From Melioribacteraceae bacterium (GTDB lineage: Bacteria; Bacteroidota; Ignavibacteria; Ignavibacteriales; Melioribacteraceae), in assembly GCA_030584085.1 (NCBI GenBank), contig CP129490.1, forward strand, positions 2,141,511-2,205,510: DNA of 64,000 nucleotides, in the 5' to 3' direction. The notes beneath the pieces are model-generated. The model saw nothing but the letters and a program-made list of their open reading frames with translations. It was not told where the DNA came from and ran no database searches. Shown here in pieces: positions 1-64,000 of this stretch. Positions within the stretch are counted from its first letter, which is position 1. Each line of letters begins with the position of its first letter. The position numbers were made by a program, and so were the translations under genes.

Positions 1-50
1 AGCGGTTGATAATCCTCCTTTGAAATATTTTTTAGATTTACTTTTTTCAT
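1..50 (-). CDS. hisD: Probable histidinol dehydrogenase, N-terminus only
   Basis: Only the first 16 codons lie in the window. The ATG (50-48) overlaps the hisG stop codon as ATGA, the arrangement of translationally coupled genes. The start reads MKKVNLKNISKEDYQPL. hisD commonly follows hisG in his operons and HisD N-termini look like this, but identity rests mostly on position. The rest lies beyond the left edge. Confidence 0.5.
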   Translation of the reverse strand, partial: MKKVNLKNISKEDYQP

Positions 51-907
51 AATATCATATTCTCTATTGGTAACAAAATTATTCCGGTAGCACCGATAGA
101 TTTTAATTCGCCAACTATCGACCAAAATTTTTCCTTAGGAATTACAGCATGGACCGCCACTAAATTTTCTTCAGCCAATGGTACTACTGTAGGACTTTTT
201 AATGAAGGAATGATTTTCTGAATTTTTTCTAAACTCTCTTTTGCAACATTCATCATTAAGTACTTAGAATTTTTTGCTAGCAGAACGGAATCGATTCGTG
301 CCTTGAACTCATTCAATAAATTTTGCTTGGTAGGATTAAAATCTTTACTCTTAATTATAACTGCTTCCGATTCAAAAACAGTAAATGATTCTTTAAGTTT
401 ATTGGACTTGAGCGTGTTGCCGGTTGATACAATATCGCATATATAATCCGCTACTCCGAGTGAAGGCGCTATTTCAACAGAACCGCTAATATCAATTACT
501 CTTGAGTTAAGTAAATTTTCGTCTAAAAATTTCTTAAGTAATTGAGGGTGGGATGTCGCAATTCTCTTTTCATTAAGAGAAATTAAATCTGAGATATCTT
601 CTTCTTCGGGGACACCTATCATCAATTTACACTTCCCGAATCCAAGTTTTTTAATTATCTCTGCCTTAGCACCGCGTTCAATTAATACATTCTCACCAAC
701 AATACCGATATCGGCTACACCGTCTTGAACATATTCGGGAATATCATCATCACGTAAAAAAAGAATATCTAATTTGAAATTATTAGCCGAGATAAATAAT
801 CTTTCGGAATAATTTTCAATATCGAATCCGCATGATTTAAGGAGTTCGAGAGATTTATCAGACAACCTCCCTTTTTTCTGGATTGCTAGTTTTAGATTAC
901 CGTTCAT
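47..907 (-). CDS. hisG: ATP phosphoribosyltransferase, long form (HisG)
   Basis: Catalyses the first step of histidine synthesis, joining ATP and PRPP to give phosphoribosyl-ATP in the cytoplasm. The 286-residue length and the C-terminal ACT-like regulatory part (about residues 210-286, with VVPLAEENLVAVHAVIP) mark the long, HisZ-independent form that histidine usually inhibits. The N-terminus LKLAIQKKGRLSDKSLELL and the DYICDIVSTGNTLKSN segment are family signatures. I chose the ATG at 907 (MNGNLKLAIQKKG) rather than one 11 codons upstream, because AAAGGAG (920-914) sits 6 bases before it and the earlier start would lie inside the attenuator hairpin. It overlaps the next gene (probable hisD) by ATGA. 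Expression is likely controlled by the attenuator upstream. Confidence 0.95.
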   Translation of the reverse strand: MNGNLKLAIQKKGRLSDKSLELLKSCGFDIENYSERLFISANNFKLDILFLRDDDIPEYVQDGVADIGIVGENVLIERGAKAEIIKKLGFGKCKLMIGVPEEEDISDLISLNEKRIATSHPQLLKKFLDENLLNSRVIDISGSVEIAPSLGVADYICDIVSTGNTLKSNKLKESFTVFESEAVIIKSKDFNPTKQNLLNEFKARIDSVLLAKNSKYLMMNVAKESLEKIQKIIPSLKSPTVVPLAEENLVAVHAVIPKEKFWSIVGELKSIGATGIILLPIENMIL

Positions 908-920
908 TATATTCTCCTTT

Positions 921-950
921 AAAACAAAAAACCCCGGCATGCGCCGGGGT
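921..950 (-). terminator. Attenuator terminator in the his leader
   Basis: On the minus strand an 8-bp GC-rich stem (ACCCCGGC 950-943 pairing with GCCGGGGT 938-931, 4-base loop) is followed by TTTTTTGTTTT. It is a typical intrinsic terminator but lies only about 14 bases before the hisG start and its ribosome site, so it can act only as an attenuator of hisG. Confidence 0.88.
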
Positions 951-979
951 TCTTATTAATTTTTATAAAATTATTTAAA

Positions 980-1048
980 TCACATCGACGCTTTCATCAG
1001 AAAGATTAAATGATGATGAGCGTGATGTAATGTTAAATTGATTTTCAT
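980..1048 (-). CDS. his operon leader peptide, 22 residues
   Basis: A short ORF on the minus strand opens with ATG at 1048 and ends with TGA at 982-980. Five of six consecutive codons, 8 to 13, encode histidine (HHAHHH), as in the leader peptides that sense charged tRNA-His in proteobacterial his operons. The ORF lies 30 bases before the attenuator terminator and about 20 bases after the predicted transcription start. The ribosome site is weak (AAAGAA). The codon pattern, position and downstream terminator together make it very unlikely to be chance. Confidence 0.88.
   Translation of the reverse strand: MKINLTLHHAHHHLIFLMKASM
982..1028 (-). promoter_or_regulatory. Competing RNA stems of the his attenuator
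   Basis: Read on the minus strand, the His-codon segment (1028-1015, ACATCACGCTCATC) can pair with the segment just after it (998-982) in three blocks of 5, 4 and 5 bp, with small bulges. Part of that second segment (GCGTCG, 991-986) can instead pair with CGGCGC (946-941), which includes the 5' arm of the terminator. A ribosome stalled on His codons would free the second segment and so block the terminator. The second pairing is only 6 bp with one G-U pair. Folding was done by eye. Confidence 0.68.
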
Positions 1049-1076
1049 TTCTTTGTCACAACTAAATTGATCCGCA

Positions 1077-1104
1077 AATATAATCAAATATTTTATTCTG
1101 TCAA
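1077..1104 (-). promoter_or_regulatory. Candidate sigma-70 promoter for the his leader
   Basis: On the minus strand, TTGACA (1104-1099) and TATATT (1082-1077) are separated by 16 bases. Transcription would start near 1070, about 20 bases before the leader peptide ATG. Position and near-consensus boxes support it. Confidence 0.6.
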
Positions 1105-1355
1105 GTTTGAGAACGTGTTCATATTGTTTAATGTTCCGAAGACTTCTTAAAGGAAAATCAGGGTGAAAACCTCGATAAAAAGAGCCTCTTTCTCTTATTT
1201 ATTCTTAAAAAAGTACGATTTTACTTAAAAAATTATCCTTTTTTGTCGGTTTTCATTTTTTGTAATATAAATAATCACTAAGTTTCATTAGCAAATTAAG
1301 TTAAATTTGTCTTTATATAAGTAATATTCACCCCACAAAATGTATTGGAGTTGTT
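1105..1355. other. Intergenic region between his leader and first gdhA
   Basis: Divergent upstream region of the his operon (minus) and gdhA (plus). It is AT-rich. I see no ORF, tRNA or strong inverted repeat. The gdhA promoter must lie here or just upstream, but no clear box is recognisable. Confidence 0.4.
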
Positions 1356-2696
1356 ATGTCAGATTATATTGAAAAAATAATTTCAGAAGTAAAAGCAAAA
1401 AATCCTGCTGAACCTGAATTTCATCAAGCAGTTGAAGAAGTACTAGAATCACTTGAAATAGTATTAGACAGACATCCTGAGTACCGCTCTGCAAAAATTA
1501 TTGAAAGAATGGTTGAACCGGAAAGAATAATTACATTTAGAGTGCCTTGGATGGATGATCAAGGTGAGGTTCATGTAAACAGAGGTTACAGAATTGAAAT
1601 GAACAGTGCAATCGGACCATATAAAGGCGGTCTTCGTTTCCACCCTTCTGTTACATTAGGTATATTAAAATTCTTAGCCTTCGAGCAAGTCTTCAAAAAT
1701 AGTTTAACAACATTGCCAATGGGTGGTGGAAAAGGCGGTTCCGACTTTGATCCCAAAGGTAAAAGTGATAATGAAGTCATGAGATTCTGTCAAAGCTTTA
1801 TGTCAGAATTGTTCAGACATATTGGACCGAACACTGACGTACCGGCAGGTGATATTGGTGTTGGCGCTAGAGAGATTGGTTACTTATTCGGTCAATACAA
1901 AAGATTAAGAAATGAATTCACCGGCGTTTTAACCGGAAAAGGATTGAATTGGGGTGGATCTCTAATTCGTCCGGAAGCCACAGGTTTTGGAGCCACTTAT
2001 TTTGCTCAAGAAATGTTGAAAACTAAGGGAACAAGTTTTGAAGGTAAAACTGTTGCGGTTTCCGGTTTTGGTAACGTAGCTTGGGGAGCTGTAACAAAAA
2101 TAACCGAACTTGGCGGTAAAGTCGTAACCATTTCGGGTCCGGATGGATTTGTTTATGATAAAGATGGAATCTCAGGAGAAAAAATTGACTATATGTTGAA
2201 ACTTAGAGCAACTGCTCAAGATATAGTTGAACCTTATGCAAAAGAATTTAAAGTAGAATTTCATCCTGGCAAACGCCCTTGGGGAGTTAAAGTTGATGTT
2301 GCAATGCCTTGCGCAACTCAAAATGAACTCGATGGAAACGATGCAAATGAACTAGTTAAAAATGGTTGCATTTGTGTTTGCGAAGGCGCGAATATGCCGA
2401 CTACAATTGAAGGTTATAAAGTATTTGAAAATTCAAAAATACTTTATGCACCCGGTAAAGCTGCAAACGCGGGTGGTGTTGCGACTTCCGGATTGGAGAT
2501 GACACAAAATAGTATGAGACTTCCATGGTTGCGTGATGAAGTTGATGCTAAACTACATCAAATTATGAAAAACATACACGATACATGTGTTGATACTGCA
2601 GAAAGATTTGGCAAGCCAGAAAATTATGTTGTAGGTGCTAACATTGCCGGATTCTTAAAGGTAGCAGACGCAATGCTTGATCAAGGTTTAGTATAA
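1356..2696 (+). CDS. gdhA: Glutamate dehydrogenase, probably NAD-specific
   Basis: Interconverts glutamate and 2-oxoglutarate plus ammonia; hexameric 446-residue class. The substrate domain has GPYKGG (Lys90), Lys114, PMGGGKGG (catalytic Lys126) and PAGDIGVG (Asp166). The nucleotide domain reads SGFGNVAWG with Phe238 and later SGPDG with Pro262. These are the residues of the strictly NAD-dependent Clostridium symbiosum enzyme, where changing the equivalent Phe and Pro to Ser favours NADP. NAD use, and so a catabolic or reversible role, is my inference. The ATG follows TTGGAG. The paralog at 8046 is nearly identical over the first 235 residues, then diverges. A terminator follows the gene. Confidence 0.95.
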   Translation: MSDYIEKIISEVKAKNPAEPEFHQAVEEVLESLEIVLDRHPEYRSAKIIERMVEPERIITFRVPWMDDQGEVHVNRGYRIEMNSAIGPYKGGLRFHPSVTLGILKFLAFEQVFKNSLTTLPMGGGKGGSDFDPKGKSDNEVMRFCQSFMSELFRHIGPNTDVPAGDIGVGAREIGYLFGQYKRLRNEFTGVLTGKGLNWGGSLIRPEATGFGATYFAQEMLKTKGTSFEGKTVAVSGFGNVAWGAVTKITELGGKVVTISGPDGFVYDKDGISGEKIDYMLKLRATAQDIVEPYAKEFKVEFHPGKRPWGVKVDVAMPCATQNELDGNDANELVKNGCICVCEGANMPTTIEGYKVFENSKILYAPGKAANAGGVATSGLEMTQNSMRLPWLRDEVDAKLHQIMKNIHDTCVDTAERFGKPENYVVGANIAGFLKVADAMLDQGLV

Positions 2697-2718
2697 TACC
2701 TGCTTAAACCAACTTTTC

Positions 2719-2766
2719 AAGGCAATCGATAATTTTTTGAATCATTGAATCGATTGCCTTTTTTAT
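2719..2766 (+). terminator. Intrinsic terminator after first gdhA
   Basis: A 12-bp perfect stem, AAGGCAATCGAT (2719-2730) with ATCGATTGCCTT (2749-2760), with an 18-base loop, is followed by TTTTATTAT. It separates gdhA from the receiver/ATP-grasp gene. Confidence 0.85.
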
Positions 2767-2806
2767 TATATTTTAACCAACCGATAAAAACAAACTGAAA
2801 CCAACC

Positions 2807-5791
2807 ATGAAGATGAACAAGATAGAACAGCTCAATCTAAAAAGTATTTTTGGGCAGCGGATTAAGAGATTTCAAAGATTAATGAAATATAAAATCCGTG
2901 ATATTCTTCTTGTATCAAGTTTATATGATAATTATCTATTTGAGGAAGATGGAAGGCTATACGAATTAATAAGAGAAGAATATCAAAATCTAAATCTTAG
3001 TCACGCTCCGGAAATAACTGCAGTTACCACAGCTTCAGAAGCAATTGAGATGATGAGTAATGGTAAAAGCTCTTTCGATTTAATAATTACAACACTTCAT
3101 ATTGAGGATATGCATGTTATTGACTTCGCTAAATCTATTAGAGAAAACGGAACTGAAACACCAATTGTTTTATTAGCTTATGATAACAGAGAAAGAAAGG
3201 AAGTTCAGACACATTATGATGTATCAATCTTCGATAAAATTTTTATTTGGCAAGGTGATTACAGATTACTAATCGGTATTATAAAGTATGTTGAAGATAA
3301 ACTAAACGTTGAAAACGACACGCTCTCTGCGGGTGTTCAATCAATAATTCTTGTTGAAGATAATGTAAAATTCTATTCAACTTATTTACCTCTGATCTAT
3401 AAGGAAATTCTCAAACAGTCACAGCACTTGCTGACTGAAGGAGTAAATTTAACACACAAATATTTGAGGATGAGAGCTCGTCCGAAAATTCTTCTCTGCA
3501 CAACATATGAAGAAGCCTGGGAATACTATGAAAAATTTCATGAATATATTCTTGGAATAATTACCGACATTAATTTTAAACATAATAATGTCCGAGATCC
3601 TGAAGCAGGTATAAAGTTTGCAATAGAAGTGCGAAAACTTCATCATGATATACCCATTGTTTTGCAATCGAGTAATCCGGAGTATCAATCTCATGCAAGT
3701 GAAATTGGAGCGGGATTTTTATTGAAAGGTTCTCCTCGCCTACTGCATGACTTAAGAAATTTCATGCTGGAAAATTTTGGATTTGGTGATTTTATTTTCA
3801 GATTACCAAATGGTACCGAAGTTGACAGAGCATCAAACCTTAAGCAACTCGAAGATAAGCTTAAAATTGTTTCGGATGAATCGATAATTTTTCATTCCGA
3901 AAGAAATGATTTTTCAAGATGGTTAAAGGCACGAACCGAATTTTGGTTGGCTGACAGACTCCGGCCCAGAAAATTATCTGATTTTCCTACCACGGAAGCA
4001 CTGCGAAATAATCTTATTGATTCCTTAGTTCTCTATCAACAGTTAAGAACCAGAGGAATAGTTACCGACTTTGACAAGAATACATTTGATCCAAATAATA
4101 GTTTCGCAAGAATCGGAGGCGGATCGTTAGGCGGGAAAGCTCGCGGTCTAGGATTTATCAATACACTTATTAATAATTATGAACTTCATGATAAATTTCC
4201 GGGTATTCAAATTTCCGTTCCCTCTGCAATCGTAATTGCTACAGATGTTTTCGATCAATTTATTGAAGAGAACAAGCTATTTAATTTTGCGTTAAATGAA
4301 AACAATGACGACTTAATTGCAAAAACTTTTAGAGAAGCCCATATCTTTTCAGTTGAAGTAAAAGCTAAGCTAGCAGATTTTATTGATATAATCAGAGAAC
4401 CACTTGCTGTTCGTTCATCAAGTTTATTGGAAGATTCACAATTTCAACCTTTCGCGGGTGTTTATAAAACTTTCATGATACCGAATAACGACCCAGACCC
4501 GGCTGTTAGACTTGAAGAACTTTTAACTGCTGTTAAGAGTGTTTATGCATCTCAATTTCTTAGCTCGGCAAAAGATTATATGAAAGCAACTTCATATAGA
4601 CTTGAAGAAGAAAAAATGGCTGTAATTGTTCAGAGACTGATCGGTTCAACACATGAATCAAGATTCTATCCTGATTTTGCCGGTGTTGCAAAGTCTTACA
4701 ATTTTTATCCTGTTCCGCCTCAAAAATCAGCAGACGGAATTGCATACGTTGCATTAGGTTTGGGACAAACGGTAGTTGAAGGCGGAGAAACAGTTAGGTT
4801 TTGTCCGAAGTATCCGAAGCATCTTTTACAGTTTTTTTCCACAAAGGAAACAATACGAAATGCACAACAAGATTTTTACGCATTAGATCTTAAAACTAAA
4901 ATCACAAGTTCAGATCAAGACCCGGAAATATTTGTAAAAAATTATGACCTATCCGCCGCAGAAAAAGATCAAACGCTTTATTACGTCGGATCAACTTACT
5001 CTCCGGAGAATGATGCCGTCTATGATGGCATTTCAAGAGCCGGCAAACGTGTTGTCACTTTTGCCCCAATACTAAAACATAAAGTTTTCCCGCTTGCAGA
5101 AATTCTTGATTTACTCCTAGAACTTGGTACTTGGGGAATGGGTACTTTTGTTGAAATCGAATTTGCCGTAAACATGAACGTCAAACCAAAAGAATTTGCA
5201 TTTCTGCAAATGCGTCCGTTAGTAATTAGTCGAGAAGTTGAAACACTTAAACTGGATGATTATTCGGATGATAAGTTAATTTGCAGAAGTACTCAAGTTT
5301 TGGGCAACGGTACTTTCCATGGAATTCACGACATAGTTGTGGTTGACATTAATAAATTTGATAGAGGAAAAAGTAAAGAAGTTGCCTACGAAATAAGTCA
5401 GTTCAATAAAAAATTACTTGAGCAAAATAAACCTTACATATTAATCGGTGTCGGAAGATGGGGTTCATTCGATCATTGGCTTGGAGTTCCTGTTACTTGG
5501 GATCAAATATCAGGAGCAAGTGCAATTGTTGAATCTGGTTTTAAGGATTTTAGTGTGACTCCTTCTCAAGGTTCACATTTTTTTCAAAATATTACAAGTT
5601 TTAGAGTTGGTTATTTTACGGTTAACTCAACTGATAAATTTGCATTAATTGACTGGGAATGGATGAGAAATCAACCTGCAGTTGAGGAATTTCAATTTGC
5701 CAGACATCTTGAATTTTCTGATCCGATTTCCGTTAAAATAAATGGGCATCAGAATCAAGGAATTATTTTAAAACCGGGAATGTTAACCTGA
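2807..5791 (+). CDS. Receiver-like domains fused to PEP/pyruvate-binding ATP-grasp domain (copy 1)
   Basis: A 994-residue cytoplasmic protein. Residues 30-165 form a receiver-like fold whose phosphoacceptor position is Thr (DLIITTLHIEDM), so it is probably inactive. Residues 178-325 form a second receiver with Glu184-Asp185, Asp254, Ser288 and Lys307 in place, so it is likely phosphorylatable. From about residue 433 (ARIGGGSLGGKARGL) to 820 (LQMRPLV) it matches the ATP/pyruvate-binding domain of PEP synthase and pyruvate phosphate dikinase, including PLAVRSSSLLEDSQ. The swivelling phosphohistidine domain and the PEP-binding barrel are absent. The last 170 residues (GVGRWGS and QGSHFFQN motifs) are conserved with the paralog at 9527 but unknown to me. 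It cannot be a complete PEP synthase; a phosphotransfer or regulatory ATP-grasp role is inferred. Confidence 0.8.
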   Translation: MKMNKIEQLNLKSIFGQRIKRFQRLMKYKIRDILLVSSLYDNYLFEEDGRLYELIREEYQNLNLSHAPEITAVTTASEAIEMMSNGKSSFDLIITTLHIEDMHVIDFAKSIRENGTETPIVLLAYDNRERKEVQTHYDVSIFDKIFIWQGDYRLLIGIIKYVEDKLNVENDTLSAGVQSIILVEDNVKFYSTYLPLIYKEILKQSQHLLTEGVNLTHKYLRMRARPKILLCTTYEEAWEYYEKFHEYILGIITDINFKHNNVRDPEAGIKFAIEVRKLHHDIPIVLQSSNPEYQSHASEIGAGFLLKGSPRLLHDLRNFMLENFGFGDFIFRLPNGTEVDRASNLKQLEDKLKIVSDESIIFHSERNDFSRWLKARTEFWLADRLRPRKLSDFPTTEALRNNLIDSLVLYQQLRTRGIVTDFDKNTFDPNNSFARIGGGSLGGKARGLGFINTLINNYELHDKFPGIQISVPSAIVIATDVFDQFIEENKLFNFALNENNDDLIAKTFREAHIFSVEVKAKLADFIDIIREPLAVRSSSLLEDSQFQPFAGVYKTFMIPNNDPDPAVRLEELLTAVKSVYASQFLSSAKDYMKATSYRLEEEKMAVIVQRLIGSTHESRFYPDFAGVAKSYNFYPVPPQKSADGIAYVALGLGQTVVEGGETVRFCPKYPKHLLQFFSTKETIRNAQQDFYALDLKTKITSSDQDPEIFVKNYDLSAAEKDQTLYYVGSTYSPENDAVYDGISRAGKRVVTFAPILKHKVFPLAEILDLLLELGTWGMGTFVEIEFAVNMNVKPKEFAFLQMRPLVISREVETLKLDDYSDDKLICRSTQVLGNGTFHGIHDIVVVDINKFDRGKSKEVAYEISQFNKKLLEQNKPYILIGVGRWGSFDHWLGVPVTWDQISGASAIVESGFKDFSVTPSQGSHFFQNITSFRVGYFTVNSTDKFALIDWEWMRNQPAVEEFQFARHLEFSDPISVKINGHQNQGIILKPGMLT

Positions 5792-5810
5792 CCAAAATTA
5801 GTGGTGGTCA

Positions 5811-7244
5811 ATGAGTCTTTTACAAAATTTATCTGTTAATTTACTCGAATTAACATTACAAAATCTTCCCTTCGGTTATGCTATTTTTGATTTTAGTGGT
5901 GATTTAAAATACTCCAACAAACTATTTGCGGAACATTTTAATATTGATGAAAACGAAATATCAAATAAAAACATATTTGCATTTCTAAATGAAGAAACGG
6001 CCGAAAAACTTCAGGTATTTTGCAACCAACTTTCTCATTCAAATAACAAACAACTTCAGCTTGAACAAAAAATATTTGTGAGCAATAAAAAAATAAAATG
6101 GCTGAAAAACACTTTTGTGAAAGACGGCGCAAGTAATGATAATTTATTATTTCATTTTGTTGAAGACATTACAGAAAGAAAAAAAATTGAAATAGAAATA
6201 CTAGAAAAAGCAAATCATTATAAAACTGTTTTTAACAACACAAATGACGCAATATTTTTATGTTATCTTAATTATGGTAAAACACTAAGTAATTTTTTTG
6301 ATGCAAATCTCGAGGCAATAAAACGACTTCATTTTTCCAAAGATGAATATATAGAAATGTCTCCTTCCAGATTATTTTTTGACAGTAATGAATCAAGAGA
6401 GATTGAATTAGTAAATAAACTAATTTGTGATGGGATGAGCATCTTCACTGCGAACTTGCATTCTAAAATTAATCAAAAAGTTTATTCGGAAGTAAATTCC
6501 TATTTGTTCGATTATGAAGGAAGACAAGCAATAGTTTTTATTGCACGTGATCTAAGTGAAAGAAACAGATATGAAAATGAACTATTAAATTACGGGGAAA
6601 ATTTAAGAAACTTAGCACTTCATTTACAAACTGTTCGCGAGGAAGAAAGGAAAAACATTTCTAGAGAAATTCACGATGAACTCGGTCAGGTATTAACAGT
6701 CCTTAAAATCCAAACATCATTGCTTGAAAAGAAAGTATCTCATGTTCAGCCCGAATTGAAGGAGAAATTTGATTCGATTATAAATATAATCGATTCTTCG
6801 GTGGAATCTGTTCAGAGAATTTGTGAAAAACTTAGACCCGGGATTTTAGATGAACTCGGACTTTCAGCTGCTATCGAATGGCAGACAAAGGAGTTTTCAA
6901 AAAGTACAAAAATTGATTGTATTGTAGAATTGCCAAATGAAGAAATTGTTTTAGAATCTGAAAAGAGAATTGCAGTGTTTAGAATCTATCAAGAAGCATT
7001 AACAAATTCCGCTCGACATTCTAACGCATCTAAAATTAATATAACTATGAAACTTGAAGATGATAAATTAATTTTATCAATTAAAGATAACGGTAAAGGT
7101 ATAACTCAAAATCAAGTTAATAATCCTCGTTCGTTAGGTATACTTGGAATGAGAGAAAGAGCTTTAATTCTAGGTGGCAATTTAAATATAAAAAGTACTA
7201 TGGGCAGTGGAACATTAGTAAATTTGGAACTTCCAATTTCATAA
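5811..7244 (+). CDS. PAS-domain sensor histidine kinase, NarX/DegS type
   Basis: A 477-residue soluble kinase with no membrane segment or signal peptide, so it senses something cytoplasmic. A first PAS domain (about 10-125) ends in FVEDITERKK and a second (about 132-252) ends in IARDLSERNRYE. The HisKA_3 dimerisation domain follows, with phosphoacceptor His288 in REEERKNISREIHDELGQ. The HATPase_c domain has NSARHSNASKI and DNGKGI motifs near the C-terminus. It starts 19 bases after the ATP-grasp gene and ends 9 bases before the NarL-type regulator, so the three genes probably form one operon. Its output partner is almost certainly that regulator. The ligand is unknown. Confidence 0.9.
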   Translation: MSLLQNLSVNLLELTLQNLPFGYAIFDFSGDLKYSNKLFAEHFNIDENEISNKNIFAFLNEETAEKLQVFCNQLSHSNNKQLQLEQKIFVSNKKIKWLKNTFVKDGASNDNLLFHFVEDITERKKIEIEILEKANHYKTVFNNTNDAIFLCYLNYGKTLSNFFDANLEAIKRLHFSKDEYIEMSPSRLFFDSNESREIELVNKLICDGMSIFTANLHSKINQKVYSEVNSYLFDYEGRQAIVFIARDLSERNRYENELLNYGENLRNLALHLQTVREEERKNISREIHDELGQVLTVLKIQTSLLEKKVSHVQPELKEKFDSIINIIDSSVESVQRICEKLRPGILDELGLSAAIEWQTKEFSKSTKIDCIVELPNEEIVLESEKRIAVFRIYQEALTNSARHSNASKINITMKLEDDKLILSIKDNGKGITQNQVNNPRSLGILGMRERALILGGNLNIKSTMGSGTLVNLELPIS

Positions 7245-7253
7245 TAAAAAAGA

Positions 7254-7886
7254 ATGATAAAGATTATCATAGTTGATGACCACGCTATTGTCCGTGAAGG
7301 TCTCAAACAAATAGTAGCCGAAGTTTCTGATATTCAAGTTGCGGGTGAAGCCGGTTCGTATGCTGATTTAATTTTACTATTACAAAATATTGAATGTAAT
7401 TTGATTGTGATGGATATTAATATCCCCGATAAATCCGGCATTGAGATCACAAAAGAAATCACAATGCAATCTTCGCATATTCCAATTCTAATATTGAGTA
7501 TGTATAGTGAAGAACAATATGGTATAAGAGCAATAAAAGCCGGTGCTTCGGGCTATCTGCAAAAAATTAGCGCTCCAACCGAATTAATTACTGCTATAAG
7601 AAAAATTTATAAGGGCGGAAAATATATTAGTCCGCTATTAGCAGATAAATTAGCCGAGTATATGAATACCTCAAAGAATGATCTTCCCCACGAAGTTTTA
7701 TCAGACCGAGAATATACTGTAATGTTAAAAATTGCCACGGGTCTATCCGCCGAAGAAATTGCAAATGAATTGAATATCAGCACAAATACAGTTTACAGCT
7801 ATCGTAATAGAATTTTCGAGAAGATACACTTGAAATCGAATGTTGAGTTAACACAGTATGTTTTACGGAATAAACTTTTAATATAA
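7254..7886 (+). CDS. NarL/FixJ-family response regulator
   Basis: A 210-residue DNA-binding response regulator. The receiver domain (1-120) has the acidic pair Asp8-Asp9, phosphoacceptor Asp54 in IVMDINIPDKSG, and KAGASGYLQK with the conserved Lys. The LuxR-type helix-turn-helix (about 145-205) reads LSDREYTVMLKIATGLSAEEIANELNIS in parts. It lies 9 bases after its likely cognate kinase. A palindrome 41 bases downstream, before the second gdhA, is a possible target. Regulation of nitrogen or carbon flow by this pair is an inference from its position between two glutamate dehydrogenase genes. Confidence 0.92.
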   Translation: MIKIIIVDDHAIVREGLKQIVAEVSDIQVAGEAGSYADLILLLQNIECNLIVMDINIPDKSGIEITKEITMQSSHIPILILSMYSEEQYGIRAIKAGASGYLQKISAPTELITAIRKIYKGGKYISPLLADKLAEYMNTSKNDLPHEVLSDREYTVMLKIATGLSAEEIANELNISTNTVYSYRNRIFEKIHLKSNVELTQYVLRNKLLI

Positions 7887-7926
7887 TTTTAGACGCACTT
7901 CTAATTCTATCTCGTCACTTACAATT

Positions 7927-7949
7927 CATGTAACAAAAATTGTTACATG
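7927..7949. repeat. Perfect inverted repeat upstream of second gdhA
   Basis: CATGTAACA (7927-7935) and TGTTACATG (7941-7949) form 9-bp arms around a 5-base centre, 97 bases before the gdhA start and 41 bases after the response regulator. It could be an operator for that regulator, or a weak terminator, since the stem is AT-rich and the tail has few T residues. Confidence 0.6.
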
Positions 7950-8045
7950 TTTATCAAAAATTCTACTCTATCCCTTGCACGTGTATTCCTCTAAATTGAT
8001 TCTAGGCTATACCAATTCATTATAATAATAATTGGAGACTTCAAA

Positions 8046-9407
8046 ATGTCAGATTACGTAAAAGAATTAATGGCAGAAGTAAAATCGAAAAACCCGGCTG
8101 AGCCGGAATTCCATCAAGCAGTTCAAGAAGTAACCGAATCAATCTCGATTGTATTGGACAGACATCCTGAATACCGAGCAGCTAAAATTTTAGAGAGAAT
8201 TATTGAACCGGAACGTGTAATAACCTTTCGTGTACCTTGGGTTGATGAGCAAGGTGAAGTTCATATTAACCGCGGCTATAGGATTGAAATGAATAGTGCT
8301 ATTGGTCCTTACAAAGGAGGTCTTCGATTTCACCCCTCAGTAAATCTTGGTATTCTAAAATTTCTTGCCTTCGAACAAGTATTTAAAAACAGTCTAACTT
8401 CCTTACCTATGGGCGGTGGTAAAGGAGGATCTGATTTTGATCCAAAAGGAAAAAGTGATTTAAAAGTAATGAGATTTTGTCAGGCATTTATGAGCGAACT
8501 CTATAGGCACATCGGACCAAACACGGATGTTCCAGCCGGTGATATAGGTGTTGGCGGTAGAGAAATTGGTTATCTTTTTGGACAGTATAAAAAATTAAGA
8601 AATGAATTTACAGGCGTACTAACTGGTAAAGGATTGAACTGGGGAGGTTCTTTAATTAGACCAGAAGCAACAGGCTATGGAGCCGTTTATTTTGCCGCTG
8701 AAATGCTTTCGACAAAGAATGAAACTTTGGAGGGAAAAACATGTTTAGTATCCGGAAGCGGAAACGTGGCACAATATACCGTAGAAAAAATAAATTCACT
8801 CGCCGGTAAAGTCATCACTCTCTCGGATTCAAACGGATATATTTTTGATGAAGAAGGAATAGATGACAAAAAATTAGAGTTTGTAATGCAGCTTAAAAAC
8901 GTTAGGAGAGGAAGAATTTCTGAATATACTGAAAAATATAAAAATGCTGTATATACAGAACTCGATCCAAAAATGGAATACAATCCACTATGGAATCATA
9001 AAGCTGATTGTGCTTTCCCAAGTGCCACACAAAACGAAATAAACGAAAAAGATGCACAGAACTTGATCAAAAATGGAGTATATGTTGTCAGCGAAGGCGC
9101 TAATATGCCTACAACAATTGAAGGTGTTAATGTTTTTCTTGATGAAAAAATATTATACGGACCGGGCAAAGCAGCAAATGCCGGTGGTGTTGCGGTTTCC
9201 GGACTTGAAATGTCACAAAATAGTATGAGACTTCCATGGCCGAAAGCAGAGGTTGATGAAAGACTAAGAATGATAATGAAAAATATTCATACAACTTGTG
9301 TTGCCAATGCTGATAGATTCGGAACTCCGGGGAATTATGTAAACGGTGCTAATATCGGTGGATTCTTAAAAGTTGCCGATGCTATGATTGACCAAGGAGT
9401 CGTATAA
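8046..9407 (+). CDS. gdhA: Glutamate dehydrogenase, probably NADP-specific
   Basis: A 453-residue paralog of the enzyme at 1356, with the same substrate-binding and catalytic residues (Lys90, Lys114, Lys126, Asp166). The nucleotide-binding domain differs. It reads SGSGNVAQ with Ser238, and LSDSNG with Ser262, as in Escherichia coli NADP-dependent GdhA. In the Clostridium symbiosum NAD enzyme, the change from Phe and Pro to Ser at these two positions is known to favour NADPH. I infer an ammonia-assimilating role. A run of extra residues around 275-305 (KNVRRGRISEYTEKY) is also E. coli-like. The start ATG follows TTGGAG at 8 bases. A two-part hairpin terminator follows the gene. Confidence 0.95.
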   Translation: MSDYVKELMAEVKSKNPAEPEFHQAVQEVTESISIVLDRHPEYRAAKILERIIEPERVITFRVPWVDEQGEVHINRGYRIEMNSAIGPYKGGLRFHPSVNLGILKFLAFEQVFKNSLTSLPMGGGKGGSDFDPKGKSDLKVMRFCQAFMSELYRHIGPNTDVPAGDIGVGGREIGYLFGQYKKLRNEFTGVLTGKGLNWGGSLIRPEATGYGAVYFAAEMLSTKNETLEGKTCLVSGSGNVAQYTVEKINSLAGKVITLSDSNGYIFDEEGIDDKKLEFVMQLKNVRRGRISEYTEKYKNAVYTELDPKMEYNPLWNHKADCAFPSATQNEINEKDAQNLIKNGVYVVSEGANMPTTIEGVNVFLDEKILYGPGKAANAGGVAVSGLEMSQNSMRLPWPKAEVDERLRMIMKNIHTTCVANADRFGTPGNYVNGANIGGFLKVADAMIDQGVV

Positions 9408-9427
9408 TTTTTTTTTATTCAAATCAA

Positions 9428-9490
9428 GCTGTCTCAATTGCGACATTTGTAAATGTCTTATCTATGTTCTTTTGAGACAGCCTCTTTTTT
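9428..9490 (+). terminator. Intrinsic terminator after second gdhA
   Basis: A 10-bp outer stem, GCTGTCTCAA (9428-9437) with TTGAGACAGC (9472-9481), encloses a smaller hairpin (GACATTT / AAATGTC, 9442-9457) and is followed by CTCTTTTTT. Confidence 0.8.
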
Positions 9491-9526
9491 CATATATTTC
9501 ATTATCTATAACTTCTTTCGATTATA

Positions 9527-12517
9527 ATGAAAGAGTCACCCTCTGATTTGTTTGATTCGATGTGGATTGAGCACGGTTACGGAAATCGATTTCAAGGTTT
9601 CCAAAATCTTATGCGATTCCGTATTCGGGATATTCTCCTAGTCTCGAGTCTTTATGATCTATACCTTTACGAAGAAGACGGGAGATTGTATGAACTAATC
9701 CGAAATGAATATCAAGGATTACAATTAAGTCATTCCCCCGAGTTAACTAGAGTTTCTAGCGGTCATGATGCGATTACAATTGCAAAGGAAGAAAAAAGAT
9801 TTGACCTAATAATTACTACGCTCCATATCGAGGATATGCATGCAACACAACTCGCCAAACTTGTAAAAGAATCCAACCTAGATATTCCGATTGTTTTGTT
9901 AGCACATGATAACAAGGAACTGAAATATTTACTATTAAATAAAAACGCAGATGTATTCGATAAAATTTTTGTATGGCAAGGTGATTTTAGAATCATCATT
10001 GCCATAATCAAGTATTTTGAAGACCGGGCTAACGTTTCACATGATTCTAAAATTGTAGGTGTTCAGAGTATAATTGTAATTGAGGACAGTGTTCGGTACT
10101 ATTCTTCAATTCTTCCAATAATATATACCGAAACGATGAAACAATCGCAGAGATTGATTTCCGAAGGTATCAACTTAAGTCACAAGTTTTTACGAATGAG
10201 AGCTAGACCAAAAATTCTACTTTGTTCAAATTACGAAGAAGCTTGGGAATATTATATAAAATATAAAGAGTTTATCTTAGGTATAATTTCCGATATCGAT
10301 TTCCCGCATAACGGAGTTCAAGACCCACAGGCAGGAATTAAATTTGCCGCAAATGTAAAAGCGCAGCAAAGTGATATTCCAATACTTTTACTCTCGCACA
10401 ATAATGAAAATGAGGAAGGTGCACTCAAGTATAAAGCTTCATTTATATTAAAGGATTCTCACACTCTTCTTAATGAGTTACGCCAATTTATGGTGAATTA
10501 TTTCAGTTTCGGTGATTTTGTTTTTAGAACCGAAAATGGTCATGAAGTTGGCAGAGCTTGTGATTTAAAATCACTCGTTGAGCAGATGAAAGTCGTTCCG
10601 GTGGAAAGCATAAAATTTCATGCTGAACGAAATCATTTCTCAAATTGGTTAAAAGCCAGAACGGAATTTTATTTAGCACATCAACTTCGTCCGAGAAAAG
10701 TTACCGATTATAGTTCCGTTGAAGAATTGAGAGCATACTTAATAAAAGCTGTACTGAATTATATCAGTTTTCGTCAAAGAGGAATAATCACAGATTTTTC
10801 GAAAGAAACATTTGATCCGGGAAGCAGTTTTGCAAGAATCGGCGGCGGTTCACTTGGAGGTAAAGCACGCGGATTGAGTTTTGTTAACACATTAATAAAC
10901 AACTACAATGTTCGTGAAAGTTTTGAAGATATTCAGATTTCCGTACCATCGGCAATTGTATTAGGCACCGATATTTTCGATCAATTTCTCGAAGAAAATA
11001 ATCTTAAAAAGTTTGCATTGAATTGTAATGATGATACCGAGATAACCAGAAAATTTCTTGAAGCAAGTAAATTTCCGGAGGATATACTTGGTGAACTTGC
11101 TGCTTTCCTAGATATTGTCAGATCACCTCTTGCAATTAGGTCATCAAGTTTACTCGAAGATTCCCAATATCATCCGTTTGCCGGAGTTTATGAAACATAT
11201 ATGATTCCGAATATTCATTCAAATTCTCTCATAAGATTAAACGATTTGCTCAATAGCATAAAAAGAGTTTATGCCTCTACATTTTACCAGAGTGCAAAAA
11301 ATTACATTAAAGTTACATCCTACCGTTTGGAAGAAGAAAAGATGGCGGTTATCATACAACGCATGGTTGGTAATACACATCAAAATAGATTTTACCCGGA
11401 TTTTTCTGGGGTAGCAAAATCATATAATTTTTATCCGATCGCTCCTCAAAAATCTACTGATGGTATAATCTCCGTCGCTCTCGGTTTAGGTAAAACTGTT
11501 GTTGATGGCGGAAATACAGTTAGATTCTGTCCAAAATATCCGACTGATCTAATTCAGTTTTACTCGGTTAAAGAATCATTGAATAGTTCTCAATTGGATT
11601 TCTTCGCATTATTATTAGATGGAAATTCTGAATTTGGTTATGAAACGCATGATATGCTTCTAAAAAAATATGATTTGACTACTGCAGAGAATGACGGTTC
11701 ACTTCACTATGTTGGTTCAACTTACTCACCTGAGAATGATCGAATTTACGATGGACTAAGCAGAAATGGGTCAAGACTTGTAACCTTCGGACCAATTCTT
11801 CGGAATAAACTTTTTCCCTTACCAAAAATTTTAGAATTGCTTTTAGATATGGGTACTTGGGGAATGGGCACCCCTGTTGAAATTGAGTTTGCGGTTAATA
11901 TGACACCCGACAAAGGTAAACCCAAGGAATTCGGGATATTGCAGATGAGACCGTTAGTTATTAACCATGAAATAGAAGAATTAGTAATTGACGATTCAAA
12001 CAAAGAAGAAATTATTGCTTACAGCACACAAGTTCTGGGGAATGGATTAATCAACGATATAAAGGATATTGTTTATGTAGAATATGATAAGTTCGATAGA
12101 GCAAAGAGCCGTGATGTTGCAAAAGAGGTTAGTTACTTTAATTCAAAACTTTTAGAAGAAAATAAACCTTATTTATTAATCGGTGTCGGAAGATGGGGTT
12201 CATTAGATCCTTGGCTAGGTATTCCCGTAACATGGGAACAAATTGCCGGTGCTAAAGTTATTGTTGAATCGGGTTTTAAAGAATTTTCTGTTATGCCTTC
12301 TCAAGGAACACACTTCTTTCAAAATATTACTTCCTTTATGATTGGGTATTTTACAGTCAATTCCGATAAATTAGGTTATATAGACTGGGCTTGGTTGAAA
12401 AATCAAACTGAGATTGAGAGAAAAGTTTTCACTAAACATATAAAACTTGAGAAACCTTTACTTATTAAAATGAACGGTCAGGAAAATAAAGGTATAATCC
12501 TTAAACCGGAGAGTTAA
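9527..12517 (+). CDS. Receiver-like domains fused to PEP/pyruvate-binding ATP-grasp domain (copy 2)
   Basis: A 996-residue paralog of the protein at 2807, with the same domain order: a degenerate first receiver (DLIITTLHIEDM, no phosphoacceptor Asp), a second receiver with IEDS and GIISDIDF (phosphoacceptor Asp retained), the PEP synthase-type ATP-grasp domain from ARIGGGSLGGKARGL, and the conserved C-terminal part with GVGRWGSLDPWLG. It too lacks the phosphohistidine and PEP-binding domains. It follows a glutamate dehydrogenase gene, as copy 1 does, so the pair was duplicated together or kept together. It is followed within one base by the zinc-ribbon gene. The biochemical role is unknown. 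Confidence 0.8.
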   Translation: MKESPSDLFDSMWIEHGYGNRFQGFQNLMRFRIRDILLVSSLYDLYLYEEDGRLYELIRNEYQGLQLSHSPELTRVSSGHDAITIAKEEKRFDLIITTLHIEDMHATQLAKLVKESNLDIPIVLLAHDNKELKYLLLNKNADVFDKIFVWQGDFRIIIAIIKYFEDRANVSHDSKIVGVQSIIVIEDSVRYYSSILPIIYTETMKQSQRLISEGINLSHKFLRMRARPKILLCSNYEEAWEYYIKYKEFILGIISDIDFPHNGVQDPQAGIKFAANVKAQQSDIPILLLSHNNENEEGALKYKASFILKDSHTLLNELRQFMVNYFSFGDFVFRTENGHEVGRACDLKSLVEQMKVVPVESIKFHAERNHFSNWLKARTEFYLAHQLRPRKVTDYSSVEELRAYLIKAVLNYISFRQRGIITDFSKETFDPGSSFARIGGGSLGGKARGLSFVNTLINNYNVRESFEDIQISVPSAIVLGTDIFDQFLEENNLKKFALNCNDDTEITRKFLEASKFPEDILGELAAFLDIVRSPLAIRSSSLLEDSQYHPFAGVYETYMIPNIHSNSLIRLNDLLNSIKRVYASTFYQSAKNYIKVTSYRLEEEKMAVIIQRMVGNTHQNRFYPDFSGVAKSYNFYPIAPQKSTDGIISVALGLGKTVVDGGNTVRFCPKYPTDLIQFYSVKESLNSSQLDFFALLLDGNSEFGYETHDMLLKKYDLTTAENDGSLHYVGSTYSPENDRIYDGLSRNGSRLVTFGPILRNKLFPLPKILELLLDMGTWGMGTPVEIEFAVNMTPDKGKPKEFGILQMRPLVINHEIEELVIDDSNKEEIIAYSTQVLGNGLINDIKDIVYVEYDKFDRAKSRDVAKEVSYFNSKLLEENKPYLLIGVGRWGSLDPWLGIPVTWEQIAGAKVIVESGFKEFSVMPSQGTHFFQNITSFMIGYFTVNSDKLGYIDWAWLKNQTEIERKVFTKHIKLEKPLLIKMNGQENKGIILKPES

Positions 12518-12518
12518 A

Positions 12519-12722
12519 TTGGCCGAAGAAAATAAAGATAGTAAAATAATTCTCGATCAATGTCCTCACTGCGGACACAAACTAAGTCCGTGGCAGCAAG
12601 TACTTCTTAGCGTTGATAGGGCTTTGATGTGCAAGAATTGCTGGTATAGAATAATATTGGATGATATTAAAAAATCACCACAAAAAACTGATTCCCCAAA
12701 AGAAGATAAAAAAGAGGAATAG
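12519..12722 (+). CDS. Small zinc-ribbon protein, TTG start
   Basis: A 67-residue protein starting with TTG one base after the ATP-grasp stop codon, so it is probably read by coupled translation. Residues 15-18 (CPHC) and 38-41 (CKNC) form a CxxC...CxxC zinc ribbon. The C-terminus is a charged Lys/Glu tail. It lies between copy 2 and the third glutamate dehydrogenase and is presumably in their transcript. Function unknown; the short ribbon could bind a partner protein or nucleic acid. Confidence 0.7.
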   Translation: MAEENKDSKIILDQCPHCGHKLSPWQQVLLSVDRALMCKNCWYRIILDDIKKSPQKTDSPKEDKKEE

Positions 12723-12726
12723 CCTG

Positions 12727-13974
12727 ATGGAATCTTACAATTCATTCAAGGTGGCTCAGCAGCAAGTTCTCGAGTCAGCTAAATTATTAAATTTAGATCA
12801 AGCTACTGTTGAGTTATTAATTTATCCTCAAAGAGAATTTAAGTTCACATTCCCAGTTAAAATGGATAACGGTAAGGTCAAAATTTTTCATGGTTGGAGA
12901 ATACAATATAATACGGCACGCGGACCGGCAAAAGGCGGTATTAGATTTCATCCCGATGAAACAGTCGATACTATAAGAGCATTAGCATGTTGGATGACCT
13001 GGAAAACAGCTGTAGTCGATTTACCGCTCGGCGGCGGTAAAGGCGGTGTTTGCTGTGATCCTAAATCTTTATCCGATAGAGAACTTGAAGCAATTTCTCG
13101 CGGTTATATACGAGCTATTGCTCCGGTCATTGGAATTGAACGAGACATACCTGCCCCTGATGTTTATACAAATCCACAGACAATGACTTGGATGATGGAC
13201 GAATACGAAACTATTATCAATAAGCATCAGCCGGGAATATTAACCGACAAACCTCAGCAAGTCGGCGGAACTGAAGGCAGACGTGACGCAACTGCACGTG
13301 GAGGTGTTATTAATGTTAGAGAAGCTTGTAAAGTTTATGGGTTCGACCCGACCAAGACTTATGCAATACAAGGGTTCGGTAATGCAGGCCAACGTGCTGC
13401 ACTGCTTCATCAAGAACTTCTCGGCGGAGGGAAGCTTATTGCAGTAAGTGATTCACGTGCGGCAATTTATAATCAGGAAGGAATGGACCCGAAAGAATTG
13501 GTTACACACAAATTAAAAACCGGTTCTGTAAATAATTTTCCGGGAGCAAAATCAATTCCACATGATGAACTACTAACTCTTGATGTGGAAATCTTATATC
13601 CGGCCGCTTTAGAGAATGCAATAACTTCGGAAAATGCCCATAATATTAAAGCAAAAATAATAAGTGAATTAGCAAACGGTCCGACTACACCTGAAGCAGA
13701 TTTGATCTTAAACAAAAACGGCATTCATGTAATACCCGATATTTTAGCGAGCGCCGGTGGTGTGACTGTTTCATATTTTGAAATGGTTCAGGATAAGTAT
13801 TCATATTTCTGGGAGGAAGAACAAGTTCAGCAAAGATTGGATAAGAAAATTTCAAAAGCTTATCACACTGTACAAGAAGCGATTAAGGATAAAAAAGTTC
13901 ATCCACGTTTGGCGGCAATGGTTGTCGGAGTTGCTCGTGTTGCTGAAGCTTGTAAATTACGTGGTTGGGTTTAA
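12727..13974 (+). CDS. Glu/Leu/Phe/Val dehydrogenase family protein (third GDH)
   Basis: A 415-residue dehydrogenase of the shorter RocG/GudB and archaeal GDH class, distinct from the two gdhA copies. It has ARGPAKGGIRFHP, PLGGGKGG (catalytic Lys), ERDIPAPDVYT (catalytic Asp) and GFGNAGQRAA in the Rossmann domain. The ATG at 12727 follows AGAGGAATAGCCTG and sits 4 bases after the zinc-ribbon stop; the longer frame starting at 12661 would overlap that gene and lacks family resemblance. Oxidative deamination of glutamate with NAD is the usual role of this class; the exact substrate cannot be told here. It is the last gene of the cluster and is followed by a hairpin. Confidence 0.9.
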   Translation: MESYNSFKVAQQQVLESAKLLNLDQATVELLIYPQREFKFTFPVKMDNGKVKIFHGWRIQYNTARGPAKGGIRFHPDETVDTIRALACWMTWKTAVVDLPLGGGKGGVCCDPKSLSDRELEAISRGYIRAIAPVIGIERDIPAPDVYTNPQTMTWMMDEYETIINKHQPGILTDKPQQVGGTEGRRDATARGGVINVREACKVYGFDPTKTYAIQGFGNAGQRAALLHQELLGGGKLIAVSDSRAAIYNQEGMDPKELVTHKLKTGSVNNFPGAKSIPHDELLTLDVEILYPAALENAITSENAHNIKAKIISELANGPTTPEADLILNKNGIHVIPDILASAGGVTVSYFEMVQDKYSYFWEEEQVQQRLDKKISKAYHTVQEAIKDKKVHPRLAAMVVGVARVAEACKLRGWV

Positions 13975-13981
13975 GAAAAAT

Positions 13982-14010
13982 AAGGGGATCAATTAATAAT
14001 TAATCCCCTT
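13982..14010. terminator. Bidirectional terminator between convergent genes
   Basis: AAGGGGAT (13982-13989) pairs with ATCCCCTT (14003-14010), with further AT pairs inside. It lies between the ends of the third GDH gene (plus) and the S9 peptidase gene (minus). Confidence 0.7.
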
Positions 14011-14017
14011 AATGATA

Positions 14018-16693
14018 TTATTCAGTTAATTCAGTAGTAATCGTACCGCCACCCATCATTGCAGGAAGTTTGCTTTCTGATTTTATAATTTTTCTGTCAT
14101 CTTTACTAATCCATAACATAGATTCACCGTCTCCATCTTCGGCAGGTTTAACTTCAACCTTATAAGCATCATAATCCTTACCGGAAACATTCACTGTTTC
14201 TGAAGCGACAACTTTAATGTTCATCTGCTTTGATTTTGCACCCATCATATCAAATTGATCAATTTGAACTGCGTAATTCTCTGCTAAAGGAAGTGAGGCA
14301 ATTGCTATTTCCATACCGACGCCATCTGATAGTACAGGCGAATCCAGAGAAAGATTAATCGGCATGTTTTGTGGACCGGCTACAATCGAACCCTCAACTT
14401 TATCTGAAGAGAAATTCATTTTCACAGTCGCCATTGCTTGCTTTGCCGAACGCTTGATTGGAAGCAATGTTTTCTCATTAACGTAAAGTGTATCAGCTCC
14501 AGACATCATACCGGTGACATTTTCGATTACTTGTATTGCATTTATTCCGTCAACATTAGTTTTTGAAAATTCACGTGACATATTCATTTTAATTTCTTGA
14601 CCACGGGCATTAACAGTTATTTCATACTTTCCACCATTAAGATCAATTGATGAACCATCAAATTCAGAAACTCTCTCAATTACATTTGGTTGAGCCTCCG
14701 GTAGAGTAACCGTATTTATATCAACCATCAAAGAATTATATCTGTCTTTAATTTCATCACGTAAATCTTCTTGATATCTACCGCCTAAGTGATCAGCAAA
14801 GAATTTTTCCATTGCATAAAACATCGCTAGTCTGTTTTCTAATCCGGCAAAACCATGACCTTCATCTTCAGCTATCATATATTCTACATCTCTTCCAAGA
14901 TCTCGCAATGCAACAATAATCTGATCAGATTCGGCTTGTTTAACACGCGGATCGTTTGCTCCTTGAACAACGAATAACGGTTTTGTAATATTTTCAGCAT
15001 AGTTTAATGGTGATTGTTCCTCAAGCATTTTTCTTTCTTCAGAATCATTTATATCTCCTACTCTTACATCAAATATTTTTTTCATCGGTGCCCAGTAAGG
15101 CGGAATTGAATTTAACAACGTAATAATATTCGAAGGACCGACAATATCAAATCCAGCTGCATAAATTTCAGGTGTAAATGCTAAACCGGCTAATGTAGCA
15201 TAACCACCATATGAACCGCCTGCTATTGCAACTTTATTAGGATCTGAAATACCTTCTTTTATCAGATAATTAACAGCATCTGTAATATCATGCTGCATTG
15301 CACCTCTTCCCCATTCTTTATTTCCGGCATTTAGAAAATGTTTCCCATAACCGGTTGATCCTCTAAAATTCGGTTGCAGAACCGCATAACCTCTGTTTGC
15401 AAGAAATTGTGCTATCGGATCATATCCCCAGTAATCACGTGACCACGGTCCGCCGTGTATGAGAAGTATGGTAGGAAGATTTTCTGAAGGAATACCTTTT
15501 GGTAATGTTAGATATCCCGGTATTGATAAACCATCACGCGCTTCATATCGTATAGGTTTCATTTCTGCTAAATGTTCAGATGGAAGTTTGGGATTTGATT
15601 GATATAAAAATTCCGCAGTACCTTTCGTTCTATCAAAGATATAAACAGAACCGGGATCAACATCTCTAGAAACGCCTACAACCCAAATATTTTCATCGTT
15701 TGTCATTGAGCGTAACGAAACTTCACCTTCGGGGAGAAGCGATTTTAATTTTTCGTAATCCGCTTCAAATTCTTTGTTCTTGAAATAAAGTCTTTGTTTA
15801 TCACCTACATATGCAGTAAAAATTAATTCATTTGTTATGTCGGAAAAATATGCGCCGCTAAAATCTACTTCATCCAAAGGATCTTTTTCGATGAATTCTA
15901 TTTTATCGTTATCAAGATGGTAGAGCATAAGTTGTGTCTTATCTAATTCATCACCTTTGTTGGTAATTAAATAAAACGAATTGCCATCAGGTGTAAATCT
16001 GATTGGTGATGCTGTTTCTTCATTATTAACAGAATAAATCGGAAGCAATTGATCACCGTCAATTTTTAATAATTCACTTCCGCCATCTGGTAATATTCTA
16101 ATCCCGAGTTTTAAATTTCCGTCCAAATCAACCGACCAGCTAACTACGTTTTGGTCGTTCTGCCATAAAAGTTCTTTACTTCCGTCTGTTAAATTCAATT
16201 TGTAAACATCATGCACTTGCGGATTTCTGTCATTCAAACCTATGATGATATGATTTGGAGAACTGTTGGGAACGGAATAAATCATTGCTCGTACATCGTC
16301 GAAAGGTGTTAAATCTCTCGCTTCGGGAACAGGGTCACCTGATGCGGATGGATCAACGGCATAAACTCTAAAATTCTCGTCACCACCTTTATCTTGAACA
16401 AACAAAACATATTTACTATCGACAGACCAAAAGTAACTTCTTATTGGTCTTTTAGTATCGGCTGTTAGAGGGCGAGCATCTTCGAAAGGTTCATCAATAC
16501 CTTTTACCCAAATATTTCTAACATTATTAAACGGCTTAATAAAAGTGATGTAGTTACCGTCGGGAGAAATTTGTGCACCGGATAATTCCGGATCACCAAA
16601 AAATATCTCACGATCAATTAATGGAGGAAGTTGTGCAAACATTTGAATCCCGTAAATTGTTAGAAACAATAAAATTAAACATAGCTTTTTCAT
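14018..16693 (-). CDS. Secreted S9-family peptidase (prolyl oligopeptidase / acylaminoacyl type) with C-terminal extension
   Basis: An 891-residue exported serine peptidase. Residues 1-20 are a signal peptide. A beta-propeller (about 35-370) has ISPDGNYITF-type WD40-like repeats. The alpha/beta-hydrolase domain (380-640) has LIHGGPWSRD (oxyanion region), nucleophile Ser494 in GGSYGG, Asp581 in GANDPR and His613 in DEGHGF. Residues 660-891 form an extra all-beta-looking domain not typical of S9 enzymes, rich in MNMSREFSKTNVDG-like strands; I do not recognise it. The family cuts short peptides, so a role in degrading peptides outside the inner membrane is likely. The neighbours are a C69 dipeptidase and an AbgT transporter. 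Confidence 0.9.
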   Translation of the reverse strand: MKKLCLILLFLTIYGIQMFAQLPPLIDREIFFGDPELSGAQISPDGNYITFIKPFNNVRNIWVKGIDEPFEDARPLTADTKRPIRSYFWSVDSKYVLFVQDKGGDENFRVYAVDPSASGDPVPEARDLTPFDDVRAMIYSVPNSSPNHIIIGLNDRNPQVHDVYKLNLTDGSKELLWQNDQNVVSWSVDLDGNLKLGIRILPDGGSELLKIDGDQLLPIYSVNNEETASPIRFTPDGNSFYLITNKGDELDKTQLMLYHLDNDKIEFIEKDPLDEVDFSGAYFSDITNELIFTAYVGDKQRLYFKNKEFEADYEKLKSLLPEGEVSLRSMTNDENIWVVGVSRDVDPGSVYIFDRTKGTAEFLYQSNPKLPSEHLAEMKPIRYEARDGLSIPGYLTLPKGIPSENLPTILLIHGGPWSRDYWGYDPIAQFLANRGYAVLQPNFRGSTGYGKHFLNAGNKEWGRGAMQHDITDAVNYLIKEGISDPNKVAIAGGSYGGYATLAGLAFTPEIYAAGFDIVGPSNIITLLNSIPPYWAPMKKIFDVRVGDINDSEERKMLEEQSPLNYAENITKPLFVVQGANDPRVKQAESDQIIVALRDLGRDVEYMIAEDEGHGFAGLENRLAMFYAMEKFFADHLGGRYQEDLRDEIKDRYNSLMVDINTVTLPEAQPNVIERVSEFDGSSIDLNGGKYEITVNARGQEIKMNMSREFSKTNVDGINAIQVIENVTGMMSGADTLYVNEKTLLPIKRSAKQAMATVKMNFSSDKVEGSIVAGPQNMPINLSLDSPVLSDGVGMEIAIASLPLAENYAVQIDQFDMMGAKSKQMNIKVVASETVNVSGKDYDAYKVEVKPAEDGDGESMLWISKDDRKIIKSESKLPAMMGGGTITTELTE

Positions 16694-16918
16694 TTGTTAA
16701 CCCTTTTGTTTGGAATACTCTTTATATAATCAGAAATCGCAAATTCAATATAATTCGAATCTAATTAAAATTGAAAATTAATATGTTATTTGAAGAAAAT
16801 GTAAAAGTAATGCACTTTTTTTGATACGATTTTACACCGATTTTTTCAGAAAAGTTCTCTCGAATTATTATCTTGTCCACCATTATAAAAATTTATCAAA
16901 AACAAAAGTAGGTGAATC

Positions 16919-18754
16919 GTGAGAAAAGTATATATCTTTTTCATTGCAGTACTGATATTAAATTCTATCAGTAATACATACGCTTGTACAAACTTTATTG
17001 TAACCAAAGGTGCATCAACCGATGGATCAGTACATATATGTTATACTGCCGACTCATTCGGTTTTTATGGAGAGTTGTATCATTTCCCCGCTACAAAATA
17101 TCCAGAAGGTGCCATGCTTGATATATATGAATGGGATACCGGAAAATTTCTCGGTCAAATAAAACAAGCTCGCGAAACATATAATGTAATCGGTAATATG
17201 AATGAACATCAAGTTGTAATTGGTGAGACAACATTCGGAGGCAGACCTGAATTACGAAATAAGGAAGGAATAATTGATTACGGAAGTTTGATGTATATAA
17301 CACTTCAAAGAGCAAAAACCGCTCGTGAAGCAATTGATATAATGACTAGTTTAGTTCAAGAATACGGATATTATAGTTCCGGAGAATCATTTTCTATCGG
17401 TGATGCAAATGAAGCATGGATTTTAGAAATGATCGGGAAAGGTGAAGGCAACAAAGGAACCGTTTGGGCTGCTGTCAGAATTCCGGATGGGTACGTTTCC
17501 GGACATGCTAATCAAGCAAGGATTACTAAAATTAAATTGAATGACCCGGATAATTATCTTTATTCTCCTGATGTAATTTCATTTGCACGTGAAAAAGGTT
17601 ACTTCGAAGGCGAAGATTCCGAATTCAATTTTTCCGATGCTTATGCGCCTCTTGATTTCGGGGCAATAAGATTTTGTGATGCTCGTGTTTGGTCACTCTT
17701 TAGAAGAGTAAATAATGATATGGATAAATACCTCCCCTACATTCAAGGCGAATCATTAGAACGTATGCCGCTCTACATTAAACCAGATACAAAACTTTCA
17801 ACTCATGATGTAATGCATCTGATGAGAGATCATTATCAAGGTACTGAATTGGATATAACAAAAGGAGTAGCAGCCGGAGTTTATGAAATGCCTTATCGCT
17901 GGAGACCACTTGTTTGGGAACATGAAGATGAAGAGTATTTTCATGAGCGACCAATTTCTACACCGCAAACTGCTTGGTCATTTGTAAGTCAATCGCGATC
18001 AGATTTGCCTCGTGAAATAGGCGGTGTGCTTTGGTACGGTGTTGATGATACATATTTTACTGTTTATGTTCCGATGTATGCATCCATCACAAAAGCACCT
18101 TATAATTTTGGAGAAGGTATTGCATCACTTTCAAAATTTAGCTGGGATTCTGCTTTCTGGGTTTTCAATTTTGTCTCAAACTTTTCATATCCAAAATTTT
18201 CTTTAGTTATAGAAGATGTACAAAATGTACAAAATGAATTAGAAGGTAAGTTCCTTTCACGTCAAGCTGCGATTGAAAATGCCGCATTAGCTTTATATAA
18301 AGATTCTCCCGGCAAAGCAATCGATCATCTAACAAATTATACAAATGAAGTTGCTGATCTCACAATTAAGAGATGGAAAAAACTTGGCGAGGATTTGATC
18401 CTTAACTATATCGATGGAATAAAAAAGGATGAATATTATAAACCAAAGAATGTCGGTTATCCGGAAGAATTCAAGCAAAAGATTATTGCTGAAAGCGGTG
18501 AACGATTCAAAATGAAAAAACTTTCAGTAGAAATTGATGAAGAATATCGCTCTGCAAAGAAAGACGCAGATAATTTATTGAATAGTAAAAAATATGCTGA
18601 AGCAAAGGAAGCATTCAAAAAATTGGTTGAGTTAAAACCTGACGATGAATATGCTTTGGCAAAGCTCAAACTGATTGACGAAACACTTGCAAGAATCGAA
18701 GAACTTCACAACGAAAAATTTAACTCGAAATCTTCTGAACTCATTAGTCATTGA
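16919..18754 (+). CDS. C69-family dipeptidase, GTG start
   Basis: A 611-residue Ntn-hydrolase of the PepD-like C69 family, which cleaves dipeptides. The GTG start (16919) follows AGTAGGTGAATC. Residues 1-22 form a signal peptide ending in NTYA, and Cys23 of CTNFIVTKGASTDGS becomes the catalytic N-terminal cysteine once the leader is removed. The HANQARI, VWSLFRR and WSFVSQSR segments fit the family. The last 70 residues (about 540-600) are helical and TPR-like, an addition to the core. It is probably periplasmic and works with the neighbouring S9 peptidase. A strong hairpin follows the stop. Confidence 0.88.
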   Translation: MRKVYIFFIAVLILNSISNTYACTNFIVTKGASTDGSVHICYTADSFGFYGELYHFPATKYPEGAMLDIYEWDTGKFLGQIKQARETYNVIGNMNEHQVVIGETTFGGRPELRNKEGIIDYGSLMYITLQRAKTAREAIDIMTSLVQEYGYYSSGESFSIGDANEAWILEMIGKGEGNKGTVWAAVRIPDGYVSGHANQARITKIKLNDPDNYLYSPDVISFAREKGYFEGEDSEFNFSDAYAPLDFGAIRFCDARVWSLFRRVNNDMDKYLPYIQGESLERMPLYIKPDTKLSTHDVMHLMRDHYQGTELDITKGVAAGVYEMPYRWRPLVWEHEDEEYFHERPISTPQTAWSFVSQSRSDLPREIGGVLWYGVDDTYFTVYVPMYASITKAPYNFGEGIASLSKFSWDSAFWVFNFVSNFSYPKFSLVIEDVQNVQNELEGKFLSRQAAIENAALALYKDSPGKAIDHLTNYTNEVADLTIKRWKKLGEDLILNYIDGIKKDEYYKPKNVGYPEEFKQKIIAESGERFKMKKLSVEIDEEYRSAKKDADNLLNSKKYAEAKEAFKKLVELKPDDEYALAKLKLIDETLARIEELHNEKFNSKSSELISH

Positions 18755-18764
18755 TCAAATACAA

Positions 18765-18797
18765 AGCTTCCCGCAATTTCAAAAATTGCGGGAAGCT
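18765..18797. terminator. Bidirectional terminator
   Basis: A perfect 15-bp stem, AGCTTCCCGCAATTT (18765-18779) with AAATTGCGGGAAGCT (18783-18797), has a 3-base loop and lies between the converging C69 dipeptidase and AbgT genes. Confidence 0.9.
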
Positions 18798-18808
18798 AAA
18801 ATTACTTT

Positions 18809-20332
18809 TTATGGAGTGAAGTATAACGGTGCATCCGGTCCTAATGGCAATTCTAGTAACATCCAAATAATCATCATAGGAATACGGACTAAAGCAAAGA
18901 CAATTGCAAACGGAAGCATTGCTGAAATTAAAGTTCCGAGTCCAATATTCTTAACATACTTTTGCGCAAATACAATTACTATCGGAAAATACGGAAGTAA
19001 AGGTGTAAGTATATTTGTATAAGAATCACCGATTCGATACGCTGCCTGTGTCATCTCGGGCGAATAACCCATTATCATTAACATAGGCACAAAAATTGGA
19101 GCCATAATTGCCCACTTTGCCGAGGCACTACCAATCAAAATATTTATTAGCGATGAGACAAGAATAAACGCCACAATTAACGGAATTCCGGTAAAGCCAA
19201 TTGATTTAAGAGTATCGGCACCGCTTACTGCTACTATTAATCCTAAATTCGACCAGTTGAAATAAGCAACAAATTGAGCGGCGGCAAAAGCAAGAACTAT
19301 ATATCCACCCATACTTGCCATTGATTCGCCGGTCCATTTTGCAACTTCTCTATCGCTCTTAACTGTTTTTGTAACTATTCCATAAACCAATCCAACAATA
19401 AAAAAGATAACAAACATTAACGGGACTATACTGACAAAGAACGGCTGCATTCCACCATTCTCATCTCTTAAAATTGCATCTTCCGGGATAAATAAGTAAG
19501 CTGTAATAGCAAGGCAAATTACTAATGTTATACCAGCCCATCTCAAACCTTTACGTTCAAGTGGTGTTATTTCATCGGTTGATTTTTCCAATTCATCATG
19601 AGCTTCATATTTTCCTAATCTGGGTTCCAATATTTTATCAGTAACCCAAGTGCCGGCAATTCCAACAATTGGAACAGATGCCGCCATTAAATACCAGTTT
19701 GCCGTTGCATCAACAACATAGTTTGGATCTATAATACGTGCAGCAGGTTGAGTAAACGCTGCAAGTAATGGATCTAAACCGGTTAAAAATAGGTTGGCAC
19801 CAAATCCACCCGAAACACCGGCAAAGGCAGCAGCTAAACCAGCTATAGGATGTCTGCCCATTCCGTAAAAAATTGCGGCACCAAGAGGAATTAAAACAAC
19901 ATAACCTGCATCGGCAGCAATACTTGAAAGCATGCCTGCTGTTACAATAGAAAAAGTAATCAGTTGTGGGGGAACTGATTTTACAAACGCGCGTAATGAA
20001 ACCGCTATTAATCCTGATTTTTCGGCAACCCCAATTCCAAGCATAACTACTAATACTAATCCAAGCGGTGGGAAGTCAGTAAATACTTTTACCATCTCGG
20101 TGAATATTCTCTGAATACCATCCGCATTAAGCAAGTTCACTGCTTCAATAGTTTCACCTGTTCCTGGATGGACTGCCTTGACTCCAAATAAGGATGCAAT
20201 TAAAGAAGCTATCAATACTATTCCCATCAACATTACAAAAAGTGTAACCGGCTGCGGTAATTTATTACCAACTCTTTCTACTCTGTCTAATAGTTTTTGA
20301 AAGAATCCCTCTTTAGTCTTTTTTTCAGCCAT
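18809..20332 (-). CDS. AbgT-family transporter
   Basis: A 507-residue inner-membrane protein with about 11-13 hydrophobic segments. The N-terminus (GNKLPQPVTLFVMLMGIVL) and the LGIGVAEKSGLI, ADAGYVVLIPLGAAIFYGMGRHPIAGLAAAFAGVSGGF and SASAKWAIMAPIFVPM motifs are those of the AbgT family, which imports p-aminobenzoyl-glutamate or exports sulfonamide-like compounds. The substrate cannot be set from sequence. It lies beside secreted peptidases. The only gene in its immediate transcript, it ends at a strong bidirectional terminator. Confidence 0.93.
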   Translation of the reverse strand: MAEKKTKEGFFQKLLDRVERVGNKLPQPVTLFVMLMGIVLIASLIASLFGVKAVHPGTGETIEAVNLLNADGIQRIFTEMVKVFTDFPPLGLVLVVMLGIGVAEKSGLIAVSLRAFVKSVPPQLITFSIVTAGMLSSIAADAGYVVLIPLGAAIFYGMGRHPIAGLAAAFAGVSGGFGANLFLTGLDPLLAAFTQPAARIIDPNYVVDATANWYLMAASVPIVGIAGTWVTDKILEPRLGKYEAHDELEKSTDEITPLERKGLRWAGITLVICLAITAYLFIPEDAILRDENGGMQPFFVSIVPLMFVIFFIVGLVYGIVTKTVKSDREVAKWTGESMASMGGYIVLAFAAAQFVAYFNWSNLGLIVAVSGADTLKSIGFTGIPLIVAFILVSSLINILIGSASAKWAIMAPIFVPMLMIMGYSPEMTQAAYRIGDSYTNILTPLLPYFPIVIVFAQKYVKNIGLGTLISAMLPFAIVFALVRIPMMIIWMLLELPLGPDAPLYFTP

Positions 20333-20433
20333 TCGCTCCCCTAGTTTTTGTTATAAATTAGAAATAAATTCCGCTTAAAATAGCTGTTTATGCTTATAGA
20401 TACAATTAAATTGAGAATATCTGGTAGGAAACA

Positions 20434-20462
20434 AAAAGGCTGCCTTAATTAGACAGCCTTTT
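20434..20462 (-). terminator. Intrinsic terminator after the split-Soret cytochrome gene
   Basis: AAAAGGCTG and CAGCCTTTT form a 9-bp stem; on the minus strand it is followed by a T-rich run (TTTTTGTTT). It lies 21 bases past the cytochrome stop codon. Confidence 0.82.
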
Positions 20463-20482
20463 CACCACAAACAGGAGGAGTA

Positions 20483-21589
20483 CTACTTGAGTAAATTCAT
20501 TTTAACAGTCTTCATGTAATTACCGGCAGTTAGTCTTGCAAAGTAGATACCACTTGCAACTTTACTTCCAAGTGCATCAGTAGCATTCCATTTTGCTTCA
20601 TAATTACCAGCATTATAAATTTCTGAATCAACTAATGTTTGAACTAATGCACCACGAATATCATAAACTTCTAATCTAACTTTAGCTTGCTGTGGGATTG
20701 AGAATCTAATGCTTGTAGTTGGATTAAATGGATTCGGGTAATTTTGTTCTAACTTGTATGAAACAGCTAATCCACCTTTATCTTCAACTGAGGAAGTACC
20801 ATGAGGATCACCATGACAGCTAACGCAATTCATCTTTGTCATAACGTTATTAAATACAGCAGCACCATGGCAAGCTAAACAAGTTGTCATTTCTTCCGGA
20901 TCAGTATATGTAGGTGTAAATGTTTGAGCAAAATATGCGTTTAGCAATTCTGCAACTTTTGCACATGTATCACCTGTAACACGAGCACATCTTTCTTTTC
21001 TTTCTGTATCACTTACTTTTTTACCGGCTGTTACACACCATTCGGTAACGGAAATATGGCATAAAGGACTACCAGAAATATTTTGTGGAAGTTCACCAAC
21101 ATAATTCTTTGTTGAAAAATCAAAAACATTTGATTCGTCCGTTGGTAATTCACTTGAGCAATACCATCCCCATAATTCTGTGATAAGTGGAGCCGAATCA
21201 GCTTTACCGACAACTGAGCTAATAACTGCCGCACCACCGTTAGGTGTTCCGCACAATGTTCCCCAACCTACTCCACCTCCTCTACCGAATAACATAATTT
21301 CACCGGGAATATTTGTCCAAGGATCACCAATCTTTTCTGTTAGTAATTGTGTAAATGCTCCAAAAACTCCGGAACAACAATCCATTCCATTCCAATATAA
21401 GTAATGTCCTCTTTCACGAGCTTCATCCGGATCAATAGTGACCCAAGGTAACGGCCATGTAGCTTGATTTGATCCGGCAAATAATTTTCCGTTTGATAAT
21501 GCACTCAAACCGGCAACACCAACTGCAGCACCTACTGCATACTTTGACGTATTAGTCAAAAATTCTTTTCTAGTCTGTTTTTTGTTCAT
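20483..21589 (-). CDS. Split-Soret-type dihaem cytochrome c with type IX sorting domain
   Basis: A 368-residue exported redox protein. The N-terminus (TRKEFLTN then a hydrophobic stretch to about residue 40) resembles a Tat signal but has Arg-Lys instead of Arg-Arg. Residues 50-215 match the Cys-rich C_GCxxG_C_C / split-Soret cytochrome region (MDCCSGVFGAF, LFGRGGGVGWGTLCGTPNGG). Two haem c motifs follow, CLACH (237-241) and CVSCH (255-259). From about residue 279 (NYPNPFNPTTSIRF) to the end is a type A C-terminal domain for type IX secretion, so the protein is likely displayed on the cell surface. The start follows AGGAGT at 5 bases. The gene is 8 bases after a TPR-like gene. The electron partner is unknown. 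Confidence 0.82.
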   Translation of the reverse strand: MNKKQTRKEFLTNTSKYAVGAAVGVAGLSALSNGKLFAGSNQATWPLPWVTIDPDEARERGHYLYWNGMDCCSGVFGAFTQLLTEKIGDPWTNIPGEIMLFGRGGGVGWGTLCGTPNGGAAVISSVVGKADSAPLITELWGWYCSSELPTDESNVFDFSTKNYVGELPQNISGSPLCHISVTEWCVTAGKKVSDTERKERCARVTGDTCAKVAELLNAYFAQTFTPTYTDPEEMTTCLACHGAAVFNNVMTKMNCVSCHGDPHGTSSVEDKGGLAVSYKLEQNYPNPFNPTTSIRFSIPQQAKVRLEVYDIRGALVQTLVDSEIYNAGNYEAKWNATDALGSKVASGIYFARLTAGNYMKTVKMNLLK

Positions 21590-21597
21590 AAATACTC

Positions 21598-22053
21598 CTA
21601 GTTCCTTTTTGTTTGTTGGGATTTTTCTATTTGTAGAATTTTGTTTACAGATTGATAGTATTGATGTGTTTTTGGAACTTTTTCAAAATAATCTATTGAT
21701 TTTTCTAGATCACAATAGAGCCATAAGATGCCCAGTTTAATTATCAATTCGGCTTCTGAATTAGATTTTAATTCGGGAATAGTTTGGTCAATAATTTCGG
21801 GACAAGGACAATCATCTTTTAACATATCAGTATTCATGATGATTTCAATATTATCAGATATAAGCTCATAAAATGATTGAAATGCTTTCTCAAATTGATC
21901 TGTTTGTAAATAACAAATGATGAGTTTCTTTTTAATTGAAAAATTGAGAGGATTTTTTAGATATGCTGCTTCGAGAACATTACAAGCTTCAGAAAACCTT
22001 CGTGCAATAAAATATTGATTACCAAGCATTTCATTCATAATGCTGGTGTTCAT
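21598..22053 (-). CDS. Small TPR-like protein upstream of split-Soret cytochrome
   Basis: A 151-residue protein with no signal peptide or membrane segment. Residues 10-75 (YFIARRFSEACNVLEAAYLKNPLNF and following) and 105-140 read as helical TPR-like repeats. A CPCPE motif lies at about residues 81-85. It is not a family I recognise. It sits directly before the cytochrome gene (8 bases) in the same probable transcript, so it may help that protein to mature, or act as a partner. Start uncertain: no clear ribosome site precedes the ATG at 22053; later ATGs are at 22038 and 22029. Confidence 0.6.
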   Translation of the reverse strand: MNTSIMNEMLGNQYFIARRFSEACNVLEAAYLKNPLNFSIKKKLIICYLQTDQFEKAFQSFYELISDNIEIIMNTDMLKDDCPCPEIIDQTIPELKSNSEAELIIKLGILWLYCDLEKSIDYFEKVPKTHQYYQSVNKILQIEKSQQTKRN

Positions 22054-22068
22054 TCAAACTTTGTGCCG
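22054..22068 (-). promoter_or_regulatory. Possible sigma-54 promoter (imperfect)
   Basis: On the minus strand, GGCAC followed by TTGA keeps the 10-base spacing between the GG and the second dinucleotide, but the usual GC of the -12 box is GA. It lies directly before the TPR-like gene, which would push translation to a later ATG. It is supported by the sigma-54 activator gene and the clustered repeats upstream, and weakened by the -12 mismatch. Confidence 0.3.
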
Positions 22069-22118
22069 ATTGAAAGGTTGGATAACTTTGAAAATAATTG
22101 ATGTGCTTGAAAGGATTA

Positions 22119-22210
22119 TTGCAATAAATTGCAACACAAATTTTATATAGCAATTTTTATTGCACAATTCCATTGCTGCAACTGAATGCAACATTGCAAC
22201 AGAATGCAAC
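22119..22210. repeat. Cluster of TGCAA repeats, candidate enhancer sites
   Basis: TGCAACTGAATGCAAC (22177-22192) and TGCAACAGAATGCAAC (22195-22210) are tandem copies with an 18-base period. Two inverted pairs follow: GCAAT/ATTGC (22150-22163) and TTGCAAT/ATTGCAA-type arms (22119-22134). They lie about 65-155 bases before the TPR-like/cytochrome genes, the usual distance for sites bound by sigma-54 activators, and right behind such an activator gene. Confidence 0.6.
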
Positions 22211-22214
22211 TAGA

Positions 22215-23534
22215 TTATTTATTAGAAATGTTATTAAGTCTGCGGTGAATTGTGCTTCTATCAACACCCAATAATTTTGCCACTTTGGTTTTATTCCAAT
22301 GATTTTTTCTAAGGAGAGACAACAACTCCTCAGCTTTTTCATCTCTCTCAATTATTCTGGGATGAAGTTGTTTTTTACATTCTTGTTGGGGACGAATATG
22401 AGGCGGTAAACAACATAAGCAAACCGAATCAGCACGTTTTGATCGAACAAATGAATACTCAATAGCATTTTCAAGTTCACGTACATTTCCGGGCCAATTA
22501 TAACTTTGTATTAGATCAATTGTATCAGGCGAGATTTCTTTGATATTCTTATTATACTTTTGAGCATATTTATCCACGAAAAATTGAGCAAGAATAAGTA
22601 TATCGTCCTCCCGTTCTCTTAATGGCGGAATACTAATCGGTAAAACATTCAACCTGTAGAATAGATCTTCTCTGAATTTTTTATTAGCAATTTCACTTTT
22701 CAAATTTTTGTTTGTAGCTGCAATTACTCTAACATCTATTTTCCGCGTCATGCTCTCACCCACTCTTTCGAAAGTTCCCTCTTGTAATATTCTTAGAAGT
22801 TGAGTTTGAAGATGAAGCGGCATTTCAGCAATTTCATCCAAGAAAATTGTTCCTCCATCGGCAAGTTCAAATCTTCCAATTCGGTCTTTCACTGCGTCTG
22901 TAAAGGCACCTTTAACATGACCAAATAATTCACTCGCCAATAAATTTTCCGGAAGTACAGCACAATTAACTTTTACAAATGGTTTATTAGAACGATTACT
23001 TGCAGCGTGGATAGCATTTGCGACCAACTCTTTTCCTGTTCCGGTTTCACCTGAAATTAGAACTGTCGCTTCACTTTCGGCAATTTCTTTAATAGTTGAA
23101 AAGACCTCAATCATTTGTTTTGATCTGCCAACAATTCCATTAAAGTGAGAATCCGAACCGATAAGTTTTTCAATACTTTTATTGACCGAATCATCTCGGA
23201 AAGATACGATTCCACCAATCGGATTGTTTTCATCATCTTCTAAAACCGATGCATTAACTTTAACAGGAAGTGATTTACCATCACTTTTCTGGTAGTTAGC
23301 TTCTAGATCATAAACTTTTTTCCCGGTAATAAGTACTTCAGCAATTGGACATGATATTTGACATTGATCCGAATCGCAGAAACTTTTGCATACCGAACCA
23401 AGGAAATCGTCACTTTTACGACCGAGAAGTTTCTCGGCGGCTTTATTAACAAAGATTAATTTAAATTCTTTATCAACAACAAAAACGCCTTCGGCTAAAG
23501 AGTCGAGAATATATTTACTGTATCGTTCTATCAT
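22215..23534 (-). CDS. Sigma-54-dependent transcriptional activator with Cys-rich PAS domain
   Basis: A 439-residue enhancer-binding protein. The N-terminal PAS domain (about 5-120) carries a four-Cys cluster around residues 49-61 (VCKSFCDSDQCQISCP), which could bind a metal or cluster or act as a redox switch. The AAA+ domain (about 135-365) has Walker A GETGTGKE, the sigma-54 contact loop GAFTDA (GAFTGA in most relatives), FLDEIAEM and VRVIAATN. A Fis-type helix-turn-helix ends the protein (KVAKLLGVDRSTIHRRL). No receiver domain is present, so it senses its signal directly. The likely target is the cytochrome operon just downstream, via the TGCAA repeats. Confidence 0.92.
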   Translation of the reverse strand: MIERYSKYILDSLAEGVFVVDKEFKLIFVNKAAEKLLGRKSDDFLGSVCKSFCDSDQCQISCPIAEVLITGKKVYDLEANYQKSDGKSLPVKVNASVLEDDENNPIGGIVSFRDDSVNKSIEKLIGSDSHFNGIVGRSKQMIEVFSTIKEIAESEATVLISGETGTGKELVANAIHAASNRSNKPFVKVNCAVLPENLLASELFGHVKGAFTDAVKDRIGRFELADGGTIFLDEIAEMPLHLQTQLLRILQEGTFERVGESMTRKIDVRVIAATNKNLKSEIANKKFREDLFYRLNVLPISIPPLREREDDILILAQFFVDKYAQKYNKNIKEISPDTIDLIQSYNWPGNVRELENAIEYSFVRSKRADSVCLCCLPPHIRPQQECKKQLHPRIIERDEKAEELLSLLRKNHWNKTKVAKLLGVDRSTIHRRLNNISNK

Positions 23535-23734
23535 AGTCTATAATCCGTTATCAAAATTACATAATTACATTTAATTATACCAATTACTCTTTTTATAATA
23601 TTACGCTTTTAATGAATTTTTAGAAGGTTTGAATATTTACTATCTTTCGAACTTTAATTTTGTACAATCATCTCGATTCTATAGAATTTCGTAGTTCATT
23701 TTACATCACAAACAGAAAATAAGGAATCTCCTTA

Positions 23735-24511
23735 ATGGGAATTTTTGAAACAATAATTATATCGATCATCGAAGGATTGACCGAATTTTTACCCGTCTCT
23801 TCAACCGGACACATGATTTTAGCTTCATCAGCAATGGGTATTCATGAAGATGAATTTGTAAAAACGTTTGAGATTGCGATTCAGTTGGGTGCAATTCTTG
23901 CAATAGCTCTGATGTATATAAAAAGATTTCTACAAGGAATTGATATTTATATTAAACTCTCAATCGCATTTTTCCCGACAGCGGTAGTCGGTTTCTTAGC
24001 TTACGATTTTATAAAAGCATATCTCTTTAATCCATATGTGGTCTCCATTTCTCTGGTTGTCGGCGGAATAATATTAATTCTTATCGATAAAAAAGTAGTT
24101 AACGAGAAAAGTAAAATTGAATCACCGGAGGCGATCCCATATAAAAATGCTTTTTATATTGGACTAATCCAGTGCCTATCTATGATACCCGGTACTTCGA
24201 GAGCAGCCGCAACAATTATCGGCGGTGTGTTTAACGGATTCAATAAAAAACAAGCTACGGAATTCTCTTTCTTGTTGGCAGTGCCGACAATGTTTGCTGC
24301 AACAACATATGATCTTCTCAAAACACCTGTTGATTTTTCTAGTTATGAAATATTACTCCTTTCAATTGGTCTCATCGGTGCTTTCATAAGTGCATGGATT
24401 GCCGTGAAAATCTTTTTGAAAATTGTGGAAAACTATGGATTCAAGCACTTCGGTTATTACAGAATTTTTATTGGAATAGTTTTCCTTATTTTCATGGGAT
24501 TGATGAAGTAA
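23735..24511 (+). CDS. uppP: Undecaprenyl-diphosphatase UppP (BacA)
   Basis: A 258-residue inner-membrane phosphatase that recycles undecaprenyl diphosphate for cell-wall and polysaccharide synthesis. Signature motifs are EGLTEFLPVSSTGHM (residues 14-28) and PGTSRAAATIIGG (about 151-163), both part of the active site. There are about seven or eight hydrophobic segments and the length is normal for the family. The ATG follows AAGGAATCTCC. It stands alone between the divergent sigma-54 activator and the DUF389 gene. Confidence 0.96.
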   Translation: MGIFETIIISIIEGLTEFLPVSSTGHMILASSAMGIHEDEFVKTFEIAIQLGAILAIALMYIKRFLQGIDIYIKLSIAFFPTAVVGFLAYDFIKAYLFNPYVVSISLVVGGIILILIDKKVVNEKSKIESPEAIPYKNAFYIGLIQCLSMIPGTSRAAATIIGGVFNGFNKKQATEFSFLLAVPTMFAATTYDLLKTPVDFSSYEILLLSIGLIGAFISAWIAVKIFLKIVENYGFKHFGYYRIFIGIVFLIFMGLMK

Positions 24512-24641
24512 AGTAATTATCAAAATTGTTTTCTGTTAATTCATATTCATAGCTTGTTAATCATATTTTTTTGATTTAGTTTAGTTTTTAAAGTGAGTTA
24601 ATCAGCAAAGAAAAAGCTAACACTAATATTTTTCGAGTAAA

Positions 24642-26516
24642 ATGATTTACGTAGTCCTAAATCTTAATGACAAAGAAACCTTCGATAAAGATTTTCTTCG
24701 CTTTTTTGATGAAATTGAATTTCAATTAATATCATATGACAAAATCAATGAAATAAAATTTGAGACAGATAAAGATATTTTAGTCACTTACCTTGATGAT
24801 AACTCATTAATTGAGTTTTTACCAAAAGCAGCAGAGAAAAAATGTGCTGTCGGAATTTTACCACATGCAGAGATGGATTACATTGCCAACGGACTCGGAG
24901 TTTCATCTGATCCAGAAACTGCTGTACAAGAAATTCTTGATTATTCAGAGAACCATAAAGTTGATCTACTTTTTTGTAACGGTAAGCCAGTTTTCAAATC
25001 TGTAAACATCGGGAAAGTTTTTGAACTTATTGAATCCGGTTCCAGCCAGAATTTTTATACACAGCTATTCAATTTTCTTAAAAGAATTTGGAAATCTAGA
25101 AATCTTAAGCATGTATCCTATTCGATTTCAAAAGATGGTGAAGAACTCATTGAAACATCCGCGCTTGGGATTATATCTGTAGAACATGCGCATAGTTCGT
25201 TAGTTTCAAGAAGACTGGTTGTTGATAGTTCAATAAATGACGGCTTTCTTCATGTACTAATTTTAGCTCCGCAAAATATTTTTGAAATGATTCGTTTTCT
25301 TTTTAGAAGTCTTCTACCGGCAAAAAATACAATTAAATCGATTCCCTCATTTATTGGTTATATCAAAAGTTCCAACCTAAAAATTAAATGCGCTTCTCCG
25401 ATTGATTTTTCGATCGACGGTGAGAAATTTACAGCTGACGAAATAAGCTTTGAAATAAAACATGAGTCCCTCTACTTAGCTCAAGCGAGTATTTTTGAAA
25501 AAGAAAGTGACGTTAATAGAAATAAAGAAAAACTAAAGATTGAGAAACTACCGAGAGGCGAGAAAAAAGAGGAATTGATAAAAAGAAAATTACCTCTTCT
25601 TCCCCGTGCAACTTCAGAGGAGTTTATAGAATTATTTAAAATACTGCGTGAAAATTCCATTTTAACTCTGCCCTATTCAATCATGATGATACTTTCAACA
25701 TTGATTGCAACATTCGGTTTGTATGCGGATTCTTCTCCGGTCATTATAGGAGCGATGATTCTAGCACCGCTTATGGCACCGATAGTTTCCTTTTCTATGG
25801 GGGTTGTTCGATATGATGTTAATATGCTTAGAAATAGTATAATAACAATTTTAGTCGGAACGATTGTTTCCCTTTTATTTGCAGCAATAGTAAGCATTAT
25901 AACACCATTAAGAATTATAACGCCTGAAATAGGTGCTCGCTTATCACCCAATCTACTCGATCTTGGTATTGCTGTGGCATCCGGAGTTGCAGCAGCATAC
26001 GCACACTCTAAAGAAAGTATAGCAAAAAGTTTAGCCGGAGTTGCTATCGCGGTTGCGCTTGTGCCGCCGTTAGCCGTAGCTGGAATTGGTATCGGTTGGT
26101 TGGATTGGGAAGTTTTCTCCGGAGCTTTCTTACTTTATCTAACTAACCTTGCCGGCATTATAATGTTTGGCGGCTTGACCTTTTTGGTTCTTGGATTTGC
26201 GCCGTTTAAACGTGCGAAAAAAGGTTTATTATATACGCTTATCATAATACTTCTTGTCTGCATTCCACTTACATTTTCTTTCAACAGCATAATGCAAGAA
26301 GCAGAATTAACCAGAATGTTGGAAGGTACAAAAATTGAAGAAGTTACACTACGTGATGTTAAAGTTCGATTTGGCTCACCGCTCTTTGTATCGGCTAAAT
26401 TAACCTCATCCGGATTTTTAAGTGACAACAGGATAAAGGAAATAAAAACAGAAATTGAGAAAATTGTCGGTGATAAAATTAGGCTGGAAGTGATTACCGC
26501 AGTTGGATTAGAATAG
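24642..26516 (+). CDS. DUF389 / TIGR00341-family membrane protein with lipid-kinase-like N-terminus
   Basis: A 624-residue protein. Residues 1-310 are soluble, with strand-helix patterns and an IDGEKF motif (about 264-269) like the C-terminal half of diacylglycerol-kinase-type proteins, though the usual N-terminal GGDGT is absent. Residues 340-540 hold about six membrane segments, with the DUF389 signature (DSSPVIIGAMILAPLMAPIVSFSMG; LVPPLAVAGIGIG). The final 85 residues form a soluble tail. The function of DUF389 proteins is not established. A bidirectional terminator lies past the stop. Confidence 0.8.
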   Translation: MIYVVLNLNDKETFDKDFLRFFDEIEFQLISYDKINEIKFETDKDILVTYLDDNSLIEFLPKAAEKKCAVGILPHAEMDYIANGLGVSSDPETAVQEILDYSENHKVDLLFCNGKPVFKSVNIGKVFELIESGSSQNFYTQLFNFLKRIWKSRNLKHVSYSISKDGEELIETSALGIISVEHAHSSLVSRRLVVDSSINDGFLHVLILAPQNIFEMIRFLFRSLLPAKNTIKSIPSFIGYIKSSNLKIKCASPIDFSIDGEKFTADEISFEIKHESLYLAQASIFEKESDVNRNKEKLKIEKLPRGEKKEELIKRKLPLLPRATSEEFIELFKILRENSILTLPYSIMMILSTLIATFGLYADSSPVIIGAMILAPLMAPIVSFSMGVVRYDVNMLRNSIITILVGTIVSLLFAAIVSIITPLRIITPEIGARLSPNLLDLGIAVASGVAAAYAHSKESIAKSLAGVAIAVALVPPLAVAGIGIGWLDWEVFSGAFLLYLTNLAGIIMFGGLTFLVLGFAPFKRAKKGLLYTLIIILLVCIPLTFSFNSIMQEAELTRMLEGTKIEEVTLRDVKVRFGSPLFVSAKLTSSGFLSDNRIKEIKTEIEKIVGDKIRLEVITAVGLE

Positions 26517-26588
26517 ACAATTATTCTTAGGAAATATCTTAGTAATTGGAAACTTCACTTATCACGCACTTTTTAAATAAATATTAAC

Positions 26589-26638
26589 AAGCTGAATGAT
26601 AAATTCTCTCAACGGAGATCATTTATACCATTCAGCTT
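26589..26638. terminator. Bidirectional terminator
   Basis: AAGCTGAATG (26589-26598) pairs with CATTCAGCTT (26629-26638), extended inside by ATAAA/TTTAT pairing. It lies between the ends of the DUF389 gene (plus) and arsM (minus). Confidence 0.75.
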
Positions 26639-26670
26639 ATTATTTCGTAATTCGTAAAGATTGTTAATAA

Positions 26671-27465
26671 TTATTTATAACCAACCACCGTAATACTGAA
26701 GATTCCTATATTATTTTTCTTGAATTCTGCAATTTCACTTTCGTCTAAATATTGTGTTAATATTTCATCGGGTAGTTTGATCTCTTTTGATTTCATTATT
26801 TCGATATTCGTAAATCCATTAGACTCGATAATTTTAAGATATTCATCTTTCTGCAATGCTCCCGATACACATCCGGCGTACATTTCAGCAGATTTTTGTA
26901 GTCCTTCCGGTAATTCCCCTTCAACAACAATATCGGAAACACAAAAATGTGCTCCGGGTTTCAGAACTCTATAAATTTCACTGAATGCTGCATTTTTATC
27001 CGGGATTAAATTCAGCACACAATTACTTATAACAACATCTATAACTTCTTTATTTATAGGTAGTTGCTCTATTTCACCTAATTTAAATTCGATATTCTGA
27101 AAACCAAGTTTTTCTTTATTGCTATTTGCTTTTTCAATCATTTCGGGTGTCATATCAACACCGATAACTTTACCGTTTTCACCAACTTGTGTTCGTGCAA
27201 TAAATACATCGTTCCCTGCTCCGCTGCCGAGATCGAGCACGGTATGCCCTTCTTTTATGCCGGCAAATTCCGTCGGTGCTCCGCATCCTAGACCCAAATC
27301 TGCTTCCGGGACATAACCGTCAAATTTTGAATAATCATCTTGGAACATGGAGAATTCTACAACATTACTATTTGTATTGCAACCACATCCGCAACCGGTA
27401 TTTTTAGCTGCAATTTCAGCGTATTTATCTTTTACTACTTTTTTTATTTCATCTGACGAATTCAT
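26671..27465 (-). CDS. arsM: Arsenite S-adenosylmethionine methyltransferase ArsM
   Basis: A 264-residue cytosolic enzyme that methylates As(III) stepwise with SAM, making it volatile or easier to export. SAM motif I is VLDLGSGAGND (76-86). The three cysteines that bind arsenite are present: Cys61 in LGLGCGAPTE, Cys149 in SNCVLNL and Cys199 in YAGCVSGAL. A further GCGCGC run at residues 24-29 is common in ArsM N-termini. It lies 13 bases after arsR in the same direction and ends at a terminator, so the two form an arsRM operon controlled by ArsR. Confidence 0.94.
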   Translation of the reverse strand: MNSSDEIKKVVKDKYAEIAAKNTGCGCGCNTNSNVVEFSMFQDDYSKFDGYVPEADLGLGCGAPTEFAGIKEGHTVLDLGSGAGNDVFIARTQVGENGKVIGVDMTPEMIEKANSNKEKLGFQNIEFKLGEIEQLPINKEVIDVVISNCVLNLIPDKNAAFSEIYRVLKPGAHFCVSDIVVEGELPEGLQKSAEMYAGCVSGALQKDEYLKIIESNGFTNIEIMKSKEIKLPDEILTQYLDESEIAEFKKNNIGIFSITVVGYK

Positions 27466-27478
27466 AATGCCTCCTTGT

Positions 27479-27796
27479 TTAACAACATCCTATGGATGTA
27501 AATAATTGATCTAATTGTTTTTTTGCTTTTGTTAATACTTCAGAATTGATACAGTAACATATTTTTGGTCCGTCAATTTCTCCTGTAATCAATCCAACTC
27601 GTTTTAATTCTTTTAGATGCTGTGATACTGTGGATTGAGCAAGCGGAAGTTGCTCAACAATATTTCCTACCATACATGAATTAATCTCAGTCAGAATTTT
27701 TAGAATTTTTATCCTAGCCGGATGCGAAATTGCTTTAGCAATATCAGCCAACCAGATATCGTTTACTGAGAATTCTTCTGTTTTTGAATTAGCCAT
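27479..27796 (-). CDS. arsR: ArsR/SmtB-family repressor
   Basis: A 105-residue winged-helix repressor. SHPARIKILKIL (25-36) and the recognition helix LAQSTVSQHLKELKRVGLI (52-70) are typical. Candidate As(III)-binding cysteines are Cys41, Cys80, Cys82 and the C-terminal pair Cys104-Cys105; the pattern is not that of the E. coli CVCDLC site. It is first in the operon with arsM. The ATG follows AAAGGAAGATCAG. A perfect 9-bp inverted repeat just upstream is the likely operator, so the gene probably represses itself and arsM until arsenite binds. Confidence 0.9.
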   Translation of the reverse strand: MANSKTEEFSVNDIWLADIAKAISHPARIKILKILTEINSCMVGNIVEQLPLAQSTVSQHLKELKRVGLITGEIDGPKICYCINSEVLTKAKKQLDQLFTSIGCC

Positions 27797-27813
27797 CTGA
27801 TCTTCCTTTATCG

Positions 27814-27835
27814 TTCATCGTAAATATACGATGAA
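27814..27835. promoter_or_regulatory. Candidate ArsR operator
   Basis: TTCATCGTA (27814-27822) and TACGATGAA (27827-27835) are perfect 9-bp arms around a 4-base centre, 18 bases before the arsR start. ArsR/SmtB repressors bind such palindromes over their own promoters. Confidence 0.72.
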
Positions 27836-27850
27836 TATATTTAAAAGAAA

Positions 27851-27870
27851 AGGAGAAATTTCTTTCTCCT
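27851..27870 (-). terminator. Terminator after the ECF sigma gene
   Basis: AGGAGAAA (27851-27858) pairs with TTTCTCCT (27863-27870), 4-base loop; on the minus strand it is followed by TTTCTTTT. It separates the sigma gene from arsR. Confidence 0.7.
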
Positions 27871-27882
27871 ATACTTTTTTCT

Positions 27883-28476
27883 TTAGTCGGCTAAAACATA
27901 ACCTTTATCTTCGGCATAAGTATATAATTTTGAATAAAGAAGCTTTCTTGCTCTATGCAATCTCGATCTTACTGTACCGATTGGGCATGAAGTAAATTCA
28001 GCAATTTCTTCGTATGAATATCCTTCAATATCAGCTAAAATTATTATCGTTTGGAAATCCGATGGAAGTTCCGCAATCGCTTCTGTAATTTCATCATCAA
28101 ACACACTACTGAATGAATCATTTATTAAGTGTTCAGTTTGTACTTCTTCCGATTTGATGTTTTCATAAAAGTTTTGGACGTCATCATAATCCACTTTATT
28201 TGGTTCTTTTGATTCTTTTCGGTATTCATTTATAAATGTATTCTTCATTATTCGAAATAGCCAGGCTTTACAATTTGTACCAAGTTCAAACTTATCAAAA
28301 AAGCGGAATGCTCTCAGATATGTTTCCTGAACGAGATCATTTGCATCGTCTTCTTCTGAAGTAAGCTTCAAGGCAAAATTAAACAAAGCATCTTTATGAG
28401 GTATAGCTTCCCTTTCAAAATCTTCATACAATTTTCTAGTTTTTGCATCTATTTGGATTGGTTTATTTGTCAGCAT
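27883..28476 (-). CDS. ECF-type RNA polymerase sigma factor
   Basis: A 197-residue sigma-70 family protein of the extracytoplasmic-function group. Region 2 (about 30-95) includes DANDLVQETYLRAF and NCKAWLFRIMKNTFINEYR. Region 4 (about 130-185) includes ELPSDFQTIIILADIEGYSYEEIA and IGTVRSRLHRARKLL. It resembles SigR-like ECF factors, but no adjacent anti-sigma gene is visible: downstream is arsR beyond a terminator, and upstream is pdxH on the same strand, 79 bases away. So how it is held inactive is unclear. Confidence 0.92.
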   Translation of the reverse strand: MLTNKPIQIDAKTRKLYEDFEREAIPHKDALFNFALKLTSEEDDANDLVQETYLRAFRFFDKFELGTNCKAWLFRIMKNTFINEYRKESKEPNKVDYDDVQNFYENIKSEEVQTEHLINDSFSSVFDDEITEAIAELPSDFQTIIILADIEGYSYEEIAEFTSCPIGTVRSRLHRARKLLYSKLYTYAEDKGYVLAD

Positions 28477-28555
28477 TTTAAAGTCCTCAACGATATTTAA
28501 TCTTTAAAATGCTTTTTGTGGAAAGAAAGTTCAATTTCGGACAAGAAATCTTAAA

Positions 28556-29191
28556 TTAAGGTGCGAGGCGAATAATTTGCCACATTTTGTTGGATTTTTC
28601 GTACAAAAAACGGTCATGCAGACGACTTTCTCTTCCTTGCCAGAATTCAATTCGCTCCGGATTTAAAATGAATCCACCCCAGTTATCCGGTCTAATTATT
28701 TCATTTTTCGAGGCAATAAATTCATTTACCTTTTTTTCTAAAAATTCACGATCGGGTATGGGTTGACTTTGTGGTGAAACAATTGCGCTGATTCTGCTTT
28801 GTTCGGGTCTCGAATTAAAATATTCATCCGAAATCTGGTTGCCTAATTTAGAAACGCTTCCTTCAACACGAACTTGCCTTTCCAATTCGGGCCAATAAAA
28901 AACTAGTGCCGCATTTGGATTTTGAGTTAATTCGATTCCTTTACGACTATTGTAATTTGTAAAAAATGCAAAACCGTCTTCGTTAACGAACTTAAGCAAA
29001 ACGATTCTTGCTGAAGGTTTATTTTCTAAATTTGATGTTGCAAGAGTCATTGCGGTTGGTTCATAGACTTTCGAATCGATTGCTTGCAGAAGCCAATTTT
29101 TAAATTGCAAGATCGGATCTGCGAAAAGATCCGATTTATTTAATTTCTGCTTTATATAATCGTTGCGTAAACTTGAGATGTCTTCCGGCAT
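28556..29191 (-). CDS. pdxH: Pyridoxine/pyridoxamine 5'-phosphate oxidase
   Basis: A 211-residue FMN enzyme making pyridoxal 5'-phosphate from PNP or PMP. Family motifs: SARIVLLKFVNEDGFAFFTNYNSRKG (FMN and substrate binding), PNAALVFYWPELERQVRVEG, SRPEQSRISAIVSPQSQ and the C-terminal EFWQGRESRLHDRFLYE then RLAP. Length is normal. It starts 2 bases after the CBS-domain gene, so both are probably in one transcript. Confidence 0.96.
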   Translation of the reverse strand: MPEDISSLRNDYIKQKLNKSDLFADPILQFKNWLLQAIDSKVYEPTAMTLATSNLENKPSARIVLLKFVNEDGFAFFTNYNSRKGIELTQNPNAALVFYWPELERQVRVEGSVSKLGNQISDEYFNSRPEQSRISAIVSPQSQPIPDREFLEKKVNEFIASKNEIIRPDNWGGFILNPERIEFWQGRESRLHDRFLYEKSNKMWQIIRLAP

Positions 29192-29193
29192 AG

Positions 29194-29643
29194 CTATACT
29201 TTTTTTATTACCGGTTTATCGTTTATATAATTTATAAGTTGTTCGATTACAAATTCTTTTGAATCGATAACAGATTTCACAACATCACCAATTGAGATAA
29301 ACCCTATTATATCTTCTCCTTCGACCACAGGTAAATGTCTAACTCTCTTATTTACAATTAATGCCAAACATTCTTCATCGGTTCTATTGGACTCGACATA
29401 AATAACTTCTTTCGACATAATTTCTTCTACCAAAGCTTGCTTTGATGATTTTTCTTTGAGAATAATTTTCCTCGCATAATCACGTTCTGACATAATGCCC
29501 ACAAGTTTATTAGAATCAAAAACCGGAAGTGCTCCGATTCCCTTTTCTGCCATTAATTGCAAAGCTTCATAAACTGTATTCTTAGGTGATACCGAAAAAA
29601 TTTCATAACCTTTTTGATCTAAAATTTGTTTGAGTGTTGCCAT
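29194..29643 (-). CDS. Two-CBS-domain protein
   Basis: A 149-residue protein made of two CBS domains (about 8-62 and 73-128), a module that binds adenine nucleotides. Characteristic stretches are KGIGALPVFDSNKLVGIMSERDYARKI and RVRHLPVVEGEDIIGFISIGDVVKSVI. No fused enzyme domain is present. Such stand-alone proteins often sense cellular energy state. It lies upstream of pdxH with a 2-base gap. The partner is unknown. Confidence 0.92.
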   Translation of the reverse strand: MATLKQILDQKGYEIFSVSPKNTVYEALQLMAEKGIGALPVFDSNKLVGIMSERDYARKIILKEKSSKQALVEEIMSKEVIYVESNRTDEECLALIVNKRVRHLPVVEGEDIIGFISIGDVVKSVIDSKEFVIEQLINYINDKPVIKKV

Positions 29644-29832
29644 CTTCTCCTCATTTTTAATCGATTTTATGAGTAATTGGACTCAAAGTAATAATTAATA
29701 TTTTATCAAACAAGATTATTGTATCACCTTACATTAAAAAATTTATACGATTCTTTGTTCGTTTTATCACGAAAATTCTTAAATTGTTTTTAATTGAACA
29801 ACGATTTTACACAACAAAATGAGGGCTCTGTT

Positions 29833-30561
29833 ATGAAAAGATTATTTGTAGTTGCTATAATTATTCTTATGTCTGCTTTGCTACTTAATGCACAAGAAAT
29901 GCAAAGCGGACAATGGAGATTAACACCGAGTGACGGTGGATTTTCACTCAATTCCGGTAACGGTGATCGAATAATGCAGAAAGAAGTAAGATTCAAAAAA
30001 CCGCTCGATTCGATGCCGAATGTAAGCGTAACAGTTGCTTTTCTGGATGCCGATAAAAATCAAAACATTAGATACGATGTTAAAGCAATAAGTGTTTCAA
30101 GGGATGGTTTTCTCATAAGAATTAAAACTTGGGGTGATACAAAAATTTTCGGTATCGGCGGATATTGGTTTGCTGAAGCTGAGAAATTAGAAATAAAGAA
30201 AGAAGAAATTCAAGTCGGTCAAACTATTGAATTAAAAAATGTTTTCTTCGCATTTAATAAATCTGATCTTCTTCCGGAATCATATCCGGAATTAAATAAA
30301 GTTGCCGAATTCTTAAAAGATAACCCAACTGTAGAAATTGAATTAGCCGGACACACTGATGATATCGGTTCTGATTCATACAACATGGAATTATCTGATA
30401 AGAGAGCAAATTCGGCTAAAGCTTACATAGTTGCTCAAGGTATTTCCGAGAGTAGATTACGCGCAAAGGGTTATGGTGAAACAAGACCGGTTGCACCAAA
30501 TGATCAAGATTGGGGTCGTGAAAAAAATAGAAGAGTTGAGTTTACGATTTTGAAGAAGTAA
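29833..30561 (+). CDS. Outer-membrane OmpA-family protein with H-type lectin-like domain
   Basis: A 242-residue exported protein. The ATG at 29833 (MKRLFVVAIIILM, signal peptide to about residue 20) follows GAGGGCTCTGTT; the frame opens earlier but without a signal sequence in place. Residues 25-125 (FKKPLDSMPNVSVTVAFLDAD, SRDGFLIRIKTWGDTKI, YWFAEAE) resemble the H-type lectin fold. Residues 140-242 are an OmpA C-terminal peptidoglycan-binding domain (FAFNKSDLLPESYPEL, LAGHTDDIGSDSYN, LSDKRANSAKAYI, GREKNRRVEF). It probably tethers a carbohydrate- or protein-binding head to the cell wall. The lectin call is by pattern only. Confidence 0.85.
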   Translation: MKRLFVVAIIILMSALLLNAQEMQSGQWRLTPSDGGFSLNSGNGDRIMQKEVRFKKPLDSMPNVSVTVAFLDADKNQNIRYDVKAISVSRDGFLIRIKTWGDTKIFGIGGYWFAEAEKLEIKKEEIQVGQTIELKNVFFAFNKSDLLPESYPELNKVAEFLKDNPTVEIELAGHTDDIGSDSYNMELSDKRANSAKAYIVAQGISESRLRAKGYGETRPVAPNDQDWGREKNRRVEFTILKK

Positions 30562-30565
30562 AAAG

Positions 30566-30596
30566 AAACCCCGGGATTTCAAAAATCCTGGGGTTT
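30566..30596. terminator. Bidirectional terminator
   Basis: AAACCCCGGGATTT (30566-30579) pairs with AAATCCTGGGGTTT (30583-30596), one G-U pair, 3-base loop, T-run on the plus side. It lies between the ends of the OmpA-type and alkaline phosphatase genes. Confidence 0.88.
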
Positions 30597-30600
30597 TTAA

Positions 30601-31890
30601 TCAATCCAAATACACACCAAACAAAGTTGCATACATCATTCTGTAAACATCAGTATTATCAAAATTAAGTTTCATTAAGTGAGCATTTAATCCCATCGAT
30701 TTGGCAATAACTCCACCGTAAAGATCGCTGTTTGAACTCCAAATAATTCCGAACGGGTATGTGTTACCGTTTTTATCCGGTGCAGAAATAAATGGTAAAG
30801 ATTCGGAACCATTCACACCATCAATGGGGGCGCCGTTCCTATCCGTTGCAGGTAATACTTTATCTCTGGGCATGTATTCTTCGGGATATCCGATCAATTC
30901 CATACCGCTGGCTTCACTATCCGAAGCGGTTATTAATAATGTATTCGGGTTATTTTCGATAAATTCCATAGCTACACCGAAAGCATCATCGGCTTTTTTA
31001 TGTGCGGTCAAAGTCCCAATTGCATTATTCTTATTCCCAAAATTATCTGTAGCTTCTTCTTCGGCAACCAAGAAAAATTGTTCACCATTCGCTGATAAAA
31101 TTGTAATTGCCACATTAACCATTTCAGCAAAGGATGGAGCCTGTTCCTGGTAAAGAGGTAAACCTCGCTCGGTCAATTCTTCTTCAACTTTATCATTAAA
31201 TGTATGATTGGCCGCGAAAACTCCAAGAACCTTTTTTACTTCTCTTGATAAACTTTCGAGTTGTTCTTTATTATATATAATAACATAGCCAAGCTCGGCG
31301 GCTTTCTCGATCAAATTAATTCCATCGGTTCTTTTACCTGAATCTGTATGAAAACCTTTTACACCTTCCGGAAGCATCCATTCTTCCCCCCCGCAAAAAA
31401 TTAAATCGGCACCTGATTCAATAACTTTTTTTGTAATCTCTTCACTATTTTTTCTGCTTTCGGAACTCGCGACAAAAACAGCGCTTCCGGGTTCAATAAC
31501 ATTTCCGGTATTAACTATTCCAACTCTTATTCCGGTTTCCATTGCTTCATGCATAATTGATTTATTCTTGCCGGATCGGGCGGTTAATGGATTTGTACCA
31601 TCCATTCCATATGAATCTTGTTCAACTTTTACACCATATGCATGAACCGTTGCACCTGAATGCGAACTCGCTCCTAAAGAATTTTTCATATGACTACGAT
31701 ACAAACCAATGTTTGTAAACTTATCCCAGTTAAGTAAACCATCGGGACCTACGAATAAAACACGTGTCGCATTCCAAGATGCTGAACCGGTTCCATCGGG
31801 ATGAATAAATATTACATTACCTTTTTCAATAGTTTGCTGAGCAATTAACATTGATGATGCTAGAATGAGCAATAACAAAAATTTCTTCAT
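30601..31890 (-). CDS. Alkaline phosphatase-family protein with altered metal motifs
   Basis: A 429-residue exported protein (signal peptide to about residue 17). It has the family fold: VIFIHPDGTG near the N-terminus, SSHSGATVHAYG (75-86) in the place of the nucleophile segment, and a late FLVAEEEATDNFGNKNNA plus LLITASDSEASGME. In classical PhoA-type enzymes the last two read like IDxAGH and DHETGG; here their histidines are replaced by Asn and Ser. The fold is clear, but the metal set or the substrate may differ. I think a subfamily with these residues exists, so this need not be decay. It stands between terminators. Confidence 0.8.
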   Translation of the reverse strand: MKKFLLLLILASSMLIAQQTIEKGNVIFIHPDGTGSASWNATRVLFVGPDGLLNWDKFTNIGLYRSHMKNSLGASSHSGATVHAYGVKVEQDSYGMDGTNPLTARSGKNKSIMHEAMETGIRVGIVNTGNVIEPGSAVFVASSESRKNSEEITKKVIESGADLIFCGGEEWMLPEGVKGFHTDSGKRTDGINLIEKAAELGYVIIYNKEQLESLSREVKKVLGVFAANHTFNDKVEEELTERGLPLYQEQAPSFAEMVNVAITILSANGEQFFLVAEEEATDNFGNKNNAIGTLTAHKKADDAFGVAMEFIENNPNTLLITASDSEASGMELIGYPEEYMPRDKVLPATDRNGAPIDGVNGSESLPFISAPDKNGNTYPFGIIWSSNSDLYGGVIAKSMGLNAHLMKLNFDNTDVYRMMYATLFGVYLD

Positions 31891-31988
31891 GATAAATCCT
31901 TCAATTTCTTTTGTGTTAATTATGATGTCTGAAAAATAACAAATCCTACCAGGTTATCATATTCTAATAAATATTTTCTATTTGATTT

Positions 31989-33305
31989 TCAGACAAGCAA
32001 AGCAGCTATTGCAAAGATATCGACAATAATTAAGGTTAGACTTACTTCTTTAGTTTTACCGCTTAATAGTTTTAAAAGAGTCCATGCAATCAGTCCCCAA
32101 ACAATTCCTTGAGTAATAGAATAAGTTAATGGAATCAAGATTATTGCAAGAAACGCTGGTATAGCTTCGTCATATTTATTCCAATCAATTTTTGAAATTG
32201 GGTTCATCATAAACACACCGACCAATACCAAAGCCGGTGCAGTTGCAATAACCGGTATTACTGACAGCATTGGTGAGAAAAACATAAACGGAAGAAAACA
32301 TATTCCCGCAACAACTGCAGTCAAACCCGTTCTTCCGCCTTCTTTAATTCCCGCGGCAGACTCAATGTAACTAGTGCCTGCACTTGTCCCGAATAAACCT
32401 GAGATAGTTGTCGAAACCGCATCGGTTAAAAGCGATGCCTTTATATTACGCGGTTCACCGTCTTCATCTTTTATATTTCCGGCTTCGGCAACTCCGATAA
32501 ATGTAGAAAGACTATCGAATAAATCCGTGAAAAGAAAAACAAATACAACCGGAATTATTGATAAAGTTAAGGAACCGAGTAAATCTAATTGTAAAAACAA
32601 GCTGAAATCGGGAGAAGATATAAATCCGTTCCAATTTACAATTGACGCACTGCCAAAAAGATTCGACGCATCACCCCAAAATCTTCCAATGGGGATGGAA
32701 ATAATTGTCGTGAAAATGATTCCAAGGATCAAAGCACCCTTAACATTTTTTAATACGAGAAATGAAGTAACAATTAAACCAACTAAAAATGAAATTGTGA
32801 CAACATTTAAACCTCCAAATCTTACAAGTGTTACGGGATCGTCTATAATAAATTTTGCATTTTCAAATCCGATGAATGTAATAAATAAACCAATACCCGC
32901 AGCAACAGCCGATCTAATTTGTTTTGGTATGGCTAATGCAACAGCAGTTCTTACATTAAAGATGGAAAGAAATAAAAATATTATCCCGGACCAAAAAACC
33001 GCACCAAGAGCAACCTCCCACTCTATTCCCATTCCGAGTACAACCGTGTAGGCAAAGAAAGCATTGATTCCCATACCCGGTGCAACAACTATTGGATTCT
33101 TTGCATAAAGCCCCATCATCACACTTGAGAAAAAACTTACTAACACGGTTGCTGTTAATACTCCGTTGAATGAAAGTCCGGCGGCTGAAATTATTGTGGG
33201 ATTAACAATAATTATATACATCGTTGCAAGAAATGAAGTAATGCCCGCCAGTATTTCAGTTTTAGTATTTGTTTGATATTTAGCATACTCAAAATAATTT
33301 TGCAT
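31989..33305 (-). CDS. NCS2-family purine permease (AzgA type)
   Basis: A 438-residue inner-membrane transporter with about 12-14 hydrophobic segments. The N-terminus (EILAGITSFLATMYIIIVNPTII), PGMGINAFFAYTVVLGMG, the FGTSAGTSYIESAAGIKEGGRTGLTAVV segment and FTDLFDSLSTFIGVAEAG are signatures of the AzgA/PbuG/GhxP group, which takes up adenine, guanine or hypoxanthine by proton symport. The exact base cannot be told. It reads toward the alkaline phosphatase gene, 98 bases away. Confidence 0.94.
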   Translation of the reverse strand: MQNYFEYAKYQTNTKTEILAGITSFLATMYIIIVNPTIISAAGLSFNGVLTATVLVSFFSSVMMGLYAKNPIVVAPGMGINAFFAYTVVLGMGIEWEVALGAVFWSGIIFLFLSIFNVRTAVALAIPKQIRSAVAAGIGLFITFIGFENAKFIIDDPVTLVRFGGLNVVTISFLVGLIVTSFLVLKNVKGALILGIIFTTIISIPIGRFWGDASNLFGSASIVNWNGFISSPDFSLFLQLDLLGSLTLSIIPVVFVFLFTDLFDSLSTFIGVAEAGNIKDEDGEPRNIKASLLTDAVSTTISGLFGTSAGTSYIESAAGIKEGGRTGLTAVVAGICFLPFMFFSPMLSVIPVIATAPALVLVGVFMMNPISKIDWNKYDEAIPAFLAIILIPLTYSITQGIVWGLIAWTLLKLLSGKTKEVSLTLIIVDIFAIAALLV

Positions 33306-33558
33306 CTCTCACCTTCAACAAGTTGAATAAAATTAATGATTAGTTATCAATTCCACTATACAATGATGAACATTTTCGAAGTAAATACAATATTTATGGC
33401 TGATTATCGCTATATCTTTTTAATCAATTTTTCACAAATCATTTCTCTAAAAGAATCAATTCCTTATTACAAAATAAAAATTTTATTTCTTTGGAGATTA
33501 GTATCAGATATATCTATCTTCATTTTATCACTAATTTATTTCTTAATCGGAGGGTAAT

Positions 33559-33828
33559 ATGCAAGAGTTTTTCGAATTCAAAACAATGGTTAGTTCAATT
33601 CTTATTAAAGTTCTTTATGTACTTGGTGTTCTTGTTGTTACGATTTATGGAATCATTTCTTTATTCAGCGGTTCGTTTATGATGGGTCTTGGTACTATAA
33701 TCTTTGGTAATTTATTTTGGAGATTATTTTGCGAAGGTATAATTGTCGTGTTCAGTATTCATGACAGACTTTCATCAATAGATTCTAAAACCGCCGCCAG
33801 TCATGATCCACGTAGCGGACAATTCTAA
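33559..33828 (+). CDS. DUF4282-family small membrane protein
   Basis: An 89-residue protein with two membrane segments (about 15-35 and 42-65). The FEFKTMVSSILIKVLYVLGV start and GTIIFGNLFWRLFCEGIIVVFSIHDRL segment match DUF4282 proteins; function unknown. The ATG follows GGAGGGTAAT, a strong ribosome site. Its end overlaps the start of the next gene by 26 bases, suggesting coupled translation with the NlpC/P60-like protein. Confidence 0.82.
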   Translation: MQEFFEFKTMVSSILIKVLYVLGVLVVTIYGIISLFSGSFMMGLGTIIFGNLFWRLFCEGIIVVFSIHDRLSSIDSKTAASHDPRSGQF

Positions 33829-34462
33829 AACTAGAATAAGTATTGTTATTGTTCTGACTTTCTTTCTGTTTACACCAAAATCAATTGAAGAAAGATCGAT
33901 AATAAATGCTTCGGTAATTCCGTCGCTTGAAATTAAGACTTCGATCTTGAAGGACGGCGATCTCATCTTTAGAAGAGGAATAAGTTTTGTAAGTAATTTA
34001 GTTTTAGAAAACGATCCGAGTTCTCCTTATTCCCATATCGGGATAATTTCATTTTATAACAACACACCATTTGTAATCCACGCCGTACCCGATGAATCAG
34101 AAAACGGGATTGATCATATCCGAAAAGATTCTCTAGGAATGTTTTTATTGAAAGACAGAGCTTCGGCTTATGAAGTTATTCGTTATGATGATCCATCAAT
34201 AGCTGAAGAAGCTTCATACTTCGCAAAAATATCTTATGAAGCCGGAATTTTATTTGACGATAGTTTTTCGCTTCATGATTCAACAAAATATTATTGCACG
34301 GAATTAATATGGCGTGCTTACAAATTTGCCGGTGTAGATTTAACCGAAAATACATTCGATACACTTTCTATTCCGGTCGGTGAAAATCCTTATTTACTTC
34401 CCGGGACTCTATTATGGAGTCCCAATACTAAATCAATTACTAAAAAATCTATTTACCAGTGA
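33803..34462 (+). CDS. YiiX/YebB-like NlpC/P60-superfamily cysteine hydrolase
   Basis: A 219-residue protein with an N-terminal hydrophobic segment (about 10-28) for export or anchoring. The permuted papain-like catalytic set is visible: LKDGDLIFRRG, His in PYSHIGI, and Cys in YYCTELIWRAY. This group cuts amide bonds in peptidoglycan or lipids. The start overlaps the DUF4282 gene; no better start lies downstream of the hydrophobic segment. It is followed 7 bases later by a lipoprotein gene, so three envelope genes appear co-transcribed. Confidence 0.82.
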   Translation: MIHVADNSKTRISIVIVLTFFLFTPKSIEERSIINASVIPSLEIKTSILKDGDLIFRRGISFVSNLVLENDPSSPYSHIGIISFYNNTPFVIHAVPDESENGIDHIRKDSLGMFLLKDRASAYEVIRYDDPSIAEEASYFAKISYEAGILFDDSFSLHDSTKYYCTELIWRAYKFAGVDLTENTFDTLSIPVGENPYLLPGTLLWSPNTKSITKKSIYQ

Positions 34463-34469
34463 GGTTAAA

Positions 34470-34856
34470 ATGAGAAACGTTATCAAACTGTTAGTTGTAG
34501 CTTTATTATTATCATTTGTTTTTGTTAATTGCGGTGGACCGGCAACTCCTCAGGATGTTGTAAAAGATTCATTCGAAATGATGGCAAACAATGATAAAGC
34601 AGGTGTGAAAGATTTACTTTCTTCACAAGTTAAAGCTCTAGTCGATGATAAAAAACTTGACGAAGGTATTAATAATAAGTATGAAGAAATAAAAGCAAAA
34701 GGCGGTATTACAAATATCGAATTTTTGAGTGAAGATATTGAAGAGAATGAAGCCAATTTTAAAGTTAGATTAACTTACGGCGACGGTTCAACCGACGATG
34801 AAAAAGCTAAAGTTGTAAAAGAAGACGGTGAATGGAAATTAGGTATATCGAAATAA
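34470..34856 (+). CDS. DUF4878-family lipoprotein
   Basis: A 128-residue protein. The ATG at 34470 follows GTGAGGT and gives a lipoprotein signal with the lipobox FVNC at about residue 20; an upstream in-frame ATG at 34380 would bury this signal. TPQDVVKDSFEMMANNDKAGVKDLL and the KVVKEDGEWKLGI ending match DUF4878, a small NTF2-like fold of unknown role. It is the last gene before a strong terminator. Confidence 0.85.
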   Translation: MRNVIKLLVVALLLSFVFVNCGGPATPQDVVKDSFEMMANNDKAGVKDLLSSQVKALVDDKKLDEGINNKYEEIKAKGGITNIEFLSEDIEENEANFKVRLTYGDGSTDDEKAKVVKEDGEWKLGISK

Positions 34857-34861
34857 TTATT

Positions 34862-34897
34862 AAAGATTCCATCCATTCTAAGATGGATGGAATCTTT
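34862..34897. terminator. Bidirectional terminator
   Basis: A perfect 15-bp stem, AAAGATTCCATCCAT (34862-34876) with ATGGATGGAATCTTT (34883-34897), lies between the ends of the lipoprotein gene (plus) and the TPR histidine kinase gene (minus). Confidence 0.9.
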
Positions 34898-34900
34898 TCT

Positions 34901-36844
34901 TTAAACGGGTATTTTTAGAATAAAAGTACTGCCATTGCCAACTTCACTTTTCACTTCTATTGTACCACCATGAAGTTCGGCAAATTCTTTACAAATCTTA
35001 AGACCAAGTCCCGTTCCCTTTTCATTATTTGTTCCCGGTGAAGAATATTTGAAATCAACTTTGAATAAGTTCTCTCTTACTTTCTCGTCAATACCGACAC
35101 CTGAATCTTTAACGGATATTTCAATTGTATTATTTTTTCTTTGACCCGAAACTATAACTTCACTGCCGTTTGGTGAAAACTTGATTGCATTATCGACAAA
35201 ATTCCCAATCACAGTTTCAATTACAAATTTGTCACCTATAAATTCAGTCATTTCATCAGAATCAATTTTAAGAGCAATATTTTTATTTTTAGAAGCGAGG
35301 CGATAAGTCGATGATAATGACGTAAGCAATTCATGAAGATTTAGTTTTACTTTATTAATTCCCAGTTCGCCTTTTTGTGATCTTGCCCAAGTTAAAAGTT
35401 CTTCTAATTGTTTGTGTATATCTTTTGATGCATCATAAATTGATGTTATCATCTCCTTACGTTCTTTATCAGAAAAATCATCGTAATAATCTTTCAAAAA
35501 ATTTGCGATATTCAGTAAAGCATTAAAAGGATTCTTAAGGTCATGAGCAAATATTGAAAAGAATTTATCCTTGGAAGAATTCAATTCCTTCAATAGATTG
35601 TTTGCTTTTTTTTCGGCCCGATATCTTAAAACAAATAAACCGACTCCGATAAGAATGAGTATGGTTATTAGTATTAAATAATTACGAGTTGTTTTTTGAT
35701 ATTGGATATCGAGTTTTAATCGTTCGTTTTCACGATCCTTTCTTTCCGTGGCAAATGCCGTTTGTAAATCTGCAATTTTATTGAGGTTTTCTTGTCCGTA
35801 TATTTTTTCTTTAAGTAATTGATATTCGTTTAATGAATTGTATGCGGTTTCGAAATCGTTTTTTTTCACTGCAAGTTCAGTCATAAATTGGTAAGAAACC
35901 ATTAGCTGATCAAGATGACCGGTTTTTTGTGATTCTTCTTTTGCCTTCTTAAGAAATTCTTCTGCTTTATTCAAATCTCCAAGATTCATGTGAAGCAAAC
36001 CAAGATTATTATAGCAAATTAACTCACCGTACTTGTTTTCTATTTTCAAATCTATTTCAAGAGCTCTTAACCTGCTCTCTAATGATTTCGTTAAGTTGCC
36101 CTGTTTATAATACAAATCCGATATACCGGCTAAGACATAACTTTCACCTTTCAGGTAATTTGATTTGAGGCTTACATCATAAGCTTTGAAATATGTCGAT
36201 AATGCAAGTTCGTATCTGTTCTGATTTTCATAAACAGAAGCCATATTAATCAGAGATTTTGCATAGCCGCGATCATCACCTATCGCAAGTCTGATATCGC
36301 CCGATCTCTTGAAATACTCTAATGCTTTTTCATGATCAAACTGCTTCATGTAAATTTCACCGATATCGTTCAAAGTATAAGCCATCCCCCTTTGATCATT
36401 TATCTCTTCAAAAATGTTGTAGGATTCCATAATATTTTCAAGTGCTACAGAATAAAGAGCTTTCTTGAAATAATAATCACCAAGATTATTAAGTGAATAG
36501 GCAATTTCGCGTTTGTTATTATTTTCTTTACCAAGTTCATAACCGAGTTTGTAATAGTGGTAAGCGGAATCAAGATCGCCTAAATTTCCGTAAATAACCC
36601 CAAGAAAATTTAGTAGCTGTGATTTGTATTTTTGATTTGAAATCCTGTCAACTATTTTAAGTGCAGCTAAACCGTATTCCTTTGCGGCACTTGGATTTGA
36701 ACTTCTAAGTTCCCAAGTAAGATCATTGAGCTCTCTAACAATAGTTGTGTCATCACTACCCTTCATTTCAGATAAGAGACTATCTAAATTGGGCTGCGCA
36801 AATACAGTAGAGAGAATTAAGAGAACCAGAATATATACTTTCAT
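34901..36844 (-). CDS. TPR-domain sensor histidine kinase
   Basis: A 647-residue membrane kinase. Residues 1-17 form a signal peptide. About 75-340 are six or seven TPR repeats (for example LLNFLGVIYGNLGDLDSAYHYYKLG), exported to the periplasm. A coiled coil (350-388) and one membrane segment (about 391-410) follow. The HisKA domain carries His434 in FFSIFAHDLKNPF. The HATPase_c domain has NFVDNAIKFS, DSGVGI and GTGLGL boxes. It lacks a receiver domain, and no regulator gene is adjacent, so its partner lies elsewhere. This TPR-kinase layout is frequent in Bacteroidota and their relatives. Confidence 0.93.
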   Translation of the reverse strand: MKVYILVLLILSTVFAQPNLDSLLSEMKGSDDTTIVRELNDLTWELRSSNPSAAKEYGLAALKIVDRISNQKYKSQLLNFLGVIYGNLGDLDSAYHYYKLGYELGKENNNKREIAYSLNNLGDYYFKKALYSVALENIMESYNIFEEINDQRGMAYTLNDIGEIYMKQFDHEKALEYFKRSGDIRLAIGDDRGYAKSLINMASVYENQNRYELALSTYFKAYDVSLKSNYLKGESYVLAGISDLYYKQGNLTKSLESRLRALEIDLKIENKYGELICYNNLGLLHMNLGDLNKAEEFLKKAKEESQKTGHLDQLMVSYQFMTELAVKKNDFETAYNSLNEYQLLKEKIYGQENLNKIADLQTAFATERKDRENERLKLDIQYQKTTRNYLILITILILIGVGLFVLRYRAEKKANNLLKELNSSKDKFFSIFAHDLKNPFNALLNIANFLKDYYDDFSDKERKEMITSIYDASKDIHKQLEELLTWARSQKGELGINKVKLNLHELLTSLSSTYRLASKNKNIALKIDSDEMTEFIGDKFVIETVIGNFVDNAIKFSPNGSEVIVSGQRKNNTIEISVKDSGVGIDEKVRENLFKVDFKYSSPGTNNEKGTGLGLKICKEFAELHGGTIEVKSEVGNGSTFILKIPV

Positions 36845-36949
36845 TTATTCCTCAAATAAACGGATTAACAAAATAATGAATAAAAACAGTTAAGAAGAGA
36901 TTAAAGTTCAATAACTTACTAATGCTAAACAAACATAACACAATTAAAA

Positions 36950-37699
36950 TCAATTAATATGTGAAACGGCAAATTGAAAATCCGCTGTGAAACCGGAATG
37001 AGCCGTGAATATATATTTAATTGAATCCAATCCAGAAACTTTATACATCGATTTTCTTACTTCATCTTCATCAGTTACAAAATATTTTCTAAATGGTAAA
37101 GAAATTCTCCCATTCTTTAATCGAAAAGCATCTCCAGAAAATAGATACTTATTATCAAATATATAACCAAATGAACCTTCTGTATGACCGGGAAGAGATA
37201 TAGCTTTTATTATCCTATCACCTACAAAAATAGAATCCTCATCTTCAATCAGATTTAAATTTTGTATCTGTAATTCATTATTAAGCATTGGAATAAAGTT
37301 GAATCGCTGCTGACCATTATCTAACATTATTTTTTCTTCTTTAGAGAAGTAAACTTCGGCGGATTTAAATAAGTCAATATTATTTGCATGATCAGCATCC
37401 GAATGGGTAATCAACAAGTACTTGATATCATCTATACTGATATCATTATACTCTAATCCCCTAAGAATATAAGATTCAAAATAACCTGTATCAATTGCTA
37501 TGTAAACCGAATCAATACGGATTAAGTACATACTGGAAAAAAGATCATTGATTACAATTACGTCATCCGTAATGCGTTCAGTAAGTCTTTCTTCAAAATT
37601 TAGCATTAGATAAAAATATATAATGAATGCAAGAAATGATGTTGCTATTAGTGCAGAAAGTACTAATAAAAATTTATATACTTTTTTTTGACTTTTCAT
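36950..37699 (-). CDS. Membrane-anchored MBL-fold hydrolase
   Basis: A 249-residue protein with one N-terminal membrane segment (about 10-35) and a metallo-beta-lactamase fold. The metal motif is THSDADH (HxDxDH, with Asp in place of the usual second His), followed by GHTEGSFGY, FSGDAF and a late TAHSG His. The fold hydrolyses esters, lactones or thioesters; the substrate is unknown. The start overlaps the end of the upstream membrane-protein gene by 26 bases. Confidence 0.88.
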   Translation of the reverse strand: MKSQKKVYKFLLVLSALIATSFLAFIIYFYLMLNFEERLTERITDDVIVINDLFSSMYLIRIDSVYIAIDTGYFESYILRGLEYNDISIDDIKYLLITHSDADHANNIDLFKSAEVYFSKEEKIMLDNGQQRFNFIPMLNNELQIQNLNLIEDEDSIFVGDRIIKAISLPGHTEGSFGYIFDNKYLFSGDAFRLKNGRISLPFRKYFVTDEDEVRKSMYKVSGLDSIKYIFTAHSGFTADFQFAVSHIN

Positions 37700-38186
37700 T
37701 TATAACATTACTCTCATTTTTATTTAAAACGAGAATAAAATATCTGAATAAAATGATATAAATTAAGGATTGTAAAACCATACCGAATAAGACTATTTTA
37801 ATGAAGGCAATCCCGTAGACAAACAAAATTCCCAGAATAATGAGTAAATATGTTAAAAGAAATGTAATGAGGAATGACTTCAAACGTAAATCAATGTATT
37901 CGGGTTTCTCTATTTTTTCTTTAGAAAGGCTTATGAAAGCGAGACCGAGAAATAATAAAACTCCTCCAAGTTCTTCAGTAAAATGATTTTCGATTATTGA
38001 GAAATATTTGGTCTCAAGGTAAGTAGAATAAAATGCAAATGTCTCTATATCAAAAAAGGAAGGTTTTTCATCGAAGTAAAATCTCAGTATTAATAAAAAA
38101 ACTCCCGGTAGGATTAAAAGTAATCCCACCGGTTTAAATTTATGAGAAAGTAAAAGGTTACTTTGTAGCAAACGCTCTAATCTCAT
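37674..38186 (-). CDS. Hypothetical membrane protein
   Basis: A 170-residue protein with four hydrophobic segments (about 18-36, 70-86, 106-125 and 128-152) and a charged Lys/Asn-rich tail. I do not recognise a family. It overlaps the MBL-fold gene by 26 bases and lies 5 bases after the lipoprotein gene on the same strand, so the three are probably one transcript acting at the inner membrane or periplasm. Confidence 0.65.
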   Translation of the reverse strand: MRLERLLQSNLLLSHKFKPVGLLLILPGVFLLILRFYFDEKPSFFDIETFAFYSTYLETKYFSIIENHFTEELGGVLLFLGLAFISLSKEKIEKPEYIDLRLKSFLITFLLTYLLIILGILFVYGIAFIKIVLFGMVLQSLIYIILFRYFILVLNKNESNVINEKSKKSI

Positions 38187-38191
38187 TCAAA

Positions 38192-38860
38192 TTAATTAAC
38201 TGAGTAAAGGTAAACTTTTGCAGATGAACCATCTTCCATAATAATTTCAACGAACACTAAACCATATTTATGGTTCAATCGATAAACAAAATTTCGAATA
38301 CCGGGAACTCTAGAATCCTGCTCAACTTTAATAGTTTTGATATTGAAAAATCCATATGGAAAATCATCTTGGTCTGTTCTTTCTGTAACGGTTCTTGTAA
38401 TTGTCTTACCATTTGAGGTAGATACTTTGTATTTATCACCGACCTTTGCATTATACTTTACAAGAGTATGAAGTTTACCGTCAACATTCATATTATCCTG
38501 CATACCCTCAGAAGTGACTTTAAACTGAACTGTAGTGTTGATTCTTCCTGATGCATCTTTCATGCTGGCCGGAATAAAATTATTGAAAACTGAAAGTCCC
38601 GGTACATTTCTTAAATCAGCTTTTACTTGCAAGGTTGCAACACCATTGTTATTACTTATTACCTCAAACTCACCACCAATATCATATGATTGATTATTGA
38701 TTGTCACAGAACCGGTGCTAACAACATTACCAACCTGGCTAATTGGAACATTAGTATCACCGCCAAGTGAATTTGGGTCATCGTCAGATTCGGTTGTATC
38801 GCAAGAAATTATTAGGAGAGAAAACAAGAGGATGGTCAAAAGAACAAATATTTTTTTCAT
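38192..38860 (-). CDS. Putative lipoprotein of unknown function
   Basis: A 222-residue protein. The ATG at 38860 (MKKIFVLLTILLFSLLIISC) follows GGGAGCAAGCT and gives a clean lipobox LIISC with Cys20; the frame extends 23 codons further up without a signal. After the Cys, an acidic linker (DTTESDDDPNSLGGD) leads into a beta-rich region of about 190 residues. No known domain is recognised. First gene of a probable three-gene unit with the membrane protein and the MBL-fold hydrolase. Confidence 0.75.
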   Translation of the reverse strand: MKKIFVLLTILLFSLLIISCDTTESDDDPNSLGGDTNVPISQVGNVVSTGSVTINNQSYDIGGEFEVISNNNGVATLQVKADLRNVPGLSVFNNFIPASMKDASGRINTTVQFKVTSEGMQDNMNVDGKLHTLVKYNAKVGDKYKVSTSNGKTITRTVTERTDQDDFPYGFFNIKTIKVEQDSRVPGIRNFVYRLNHKYGLVFVEIIMEDGSSAKVYLYSVN

Positions 38861-39155
38861 AGCTTGCTCCCATGAACAATTTATATTGAATGAATTAGAA
38901 ATCTCACTCACAGGAACGGTAATGTGCAAACGCTAAATTGGTTGAGAGAAACGTAATCTTTTTTCTGAATAAAATCAAAACAGAGGTTTAAGTATGATAA
39001 TATATAGAAGAAAATTTTTACTAATTTAATTCATGATCAAGATCAATCGAGGTTAACAATATAGCGGCAGAAAGCGAGAGGTTCTCAGAACATTTCTATT
39101 CAGGAAACCTCCGAGAAATATAAAAGAAATCAACGGTTTACAAATAAAACGATTG

Positions 39156-39243
39156 CGGAGAGAGTGGGATTCGAACCCACGGTACCCTTTTGAGGCACAC
39201 TCACTTTCCAGGCGAGCCAGTTCAACCACTCCTGCACCTCTCC
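39156..39243 (-). tRNA. tRNA-Ser (anticodon GGA)
   Basis: 88-base class II tRNA with a long variable arm. The acceptor stem GGAGAGG pairs with the 3' end, the anticodon loop CTGGAAA holds GGA (39209-39207), and the T-loop is TTCGAAT between GTGGG and CCCAC. The discriminator is G, and CCA is not encoded (CAA follows). Confidence 0.95.
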
Positions 39244-39334
39244 AAAAAGGAATACAAATATATTAATTACCTTTTTTATTATGAAATTATAAAGCAAAGT
39301 AGATGGATATTTTTTAATTTAGTAATTCAAAATC

Positions 39335-39422
39335 GGAAGGATGCCAGAGTGGTTGAATGGGGCGGTCTCGAAAACCGTTGATCTCTTTTAGGGATCCGAG
39401 AGTTCGAATCTCTCTCCTTCCG
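39335..39422 (+). tRNA. tRNA-Ser (anticodon CGA)
   Basis: 88-base class II tRNA. The acceptor stem GGAAGGA pairs with TCCTTCC. Anticodon loop CTCGAAA with CGA at 39369-39371. The T-loop is TTCGAAT between GAGAG and CTCTC. Discriminator G; CCA is not encoded. Its last 14 bases and the next two are repeated at 39868-39883. Confidence 0.95.
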
Positions 39423-39424
39423 CT
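39409..39424 (+). repeat. 16-bp direct repeat, copy 1 (tRNA 3' end)
   Basis: TCTCTCTCCTTCCGCT covers the 3' T-stem and acceptor strand of tRNA-Ser(CGA) plus two bases. The identical copy at 39868-39883 bounds the GIY-YIG insert. Confidence 0.9.
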
Positions 39425-39867
39425 CTACTTCGCCCTTGGGCTTCGTAGAGCTTCGCTCTCCGGAATTTTAATGAAGGAGACGCTTTGCTTTGCGGAATTT
39501 GTATGAAAATCGTGTTTTGTTTCTAATCAAATTCAAAATTTGAATTCATCTGTTGATATCTATTGAATTAAGCTAATCCTCTCAAATTTAATTAGAGGTG
39601 ACAAAATGTATTATGTTTACTTTCTCAAAAGTAGAATGTCTTCATTTCGTTATGTTGGATATACATCAAATATAGATCAACGTTTCAAAGAGCACAATTC
39701 TGGCATGAACAAATCAACAAAACCATATCTCCCTTTTGAATTGGATGCATTCGTTGCTGTTCAAACAAAATAAAAAGCTCAACAATTAGAACAGTACTTC
39801 AAAACTGGTTCAGGTATTGCTTTTGCCAGAAAGCGAATTTTAACCTACGAAGCCTTGGCGAAGTAGG
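39425..39867 (+). mobile_element. 443-bp GIY-YIG mini-element with hairpin inverted-repeat ends
   Basis: The insert lies exactly between two copies of a 16-bp tRNA 3'-end sequence. It opens with CTACTTCGCC and ends with GGCGAAGTAG plus one G, so the termini are inverted repeats. Each terminus also folds by itself: 4 bp, a 3x3 internal loop, 3-4 bp and a TT tip (CTACTTCGCCC TT GGGCTTCGTAG at left; CTACGAAGCC TT GGCGAAGTAG at right). Inside is one broken GIY-YIG nuclease gene whose last codons lie in the right hairpin. No transposase or integrase is present. The element boundaries are read directly; mobility is inferred. Confidence 0.75.
39606..39866 (+). pseudogene. GIY-YIG endonuclease gene with in-frame stop
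   Basis: The ATG at 39606 follows GAGGTGAC. The frame reads MYYVYFLKSRMSSFRYVGYT, then RFKEHNSGMNKSTKPYLPFELDAF, the GIY-YIG nuclease core of short UvrC-like proteins. At codon 56 (39771-39773) TAA stands where relatives usually have Glu or Asp, and the same frame continues as KAQQLEQYFKTGSGIAFARKR to a TAG at 39864-39866. So one nonsense change splits an 86-codon gene. The last residues, YEALAK, are encoded by the right-end hairpin. Confidence 0.85.
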
Positions 39868-39883
39868 TCTCTCTCCTTCCGCT
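39868..39883 (+). repeat. 16-bp direct repeat, copy 2
   Basis: Identical to 39409-39424 (end of tRNA-Ser(CGA)). It has no tRNA body of its own, so it is the far-side duplication left by insertion of the GIY-YIG element. Confidence 0.9.
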
Positions 39884-40540
39884 GGTTAGTTATTCCGCGT
39901 TCTGTTTTTTTAGTGATCCCAGAACTCTAGCGAATAAATTACCAGGTAAAAAACCTCTAATCATCATGAACATTATATATTAATCTGAGCGAATATATTT
40001 TCAGTATTAGTATTGCAATTTATGAACTTCACTGAGAGTTGATTGGAGGTTAAACGTATTCAAATACTTTTCAAATAGGTTTCAGAGTATAAGTTGAGCG
40101 GATATTGACACCAGGTAGAGACCGGATGGAAGCGTTATTAAGTGAGGCAATAAATTGTTATTAGAGTAATATTCTTTTTAATTTTTTACTGTACCATTTA
40201 ATATTTTTTCTTATTTTGTGTTTCAGTTATAACAATTAAGGTTGTTATGGATTATTTCCCCTTCTCATTCCCTATTATCGTTTTATTCGCAGTGCTTTAC
40301 ACATTCTTATCCTTCACTAATAAATTTTTAAACTACAATTTTTGCATAAATAACAGAATCTATTCCGTCCACTCCGGAGTTGCAAGTACAAACATAGTTC
40401 TGATTTATGAAAATTTTAAAAAGAAATCAACGGATGTTGGAGTTGCTGATTTTGCATCGCAAACATCTTGGTTAGAATAAATAGTTGTTGTTTTGTGTTA
40501 GTTATAAAGCTTCTATTATATTCATTTTTATGGGAGATAT
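39884..40540. other. Gene-poor stretch beside the tRNA/GIY-YIG locus
   Basis: It holds no convincing gene. An ORF at 40247-40480 (77 codons, first 35 residues hydrophobic) has no ribosome site and no recognised family; I do not call it. A short perfect inverted repeat, ATAACAA / TTGTTAT (40229-40248), lies over its ATG, and GTTATAA recurs at 40226 and 40501. These resemble fragments of integron cassette ends or simply decayed mobile DNA. Confidence 0.4.
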
Positions 40541-41518
40541 ATGGCTAGACGAAAAACAAAAAATATTACTGGTATAACTCGAATAGATGGCTTACCAGTT
40601 CATGATGCCTACGTTGCATTTATTTGTATTAATTGTAAAGAATTAAATACAATTCATATTGGGGCACAACTTATTTCACCAAAGGATGCCTTTGAAAATG
40701 CACTTTGGAAATGTGAAAAGTGTGATTTTATTCATTCTAAAAATACTGATATCCCATTTACAAATTGGAAAGGTCCCTTTAGAAAATCGAAGTCTCTGCA
40801 AGCTGAAAGATTTTGGCGTGCCTTTTTTCTAACTAGCACCGAAAATCCAGAAGCTTTTTGGAAAAGGTGTGGCGCATGTAATAGAATATTACCTTTTCAT
40901 TCATTTAGCAAACATGTTAACTGGGGTCCTCTAGAAAGGCAAATGGAATGTAGAGCATGTAAAGGTGCAATTAATGCAGAGTTGAATCCTAAAAGGACCA
41001 AACAACAATTGCATGAATCCTCCATTAGGAGAAGAATAGCTGACATTCTAGTTGCCGAAGAAAATGAGAAAATTGATATAAAAAAATTATTTGAAAGATT
41101 TGATAACAAATGCTTTAAGACAAAAAAAACATTGGATATAAGTAAGCGTAACACCTGGGCAATAGATCATATCCTTCCTTCAAAATATCTGTATCCTCTT
41201 AAGGTTTCTAATGCTGCATTATTGTCAAAAGAAGCCAATGAGAACAAAAGAGATCAATTGCCAAGCAAATTCTATACTAACAACGAACTTATTGAATTAG
41301 CTAAAATAACTGGTGCGGATTTAACGCTGTTAACTAGTGAAGTACCAATTATCAATACAAATATTGACGTTAATAAATGTGTAGAAAGATATTTAAAAGT
41401 GCGGGAAAAATCTAATCTTAAAAAAAGAATTGGAGAATTGAAAAAATTACTAGTCTCCTATGATTTAATTCAACTTCTTTCAAAGGAAAATAAGAAATTG
41501 TTAGGCATTAAAGAGTAG
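40541..41518 (+). CDS. HNH endonuclease with zinc-ribbon N-terminus (probable restriction enzyme)
   Basis: A 325-residue protein. Two Cys4 sites: Cys29/Cys32/Cys58/Cys61 and Cys110/Cys113/Cys137/Cys140. The HNH nuclease region (about 185-245) reads FDNKCFKTKKTLDI, WAIDHILPS (Asp209-His210), NAALLSKEANENKRD (Asn224, Asn235), the beta-beta-alpha metal fold. It ends one base from the end of a convergent double-domain DNA methyltransferase gene, so it is the likely cleavage partner of a type II restriction system. The ATG follows GGGAGATAT. The two genes are convergent, so each needs its own promoter. Confidence 0.78.
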   Translation: MARRKTKNITGITRIDGLPVHDAYVAFICINCKELNTIHIGAQLISPKDAFENALWKCEKCDFIHSKNTDIPFTNWKGPFRKSKSLQAERFWRAFFLTSTENPEAFWKRCGACNRILPFHSFSKHVNWGPLERQMECRACKGAINAELNPKRTKQQLHESSIRRRIADILVAEENEKIDIKKLFERFDNKCFKTKKTLDISKRNTWAIDHILPSKYLYPLKVSNAALLSKEANENKRDQLPSKFYTNNELIELAKITGADLTLLTSEVPIINTNIDVNKCVERYLKVREKSNLKKRIGELKKLLVSYDLIQLLSKENKKLLGIKE

Positions 41519-41519
41519 C

Positions 41520-44249
41520 CTAATTCTTTTTAAGAAAAAGATACTGATGAACTTTAACAGAACCTTGATCCTTAATACCGAAGTTTTCATTATCGGTAAC
41601 TTTTTCATTAAAATACCCGATAATATTAAAATTGGGCTGTGCATATGGAATAAGCATTTCAGCCATATTTGCTTTTTTTGAAAAGCCTAGATGTAAAATT
41701 ATATGTCCTTCCTTTTTAAGAAGGCTAGACATCAAATTAAAAAATTTGGTATATATACCTATATCTCGCACTTGTTTAGTCTCTAAGAATAATTCTTTTT
41801 TTGATTTAAAGTCATCTTGTTCCCATCCTGCAAACCACATGCGAATCCAATTAGCCATATAGAACTTTGTAGAATCATAAAAAGGTGGAGATGTTATTAC
41901 GATATCGACACTTTCGTTTTTTACTTTTTTATCTAATTCAGCATAGTCTCCTTGAAAGACACTATATTTAACATTTTTCCAATTCGCTTTGTCAACTACT
42001 GCCCTAGTTACTTTTTCATTTAATTTTTCAATAAGATTTTTATTAATAAATTCTCCTTTAGGCGCGAAAGGTGTTATTGGATGTGAGGTTCTCGATAAAG
42101 CATATGGTCTGTTGCCATGTAAAATATGCAGTAAACTCGAAAATACAAATGAGTGATTTTCTTCAAATTCAACTTCATTTAAAAAGTATTTTCTTGCTGA
42201 AATAATCTGCTTAAATGTTTCCTGTTGGTAATAATCACTTAATTTTTTATTAAATCCAAAGTCGTTTCTTATCAATTCTTCATCTTGAACTTCATGTTCA
42301 TTAATATAAATTTTTAGATTATTTATTATTTCATAACATTTTGATGCATCTACTTTACCAACTTTCGCCAATGTATTTGAATATGCTAATTTACTTAAGT
42401 CATTCGCTATGATTCTCCTATTATTCAAGATTGCTTCAAGAGGTATTGTTCCAACACCTGCAAGCGGGTCAAGTACTACATCATTTTCTTTAGTAAAATA
42501 GTTCACTAAATAGTAAGCTATTGAGGGCTTCAATTTCCCTTGATAAGAACACAATGAATGGAGCCTACTACCCCAATTTCTTTTAGAATATGGAAATCTT
42601 CTATAAGGTAGTTCGTCCCTAAAATTTTTCCAGTTTTTTATAATTATATCTTCGTCTTTGACCGCAATATTGAACATACCGCTACTATATTTAGTCGGAC
42701 TTTTTTCATCCTTTGTGAAATGAATTAACCATTGTCCAAGCTGTTTCCCATTCTTTGAGAATCTATTTCTAATTTTAGTTTTTTTAACCAAACTAAAACC
42801 TTCTCTTACTCCCATATTCTCGAAGAGTATATCAGTAGGTATATGTACATTATTAAAGATTGAATCTCCTATATCAAAATAAAAATTACCACCGTTTTCA
42901 AGGATTTTATAAAGGTTTTTAAACACTTTTTGCATATCATAAAAATAATGTTCTACAAGTCTTGGTATTCTTTTATCGTAATTGTTTTCTTCAAGATTTT
43001 CAATAATTTCATTCAATTGGTCAATTTCATTTTTTTCAAGTTTCTTTTTGTTACTTACGTTATTTATTCCAGCAGTAATAGCATCTTGTCTTAATTTTTT
43101 CATTTCAGCTTCTTGGTTTACCAATTCTAAGAACAACAATTCTAATTTCGTATTACGAAAATAATTGGTCCCATTTACATATGGAGGCGATGTTACGATT
43201 GTATCAAAATGTTCGGCATATTTACCAATATCTCCTTTCGCATCGTTTGATACGAGAAATGCATTATTACACTTCTTAATTTCTAAGTTAATCAAGTCAT
43301 TTATAGCAGAATCCACTTTTTCCTTAAAAAGCCCAAAGACATCTTCATCAATTTCATTAAATTCCTTCCCTTTTTTATATCTTAAATCCGCCCGTCTTAT
43401 CATATTGGATTCTTTAACAATTATTGAACTTAACAAAAGCATTAGAAAACGCTTACTAATAGAAGACAAAGAGGATTCATTGATTTTTCGTTTGAGTTGG
43501 ACTAGTTTCTTAAGAATAGATTCCTCAAAAAAACCATTTGTTAAAAGCATATTTTCAGATTCGTTAAACTCAACTCTACCATTATATCCACGTCCCATCA
43601 AATCGCAGAGCGAATATATTAACTTACTTTCCTTTTTTACAATGAAGTCTCGAGATTGAATCGATTCTATTTTAGTGCTTATTATAAATCTCATTAGTGG
43701 ATTTATTTCAGAATAACCTGATTTAATTTTATTTAAAACACTCACTAAAATTGTTGTGCCAGTACCCGCAAAAGGATCATAAACTGATTTCGGATGTAGA
43801 ATATTATGATCGAAAATCTTCTCAATAAAATCATACGAAAATCCTTCAACATATGGATACCAATTAAATATTCCTTTCTCCTTATTATTTTTAAATGTTC
43901 CAGACGAGGGATTAAATTCTAAAATATCTGTACCTGCTAAAAACAAGTCAAGCTGATTCCTATTATTTATATTGTATTTAGTAAGTTTTTCACGAATCAA
44001 AAACGTGCATGCATTACTCAAGGATCTTCTTTCACTATTAGCAATATCCTCAAGGTCTTCATAGGATTTATTATCAAGCAAAGCTCTCATTTGAGCTGAG
44101 CTTAAATCTTTTATTATATCAATAAATTCTTTTTCGTTTTCATTTAATGCTAATCTTATTAATTTTGTCTCATTATCATCGTTATAGATTTTAGGGTAGG
44201 ATATTGATTTGTAATATTGGCTCATGCATATTCTGTTATTTAATACCAT
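41520..44249 (-). CDS. DNA methyltransferase with two fused catalytic domains
   Basis: A 909-residue protein with two amino-methyltransferase domains. Domain 1: motif I DPFAGTGTTIL (158-168) and catalytic SPPY (354-357). Domain 2: motif I DPLAGVGTIPL (594-604) and SPPF (787-790). SPPY/F marks N4-cytosine or N6-adenine methylation. Two domains in one chain suit an asymmetric site, each domain marking one strand, as in FokI-type systems. The partner nuclease converges on it with one base between them. The start is uncertain: ATG at 44249, or 44225 (MSQYYKSISYPK); neither has a clear ribosome site. Confidence 0.85.
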   Translation of the reverse strand: MVLNNRICMSQYYKSISYPKIYNDDNETKLIRLALNENEKEFIDIIKDLSSAQMRALLDNKSYEDLEDIANSERRSLSNACTFLIREKLTKYNINNRNQLDLFLAGTDILEFNPSSGTFKNNKEKGIFNWYPYVEGFSYDFIEKIFDHNILHPKSVYDPFAGTGTTILVSVLNKIKSGYSEINPLMRFIISTKIESIQSRDFIVKKESKLIYSLCDLMGRGYNGRVEFNESENMLLTNGFFEESILKKLVQLKRKINESSLSSISKRFLMLLLSSIIVKESNMIRRADLRYKKGKEFNEIDEDVFGLFKEKVDSAINDLINLEIKKCNNAFLVSNDAKGDIGKYAEHFDTIVTSPPYVNGTNYFRNTKLELLFLELVNQEAEMKKLRQDAITAGINNVSNKKKLEKNEIDQLNEIIENLEENNYDKRIPRLVEHYFYDMQKVFKNLYKILENGGNFYFDIGDSIFNNVHIPTDILFENMGVREGFSLVKKTKIRNRFSKNGKQLGQWLIHFTKDEKSPTKYSSGMFNIAVKDEDIIIKNWKNFRDELPYRRFPYSKRNWGSRLHSLCSYQGKLKPSIAYYLVNYFTKENDVVLDPLAGVGTIPLEAILNNRRIIANDLSKLAYSNTLAKVGKVDASKCYEIINNLKIYINEHEVQDEELIRNDFGFNKKLSDYYQQETFKQIISARKYFLNEVEFEENHSFVFSSLLHILHGNRPYALSRTSHPITPFAPKGEFINKNLIEKLNEKVTRAVVDKANWKNVKYSVFQGDYAELDKKVKNESVDIVITSPPFYDSTKFYMANWIRMWFAGWEQDDFKSKKELFLETKQVRDIGIYTKFFNLMSSLLKKEGHIILHLGFSKKANMAEMLIPYAQPNFNIIGYFNEKVTDNENFGIKDQGSVKVHQYLFLKKN

Positions 44250-44287
44250 ACAATGGTAATGAACTTCTTTTTTAATGTCAAGCGCTT

Positions 44288-44478
44288 TATAACAAGTTGC
44301 TCAAGGTGACAGTGTTTTCGCTTTCGGCATTTATGTAATTGTAAAATTTGTATTTCCGTTTTGGTTTTGTTGTTCAGCTGCATTTATAAATGTGAGTTAT
44401 GCAGTAAATAAAAAGTTGTTTAATAAATTTAGTAGTGTTGTTATGGGCTGCGCCTTATCAACCACGCCGTTACATCTC
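44288..44478 (+). repeat. Integron attC-like sequence (tentative)
   Basis: TATAACAAGTTGCTCAAGG begins the stretch, as in many attC/VCR sites. TTTCGGC and TTTTGTTGTTCAG, GAGTTATGC at 44394, and GTTGTTATGGGCTGCGCC then CCGTTAC near 44475 follow in an order reminiscent of Vibrio cholerae repeats. The 302-base gap between the methyltransferase and the outer-membrane gene holds no ORF. No integrase is in the window. The resemblance is from memory and the two ends do not fold well by eye. Confidence 0.3.
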
Positions 44479-44551
44479 AGAAAAAGGAGCCAGATGAAAT
44501 AAAACTTTACATGTTTTACTTAATTAACATTTCCAAACATCCGGAGTTAAT

Positions 44552-45118
44552 ATGAGTTATAAATATGTGCTTTATGTTTTATTTCTTATCTCTTTTTCAA
44601 TTTCTGCTCAAGTCAAAATATTCAAGGGATGTTATTCAATCGGTGGGTCAATCTCCTACTCTGAAAGGTCTTATCAACAGCCAAAAGCAACAGAGACAGT
44701 TTTTGAATTTCGTCCAACAATTGGGTATTTCTTTATTAATAATTTATACACATCAATAAATATAAATTACACCAATGATAAAGATCTGCAATATCCAAAA
44801 GAGAGTTGGAGTTTTGGTCCGGGTATAAGGTATTATTTTCCGATCGATAGAATTGCTCCGTTTGCCGGAATAAACTATATGCTGCGGCATGAGGATCCAA
44901 AATTTGAGTACAGCGGATCGCACAACACCGAAGATATAAACTTTCTCGGCGGAGTAAATTACTTTTTATCCAATAGTGTCGCACTGGAATTAAGTATTAT
45001 TTATTCAATCATAGATACGGAATACGAATGCGGTCCAGCCGATAATTGTGATCCGGCTTATTTAAAGGAAAGTAACGCATTTAGACTTGGCTTAGGTGTA
45101 AATTATTTTTTGGATTAA
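44552..45118 (+). CDS. Small outer-membrane beta-barrel protein
   Basis: A 188-residue exported protein. The signal peptide ends in ISFSISAQ (about residue 20). The rest alternates in amphipathic strands with aromatic ends (VFEFRPTIGYFFINNLY, WSFGPGIRYYFPIDRIAPFAGINYML, INFLGGVNYFLSNSVALELSIIYSI) and finishes with GLGVNYFLD, the pattern of 8-strand OMP_b-brl/OmpW-like porins. The ATG follows CCGGAGTTAAT. The function is likely structural or for small solutes, and is not known. Confidence 0.82.
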   Translation: MSYKYVLYVLFLISFSISAQVKIFKGCYSIGGSISYSERSYQQPKATETVFEFRPTIGYFFINNLYTSININYTNDKDLQYPKESWSFGPGIRYYFPIDRIAPFAGINYMLRHEDPKFEYSGSHNTEDINFLGGVNYFLSNSVALELSIIYSIIDTEYECGPADNCDPAYLKESNAFRLGLGVNYFLD

Positions 45119-45240
45119 ATTGCCACTTGCCGTGCGATAATTACAAAACGGAACCGACACTTAACAAAGTGGTGGTGAAAAGGGTTGATTGTTTTTCTAA
45201 AAGTAATTACATTGTGGATACGTTATTTCAAAAGGAAAAC

Positions 45241-45498
45241 ATGAAAGCAAAAATTGTAAAAATAGGAAATTCGCGTGGAGTTAGAATTCCTAAATCCTTT
45301 ATTGATGAGAGTGGTCTTAAAAATGAGGTAGAACTTGAAATTGAAGATGGCAAAATAGTTATCAGACCAATATCAAAAAATAGAGAATCGTGGGATTCAG
45401 CTTTTCAAAAAATGGCAAAAGATGAAGACGATGTTTTGTTGGATTCGGAAGCATTGTTAAAACAAACAAAATGGGATGAAGAAGAATGGGAATGGTAA
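45241..45498 (+). CDS. mazE: MazE/AbrB-family antitoxin
   Basis: An 85-residue protein. The N-terminal swapped-hairpin DNA-binding domain reads MKAKIVKIGNSRGVRIPKS, typical of MazE. The C-terminal half is acidic (DEDDVLLDSEALLKQ, EEEWEW) and should wrap around the toxin. I chose ATG 45241, which follows AAAAGGAAAAC; the frame runs 38 codons further upstream but without family resemblance. It ends directly before mazF (TAA then ATG). It neutralises the toxin and likely represses the operon. Confidence 0.88.
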   Translation: MKAKIVKIGNSRGVRIPKSFIDESGLKNEVELEIEDGKIVIRPISKNRESWDSAFQKMAKDEDDVLLDSEALLKQTKWDEEEWEW

Positions 45499-45819
45499 AT
45501 GGTCTCACGCTTTGAGATTTATTATATCAATTTAGACCCCACAATCGGGTATGAAATTAAAAAGACTCGTCCTTGTGTAGTTATTTCCCCGGATGAGATG
45601 AATCATAATATCCGGACTATAATAATTGCCCCACTAACCAAAATATTACGGAACTATCCAACTCGTATTCCTTGCAAAGTAGAAGGAAAGCAAGGTCAAA
45701 TCGTATTAGATCAAATCAGAACAATCGACAAAACCAGACTTATTAAAAAGATAGGTACATTAACAAACACAACACAGAAAAAAGTATTAAATGTGCTGAA
45801 GGAAATGTTTTCTGATTAA
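45499..45819 (+). CDS. mazF: MazF/PemK-family endoribonuclease toxin
   Basis: A 106-residue mRNA interferase. FEIYYINLDPTIGYEIKKTRPCVVISPDEMN is the family N-terminus, with the conserved Arg in KTRP. IIIAPLT, GKQGQIVLDQIRTIDKTRLIKKIG and the C-terminal helix complete the fold. It immediately follows the mazE stop codon. MazF toxins cut mRNA at short sequences and halt growth when the antitoxin is lost. It probably stabilises this accessory region. Confidence 0.92.
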   Translation: MVSRFEIYYINLDPTIGYEIKKTRPCVVISPDEMNHNIRTIIIAPLTKILRNYPTRIPCKVEGKQGQIVLDQIRTIDKTRLIKKIGTLTNTTQKKVLNVLKEMFSD

Positions 45820-45935
45820 GGGACTTAACTTTTTTAATCCGCCAAAGTAAAAGACGGACTACTGAGAATTGACAAACTCCCCTTTCATTACAAAAATGAT
45901 AAATGATGTTAATTAAACAAAATAGATAAGCAGAA

Positions 45936-45961
45936 CAACTCACAGCCGGGTGTGAGCTGTC
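45936..45961 (-). terminator. Probable terminator of the signalling operon
   Basis: CTCACA (45940-45945) and TGTGAG (45952-45957) form a stem extended by ACA/TGT past one mismatch, 6-base GC loop. It lies 13 bases past the STAS gene stop on the minus strand. The following T-run is weak. Confidence 0.5.
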
Positions 45962-45973
45962 CTGTAATTATAG

Positions 45974-46309
45974 TTAAAAACTTTTAGAAGCTTCTTCAAC
46001 GGATGGGTATTGTTCAAATACGCTGTTTAGTTTTGTAATTGAAAGCAATCCGTCGATCTTATCTGTAACGCCCGCAAGTTTCATGTGACCGCCGGCATCT
46101 TTAACTGTGCTGAATGCACGGACAATATTACCGAGACCCGAGCTATTAACAAATTTAACATCACTCATATCGACGATAACATTTTTCTTACCTGAACCTA
46201 AAACTTTTGCAAGTGCATCATGAAAATCTTGTGCTTCGGGTCCGCCCATTAATTTTCCTTTGAACGCAAATACTGAAGCGTTATATACTTCGCTAGTACT
46301 GAATTTCAT
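45974..46309 (-). CDS. STAS-domain anti-sigma factor antagonist
   Basis: A 111-residue single STAS domain of the SpoIIAA/RsbV type. IVDMSDVKFVNSSGLGNIVRAF contains the conserved phosphorylatable serine (Ser57 in NSSGLG). Such proteins bind an anti-sigma kinase when unphosphorylated and are switched on by PP2C phosphatases. It is the last gene of an operon encoding four such phosphatases, so it is their likely substrate. AAAGGAGG lies 7 bases before the ATG, a strong ribosome site. No RsbW-like kinase gene or sigma gene lies beside it. Confidence 0.93.
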   Translation of the reverse strand: MKFSTSEVYNASVFAFKGKLMGGPEAQDFHDALAKVLGSGKKNVIVDMSDVKFVNSSGLGNIVRAFSTVKDAGGHMKLAGVTDKIDGLLSITKLNSVFEQYPSVEEASKSF

Positions 46310-46420
46310 TATGAGTCCTCCTTTAATGTTATATTAATAATAATGAATTGTAATAAAAAATAGTACAAAATTTATTTCCCCTCCTACGTTAAAAAGCAAC
46401 TTCGGAGGGCATGCATCTTC

Positions 46421-49400
46421 TTATTTTACTTTAATTACTACGAATGTTACGTCATCATCATTTTCTTTACCGTTGGTCCAATGATTTCCAAATGCATTCA
46501 AATGATTGATTATCATTTCGGGTTCTTTATGTGATACTTCTTCAAAAAGATTTTTTGCTTTGGTATATCCGATCATATTATTATCGGAATTAACCAGCTC
46601 GGGAAAACCGTCACTCATTATCAATAACGTATCACCGGCGTAAATATTTTCTTCAATAATATCGTAATCAACATTTTTTATTGAACCGAGAGGAAGATTA
46701 TTTATTGCAATTTCTTCAACGCTCTTTTTATTATTTCGATAAATAAAAATCGGCGGCATCCCGGCATTTGCAACTCTAATTTTGTTTGAATTAAATTGAA
46801 CACAAGTTAACGCCATCATCAATCTTCCTAAATGCATATCCTTTATAGAGTGATTTGAATTTTGGAAAAACGGCTTCAAGTCTTTGCTTGATCTATCCGA
46901 CATAAAAAGAGATTTCATTATTGAGACCATCATACCGGACATCATCCCGTGACCGGTTGCATCGCCAAGAACTACGGTTAATGTTCCATCAAGATGAACA
47001 TGGAAATCGTAGTAATCTCCCCCGACTTCTGTGGCAGTCTTTAAATAAACTGCTATATCCAGATTTGGTAGCTGTGGTATTTCTTTAGGCAGCATAGAAA
47101 GCTGTAGTTTTCTGGCTTCTTCAAGCTCTTGAGTTTTTCTTTGGTTTTCTGCTTCAATTACTCTCGCTTGTGCTTCAGCGGCTTCGGCTCGTAATTGACT
47201 TTCTTTTATTTCTGAATTTTTTCTTTGACGCTTAAGCTCAAACGCTCTTAGTGTATAGAGGAACCCGAAAAATACCATGACATAAAAACCGTAAGCCCAC
47301 CAAGTTTGCCATAAAGGAGGATTAATTATAAAGGCAAAAGAAGCTTCGTTCGCCTGCTCGCCGCTGCCTATTGTTGCTCTTACTCTAAAATTATATCCAC
47401 CAGCGGGAAGATTTTGATATTCCGAAAAAGATAAATTTGATTCTCTTGACCAATCAGTATCATAACCTTCCAACATGTGTGTATATTTAGTTTGGTCCGG
47501 ATTACTAAAATTCAATACTGCATAATTAAATAAAATTGAATTCTCGGAAGAAGAAAAATCATCGGCAAATTTATAATGATATGCTTTATCATTTACCGAA
47601 ATGCTGGTGATCTTTAAAGGAGCATTTTGAGCAATATTTTTTTCAACCAGAATACCAACGCCGGAATAAAATTTTAATAGGTTGCCGTTCATATCCATAA
47701 CAGAAGATGCGGCGCCTCCGGCGGCAATTCTCTCATCATCATAATACAGATCAACTTTTTCACCTCTTAACCTTAACGTGCCGCTCTGGCTTCCAAAAAA
47801 TACATTCCCTCTATAATCAACGATAGGATTGTGTATATCCGTTGGGATTATACTATTTCTTGGAGTATAAAAATTAAGATGAGTGCCGTCAAAAATTGCC
47901 AGTCCGCTGTTTCTCAATCTTATATAGAGATAATTACCGGACTGAATCTGAGTAAGAGTTCCGGCTACACTAGCTCCTTTGAGTATCCTAAAATCTGCAT
48001 TCTGATTTACGCTATCGGAAAGATCAACAAATCTCTCTCCATTAAAATTATAGAAATGACCGGCGGTTAAATAATAGGCACCGTTATCTAATTCGCCTAC
48101 AAAATGAAGTTGTTGATTAGGGACATTCCACTCAGCCGGTGGATCAAACCACTTGCTTCCGTCAAATATTTTTATTTCTGATTTTGCTGATGATAATTCC
48201 TCAAAGTTTTTGGCGAATTCACCTTGCAACCAAATACGTCCTTGTTTATCATCGCGGAAAGTATATAATTGATACGGCATCGATTGAAATTTTTCACTAA
48301 ACGGGGATTCGATTTCTATGACGGTATCGCCATCTATTTTTCCTAAAAAGAAATCAGCTTTGTTTATTGTACCATATTTTGGTCTAACATAATTCTGATA
48401 AACATATATTTCGTTTTTATTGGTTTCGTAAACGGCAGAAACATTATAATCCGCACGTTTATTTGAAGGAAGAGACTTTAATCTAAAGATCCACTCTTTA
48501 TCACTATTTTGAATTTCACGGACGTGAGTAAGTCCTTTATCCGTAGGAATCCAGACGTTTAGATTGGTGTCCTGATAAGGACAAAAAGTCGTGTTACTCT
48601 TAAGCCCGTCATCAGTGGTGAGAGTTTTAATTTTACTTCCGTCCCACACATTTACTCCAACCTTATTTAAAATAACATATGCCGGAATTTGAGTATAAGA
48701 ATAATTTATCCACACTAAGCCATTTCGATCGGCGTATAAATCGGGGATTTGAATATCAGGATCGAGAATACCGTTTTCTTTCTCAAGCAAAATTGAATTA
48801 CTTGGTGTTAGAAAGCCCATACCCTTTGCGGTTGAAATCAAAATACTATTATCTAAATCTAGAACGGGCAGTCCGTTATATGCATCATATTTTATCCAGC
48901 CATTCGGGGTTTTCGAAAAAAATTGAGTCGGATCAACCGAGCTAAGCGACAATCCACTAGTTCCAAAAATTAAGGAGAGATATGGCGGAGTTTTACTTTT
49001 TAAGAATCTCGAAAAATTATATTGAAAATTCGAACTCGATTTATCGTTGACGGATGTGCTTAATATTTGTTCAATGATTTTTGTCGGCTCCCAACGATTA
49101 TTTTTTAATTCAAGAATTGGTTTGTCGGAAGGAGAAACTTTTTTAGCTGTTGATGTTAGATAATCAATATTTACATACACTTTGTTATCAACGTTATCGC
49201 AAAACACACTGATAACACTTAAGTCATTATTAAAATAAGATTCTAAACCGGGATAATTATGGAAGCTATCTCCATCGTACATTAATACACCGGTTCCTTT
49301 AGCACCTTTAGAACCAGCATAGTCAAAATTCCCGCTGAACGGAATCCAAGTGTTCCCTTCTGAATCTATATATGAAGAATATTCATCTCCAGTAAATGAA

Positions 49401-50095
49401 TTAATGTAATTGAATCCGAAAGAATTATCGATTCTTGTAAACACATTATTTTTATAAAGAGCAATGTATGCACCGTCACCGTTTTGTGTATTCTTTCCAT
49501 GAGAGGTAAATATCAGATCGCCAAAGGGAGTTTCAATAAAATTTCTTGCGTTGTCTAATGGGAATGTCTCTGAATCAAATAATGTAAACTTTCCTGCTTC
49601 GTAATAAAGAAGTGAGCCATTGAAAACTTTATCGGTATATGGTGTATATGATCCGACCCAGATTCTGCCTTTGCTGTCGCCTTTTACAAAACTTATAAGC
49701 TGTCCTTGGTTTTCATTCAATTTATATCCGGAAGAAGCATCGTATGAATTAAAATTTTCTCCGTCAAAAGTTGCAAACTTATCCGGGGATGCGAAGTAAA
49801 GTATATCTTTTATTGAATCATAATAGATCGACTGCATTTCGGGGATACTAAATTCCTCACCTACAAATGCAAATTCATAACCGTCGAATCTAAAAGTTCC
49901 CTCCGGACCTGAGAACCATATGTATCCATCGTTTGTTTTTACGGTTTTTGTAAAATTACTAGACGGTAATCCATCCTTACTTCTGTACTCTACAATATCG
50001 GAATTGCCGAATGTTTTGTATTTATTTTGTGAGTAAAGATTACCGATGCAAAAAAAGAGGATTAATATCACGCATATATTTCTGATTATTTTCAT
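46421..50095 (-). CDS. Beta-propeller sensor with SpoIIE-type PP2C phosphatase (copy A)
   Basis: A 1224-residue membrane protein. Signal peptide 1-22. Residues 30-790 hold two-component-regulator propeller repeats (DGYIWFSGPEGTFRFDGYEF, RIWVGSY, NVWIPTDKGLTHV). A Y_Y_Y domain (about 840-930) ends in YNFRVRA, one membrane helix follows (WWAYGFYVMVFFGFLYTL), then an Ala/Glu coiled coil and LQLSMLPKEIPQLPNLDIAVYLKTA. The PP2C domain has GGDYYDF, GDATGHGMMSG, SDGFPEL and DDDVTFVV. It probably dephosphorylates the STAS protein on sensing a periplasmic ligand. It lies 24 bases downstream of the receiver-PP2C gene. Confidence 0.92.
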   Translation of the reverse strand: MKIIRNICVILILFFCIGNLYSQNKYKTFGNSDIVEYRSKDGLPSSNFTKTVKTNDGYIWFSGPEGTFRFDGYEFAFVGEEFSIPEMQSIYYDSIKDILYFASPDKFATFDGENFNSYDASSGYKLNENQGQLISFVKGDSKGRIWVGSYTPYTDKVFNGSLLYYEAGKFTLFDSETFPLDNARNFIETPFGDLIFTSHGKNTQNGDGAYIALYKNNVFTRIDNSFGFNYINSFTGDEYSSYIDSEGNTWIPFSGNFDYAGSKGAKGTGVLMYDGDSFHNYPGLESYFNNDLSVISVFCDNVDNKVYVNIDYLTSTAKKVSPSDKPILELKNNRWEPTKIIEQILSTSVNDKSSSNFQYNFSRFLKSKTPPYLSLIFGTSGLSLSSVDPTQFFSKTPNGWIKYDAYNGLPVLDLDNSILISTAKGMGFLTPSNSILLEKENGILDPDIQIPDLYADRNGLVWINYSYTQIPAYVILNKVGVNVWDGSKIKTLTTDDGLKSNTTFCPYQDTNLNVWIPTDKGLTHVREIQNSDKEWIFRLKSLPSNKRADYNVSAVYETNKNEIYVYQNYVRPKYGTINKADFFLGKIDGDTVIEIESPFSEKFQSMPYQLYTFRDDKQGRIWLQGEFAKNFEELSSAKSEIKIFDGSKWFDPPAEWNVPNQQLHFVGELDNGAYYLTAGHFYNFNGERFVDLSDSVNQNADFRILKGASVAGTLTQIQSGNYLYIRLRNSGLAIFDGTHLNFYTPRNSIIPTDIHNPIVDYRGNVFFGSQSGTLRLRGEKVDLYYDDERIAAGGAASSVMDMNGNLLKFYSGVGILVEKNIAQNAPLKITSISVNDKAYHYKFADDFSSSENSILFNYAVLNFSNPDQTKYTHMLEGYDTDWSRESNLSFSEYQNLPAGGYNFRVRATIGSGEQANEASFAFIINPPLWQTWWAYGFYVMVFFGFLYTLRAFELKRQRKNSEIKESQLRAEAAEAQARVIEAENQRKTQELEEARKLQLSMLPKEIPQLPNLDIAVYLKTATEVGGDYYDFHVHLDGTLTVVLGDATGHGMMSGMMVSIMKSLFMSDRSSKDLKPFFQNSNHSIKDMHLGRLMMALTCVQFNSNKIRVANAGMPPIFIYRNNKKSVEEIAINNLPLGSIKNVDYDIIEENIYAGDTLLIMSDGFPELVNSDNNMIGYTKAKNLFEEVSHKEPEMIINHLNAFGNHWTNGKENDDDVTFVVIKVK

Positions 50096-50119
50096 TTATA
50101 GTTCTGCTAAGTTTTAAAA

Positions 50120-51271
50120 TTATTTTACTTTTATTACAACAAAGGTTATATCGTCATCGGATTCTAATTCACCTGCCCATTCAGCTGCGTTTAATTTTAA
50201 CGTCTCAATAATTTCATTCGAGGATTTATCGGAATGTTCTTCTAATAAACCGGCAACGCGTTCATATCCAAACATTTCTTTATTATGGTTAAACAATTCC
50301 GGCAATCCGTCGCTTAATAGCAGAATTACATCTCCCGAATCGACTTCAAATTCGTTTATATTGAAATCGAATTCAGATAAAGCACCGAGCGGCATACTTT
50401 GATTTACATATTCGATTACTTTTTTATCAGCCGATTTATAGACGAATATTGTAGGCATCGCGGCATTAATAAACTTTATCTTGTTCTCTTTTATATTTAA
50501 CATTGCAAAAGCCATCATCATTCTTCCGAGATTGAGAGATTTGATTGTTCTGTTTGAGACATCAAAAAAATCTTCCAGCTCAATTTCATCCGAATCAGAA
50601 ATGAACAATGTTTTCATTATGGATACCATTATACCGGCTTTCATTCCGTGTCCGGTTGCATCTCCAATTGCAACATTTAATGAACCGTCATTTTTCTTGG
50701 AGAAATCATAGTAATCACCGCCTACTTCACTTGCTGTTTTCATATGAACAGCGATATCAAGTTTGCCGTTTTGAGGAATTGATTTCGGAAGCATTGATAA
50801 TTGCAGAGTTCTCGCCTCTTCCAGCTCTTTCCGAACAATAATTAGTTCGTCTCTAGATTTTACCGCTTCTTTAAATGTGCCAAGATTATCAATTGCTTTT
50901 TTAATTGTGATTTCGAGATCACTTAAGTCGATGGGTTTAACGACGAAATCAAAAGCTCCTCCGTTCATAGCAGTACGGATATTAAAAATATCACCGTAAG
51001 CAGAAACAATAACAGAATGAAGAAGCGGGTTATTCATTTCTTTTATTTTTGAAAGAAGAGTAAGTCCATCCATTTCCGGCATATTGATGTCGGTTAGAAC
51101 CAGTTCAATTTCTTTGTCTTCGTTTAATTTTTCCAGAGCTTTAACACCATTATTCGCAAAAGAGAAATTGTATTTCCCCTCCTTAATTTCTCTTCTAAAC
51201 TTTTGCTTAATTAATGACTCAAGATCGGGTTCGTCATCTACTACTAATATTTTTGGAATTGTGTTGTTCAT
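50120..51271 (-). CDS. Response regulator with SpoIIE-type PP2C output
   Basis: A 383-residue cytosolic protein. The receiver (1-125) has Asp12-Asp13 and phosphoacceptor Asp61 in LTDINMPEMDG. A linker with EARTLQLSMLPKSIPQNGKLDIAVHMKTA leads to the PP2C domain (about 190-383) with GGDYYDF, GDATGHGMKAG, LSDGLPEL and SDDDITFVV. Its activity should be controlled by phosphotransfer, most simply from the nine-GAF histidine kinase whose gene ends 10 bases upstream. The likely substrate is the STAS protein at the end of the operon. Confidence 0.94.
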   Translation of the reverse strand: MNNTIPKILVVDDEPDLESLIKQKFRREIKEGKYNFSFANNGVKALEKLNEDKEIELVLTDINMPEMDGLTLLSKIKEMNNPLLHSVIVSAYGDIFNIRTAMNGGAFDFVVKPIDLSDLEITIKKAIDNLGTFKEAVKSRDELIIVRKELEEARTLQLSMLPKSIPQNGKLDIAVHMKTASEVGGDYYDFSKKNDGSLNVAIGDATGHGMKAGIMVSIMKTLFISDSDEIELEDFFDVSNRTIKSLNLGRMMMAFAMLNIKENKIKFINAAMPTIFVYKSADKKVIEYVNQSMPLGALSEFDFNINEFEVDSGDVILLLSDGLPELFNHNKEMFGYERVAGLLEEHSDKSSNEIIETLKLNAAEWAGELESDDDITFVVIKVK

Positions 51272-51281
51272 AATTCTTCTG

Positions 51282-54200
51282 TTATTTTTTGGGAAGTCTA
51301 ATTATAAATTCTGTGTATTTACCTTCTTCAGTTTCAAATAAAATTTCACCGTTGTGTTCTCTAACGACAATATCATAGCTTATAGATAATCCTAAACCGG
51401 TTCCTTTGCCCGAAGGTTTTGTAGTGAAAAACGGTGTGAATAAATTATCTTGAACCTTTTTAGGAATTCCGTGACCGTTATCTCTGATTCGCACCTCAAC
51501 AAAATTGCCGTTTTCATGACTTGAAACTTTTATGATTGCGGGTTCATCTGAATTCAATTCCATTTTTTTACGATGCGATTCATAACATCCGTTTGATAGA
51601 ATATTTAGGAATACTCTACTCATATCTTGGGGAATGATATTAATTGGTTTTAAATCTTTATCATATTCACGTTCGATTTTGATATTGAAAGAACTGTCTT
51701 GAGCACGCATACCGTGATAAACCAAATTAAGATCTTCATCAAGCATTGCATTAAGATCCGTTGGCTGCTTTTCACCTGTCTTCCCTCTTGAATGTTGCAA
51801 CATACTATGAACAATACTATCGGCACGTTTACCATGTTCTTTAATTTTTTCCGAATTTTGTTTTAACGTACTTAAAATTTCTTTTACTTCTTCAAGTGAA
51901 TCTTGACTGATTTTTTCTTTTAGCTTATCAAACTCTTCAAATAATTCTTCAACCAATCCAACGGAAAGTTCAGAGAAGTTGTTAACAAAGTTCAATGGAT
52001 TTTTAATTTCATGTGCAATACCTGCAGTTAGCTGACCGAGTGACGCAAGTTTCTCTTGTGCAACAAGTTGGTCTTGAGTAGATTTTAAATTTTCTAAAGT
52101 TGTGTTCAATTCTTTGTAAGAATTCGCATTATTTATGGCTATTCCAACGTGTGCTGCAATAGTACTAAGTAATCTCATATCATCTTCATTAAAAACGTTT
52201 TCTTTTTCAGTACTTTGTACACTAAGTACACCTATGATTTCACCCCCGACCGGAATTGGAACACCGAGGTAAGAAGCTGAGGGAGTTCCGATACGCTCCA
52301 CTCCCAATTCTTCTGTCTTCTTTTCAGCTTCTTTATTTATAAGGAGGGGCTCCTTTTTCAAAATTATATGCGATGTCAATCCGTCACCTAACGGAAGCGG
52401 TGGGAATTCTTCACCATAACCATAAGGGAAATTAATTATGTCAGTTTCTTTTTCGAGCATAGCTAAGTAAACTATATTGGCGTTGAAAAGATCGCGTACT
52501 TTATCACCAACAAGATTAATCAGTTTATCTATTTCCAAATGACCGGCAATCGCCTGACTGATACTATTTACAGTACTTAACTCCGCTGTTCGTTTCTTGC
52601 TTTCTTCAAGAAGTCGCAATGTCTCATCGAATAATCGCGCATTTTCAAGTGCAACGCTCATACTGTTAACGAGAGTTGTAACTAATCGAACATCAGCATC
52701 ATCAAACGCATTTTCTTTATCGATATTTTGAAGACTGATCGAACCTCTCACGACATCGTTTATTATGATGGGAACAAATACTGCAGATTTAGGCGGCTTT
52801 CCTTTTGTTACACCTTTGCCACCATACTTTTGTGCCGTCTCAATATAATTTTCTCTTATGTCTAAGGGCTTCTTTGTTTCTATCATTAACTTATTCGCCC
52901 AATTGAATGGACGTGGTGCAACTTCTAATCTTACTCCCTTTTCTATTGCGTATTGCCATTCTTCCAAGCCTTTATCATGATCGAATGAACGAATAACTAG
53001 TGTTTGAGAATCCGGGAATAAACTACATAAACGTTCACCGACAAGTTCATATATTCCTTTCATATCAAGTTCTTTTGCCAAACCTTCCTGTACACTATTG
53101 ATCACTGATAATTCGGCAGTGCGTTGTTCTGTTTCTTTAAGCAATCTGTTTGTCTCATCGAATAATCTTGCATTTTCAAGTGCGACACTCATACTATTTG
53201 CAACCGTTGTAAGCAATCTTACTTCCGATTCACTAAAGGCATCTTCTTTTTCATAGTTTTCAACTAGGATTAATCCTTTTGCTTCCGATCCAACAATGAT
53301 CGGGACAAATACAAGTGATTTACTTGAATCGGTTCCGGGAATAGTAGTATCTTCTGTTATTCCCAGTTTAGCAAATTCTTCATCGGTAGCTTTTTTGAGC
53401 ACAAGAGTTTTACCGGTTTCAAGAACGTATTTCGATAGTGGTGTAGGTTCCATTGAATCTATAAATAACCTTTCACCATGCTCATACTCATAAGGGAAGT
53501 GTAGAATATTTTTTTCTTTATCATAAATTCTAATTCCTAGATCCAGGAATCCAAGCGCTTCTCTGAATTTATTACCGACAAGATTAATGATGGAATTAAA
53601 ATCCATTTCCATCACTAATCCTTCTTGAATTGCATTAAGAATTGAAAGCTCGACGTTTCTTTGCTGTGTTTCGTTTAATAGATGTTTTGTTTCTTCAAAG
53701 AGTCTCGCATTTTCAAGAGCAACACCCATATTTGATGCGAGCGTCATTAAAAGTCGAACATCTTTTTGAGTGTATAAATTTTGTTTATGAATATCCTGAA
53801 CGGTAATAACACCGGTAACTTCTTGATTACGGATAATTGGAACACCCATAAAAGACTCAGGCATTTCTCCGGCAACCACTTCTTCTCCACTATGTTCAAT
53901 CACTTCTTGTGCGGTACCGAAAATCAAAGGTCGTTTGGTTTCGATAATTTCTTTTCTATCCGAATCAATTGCTTGAGGTTTATCGAAGTAATAACGCTTG
54001 TCCAATTCCACAGCATAACGATGATGAATTTGTTCAGTCTCTTTCTCATATGTTGATATACTTACAACTTGTGCGTTGAATACTTCTCGAATTTTTTCAC
54101 CAACCAAATCAATTATAGATTGGAAATCCATTTGCTTTGCGAGACCTTCTCCAACACTGTTGATAATTCCGAGCTCAATTGCTTGTTGTTTTGTTTCTTC

Positions 54201-56888
54201 GAGAAGTTTTGTTGTCTCGTCAAATAAGCGAGCATTTTCTAGTGCAACGCTCATACTATTTGTCAACGTTGTTAATAATCTAACATCCGATTCGCTGAAT
54301 GCATTTTCGCGGTCAATGTTTTGAAGAGAGATATAACCTTTAACCACTTGACCGACAACAAGCGGAACAAAGAGAAGTGATTTGGGCATCTCTGTTCCTT
54401 CCACCACTTTCATTCCGTATTTTTTTGCAGCTTCTGAATAATTTTCATTTATCAAAATCAGTTTTTTGTTCTCTATTAGATGTTCTCTAAGTTTATCGTA
54501 CTTTCTGCCTTTTGGATAAAATCTTTCCCCCTTTTCGATCAAATAATTAAAAGATTCGGTATTGTCATCATGATTAAAACTAGCAATTGCAACTACTTGC
54601 GTATCAAATATTTTATGAATTTGATCGCCGACTAAATCATAAATCGCCTGCAATTCAACTTGCTTAACTAATCCTTCTTGAACACTGTTAATAACTCCGA
54701 GTTCGGTATTACGCTGCTGCATTTGGCTCAAAAGTCTTTTTGTTTCTTCGAACAGTTTTGCGTTTTGTAGTGTTACACCAACATTTGTTGATAGAGTAGA
54801 TAGAAGCCGCACATTATTAGAATCATAAGCGCTCTTTTTATAACTCTGTACACTTACAACTCCAAGTACTTTTCCTTCAAATACTATCGGCACTCCCATA
54901 TAAGATTCGGTTTTATCTTCTTCCGAAAATGTTAGTGCACCGTTTTTAACCTGTTCTTCCAAAGAACCAAATACTAAAGGTTCTCGAGATTTGATAATCT
55001 TTGAAGTTAATCCTTCTCCGAGCGGGAAAGGATCAAATTTTTGGTACCCATTATAGTATGAGTAAGGAACTTCGATCATTTTAGTTTCTTCGTCAACTAA
55101 AAGAATTTCCGTAACCTCGGCATTAAAAATTTCTTTTACTTTGTCACCGACTATTTTTGTAACCGTCAAAACATCAAGCTGCTTAGACATTGCTTCGCCG
55201 ACACTATTAATAATTGTCAGTTCGGCTGAACGTTGTTCGGTCTCTTTTAATAATCTTTTTGTCTCTTCAAAAAGTTTTGCATTTTGAAGTGTTACACCCA
55301 TGTTACTTGATAAAGTAGATAGAAGCCGAACATTATTATCATCATATGCATTCTTTTCATAACTCTGGATACTAACAACTCCAAGAATTCTATCATTAAA
55401 CATGATTGGAACACCGAGATAAGTTTCGGTAATATCCGCTTCGCCAATACCGGCATCAACTATAGCACCGAAATTTTTTTGTTCTTCGAAGTTTAAAAGC
55501 AGAAGCGGTTTTTTTGATTTAATAACTTTCGAAGTTAAACCCGCTCCTAATTCAAATGGTTCGACAATCTGGTATCCTTTGTAATAAGAATACGGGACAT
55601 TTATAACTCCGGCTTCATGATCTAACAAAAGAATTTCAGTTACTTCCGCTTTGAATATTTCTTTTATTTTATCTCCGACAATCTTGGTAACTGTATTAAT
55701 ATCCAATTGTTTTGACATTGCTTCACCAACGCTATTGATAATCGCCAGTTCGGCTTTTCGCTGTTCGGTTTGTTTAAGTAGGTGAACAGTTTCATCAAAC
55801 AGTCTTGCATTTTCAAGCGCAACACTCATACTGTTTGCAAGCGTGGTAAGTAGTCGAACATCCGCATCGGTAAAAGCATGTTCTCTATCCAGATTTTGAA
55901 GACTAACGCAACCTCTTACTTCATTACCGACTATAAGGGGTACAAAAAGTAAAGATTTAGGCAGCCGTGTTCCGGGAACCGGCGCATGTCTTTCACCGGT
56001 TAATTCATAAATTTTTACATCGGCATTTTCATTAACTAATAGATGAGATCCCTTATTAATTATCCACTTTCTGATTTCATTTAACCGGCGTGGTTTAGGA
56101 TATAATCTTTCACCGTCTTCAAATAAATACATAAAGTGTTCTGTCTCGTTTTCCTGATCGAAAGTATAAATACCTGTAACTTGTGCATCAAACAAATCGC
56201 GTAAACGATTCCCGACCAGATCATAAATACCTTGCACATCCATTTCGGCAACCAGACCCTGCTGTACACTATTTATAACGGCTAGTTCCGCGGTCCGTTG
56301 TTCTGTTTCTTTCAGTAGTCTATTCGTTTCATCAAACAGTTTTGCATTTGTAAGTGCAATTCCCATATTAGTCGAAAGGATTGAAAGAAGACGAACTTTT
56401 TCATCACTGTAATCATACTGCTTGTAACTTTGTATGCTAACAACACCTATAACTTTATTGTTAACAATAATTGGAACACCTATATAAGTTTCGGTTTTCT
56501 CTTCTTCTGATTGAACAAGAACTCCAAGTTTTACTCCCTCTTCAAACGTTCCGTGCACTAAAGGTTTACCGGTTTGAATTATTTTAGATGTTAATCCTTC
56601 ACCTAAAGGGAACGGCTCTGCTATTTGATATTCTCGGTAGAAAGAATAGGGAACTGTAATCATATTAGTAGACGGATCTAATAATAGAATTTCGGTCACT
56701 TCCGACTTAAAAATATCCCGAATTTTATCACCGATTATTTTTATAATATCAGCTATTTTCAATTGCTGCGAGATTGCTTCACTTACGGTACTAATGATAG
56801 CAAGTTCGGCTTCTTTTTGAGCTAATTGTTTTTTAAGTAATTCATTCTCATCCGATATTACATTCGTTTTTTGTGTAGCTGCTTTCAT
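51282..56888 (-). CDS. Histidine kinase with nine tandem GAF domains
   Basis: An 1868-residue cytosolic kinase with no membrane segment. Residues 20-1600 comprise nine GAF domains of about 165-180 residues, each led by a coil such as RLLKETEQRTAEL and INSVGEAMSKQLD. They fall in two sequence types: type A (TETYIGVPI, NMGVAL) for units 1, 3, 4, 6 and 9, and type B (MPKSLLFVPLIVG, NSMSVALENARLFDET) for 2, 5, 7 and 8. A HisKA domain follows with His1626 in LGQLTAGIAHEIKNPLNF. The HATPase_c domain has NILSNGCYES, DNGHGI and GKGTGLGLSIS. Likely targets are the receiver proteins on either side. The ligands are unknown. Confidence 0.93.
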   Translation of the reverse strand: MKAATQKTNVISDENELLKKQLAQKEAELAIISTVSEAISQQLKIADIIKIIGDKIRDIFKSEVTEILLLDPSTNMITVPYSFYREYQIAEPFPLGEGLTSKIIQTGKPLVHGTFEEGVKLGVLVQSEEEKTETYIGVPIIVNNKVIGVVSIQSYKQYDYSDEKVRLLSILSTNMGIALTNAKLFDETNRLLKETEQRTAELAVINSVQQGLVAEMDVQGIYDLVGNRLRDLFDAQVTGIYTFDQENETEHFMYLFEDGERLYPKPRRLNEIRKWIINKGSHLLVNENADVKIYELTGERHAPVPGTRLPKSLLFVPLIVGNEVRGCVSLQNLDREHAFTDADVRLLTTLANSMSVALENARLFDETVHLLKQTEQRKAELAIINSVGEAMSKQLDINTVTKIVGDKIKEIFKAEVTEILLLDHEAGVINVPYSYYKGYQIVEPFELGAGLTSKVIKSKKPLLLLNFEEQKNFGAIVDAGIGEADITETYLGVPIMFNDRILGVVSIQSYEKNAYDDNNVRLLSTLSSNMGVTLQNAKLFEETKRLLKETEQRSAELTIINSVGEAMSKQLDVLTVTKIVGDKVKEIFNAEVTEILLVDEETKMIEVPYSYYNGYQKFDPFPLGEGLTSKIIKSREPLVFGSLEEQVKNGALTFSEEDKTESYMGVPIVFEGKVLGVVSVQSYKKSAYDSNNVRLLSTLSTNVGVTLQNAKLFEETKRLLSQMQQRNTELGVINSVQEGLVKQVELQAIYDLVGDQIHKIFDTQVVAIASFNHDDNTESFNYLIEKGERFYPKGRKYDKLREHLIENKKLILINENYSEAAKKYGMKVVEGTEMPKSLLFVPLVVGQVVKGYISLQNIDRENAFSESDVRLLTTLTNSMSVALENARLFDETTKLLEETKQQAIELGIINSVGEGLAKQMDFQSIIDLVGEKIREVFNAQVVSISTYEKETEQIHHRYAVELDKRYYFDKPQAIDSDRKEIIETKRPLIFGTAQEVIEHSGEEVVAGEMPESFMGVPIIRNQEVTGVITVQDIHKQNLYTQKDVRLLMTLASNMGVALENARLFEETKHLLNETQQRNVELSILNAIQEGLVMEMDFNSIINLVGNKFREALGFLDLGIRIYDKEKNILHFPYEYEHGERLFIDSMEPTPLSKYVLETGKTLVLKKATDEEFAKLGITEDTTIPGTDSSKSLVFVPIIVGSEAKGLILVENYEKEDAFSESEVRLLTTVANSMSVALENARLFDETNRLLKETEQRTAELSVINSVQEGLAKELDMKGIYELVGERLCSLFPDSQTLVIRSFDHDKGLEEWQYAIEKGVRLEVAPRPFNWANKLMIETKKPLDIRENYIETAQKYGGKGVTKGKPPKSAVFVPIIINDVVRGSISLQNIDKENAFDDADVRLVTTLVNSMSVALENARLFDETLRLLEESKKRTAELSTVNSISQAIAGHLEIDKLINLVGDKVRDLFNANIVYLAMLEKETDIINFPYGYGEEFPPLPLGDGLTSHIILKKEPLLINKEAEKKTEELGVERIGTPSASYLGVPIPVGGEIIGVLSVQSTEKENVFNEDDMRLLSTIAAHVGIAINNANSYKELNTTLENLKSTQDQLVAQEKLASLGQLTAGIAHEIKNPLNFVNNFSELSVGLVEELFEEFDKLKEKISQDSLEEVKEILSTLKQNSEKIKEHGKRADSIVHSMLQHSRGKTGEKQPTDLNAMLDEDLNLVYHGMRAQDSSFNIKIEREYDKDLKPINIIPQDMSRVFLNILSNGCYESHRKKMELNSDEPAIIKVSSHENGNFVEVRIRDNGHGIPKKVQDNLFTPFFTTKPSGKGTGLGLSISYDIVVREHNGEILFETEEGKYTEFIIRLPKK

Positions 56889-56935
56889 CCTTTTTCCATT
56901 AAATTGGTTTACTATTTTTGGTAATTATTGATTCA

Positions 56936-57304
56936 CTATTGAGGGAGCACTTTTCCCTTGAGCTGTACAAAATCGATCGGCTTAGTCATATAATCATCGG
57001 CACCGTATTCAACAGCTTGTTTGTAATTATTTTGATCGCCATAGGCTGTAATCATGGCGACTTTTAACTCGGGATAATTATCTTTTATCCACTTCAATAA
57101 TTCCAAACCGTTCATGCCCGGCATGTTTATATCGGAGAGAATTTGATTGAGGTTTTCGCTTCCGTTCAATTGCAAATAATCCTTTGCTTCTTCACCACTG
57201 AATGCAAAAAGAAAAGCAAGTTTTCCTTCCTTTATTTCTTTTCTAAACCTTTGTTCGAATAGTAACTTTATATCTTTTTCGTCATCAACTACCATTATCT
57301 TCAT
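56936..57304 (-). CDS. Single-domain response regulator
   Basis: A 122-residue CheY-like receiver with Asp7-Asp8, phosphoacceptor Asp58 in ILSDINMPGMNG, Thr/Ser in AMITAYGD and Lys in DDYMTKPID. It has no output domain. The N-terminal part (FEQRFRKEIKEGKLAFLFA) closely resembles that of the receiver-PP2C protein at 50120, so both probably face the same kinase. It lies between a propeller-PP2C gene and the nine-GAF kinase gene. It may act as a phosphate sink or shuttle. Confidence 0.93.
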   Translation of the reverse strand: MKIMVVDDEKDIKLLFEQRFRKEIKEGKLAFLFAFSGEEAKDYLQLNGSENLNQILSDINMPGMNGLELLKWIKDNYPELKVAMITAYGDQNNYKQAVEYGADDYMTKPIDFVQLKGKVLPQ

Positions 57305-57343
57305 TGATACATCCCTCTTAATAATTTCACAAAGTTTTATTAA

Positions 57344-60300
57344 TTATTTTACTTTAATTACGACAAAAGTTATGTCATCATCCGGCTCACGATTATTTAT
57401 CCAATCATCTCCGGTTTTCCGCAGAACACTAATTATATCTTCGGGAGATTTTGCCGAATGTTCTTCGAATAAATTTCTTACTCTTTTATATCCGAATGCT
57501 TCTTTTTCATCATTCAATAATTCCGGGAAACCATCACTCATAATTAAAATTGAATCGCCCGAATTTATTTCGGATTCTTTAAGCACATATGGGAAATCCT
57601 GCATCGTGCCCAGCGGCATTCCTTTAATTACATGTTCTTCAATTACGCGTTCATCACTTTTATAAATAAATATCGGCGGCATTCCTGCGGATGACATTTG
57701 AACTCTACCACCCGCGATTTTCAACATAGACATACACATTGAAAGTTTTTCGAGGTGCATCAATTTTAAACATCTCGTCATTTCATGAAATGTCTCTACA
57801 ATATTCGGGTTAGGCGCAAGAACATTGAATAAACTTTTGGTAGTTGTTACCATAGTGCCGGCTTTCATACCATGCCCGGTTGCGTCGCCTAGAACAACTG
57901 TTAGTACGCCATCCATGCCCACATGAAAGTCGTAATAATCTCCGCCTACTTCTGTGGCGGTTTTCATATAGACTGCAATATCAAGATTCGGTAATTGAGG
58001 TAATTCTCTCGGTAACATTGACAACTGCAGCGAGCGTGCTTCTTCAAGCTCTTTGGACTTTCGTTCATTTTCCGCTTCAAGTAATTTTCTTTCCGCTTCG
58101 GCTGCTTTTGCTTTTAGTTCGGCTGCTTCGGCTCTCAGTTTGGACTGTTTATATTCACTCATCTTCGAACGTCTTTCCATTTCAAATTTTCTTACACCAA
58201 AAAGGAAACCGAAGAAAATCAATCCATAACCGATATAAGCGTAAGTATTATTCCACCAAGCGGGTGTTATTGACACCTTGATGGTTTTCGGCTCTTCGGT
58301 CCAAAATCCATCACCGTTTGATCCTCTTACTTTAAATTCATAATCACCGGGATCTAAATTTGTATAAGTTGCTATTCTTCTTGATCCGTCGTGCCATTCT
58401 TCATCAATACCTTCCATTTTATATTGGAGACGGTTTTTATCAGGTCTGGCAAAATGAACAGATGAAAATTCAAAAGAAATATCATTTTGATTATATGCAA
58501 GATTAAGTTCAGCGATTTCGTCTAGATCTTTTGTCTCAAGAAGATCATTAAATAAATTGTCGGCAGATTTATTCGAAACAGAAATATTTGTAAAAACAAT
58601 TTTTGGTAAAGATTTATCAGTAGTTCCAGGTTTGAATGCATTGAATCCATCCGGACCGGAGAAGTACAATTTCCCGTTTGAATCTTTTATCGCAGCATTT
58701 CCGATGAATGTATAACCCTGCAATCCATCGCGAACATCGTAATTAATAAAAATAGGAGCTTTGGAACTGTCATTGATTTCTACTTTTGAAATTCCTTTAA
58801 TACTGCTTACCCATAGATTACCATCGTCATCCAATACAAGAGCGCGAAGATTACTAGAGGGAAGACCATCTTTTTCACGGAACACTTGGATTACATTTTT
58901 TTCTCTATCAATTTTATTTAATCCGTCTTCTGTGGCTATCCAGATATTTCCAAAGCTATCTTCACAAACATCGTGAACAGATACGTTGCTTATTGAGTGA
59001 CCGCTATCTCCACCTGTTGTATAATTCCTAATGAACATTGTTTCAGGATCAATCTCACTTAAACCACCAAAAGCAGCAGCCCAAATTTTATTATCCGATG
59101 ACTCAAATAGCGACATCACATTAGTCCCAACCATATAAGTTCGATTTTGATCTTCTGATAGTATTGGATGATACTCTGAATACTCGTCGTTAGATAAAGA
59201 ATAAAGTTCAATGCCCCAATAGAGACTGTCCTGCGGAGCAACTTGATTATACGAAGCGACTGAATGACTATCATCGGTTAAAAAATTCAATTTGTATCTT
59301 CCTTTTTGCAGCTTAATGATTCCGATTTGCTGTCGGTTCTTAACTGCACCACTCGCCTTGAATGTAGATTCAAGTTCTTTCATTGTCCAAAGTGTGCCAC
59401 CTTCTGTAGATTCCAGACTTCCGAAATCAACCATACCCCATTGACGATTGCCTTCTCCTATCCCGGAAATTAAAACGTAAGAATCTTCCGCTATAACAAA
59501 TTCCTTTGAAAGGTCTGCATAATCACCTACCTCAATTATTTGCGATAAAGGTGATCTTGAATCTCTTAATTTATTTAGAAACGAGAGTAAGTCTAAACTG
59601 TACTGTCTGTGCTCAAAGTTTGGAAGCCGGGTGAAGGTTTTATTGTCATCATTCAATATGCTTAAACCGTTAACTTGTCCGATCCATAATCTTTTTTTTG
59701 AATCATTTAGAAGAACGTTTACATCTCCAAAGTGAATGCTTGTTCGGCTGTATTGAACCGGCAAGTGTTTTTTAATAGCTCCGTTGCTAAGATCGTATTC
59801 AATTAATCCGTTACGTGTTGTACCCAAGAATAATTTTCCGTTAGCAGTTTCAACAACATCCTCAATCATTAACTCACCGATACTATTAATACGATTCAAT
59901 GCAGATGAATTTTTAACAAAAGTTTTTTGAACTCTGTCGAATAAATATAATCCCATATTAGAGCCCAACCACATTTTATCCGGCTCATAGTTTGATAATG
60001 AGAAACTAATAATCATTGGTTTAGAGTCGTTACCGGAAGTTTCTAACGTATAAAGTTCGTAAGGAGCTTTATCAAAATTATATTTAAGAATGCCTTGGAA
60101 GGACCCCATCCATAGCAGGCCGGTTTTGTCGGTATAAAAACCATAAAGTCCCCTGCTTTGATTAGGCAGCCGGTCAAATTTGCCGGTATCTAATGAGTAA
60201 CGGAATAATCCGTCAGTGAATGTTCCAATCCATATTTCACGATTCTTTGTTTCGTACAATGCTGAAGCACTTGCAAATTTTCTACCCAATATAGGATTGA

Positions 60301-61102
60301 AAACTTCTTCACCAGTAAGTTGTTTTGGGTCAACTTTATAAAGACCATTGCGCGATCCATACCAAATATTTCCATCGCTGTCGTACAATGTTGAAAATAC
60401 TACACTGAATTGAAGTTTCTTTTGAAAATCATCTTTTAATTTTAACATTGCAAAAAGATCATTTTCATAATCGAATTTCATCAGACCGAATGCAATCGAA
60501 GAGACATAGAGTTCACCAACCGGTGATTCTACAAGAGTGTATGCCGGAGCAGATTGAGCTGCAATCGTGTTATCACGTCGTAACACTTCATACGACTTAA
60601 ATGTTTTAGTTTTTCTATCAAAACTTTTAATGCCATCTGTACAGGCGACCCAAAGTATTCCTCTTGAGTCTTCATATAAAGAAGCAACAAAATTCGCATT
60701 TTCTCTCGTCGAGTTTGCAAAGCGATAACTTTTGAACTGTTCGGTTCTCCTGTCAAACTCTGCAATGCCGTTACTGGTAGATATCCATAAAACTCCGTTT
60801 TTATCTTCCAACACATACGATACAAGATTTGCGGGAATAGAAGTTGAATCGTTCGGATCATTTTTATAGATAGTAAATGAATAACCGTCATACTTATTCA
60901 ATCCGTCTGCGGTAGCAATCCACATATAACCGTATTTATCTTGCTCGAAAGCCCAAATTTCATTGTGAGAAAGTCCGTCTTTAATTGAAATAGATTCAAA
61001 CGCGTTTGCAGTTTGACTGAAGCTCTGTTGCGTCCCGCCTATAAAAGATAAGGCAATTAGCAATAATTTTATATTTCTGATATTTTTCAAAATTGACCTC
61101 AT
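57344..61102 (-). CDS. Beta-propeller sensor with SpoIIE-type PP2C phosphatase (copy B)
   Basis: A 1252-residue membrane protein. Signal peptide 1-30. Propeller repeats (about 35-500 and 650-840) read like GYMWIATADGLNKYDGYSF. Residues 505-637 are an inserted beta-rich domain (ISGIGEGNRQWGMVDFGS, LWTMKELESTFKASGAVKNR, DDSHSVASYN) shared with the gene upstream. A Y_Y_Y domain, a membrane helix (AYIGYGLIFFGFLFGV), an Ala/Glu coiled coil and LQLSMLPRELPQLPNLDIAVYMKTA follow. The PP2C domain has GGDYYDF, GDATGHGMKAG, SDGFPEL and DDDITFVV. The ATG directly follows the upstream stop (TAAATG), so translation is coupled. The TTCTGATATTTTTC region gives no other start. Confidence 0.92.
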   Translation of the reverse strand: MRSILKNIRNIKLLLIALSFIGGTQQSFSQTANAFESISIKDGLSHNEIWAFEQDKYGYMWIATADGLNKYDGYSFTIYKNDPNDSTSIPANLVSYVLEDKNGVLWISTSNGIAEFDRRTEQFKSYRFANSTRENANFVASLYEDSRGILWVACTDGIKSFDRKTKTFKSYEVLRRDNTIAAQSAPAYTLVESPVGELYVSSIAFGLMKFDYENDLFAMLKLKDDFQKKLQFSVVFSTLYDSDGNIWYGSRNGLYKVDPKQLTGEEVFNPILGRKFASASALYETKNREIWIGTFTDGLFRYSLDTGKFDRLPNQSRGLYGFYTDKTGLLWMGSFQGILKYNFDKAPYELYTLETSGNDSKPMIISFSLSNYEPDKMWLGSNMGLYLFDRVQKTFVKNSSALNRINSIGELMIEDVVETANGKLFLGTTRNGLIEYDLSNGAIKKHLPVQYSRTSIHFGDVNVLLNDSKKRLWIGQVNGLSILNDDNKTFTRLPNFEHRQYSLDLLSFLNKLRDSRSPLSQIIEVGDYADLSKEFVIAEDSYVLISGIGEGNRQWGMVDFGSLESTEGGTLWTMKELESTFKASGAVKNRQQIGIIKLQKGRYKLNFLTDDSHSVASYNQVAPQDSLYWGIELYSLSNDEYSEYHPILSEDQNRTYMVGTNVMSLFESSDNKIWAAAFGGLSEIDPETMFIRNYTTGGDSGHSISNVSVHDVCEDSFGNIWIATEDGLNKIDREKNVIQVFREKDGLPSSNLRALVLDDDGNLWVSSIKGISKVEINDSSKAPIFINYDVRDGLQGYTFIGNAAIKDSNGKLYFSGPDGFNAFKPGTTDKSLPKIVFTNISVSNKSADNLFNDLLETKDLDEIAELNLAYNQNDISFEFSSVHFARPDKNRLQYKMEGIDEEWHDGSRRIATYTNLDPGDYEFKVRGSNGDGFWTEEPKTIKVSITPAWWNNTYAYIGYGLIFFGFLFGVRKFEMERRSKMSEYKQSKLRAEAAELKAKAAEAERKLLEAENERKSKELEEARSLQLSMLPRELPQLPNLDIAVYMKTATEVGGDYYDFHVGMDGVLTVVLGDATGHGMKAGTMVTTTKSLFNVLAPNPNIVETFHEMTRCLKLMHLEKLSMCMSMLKIAGGRVQMSSAGMPPIFIYKSDERVIEEHVIKGMPLGTMQDFPYVLKESEINSGDSILIMSDGFPELLNDEKEAFGYKRVRNLFEEHSAKSPEDIISVLRKTGDDWINNREPDDDITFVVIKVK

Positions 61103-64000
61103 TTATTTCACTTTTATTACGACGAAAGTCACATCGTCATCAGGTTCAGAATTACCACTCCATTCAAAAGCATTTGCTTTAAGTCGTTCGATTATTTGTT
61201 CCGGTGATTTTTCGGCAACTTTATGAAAATCATTCTGGACTCTTTCATATCCATAGAGTTCTTTTTCATTGTTGAACAGCTCAGGGAATCCATCGCTCAT
61301 CATTAGCAAGGTATCACCGGTGTTTAGTTCGGTTTCTTTGATAGCATAAGGGAAAGATTCAACTGCGCCAAGCGGCATACCTTTTAATGTGATTTCTTCT
61401 AACTGTTTAGTATGATTACGGAAAATTAAAGTGGGCGGCATTCCGGCCGTGGACATAATCATTTTGTTCTGATTGATTTTCATAACTGTCATACACATTG
61501 TCAACAAATGCATATCCATATGCTTGATGCATCTTGATATTTCACTAAACGTAAAGAGTATATCCGGATTAGCAGCATGTGTGCTGAATAAGCTTTTTGC
61601 TGCGGTTACCATTGTTCCGGCTCTCATTCCGTGTCCGGTTGCATCCCCTACAACAACAGTAAGTGTTCCATCCATTCCAACATGAAAGTCGTAGTAATCA
61701 CCACCAACTTCGGTCGCGGTTTTCATATAAACAGCGATATCCAAATTTGGAAGGTCCGGTAATTTTTTTGGTAGCATTGATAACTGTAGTTGTCTCGCTT
61801 CTTCTAATTCTTTGGATTTTCTATCATTCTCGGCTTGAATTGCTCTAGCCTGTGCTTCCGCTGCAACAGCTCTAAGTTCTGCTTCTTGAATTTTTTGTTT
61901 TTCTCTTTCCTGTCGAAGAATTCTTCTTCTCTGTACTCTATCTATACCAAAGACTAAAACGATGAATAGAAATCCGTAGCTAATGTAAGCAATTGTAGTT
62001 CTATACCAAGGCGGGGCGATTGTAATATTCAAAACTCTTTCAGATGAACTCGGAATTCCAAAGCCACTGTATGCTCTAATTTTTAATTTGTAATCACCCG
62101 GATCAAGATTTGTGAATGATGCGAAATTTTTATCAGTAAAAATCCAATTCTCATTAAAACCCTCCAACATATAACTGACTCTATTTTTTGAAGGTCTGGA
62201 AAAGTGGAGCGAAGAGAATTCAAAAGAGATGTCATTTTGTGCATAAGATAAGTTTAACTGATCGATATCAAAGATGGATTTTTCGAGATTAATTTTACTT
62301 TCTGAATTGAAAACTGATATGTCGGAAACATTAATATTGGAGATGACCGGAATTGGTTCACTTGTGTTTTCAGTACTTGGATAGAATGCTGTCAATCCAT
62401 TAAAGGTACCGAATAAAATCTCGCCGTCTCTAGTTATAAGAGTTCCTCTTCCAAATCCACCGGTAACACCATCCTTACTGTCATAATTAGAAGTCGACCA
62501 ACTTCCGTCTTCATGTTCAGATAATTTTGTGATTCCTCCTGTTGTGCTTATCCATAGACTTCCTTGAAAATCTTCGATCATTCCGTTTATTCCGGTATTT
62601 GGCAAATCAGGAATTGAAGCGTTTGAAATGAATTTATTTTCCTCGGGCAAAAAACGATAAAAACCTGATGGAGTTACTGTTACCCACAATCGTCCTTTAC
62701 TGTCTTCAAAAATAAAATCCGTCCCGAAGTTAGTTGAATTGTGAACATCAATCGGATACTGTTTAAACTTTCCATTAGTAAGATCATATCTAACAATACC
62801 AAGGGAGTTTGCTGCGACCCACAAATCACTTGGATACTTTCTACTGCTTAAAGCAAAAGAAATACCATAGATATCGGGGACCACATTATTTTTTTCTTCA
62901 ATAGCAATTTTAGATTTCAAATCATCTATTTTATCCGGATCTATTCTAATCAATTGAATTCCGTACCATTCAGGATTTGAGGGAGGTTGGACGTTGAAAT
63001 TATCATAAGAGTGACCAACATCGGTTTTGTAAAAAACAGTGTATTCACCTGGCTTGAGATTAACTGTATGGATGCTCAATCGGTTCTTATAACCGCCATC
63101 AGCATGAAATGTTTTTTTAATTTCGTCCATCACCCAAATCGATTCGCCGGATGAGTTTGTAATCCCGCCGAAATCAAATATTCCAACAGGGTGATTTCCT
63201 TCACCCATACAAATGACTAAAAAATCAGTTTCTTCTGTGATAGAAATTTTCTGAGAAAGTTCTACGGCTTCTCCTGCTTTCGTCATAGAAACAACAGCTT
63301 CATTTTCTTTAATAAAACTTTTTACATCGTTAATAAATTGTTCACTATATTTTCTATTCATTGTGGAAGGCAATTCTTCAAGCCTTTTAGTTTCTGTATT
63401 AAATATGTAGCCACCGATTGATGTTGAAAGCATTAGTTTATTTTTAGGAAGGTATTCCATCCTTCTTATAAATTCTCCACCACCAGTGTTCATATTTCCT
63501 TGAATAATTCTAAAAGTCTCTGTTTTCCCGTTTGTTAAATCATAGCTTGATATTTTGTGTATCGAGTTGGAAAACCATAGTTTTTTATTATCATCAATAA
63601 CAAAAGAATAAACATTAGCTGAATCCGTATAAATTGATGGGATCGGAATATTAACGCGGTCAATTGATTTTTCGATTAGATCTAATTTGAAAAACCCAAA
63701 CCTATCAGTAGAGATCAAGACTTCATTAGTATTGTTTTTATTTAGATTAGCACCTGAAGTGATAGGTCGTGCAGTTTGGTTTGGATTATCATTCGGGAAA
63801 GAATAATGTCTAAACGGTTTACGATTTGGATCAAACTTTAGAATTCCGTTACCTCCGGTTCCAACCCAATAAACACCAAACTTATCTATGAACTTATTGA
63901 AAGCGAATTTTCCGACACCTCTCTGATCAAGTTCACCACCTAGTTTAACTATCTCAAATTTTTCTGATGTACGATCAAATTTTACTAATCCATGTGGTAT
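61103..64000 (-). CDS. Beta-propeller sensor with SpoIIE-type PP2C phosphatase (copy C), N-terminus beyond window
   Basis: The frame is open to the right edge: bases 63719-64000 continue it with propeller repeats (GVYWVGTGGNGILKFDPNRK), so the TTG at 63718 is not the start and the gene is cut by the window. Visible parts, N to C: propeller repeats; the inserted beta-rich domain also seen in copy B (ICMGEGNHPVGIFDFGG, IWVMDEIKKTFHADGGYKNR, VGHSYDNFN); more propeller; Y_Y_Y domain; membrane helix (YISYGFLFIVLVFGI); coiled coil; LQLSMLPKKLPDLPNLDIAVYMKTA; and PP2C with GGDYYDF, GDATGHGMRAG, SDGFPEL and DDDVTFVV. It ends in TAA fused to the next ATG. Confidence 0.9.
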   Translation of the reverse strand: MPHGLVKFDRTSEKFEIVKLGGELDQRGVGKFAFNKFIDKFGVYWVGTGGNGILKFDPNRKPFRHYSFPNDNPNQTARPITSGANLNKNNTNEVLISTDRFGFFKLDLIEKSIDRVNIPIPSIYTDSANVYSFVIDDNKKLWFSNSIHKISSYDLTNGKTETFRIIQGNMNTGGGEFIRRMEYLPKNKLMLSTSIGGYIFNTETKRLEELPSTMNRKYSEQFINDVKSFIKENEAVVSMTKAGEAVELSQKISITEETDFLVICMGEGNHPVGIFDFGGITNSSGESIWVMDEIKKTFHADGGYKNRLSIHTVNLKPGEYTVFYKTDVGHSYDNFNVQPPSNPEWYGIQLIRIDPDKIDDLKSKIAIEEKNNVVPDIYGISFALSSRKYPSDLWVAANSLGIVRYDLTNGKFKQYPIDVHNSTNFGTDFIFEDSKGRLWVTVTPSGFYRFLPEENKFISNASIPDLPNTGINGMIEDFQGSLWISTTGGITKLSEHEDGSWSTSNYDSKDGVTGGFGRGTLITRDGEILFGTFNGLTAFYPSTENTSEPIPVISNINVSDISVFNSESKINLEKSIFDIDQLNLSYAQNDISFEFSSLHFSRPSKNRVSYMLEGFNENWIFTDKNFASFTNLDPGDYKLKIRAYSGFGIPSSSERVLNITIAPPWYRTTIAYISYGFLFIVLVFGIDRVQRRRILRQEREKQKIQEAELRAVAAEAQARAIQAENDRKSKELEEARQLQLSMLPKKLPDLPNLDIAVYMKTATEVGGDYYDFHVGMDGTLTVVVGDATGHGMRAGTMVTAAKSLFSTHAANPDILFTFSEISRCIKHMDMHLLTMCMTVMKINQNKMIMSTAGMPPTLIFRNHTKQLEEITLKGMPLGAVESFPYAIKETELNTGDTLLMMSDGFPELFNNEKELYGYERVQNDFHKVAEKSPEQIIERLKANAFEWSGNSEPDDDVTFVVIKVK

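Follow-up and report, generated by a model that had tools for sequence, protein, structure and literature searches.

A putative nuclease-only mini mobile element at tRNA genes: a decayed GIY-YIG copy behind tRNA-Ser(CGA) of a Melioribacteraceae bacterium and its relatives

Introduction

What is a 443-bp piece of DNA with a single nuclease gene, bounded by two copies of a tRNA 3' end, doing directly behind a complete tRNA-Ser gene of a Melioribacteraceae bacterium? The insert lies in a stretch of 64,000 nucleotides (64 kb; the whole of it is called the window here) of a 3.74-Mb genome that consists of one contig. A first-pass annotation took it for a small mobile element moved by a GIY-YIG nuclease, of which a fragment would be left, and placed it somewhere between a homing element and a REP/IS200-like unit. 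One GIY-YIG nuclease with a known relationship to tRNA genes is SegB of phages T4 and T6, a homing nuclease that cuts within them; its motif RAWTSGAAC is found at 23 of 83 sites, and a 718-bp tRNA-Tyr/segB unit is amplified in tandem only if the enzyme is catalytically active (PMC13096335). By deduction, the reverse complement of this motif as given there, GTTCSAWTY, would be the T-loop sequence.

Results

The insert and its surroundings in the window are made up of the following parts:

39155-39243, minus strand: tRNA-Ser(GGA), divergent from tRNA-Ser(CGA)
39335-39423, plus strand: tRNA-Ser(CGA), the target gene, still complete (ARAGORN; Rfam RF00005, 53.7 bits)
39409-39424, plus strand: 16-bp direct repeat, copy 1, from the T-loop edge of the tRNA to its 3' end +1
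39425-39867, plus strand: whole insert, 443 bp, bounded by the repeats
39424-39449, minus strand: left end hairpin with a 5-bp outer stem, a 3x3 internal loop GAA/GAA and an inner stem (motif scan and fold)
39606-39866, plus strand: GIY-YIG nuclease gene, 86 codons and a stop, decayed by an in-frame TAA at 39771-39773
39844-39867, plus strand: right end hairpin, CCTAC-GAA-inner-GAA-GTAGG, which also encodes the last codons (motif scan and fold)
39868-39883, plus strand: 16-bp direct repeat, copy 2, a copy of the tRNA 3' end

The direct repeat TCTCTCTCCTTCCGCT is present in two perfect copies at a spacing of 459, of which the first is the own 3' end of tRNA-Ser(CGA) plus one base, and with up to two mismatches allowed these remain the only copies in the window (shuffle mean 0.02). 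The length of the insert and its perfect flanking repeat were described correctly from the start. Both hairpins read N5-GAA-inner stem-GAA-N5' and are inverted relative to each other, while the left one shares base 39424 with the first repeat copy. Folded as single-stranded DNA they reach -3.3 and -2.0 kcal/mol (z -1.5 and -0.4), and 19 and 57 of 200 shuffles, respectively, fold at least as well. As such, the earlier claim that the same hairpin forms at both inverted ends stands for shape and orientation, as found by motif scan, but not for energy: the folds are weak on their own, and the support for the hairpins is comparative, not energetic. These weak folds, each no better than those of a good part of the shuffles, are what could be said for a coincidence, with hairpins and repeat arisen by chance next to the pseudogene of an unrelated nuclease. 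With an expectation of 0.02 for the repeat, and with the same anatomy in a close relative (L022/L069) and in tens of others described below, such a coincidence is hardly conceivable.

The nuclease gene is indeed the only gene of the insert, as no further open reading frame of at least 50 aa is present. With its stop written as X, it matches Pfam GIY-YIG at E=3e-15, the domain taking residues 1-67 of 86 and leaving no separate DNA-binding region. Its terminal codons (YEALAK) fall inside the right hairpin, as had been noticed. To call it a fragment was too strong, because the family consists of single-domain proteins of about 80-90 aa, for which 86 codons are nearly full length; rather, it is a decayed copy, in which the scanned reading frame (39606-39773) is ended by one in-frame TAA between the conserved R and E.

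Two known kinds of element were tried on this anatomy and rejected. Elements of the IS200/IS605 and REP/RAYT types are likewise small and have hairpin ends, but they carry a Y1/HUH transposase and are not known to duplicate their target. The suggested likeness to them was dropped, since the insert has no Y1/HUH transposase, its sole reading frame of at least 50 aa being the GIY-YIG gene, and since no duplication of the target is known from IS200-type insertion. Homing of a group I intron was set aside because the two tRNAs are the only Rfam matches above gathering thresholds in the window, without any ribozyme, and tRNA-Ser(CGA) is uninterrupted. Compared with DDE insertion sequences and MITEs, the insert has the inverted ends and a 16-bp repeat, but across relatives shape instead of letters is conserved at the ends, and it contains no transposase reading frame.

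A second, intact copy elsewhere in the same genome, for which the first-pass annotation had advised looking, was not found: the exact end letters occur at the insert only, the left end otherwise gives short, chance-like matches, and the nuclease query at E <= 1e-6 returns the insert alone among the matches listed. The genome does have other GIY-YIG matches (L001, L002, L004-L006), two long proteins among them, and no tRNA was found in the 3-kb stretches of L001, L002 and L006. A same-scoring GIY-YIG gene lies near both contig ends (L001 and L002; G000 C1:646-3864 and 3732062-3735280), perhaps as a repeat or because the contig ends are redundant, and the gene of L001 is flanked by palindromic repeats of the GGAATGACA type. 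Within the window, a lone sequence with the end-hairpin motif, CCTCCGAAGTTGCTTTTTAACGTAGGAGG, sits in an intergenic gap at 46380-46408 (minus strand), and is either chance or a gene-less copy.

Relatives of the insert were found with a profile of five window-clade nucleases, which was run against 84,980 genomes and gave 280, of which the best 80 were kept. These 80 come from Melioribacteraceae, Ignavibacterium, Balneolaceae (Fodinibius, Rhodohalobacter), Cytophagales and Chitinophagaceae, and from Neomarinimicrobiota, Omnitrophota, Chloroflexi, Patescibacteria, Armatimonadetes, Elusimicrobia, Alphaproteobacteria (Mesorhizobium) and others; altogether, records of the family carry 18 different phylum labels. 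Relatives are also present in cultured hosts: Fodinibius salsisoli (L194), F. halophilus (L203), Rhodohalobacter sulfatireducens (L220) and Mesorhizobium sp. (L242). In 69 of these best 80 of 280 a tRNA or tmRNA gene lies within 300 bp of the nuclease, always on the same strand, with the nuclease at its 3' side in 64 and at its 5' side in 5. For the rest the nearest tRNA or tmRNA is further off (4) or absent (7), and five of those seven end at a contig end within 260 bp upstream, which leaves full flanks for L257 and L258 only. Bacterial genomes of this kind hold about 45 tRNA genes per 3.7 Mb, as an order of magnitude, and the chance expectation for a tRNA within 300 bp is, by rough estimate, under 1%. 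The same query found no relatives in phages, plasmids and viral contigs, and an origin from any of these was rejected on that account.

The clearest relative is found in a Melioribacteraceae MAG (G322; L022/L069, evidently the same as L181), whose nuclease is intact and 76% identical to that of the window. Its element follows a different tRNA, Ser(GCT), with a left hairpin CTACTTCGCC... and a right hairpin CCTACGAAGCC...GGCGAAGTAGG, after which come 16 bp of the own, different 3' end of Ser(GCT). Further elements, in G403, G074 and G116, are located at tRNA-Ser GGA, GCT and CGA, respectively. The search for other genomes with ends of the same kind, proposed along with the first claims, thus did yield relatives, in which the stem letters vary and the shape is kept. 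As the letters vary, searches are better made with the nuclease; hairpin letters gave matches in just 5 of 395 genomes of the phylum.

At E <= 1e-6, at least 71 of 97 genomes of the host order and family have relatives of the nuclease. A survey of this group took in loci L017-L150, that is, most of the matches listed plus four from the hairpin-letter search; from these 134, 11 overlapping ones were dropped, and 4 of the 123 kept were without a nuclease hit, leaving 119. Among these listed matches, 102 of 119 loci are at a tRNA, a tmRNA or remnants thereof: a same-strand tRNA within 300 bp has the nuclease at its 3' side in 59 and at its 5' side in 28, 9 loci lie behind tmRNA, and 6 have tRNA or tmRNA remnants at a contig end only. 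L034 went into the remnant group on the strength of its nuclease, which is near-identical to the one at the tmRNA locus L071. No locus has its nearest tRNA on the opposite strand, although one extra reading frame in L084 does. The other 17 loci have no tRNA or tmRNA, and 12 of them form one separate nuclease clade without a single tRNA-linked member, used here as an internal control. In one locus of this clade (L090 1960-2330) the nuclease gene has short inverted ends, CACCCCGTCAA/TTGACGGGGTA, and splits another gene, which, judged by eye from its motif, presumably encodes a four-helix-bundle protein.

Residues Y5, Y16, G18, R26, H30 and E62, which we take to be equivalent to the catalytic residues of I-TevI, are invariant in five of five window-clade proteins. 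Twelve nuclease pairs were chosen for substitution analysis: in the seven where it could be computed, dN/dS is 0.05-0.22, in four others synonymous sites are saturated with fewer non-synonymous changes, and every difference between L201 and L213 is non-synonymous. Of the best 80 of 280 relatives, 7 have an in-frame stop in the part that was matched. Judged by these substitution patterns the nuclease is under purifying selection, and low dN/dS alongside stops in 7 of 80 indicates a protein that is generally kept working while some copies, including that of the window, decay. Such selection, together with the same-strand position and the adjacency to tRNA genes, would also be expected of a nuclease useful to the host in RNA processing, repair or defence and duplicated along with the tRNA, without being mobile. 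The patchy presence of the gene, its stops in the window copy and in 7 of 80 relatives, the many different tRNAs involved, the inverted ends and a gene-less derivative (see below) make that quite improbable. In L054, L083 and L052 a possible start codon of the nuclease lies 1-7 nt behind the tRNA 3' end, so that its message may begin where the tRNA is cut off, and be leaderless.

The window-clade profile was also compared with solved structures, matching only PDB 1zg2 (E=4e-6) and 1ywl (E=0.007), small GIY-YIG proteins of the UPF0213 kind that their depositors named hypothetical proteins. To our knowledge, these have no link to mobile ends or tRNA genes.

Whether the repeat belongs to the element or to its target can be read from loci at different tRNAs. 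For 69 loci with a tRNA within 350 bp upstream and 100 nt of sequence behind, the longest match to the tRNA 3' end was sought behind the nuclease, and is at least 11 bp in 35 of 69, versus 0 of 66 for control 25-mers of the same loci; a repeat of at least 11 bp is absent in 34 of 69. If instead the hairpin is located first and the 15 bases behind it are compared with the own tRNA, 23 of 37 loci (the window included) agree at 13 positions or more, and these 23 present 21 different 15-mers. The own tRNA is the best or tied match in 24 of 37 loci and strictly the best in 14, while behind 14 of 37 hairpins fewer than 13 of the 15 bases agree with the tRNA. One Peribacteraceae genome has elements at both tRNA-Gln(TTG) and tRNA-Gln(CTG), carrying CCTCCGCCCCAGCCA and CCTCCACCCCAGCCA, respectively; each is that of its own tRNA, and the repeats differ at one base, as do the two tRNA ends. 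As the repeat equals the local tRNA at each locus, it tracks the target and not the element. In L184/L023, the right end is followed by a copy of non-tRNA sequence that stands behind the left hairpin. The repeats could be short recombination sites rather than target duplications.

Among the end hairpins, those at right ends read N5-GAA-inner stem-GTA (or GCA, GAA, ATA)-N5'. In the best 80 of 280 relatives, a strict scan recovers this motif in the right zone (160 nt) of 38 and, in inverted form, in the left zone (340 nt) of 39, with both ends in 24 loci; hairpins in the wrong orientation are found in 9 of 80 and 9 of 80, and the background in the same records is 3 in 608,472 nt. Fifteen different outer 5-mers occur at right ends, and by this comparison the ends are conserved in their shape and their GAA/GTA internal loop, whereas the letters of the stem change. 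A further search, in which the arms were picked as complementary, gave a pairing of 0.95 versus 0.58 (29 of 36 loci), a figure biased by that choice. As the ends are oppositely oriented, it would be DNA and not one transcript that is recognised. Behind the nuclease of L201 (3235-3620) and of L213 (340-760), several hairpins of the end type stand in a row in both orientations, as if hairpins alone had multiplied.

Beyond the single locus first noted, the family turns out to be far larger and to include 5' ends of tRNA genes, tmRNA and tandem arrays. Arrays of related nucleases occur in the host order at many other tRNAs and at tmRNA. Of 20 stretches analysed with TRF, chosen mostly for clustered hits, 13 have tandem repeats with units of 295-450 bp in 2.0-5.3 copies and 93-99% matches; ten of the 13 have a called tRNA, and each of these ten arrays starts or ends inside it. 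In L138 and L140, tandem units contain an ARAGORN tRNA (Ser GGA, Met) plus successive nuclease copies, so that tRNA gene number may rise with the array.

Spare tRNA copies that lie between units are often broken. Small inserts, 52 different ones in 34 loci, split tRNA copies in the T-loop (22), the D-loop (19), the anticodon loop (6), stems (4) and the variable region (1), and 18 of the 22 T-loop inserts have TTC before and GA or AA after them. Perfect end-to-end double hairpins make up 21 of the 52, versus 0.24 expected from shuffles; the other 31 are single or imperfect hairpins, or none in two D-loop cases (L099, L113). The tRNA parts of split copies are often identical to the intact neighbour. 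A congener, G031, has such a copy at the very site of the window: its tRNA-Ser(CGA) is followed by a partial tRNA copy with TCCCGTAAGGATCACTTTGTGA in the T-loop, after which comes a left hairpin without a nuclease. A gene-less derivative of the element was read by eye, in tandem, in L211.

For the nuclease tree, 172 hits were reduced to 114 near-full-length rows, one per locus and target type; the proteins are short and give few columns, leaving 51 of 110 inner branches open. Placing 18 target labels ('none' included) on it takes 35 changes, compared with 79 on average for shuffled labels (0 of 200 shuffles as low), so that target type follows the nuclease tree. The window clade has six rows, one of them very long, which are all at the 3' side of tRNA-Ser (support 93). 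Its sister holds eight tmRNA rows, two tRNA-Ala rows and two unplaced ones, a combination that fits, as the tRNA part of tmRNA resembles tRNA-Ala; a ninth tmRNA row, L132, lies away from this clade. Groups targeting Lys, Asn, Cys, Leu and Glu tRNAs also cluster, while the tRNA-Ser 3' label as a whole takes 11 changes. On an 81-row tree, phylum labels take 29 changes (least 17; shuffled mean 49), and the six Ignavibacteriota rows fall apart entirely, a scatter that suggests horizontal transfer of the element, short of proof.

That target type follows the nuclease is also what a free-standing, SegB-like homing gene would produce if it spread only by cleaving unoccupied alleles of one tRNA locus, into which it is then copied with flanking homology, the hairpins and repeats being by-products. 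Such a reading has a precedent in SegB, a GIY-YIG nuclease that cleaves tRNA genes and causes tandem amplification of tRNA-segB units (PMC13096335). What it leaves unaccounted for is the combination of inverted, shape-conserved ends with a repeat of the local tRNA across isoacceptors and many phyla, which are not features of homing genes as we know them. Moreover, the protein has just one domain, is about 86 aa long and has no additional DNA-binding region, and that of the window clade is without a match in phages or viral contigs. We therefore regard plain homing as unlikely, though it is the main alternative to the mobile element that we favor.

The tRNA-Ser(CGA) site was also compared among 20 genomes. 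Within the 110 nt shown, 13 have by eye neither hairpin nor tRNA copy, two (G031, G349) have a remnant of a split tRNA arm, the site is filled in the window's own genome, and four were not shown. No exact strain-level empty site is among them, the flanks being too diverged to bound the insertion. Between this site and the conserved flank lies a variable stretch, in the window (40180-45161) as in L068. In the window it encodes an HNH-type protein (weak Cas9/PtuB matches) and a type II methyltransferase of 909 aa, and G031 has other sequence there, with a 74-bp leader (40180-40253) common to both at 93%. The stretch looks like a hot spot for defence genes, and just past it, at 45178-45816, lies a MazE-like/PemK-like toxin-antitoxin pair.

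Variable genes that follow the site, and a repeat of the tRNA 3' end as is typical of tRNA islands, would both be in place if the insert were the remnant of an integrated island, whose integrase made the 16-bp att repeats and whose passenger was the nuclease. Islands of tyrosine recombinases likewise keep the tRNA complete. However, no tyrosine integrase (PF00589, E <= 0.001) is present in the 64-kb window, all 12 matches of the genome being elsewhere. Unlike islands, the unit here measures about 0.3-0.6 kb, and the same small unit recurs in records of 18 phylum labels, at 5' ends of tRNA genes and in tandem arrays as well. An island origin is therefore disfavoured, and very improbable.

Discussion

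In this study, we propose that the insert behind tRNA-Ser(CGA) is probably a decayed copy of an autonomous, nuclease-only mini mobile element that targets tRNA genes. The comparison of relatives, which is a comparison of sequences throughout, shows a shared anatomy, a target preference, a repeat matched to the tRNA, ends that keep their shape, arrays, a gene-less derivative and selection on the nuclease. On these grounds mobility and targeting are well supported, while the part of the nuclease in the insertion is inferred. As such, the small mobile element of the first-pass annotation holds up in its defined ends, its tRNA-derived repeat and its lone GIY-YIG gene; that the nuclease moves it goes one step further than these.

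In an intact element, a lone gene for a single-domain GIY-YIG protein stands between a left hairpin and a right hairpin of the same shape in inverted orientation. The element adjoins a tRNA or tmRNA gene in the orientation of that gene, together with a copy of the tRNA terminus (about 15-25 bp in many loci, longer in some), so that one tRNA copy remains complete and a partial copy lies beyond the element. We suppose that the nuclease cuts the tRNA gene in the T-arm, or near the D-arm in the 5' type; we consider a cut in the T-arm likely because the SegB motif, read on the other strand, would equal the T-loop and the T-loop inserts sit in the middle of it (GTTC|GA). The element would then be copied into the break by way of its hairpin ends, the tRNA-derived repeats, or both, leaving a repeat of the tRNA. 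Repeated cutting and repair could give rise to the tandem arrays, and the small hairpins in the loops of spare tRNA copies would abolish the cut site.

A bolder version, which we offer tentatively as a possibility, is that the lone GIY-YIG nuclease is the transposase of a new class of element. It would recognise folded hairpin ends by their shape, through a GAA/GTA internal loop with free stem letters, and cut tRNA and tmRNA genes at their loops; the target duplication would keep the tRNA working, and gene-less double hairpins would be seeded into tRNA loops.

How does this compare with known systems? The element resembles homing nucleases in target choice and array growth, and transposons in its ends and repeat. 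With SegB and other free-standing GIY-YIG homing endonucleases it shares a nuclease in or beside tRNA genes and tandem tRNA-nuclease units (PMC13096335). It differs in being chromosomal in many bacterial phyla, in having a single domain and inverted hairpin ends, and often in a copy of the tRNA end. I-TevI and the Seg proteins have an additional DNA-binding region. The loop inserts recall the double-hairpin elements of mitochondria, which are also pairs of hairpins inserted in or near loops of RNA genes; we know of no nuclease partner for those, whereas here the hairpins lie in tRNA copies next to nuclease units. In the available part of a survey of the GIY-YIG superfamily from 2006, no such element is described (PMC1564403), and a description of GIY-YIG elements at bacterial tRNA ends was not found in the open-access literature. 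Lacking the defining features of homing introns, of IS200/REP elements and of integrase islands, it would be an element of a new kind, unless it is a form of free-standing homing gene.

If this is right, a nuclease of fewer than 90 residues, two hairpins and the repair of the host would suffice for an element to spread across bacterial phyla, with its home next to genes that are among the most conserved in the cell. Many small GIY-YIG genes that adjoin tRNA genes would gain a meaning, and tRNA copies broken by loop hairpins would be explained. Furthermore, it would provide a minimal system for the transition from homing nuclease to transposase, and a clean test of structure-guided recognition of DNA.
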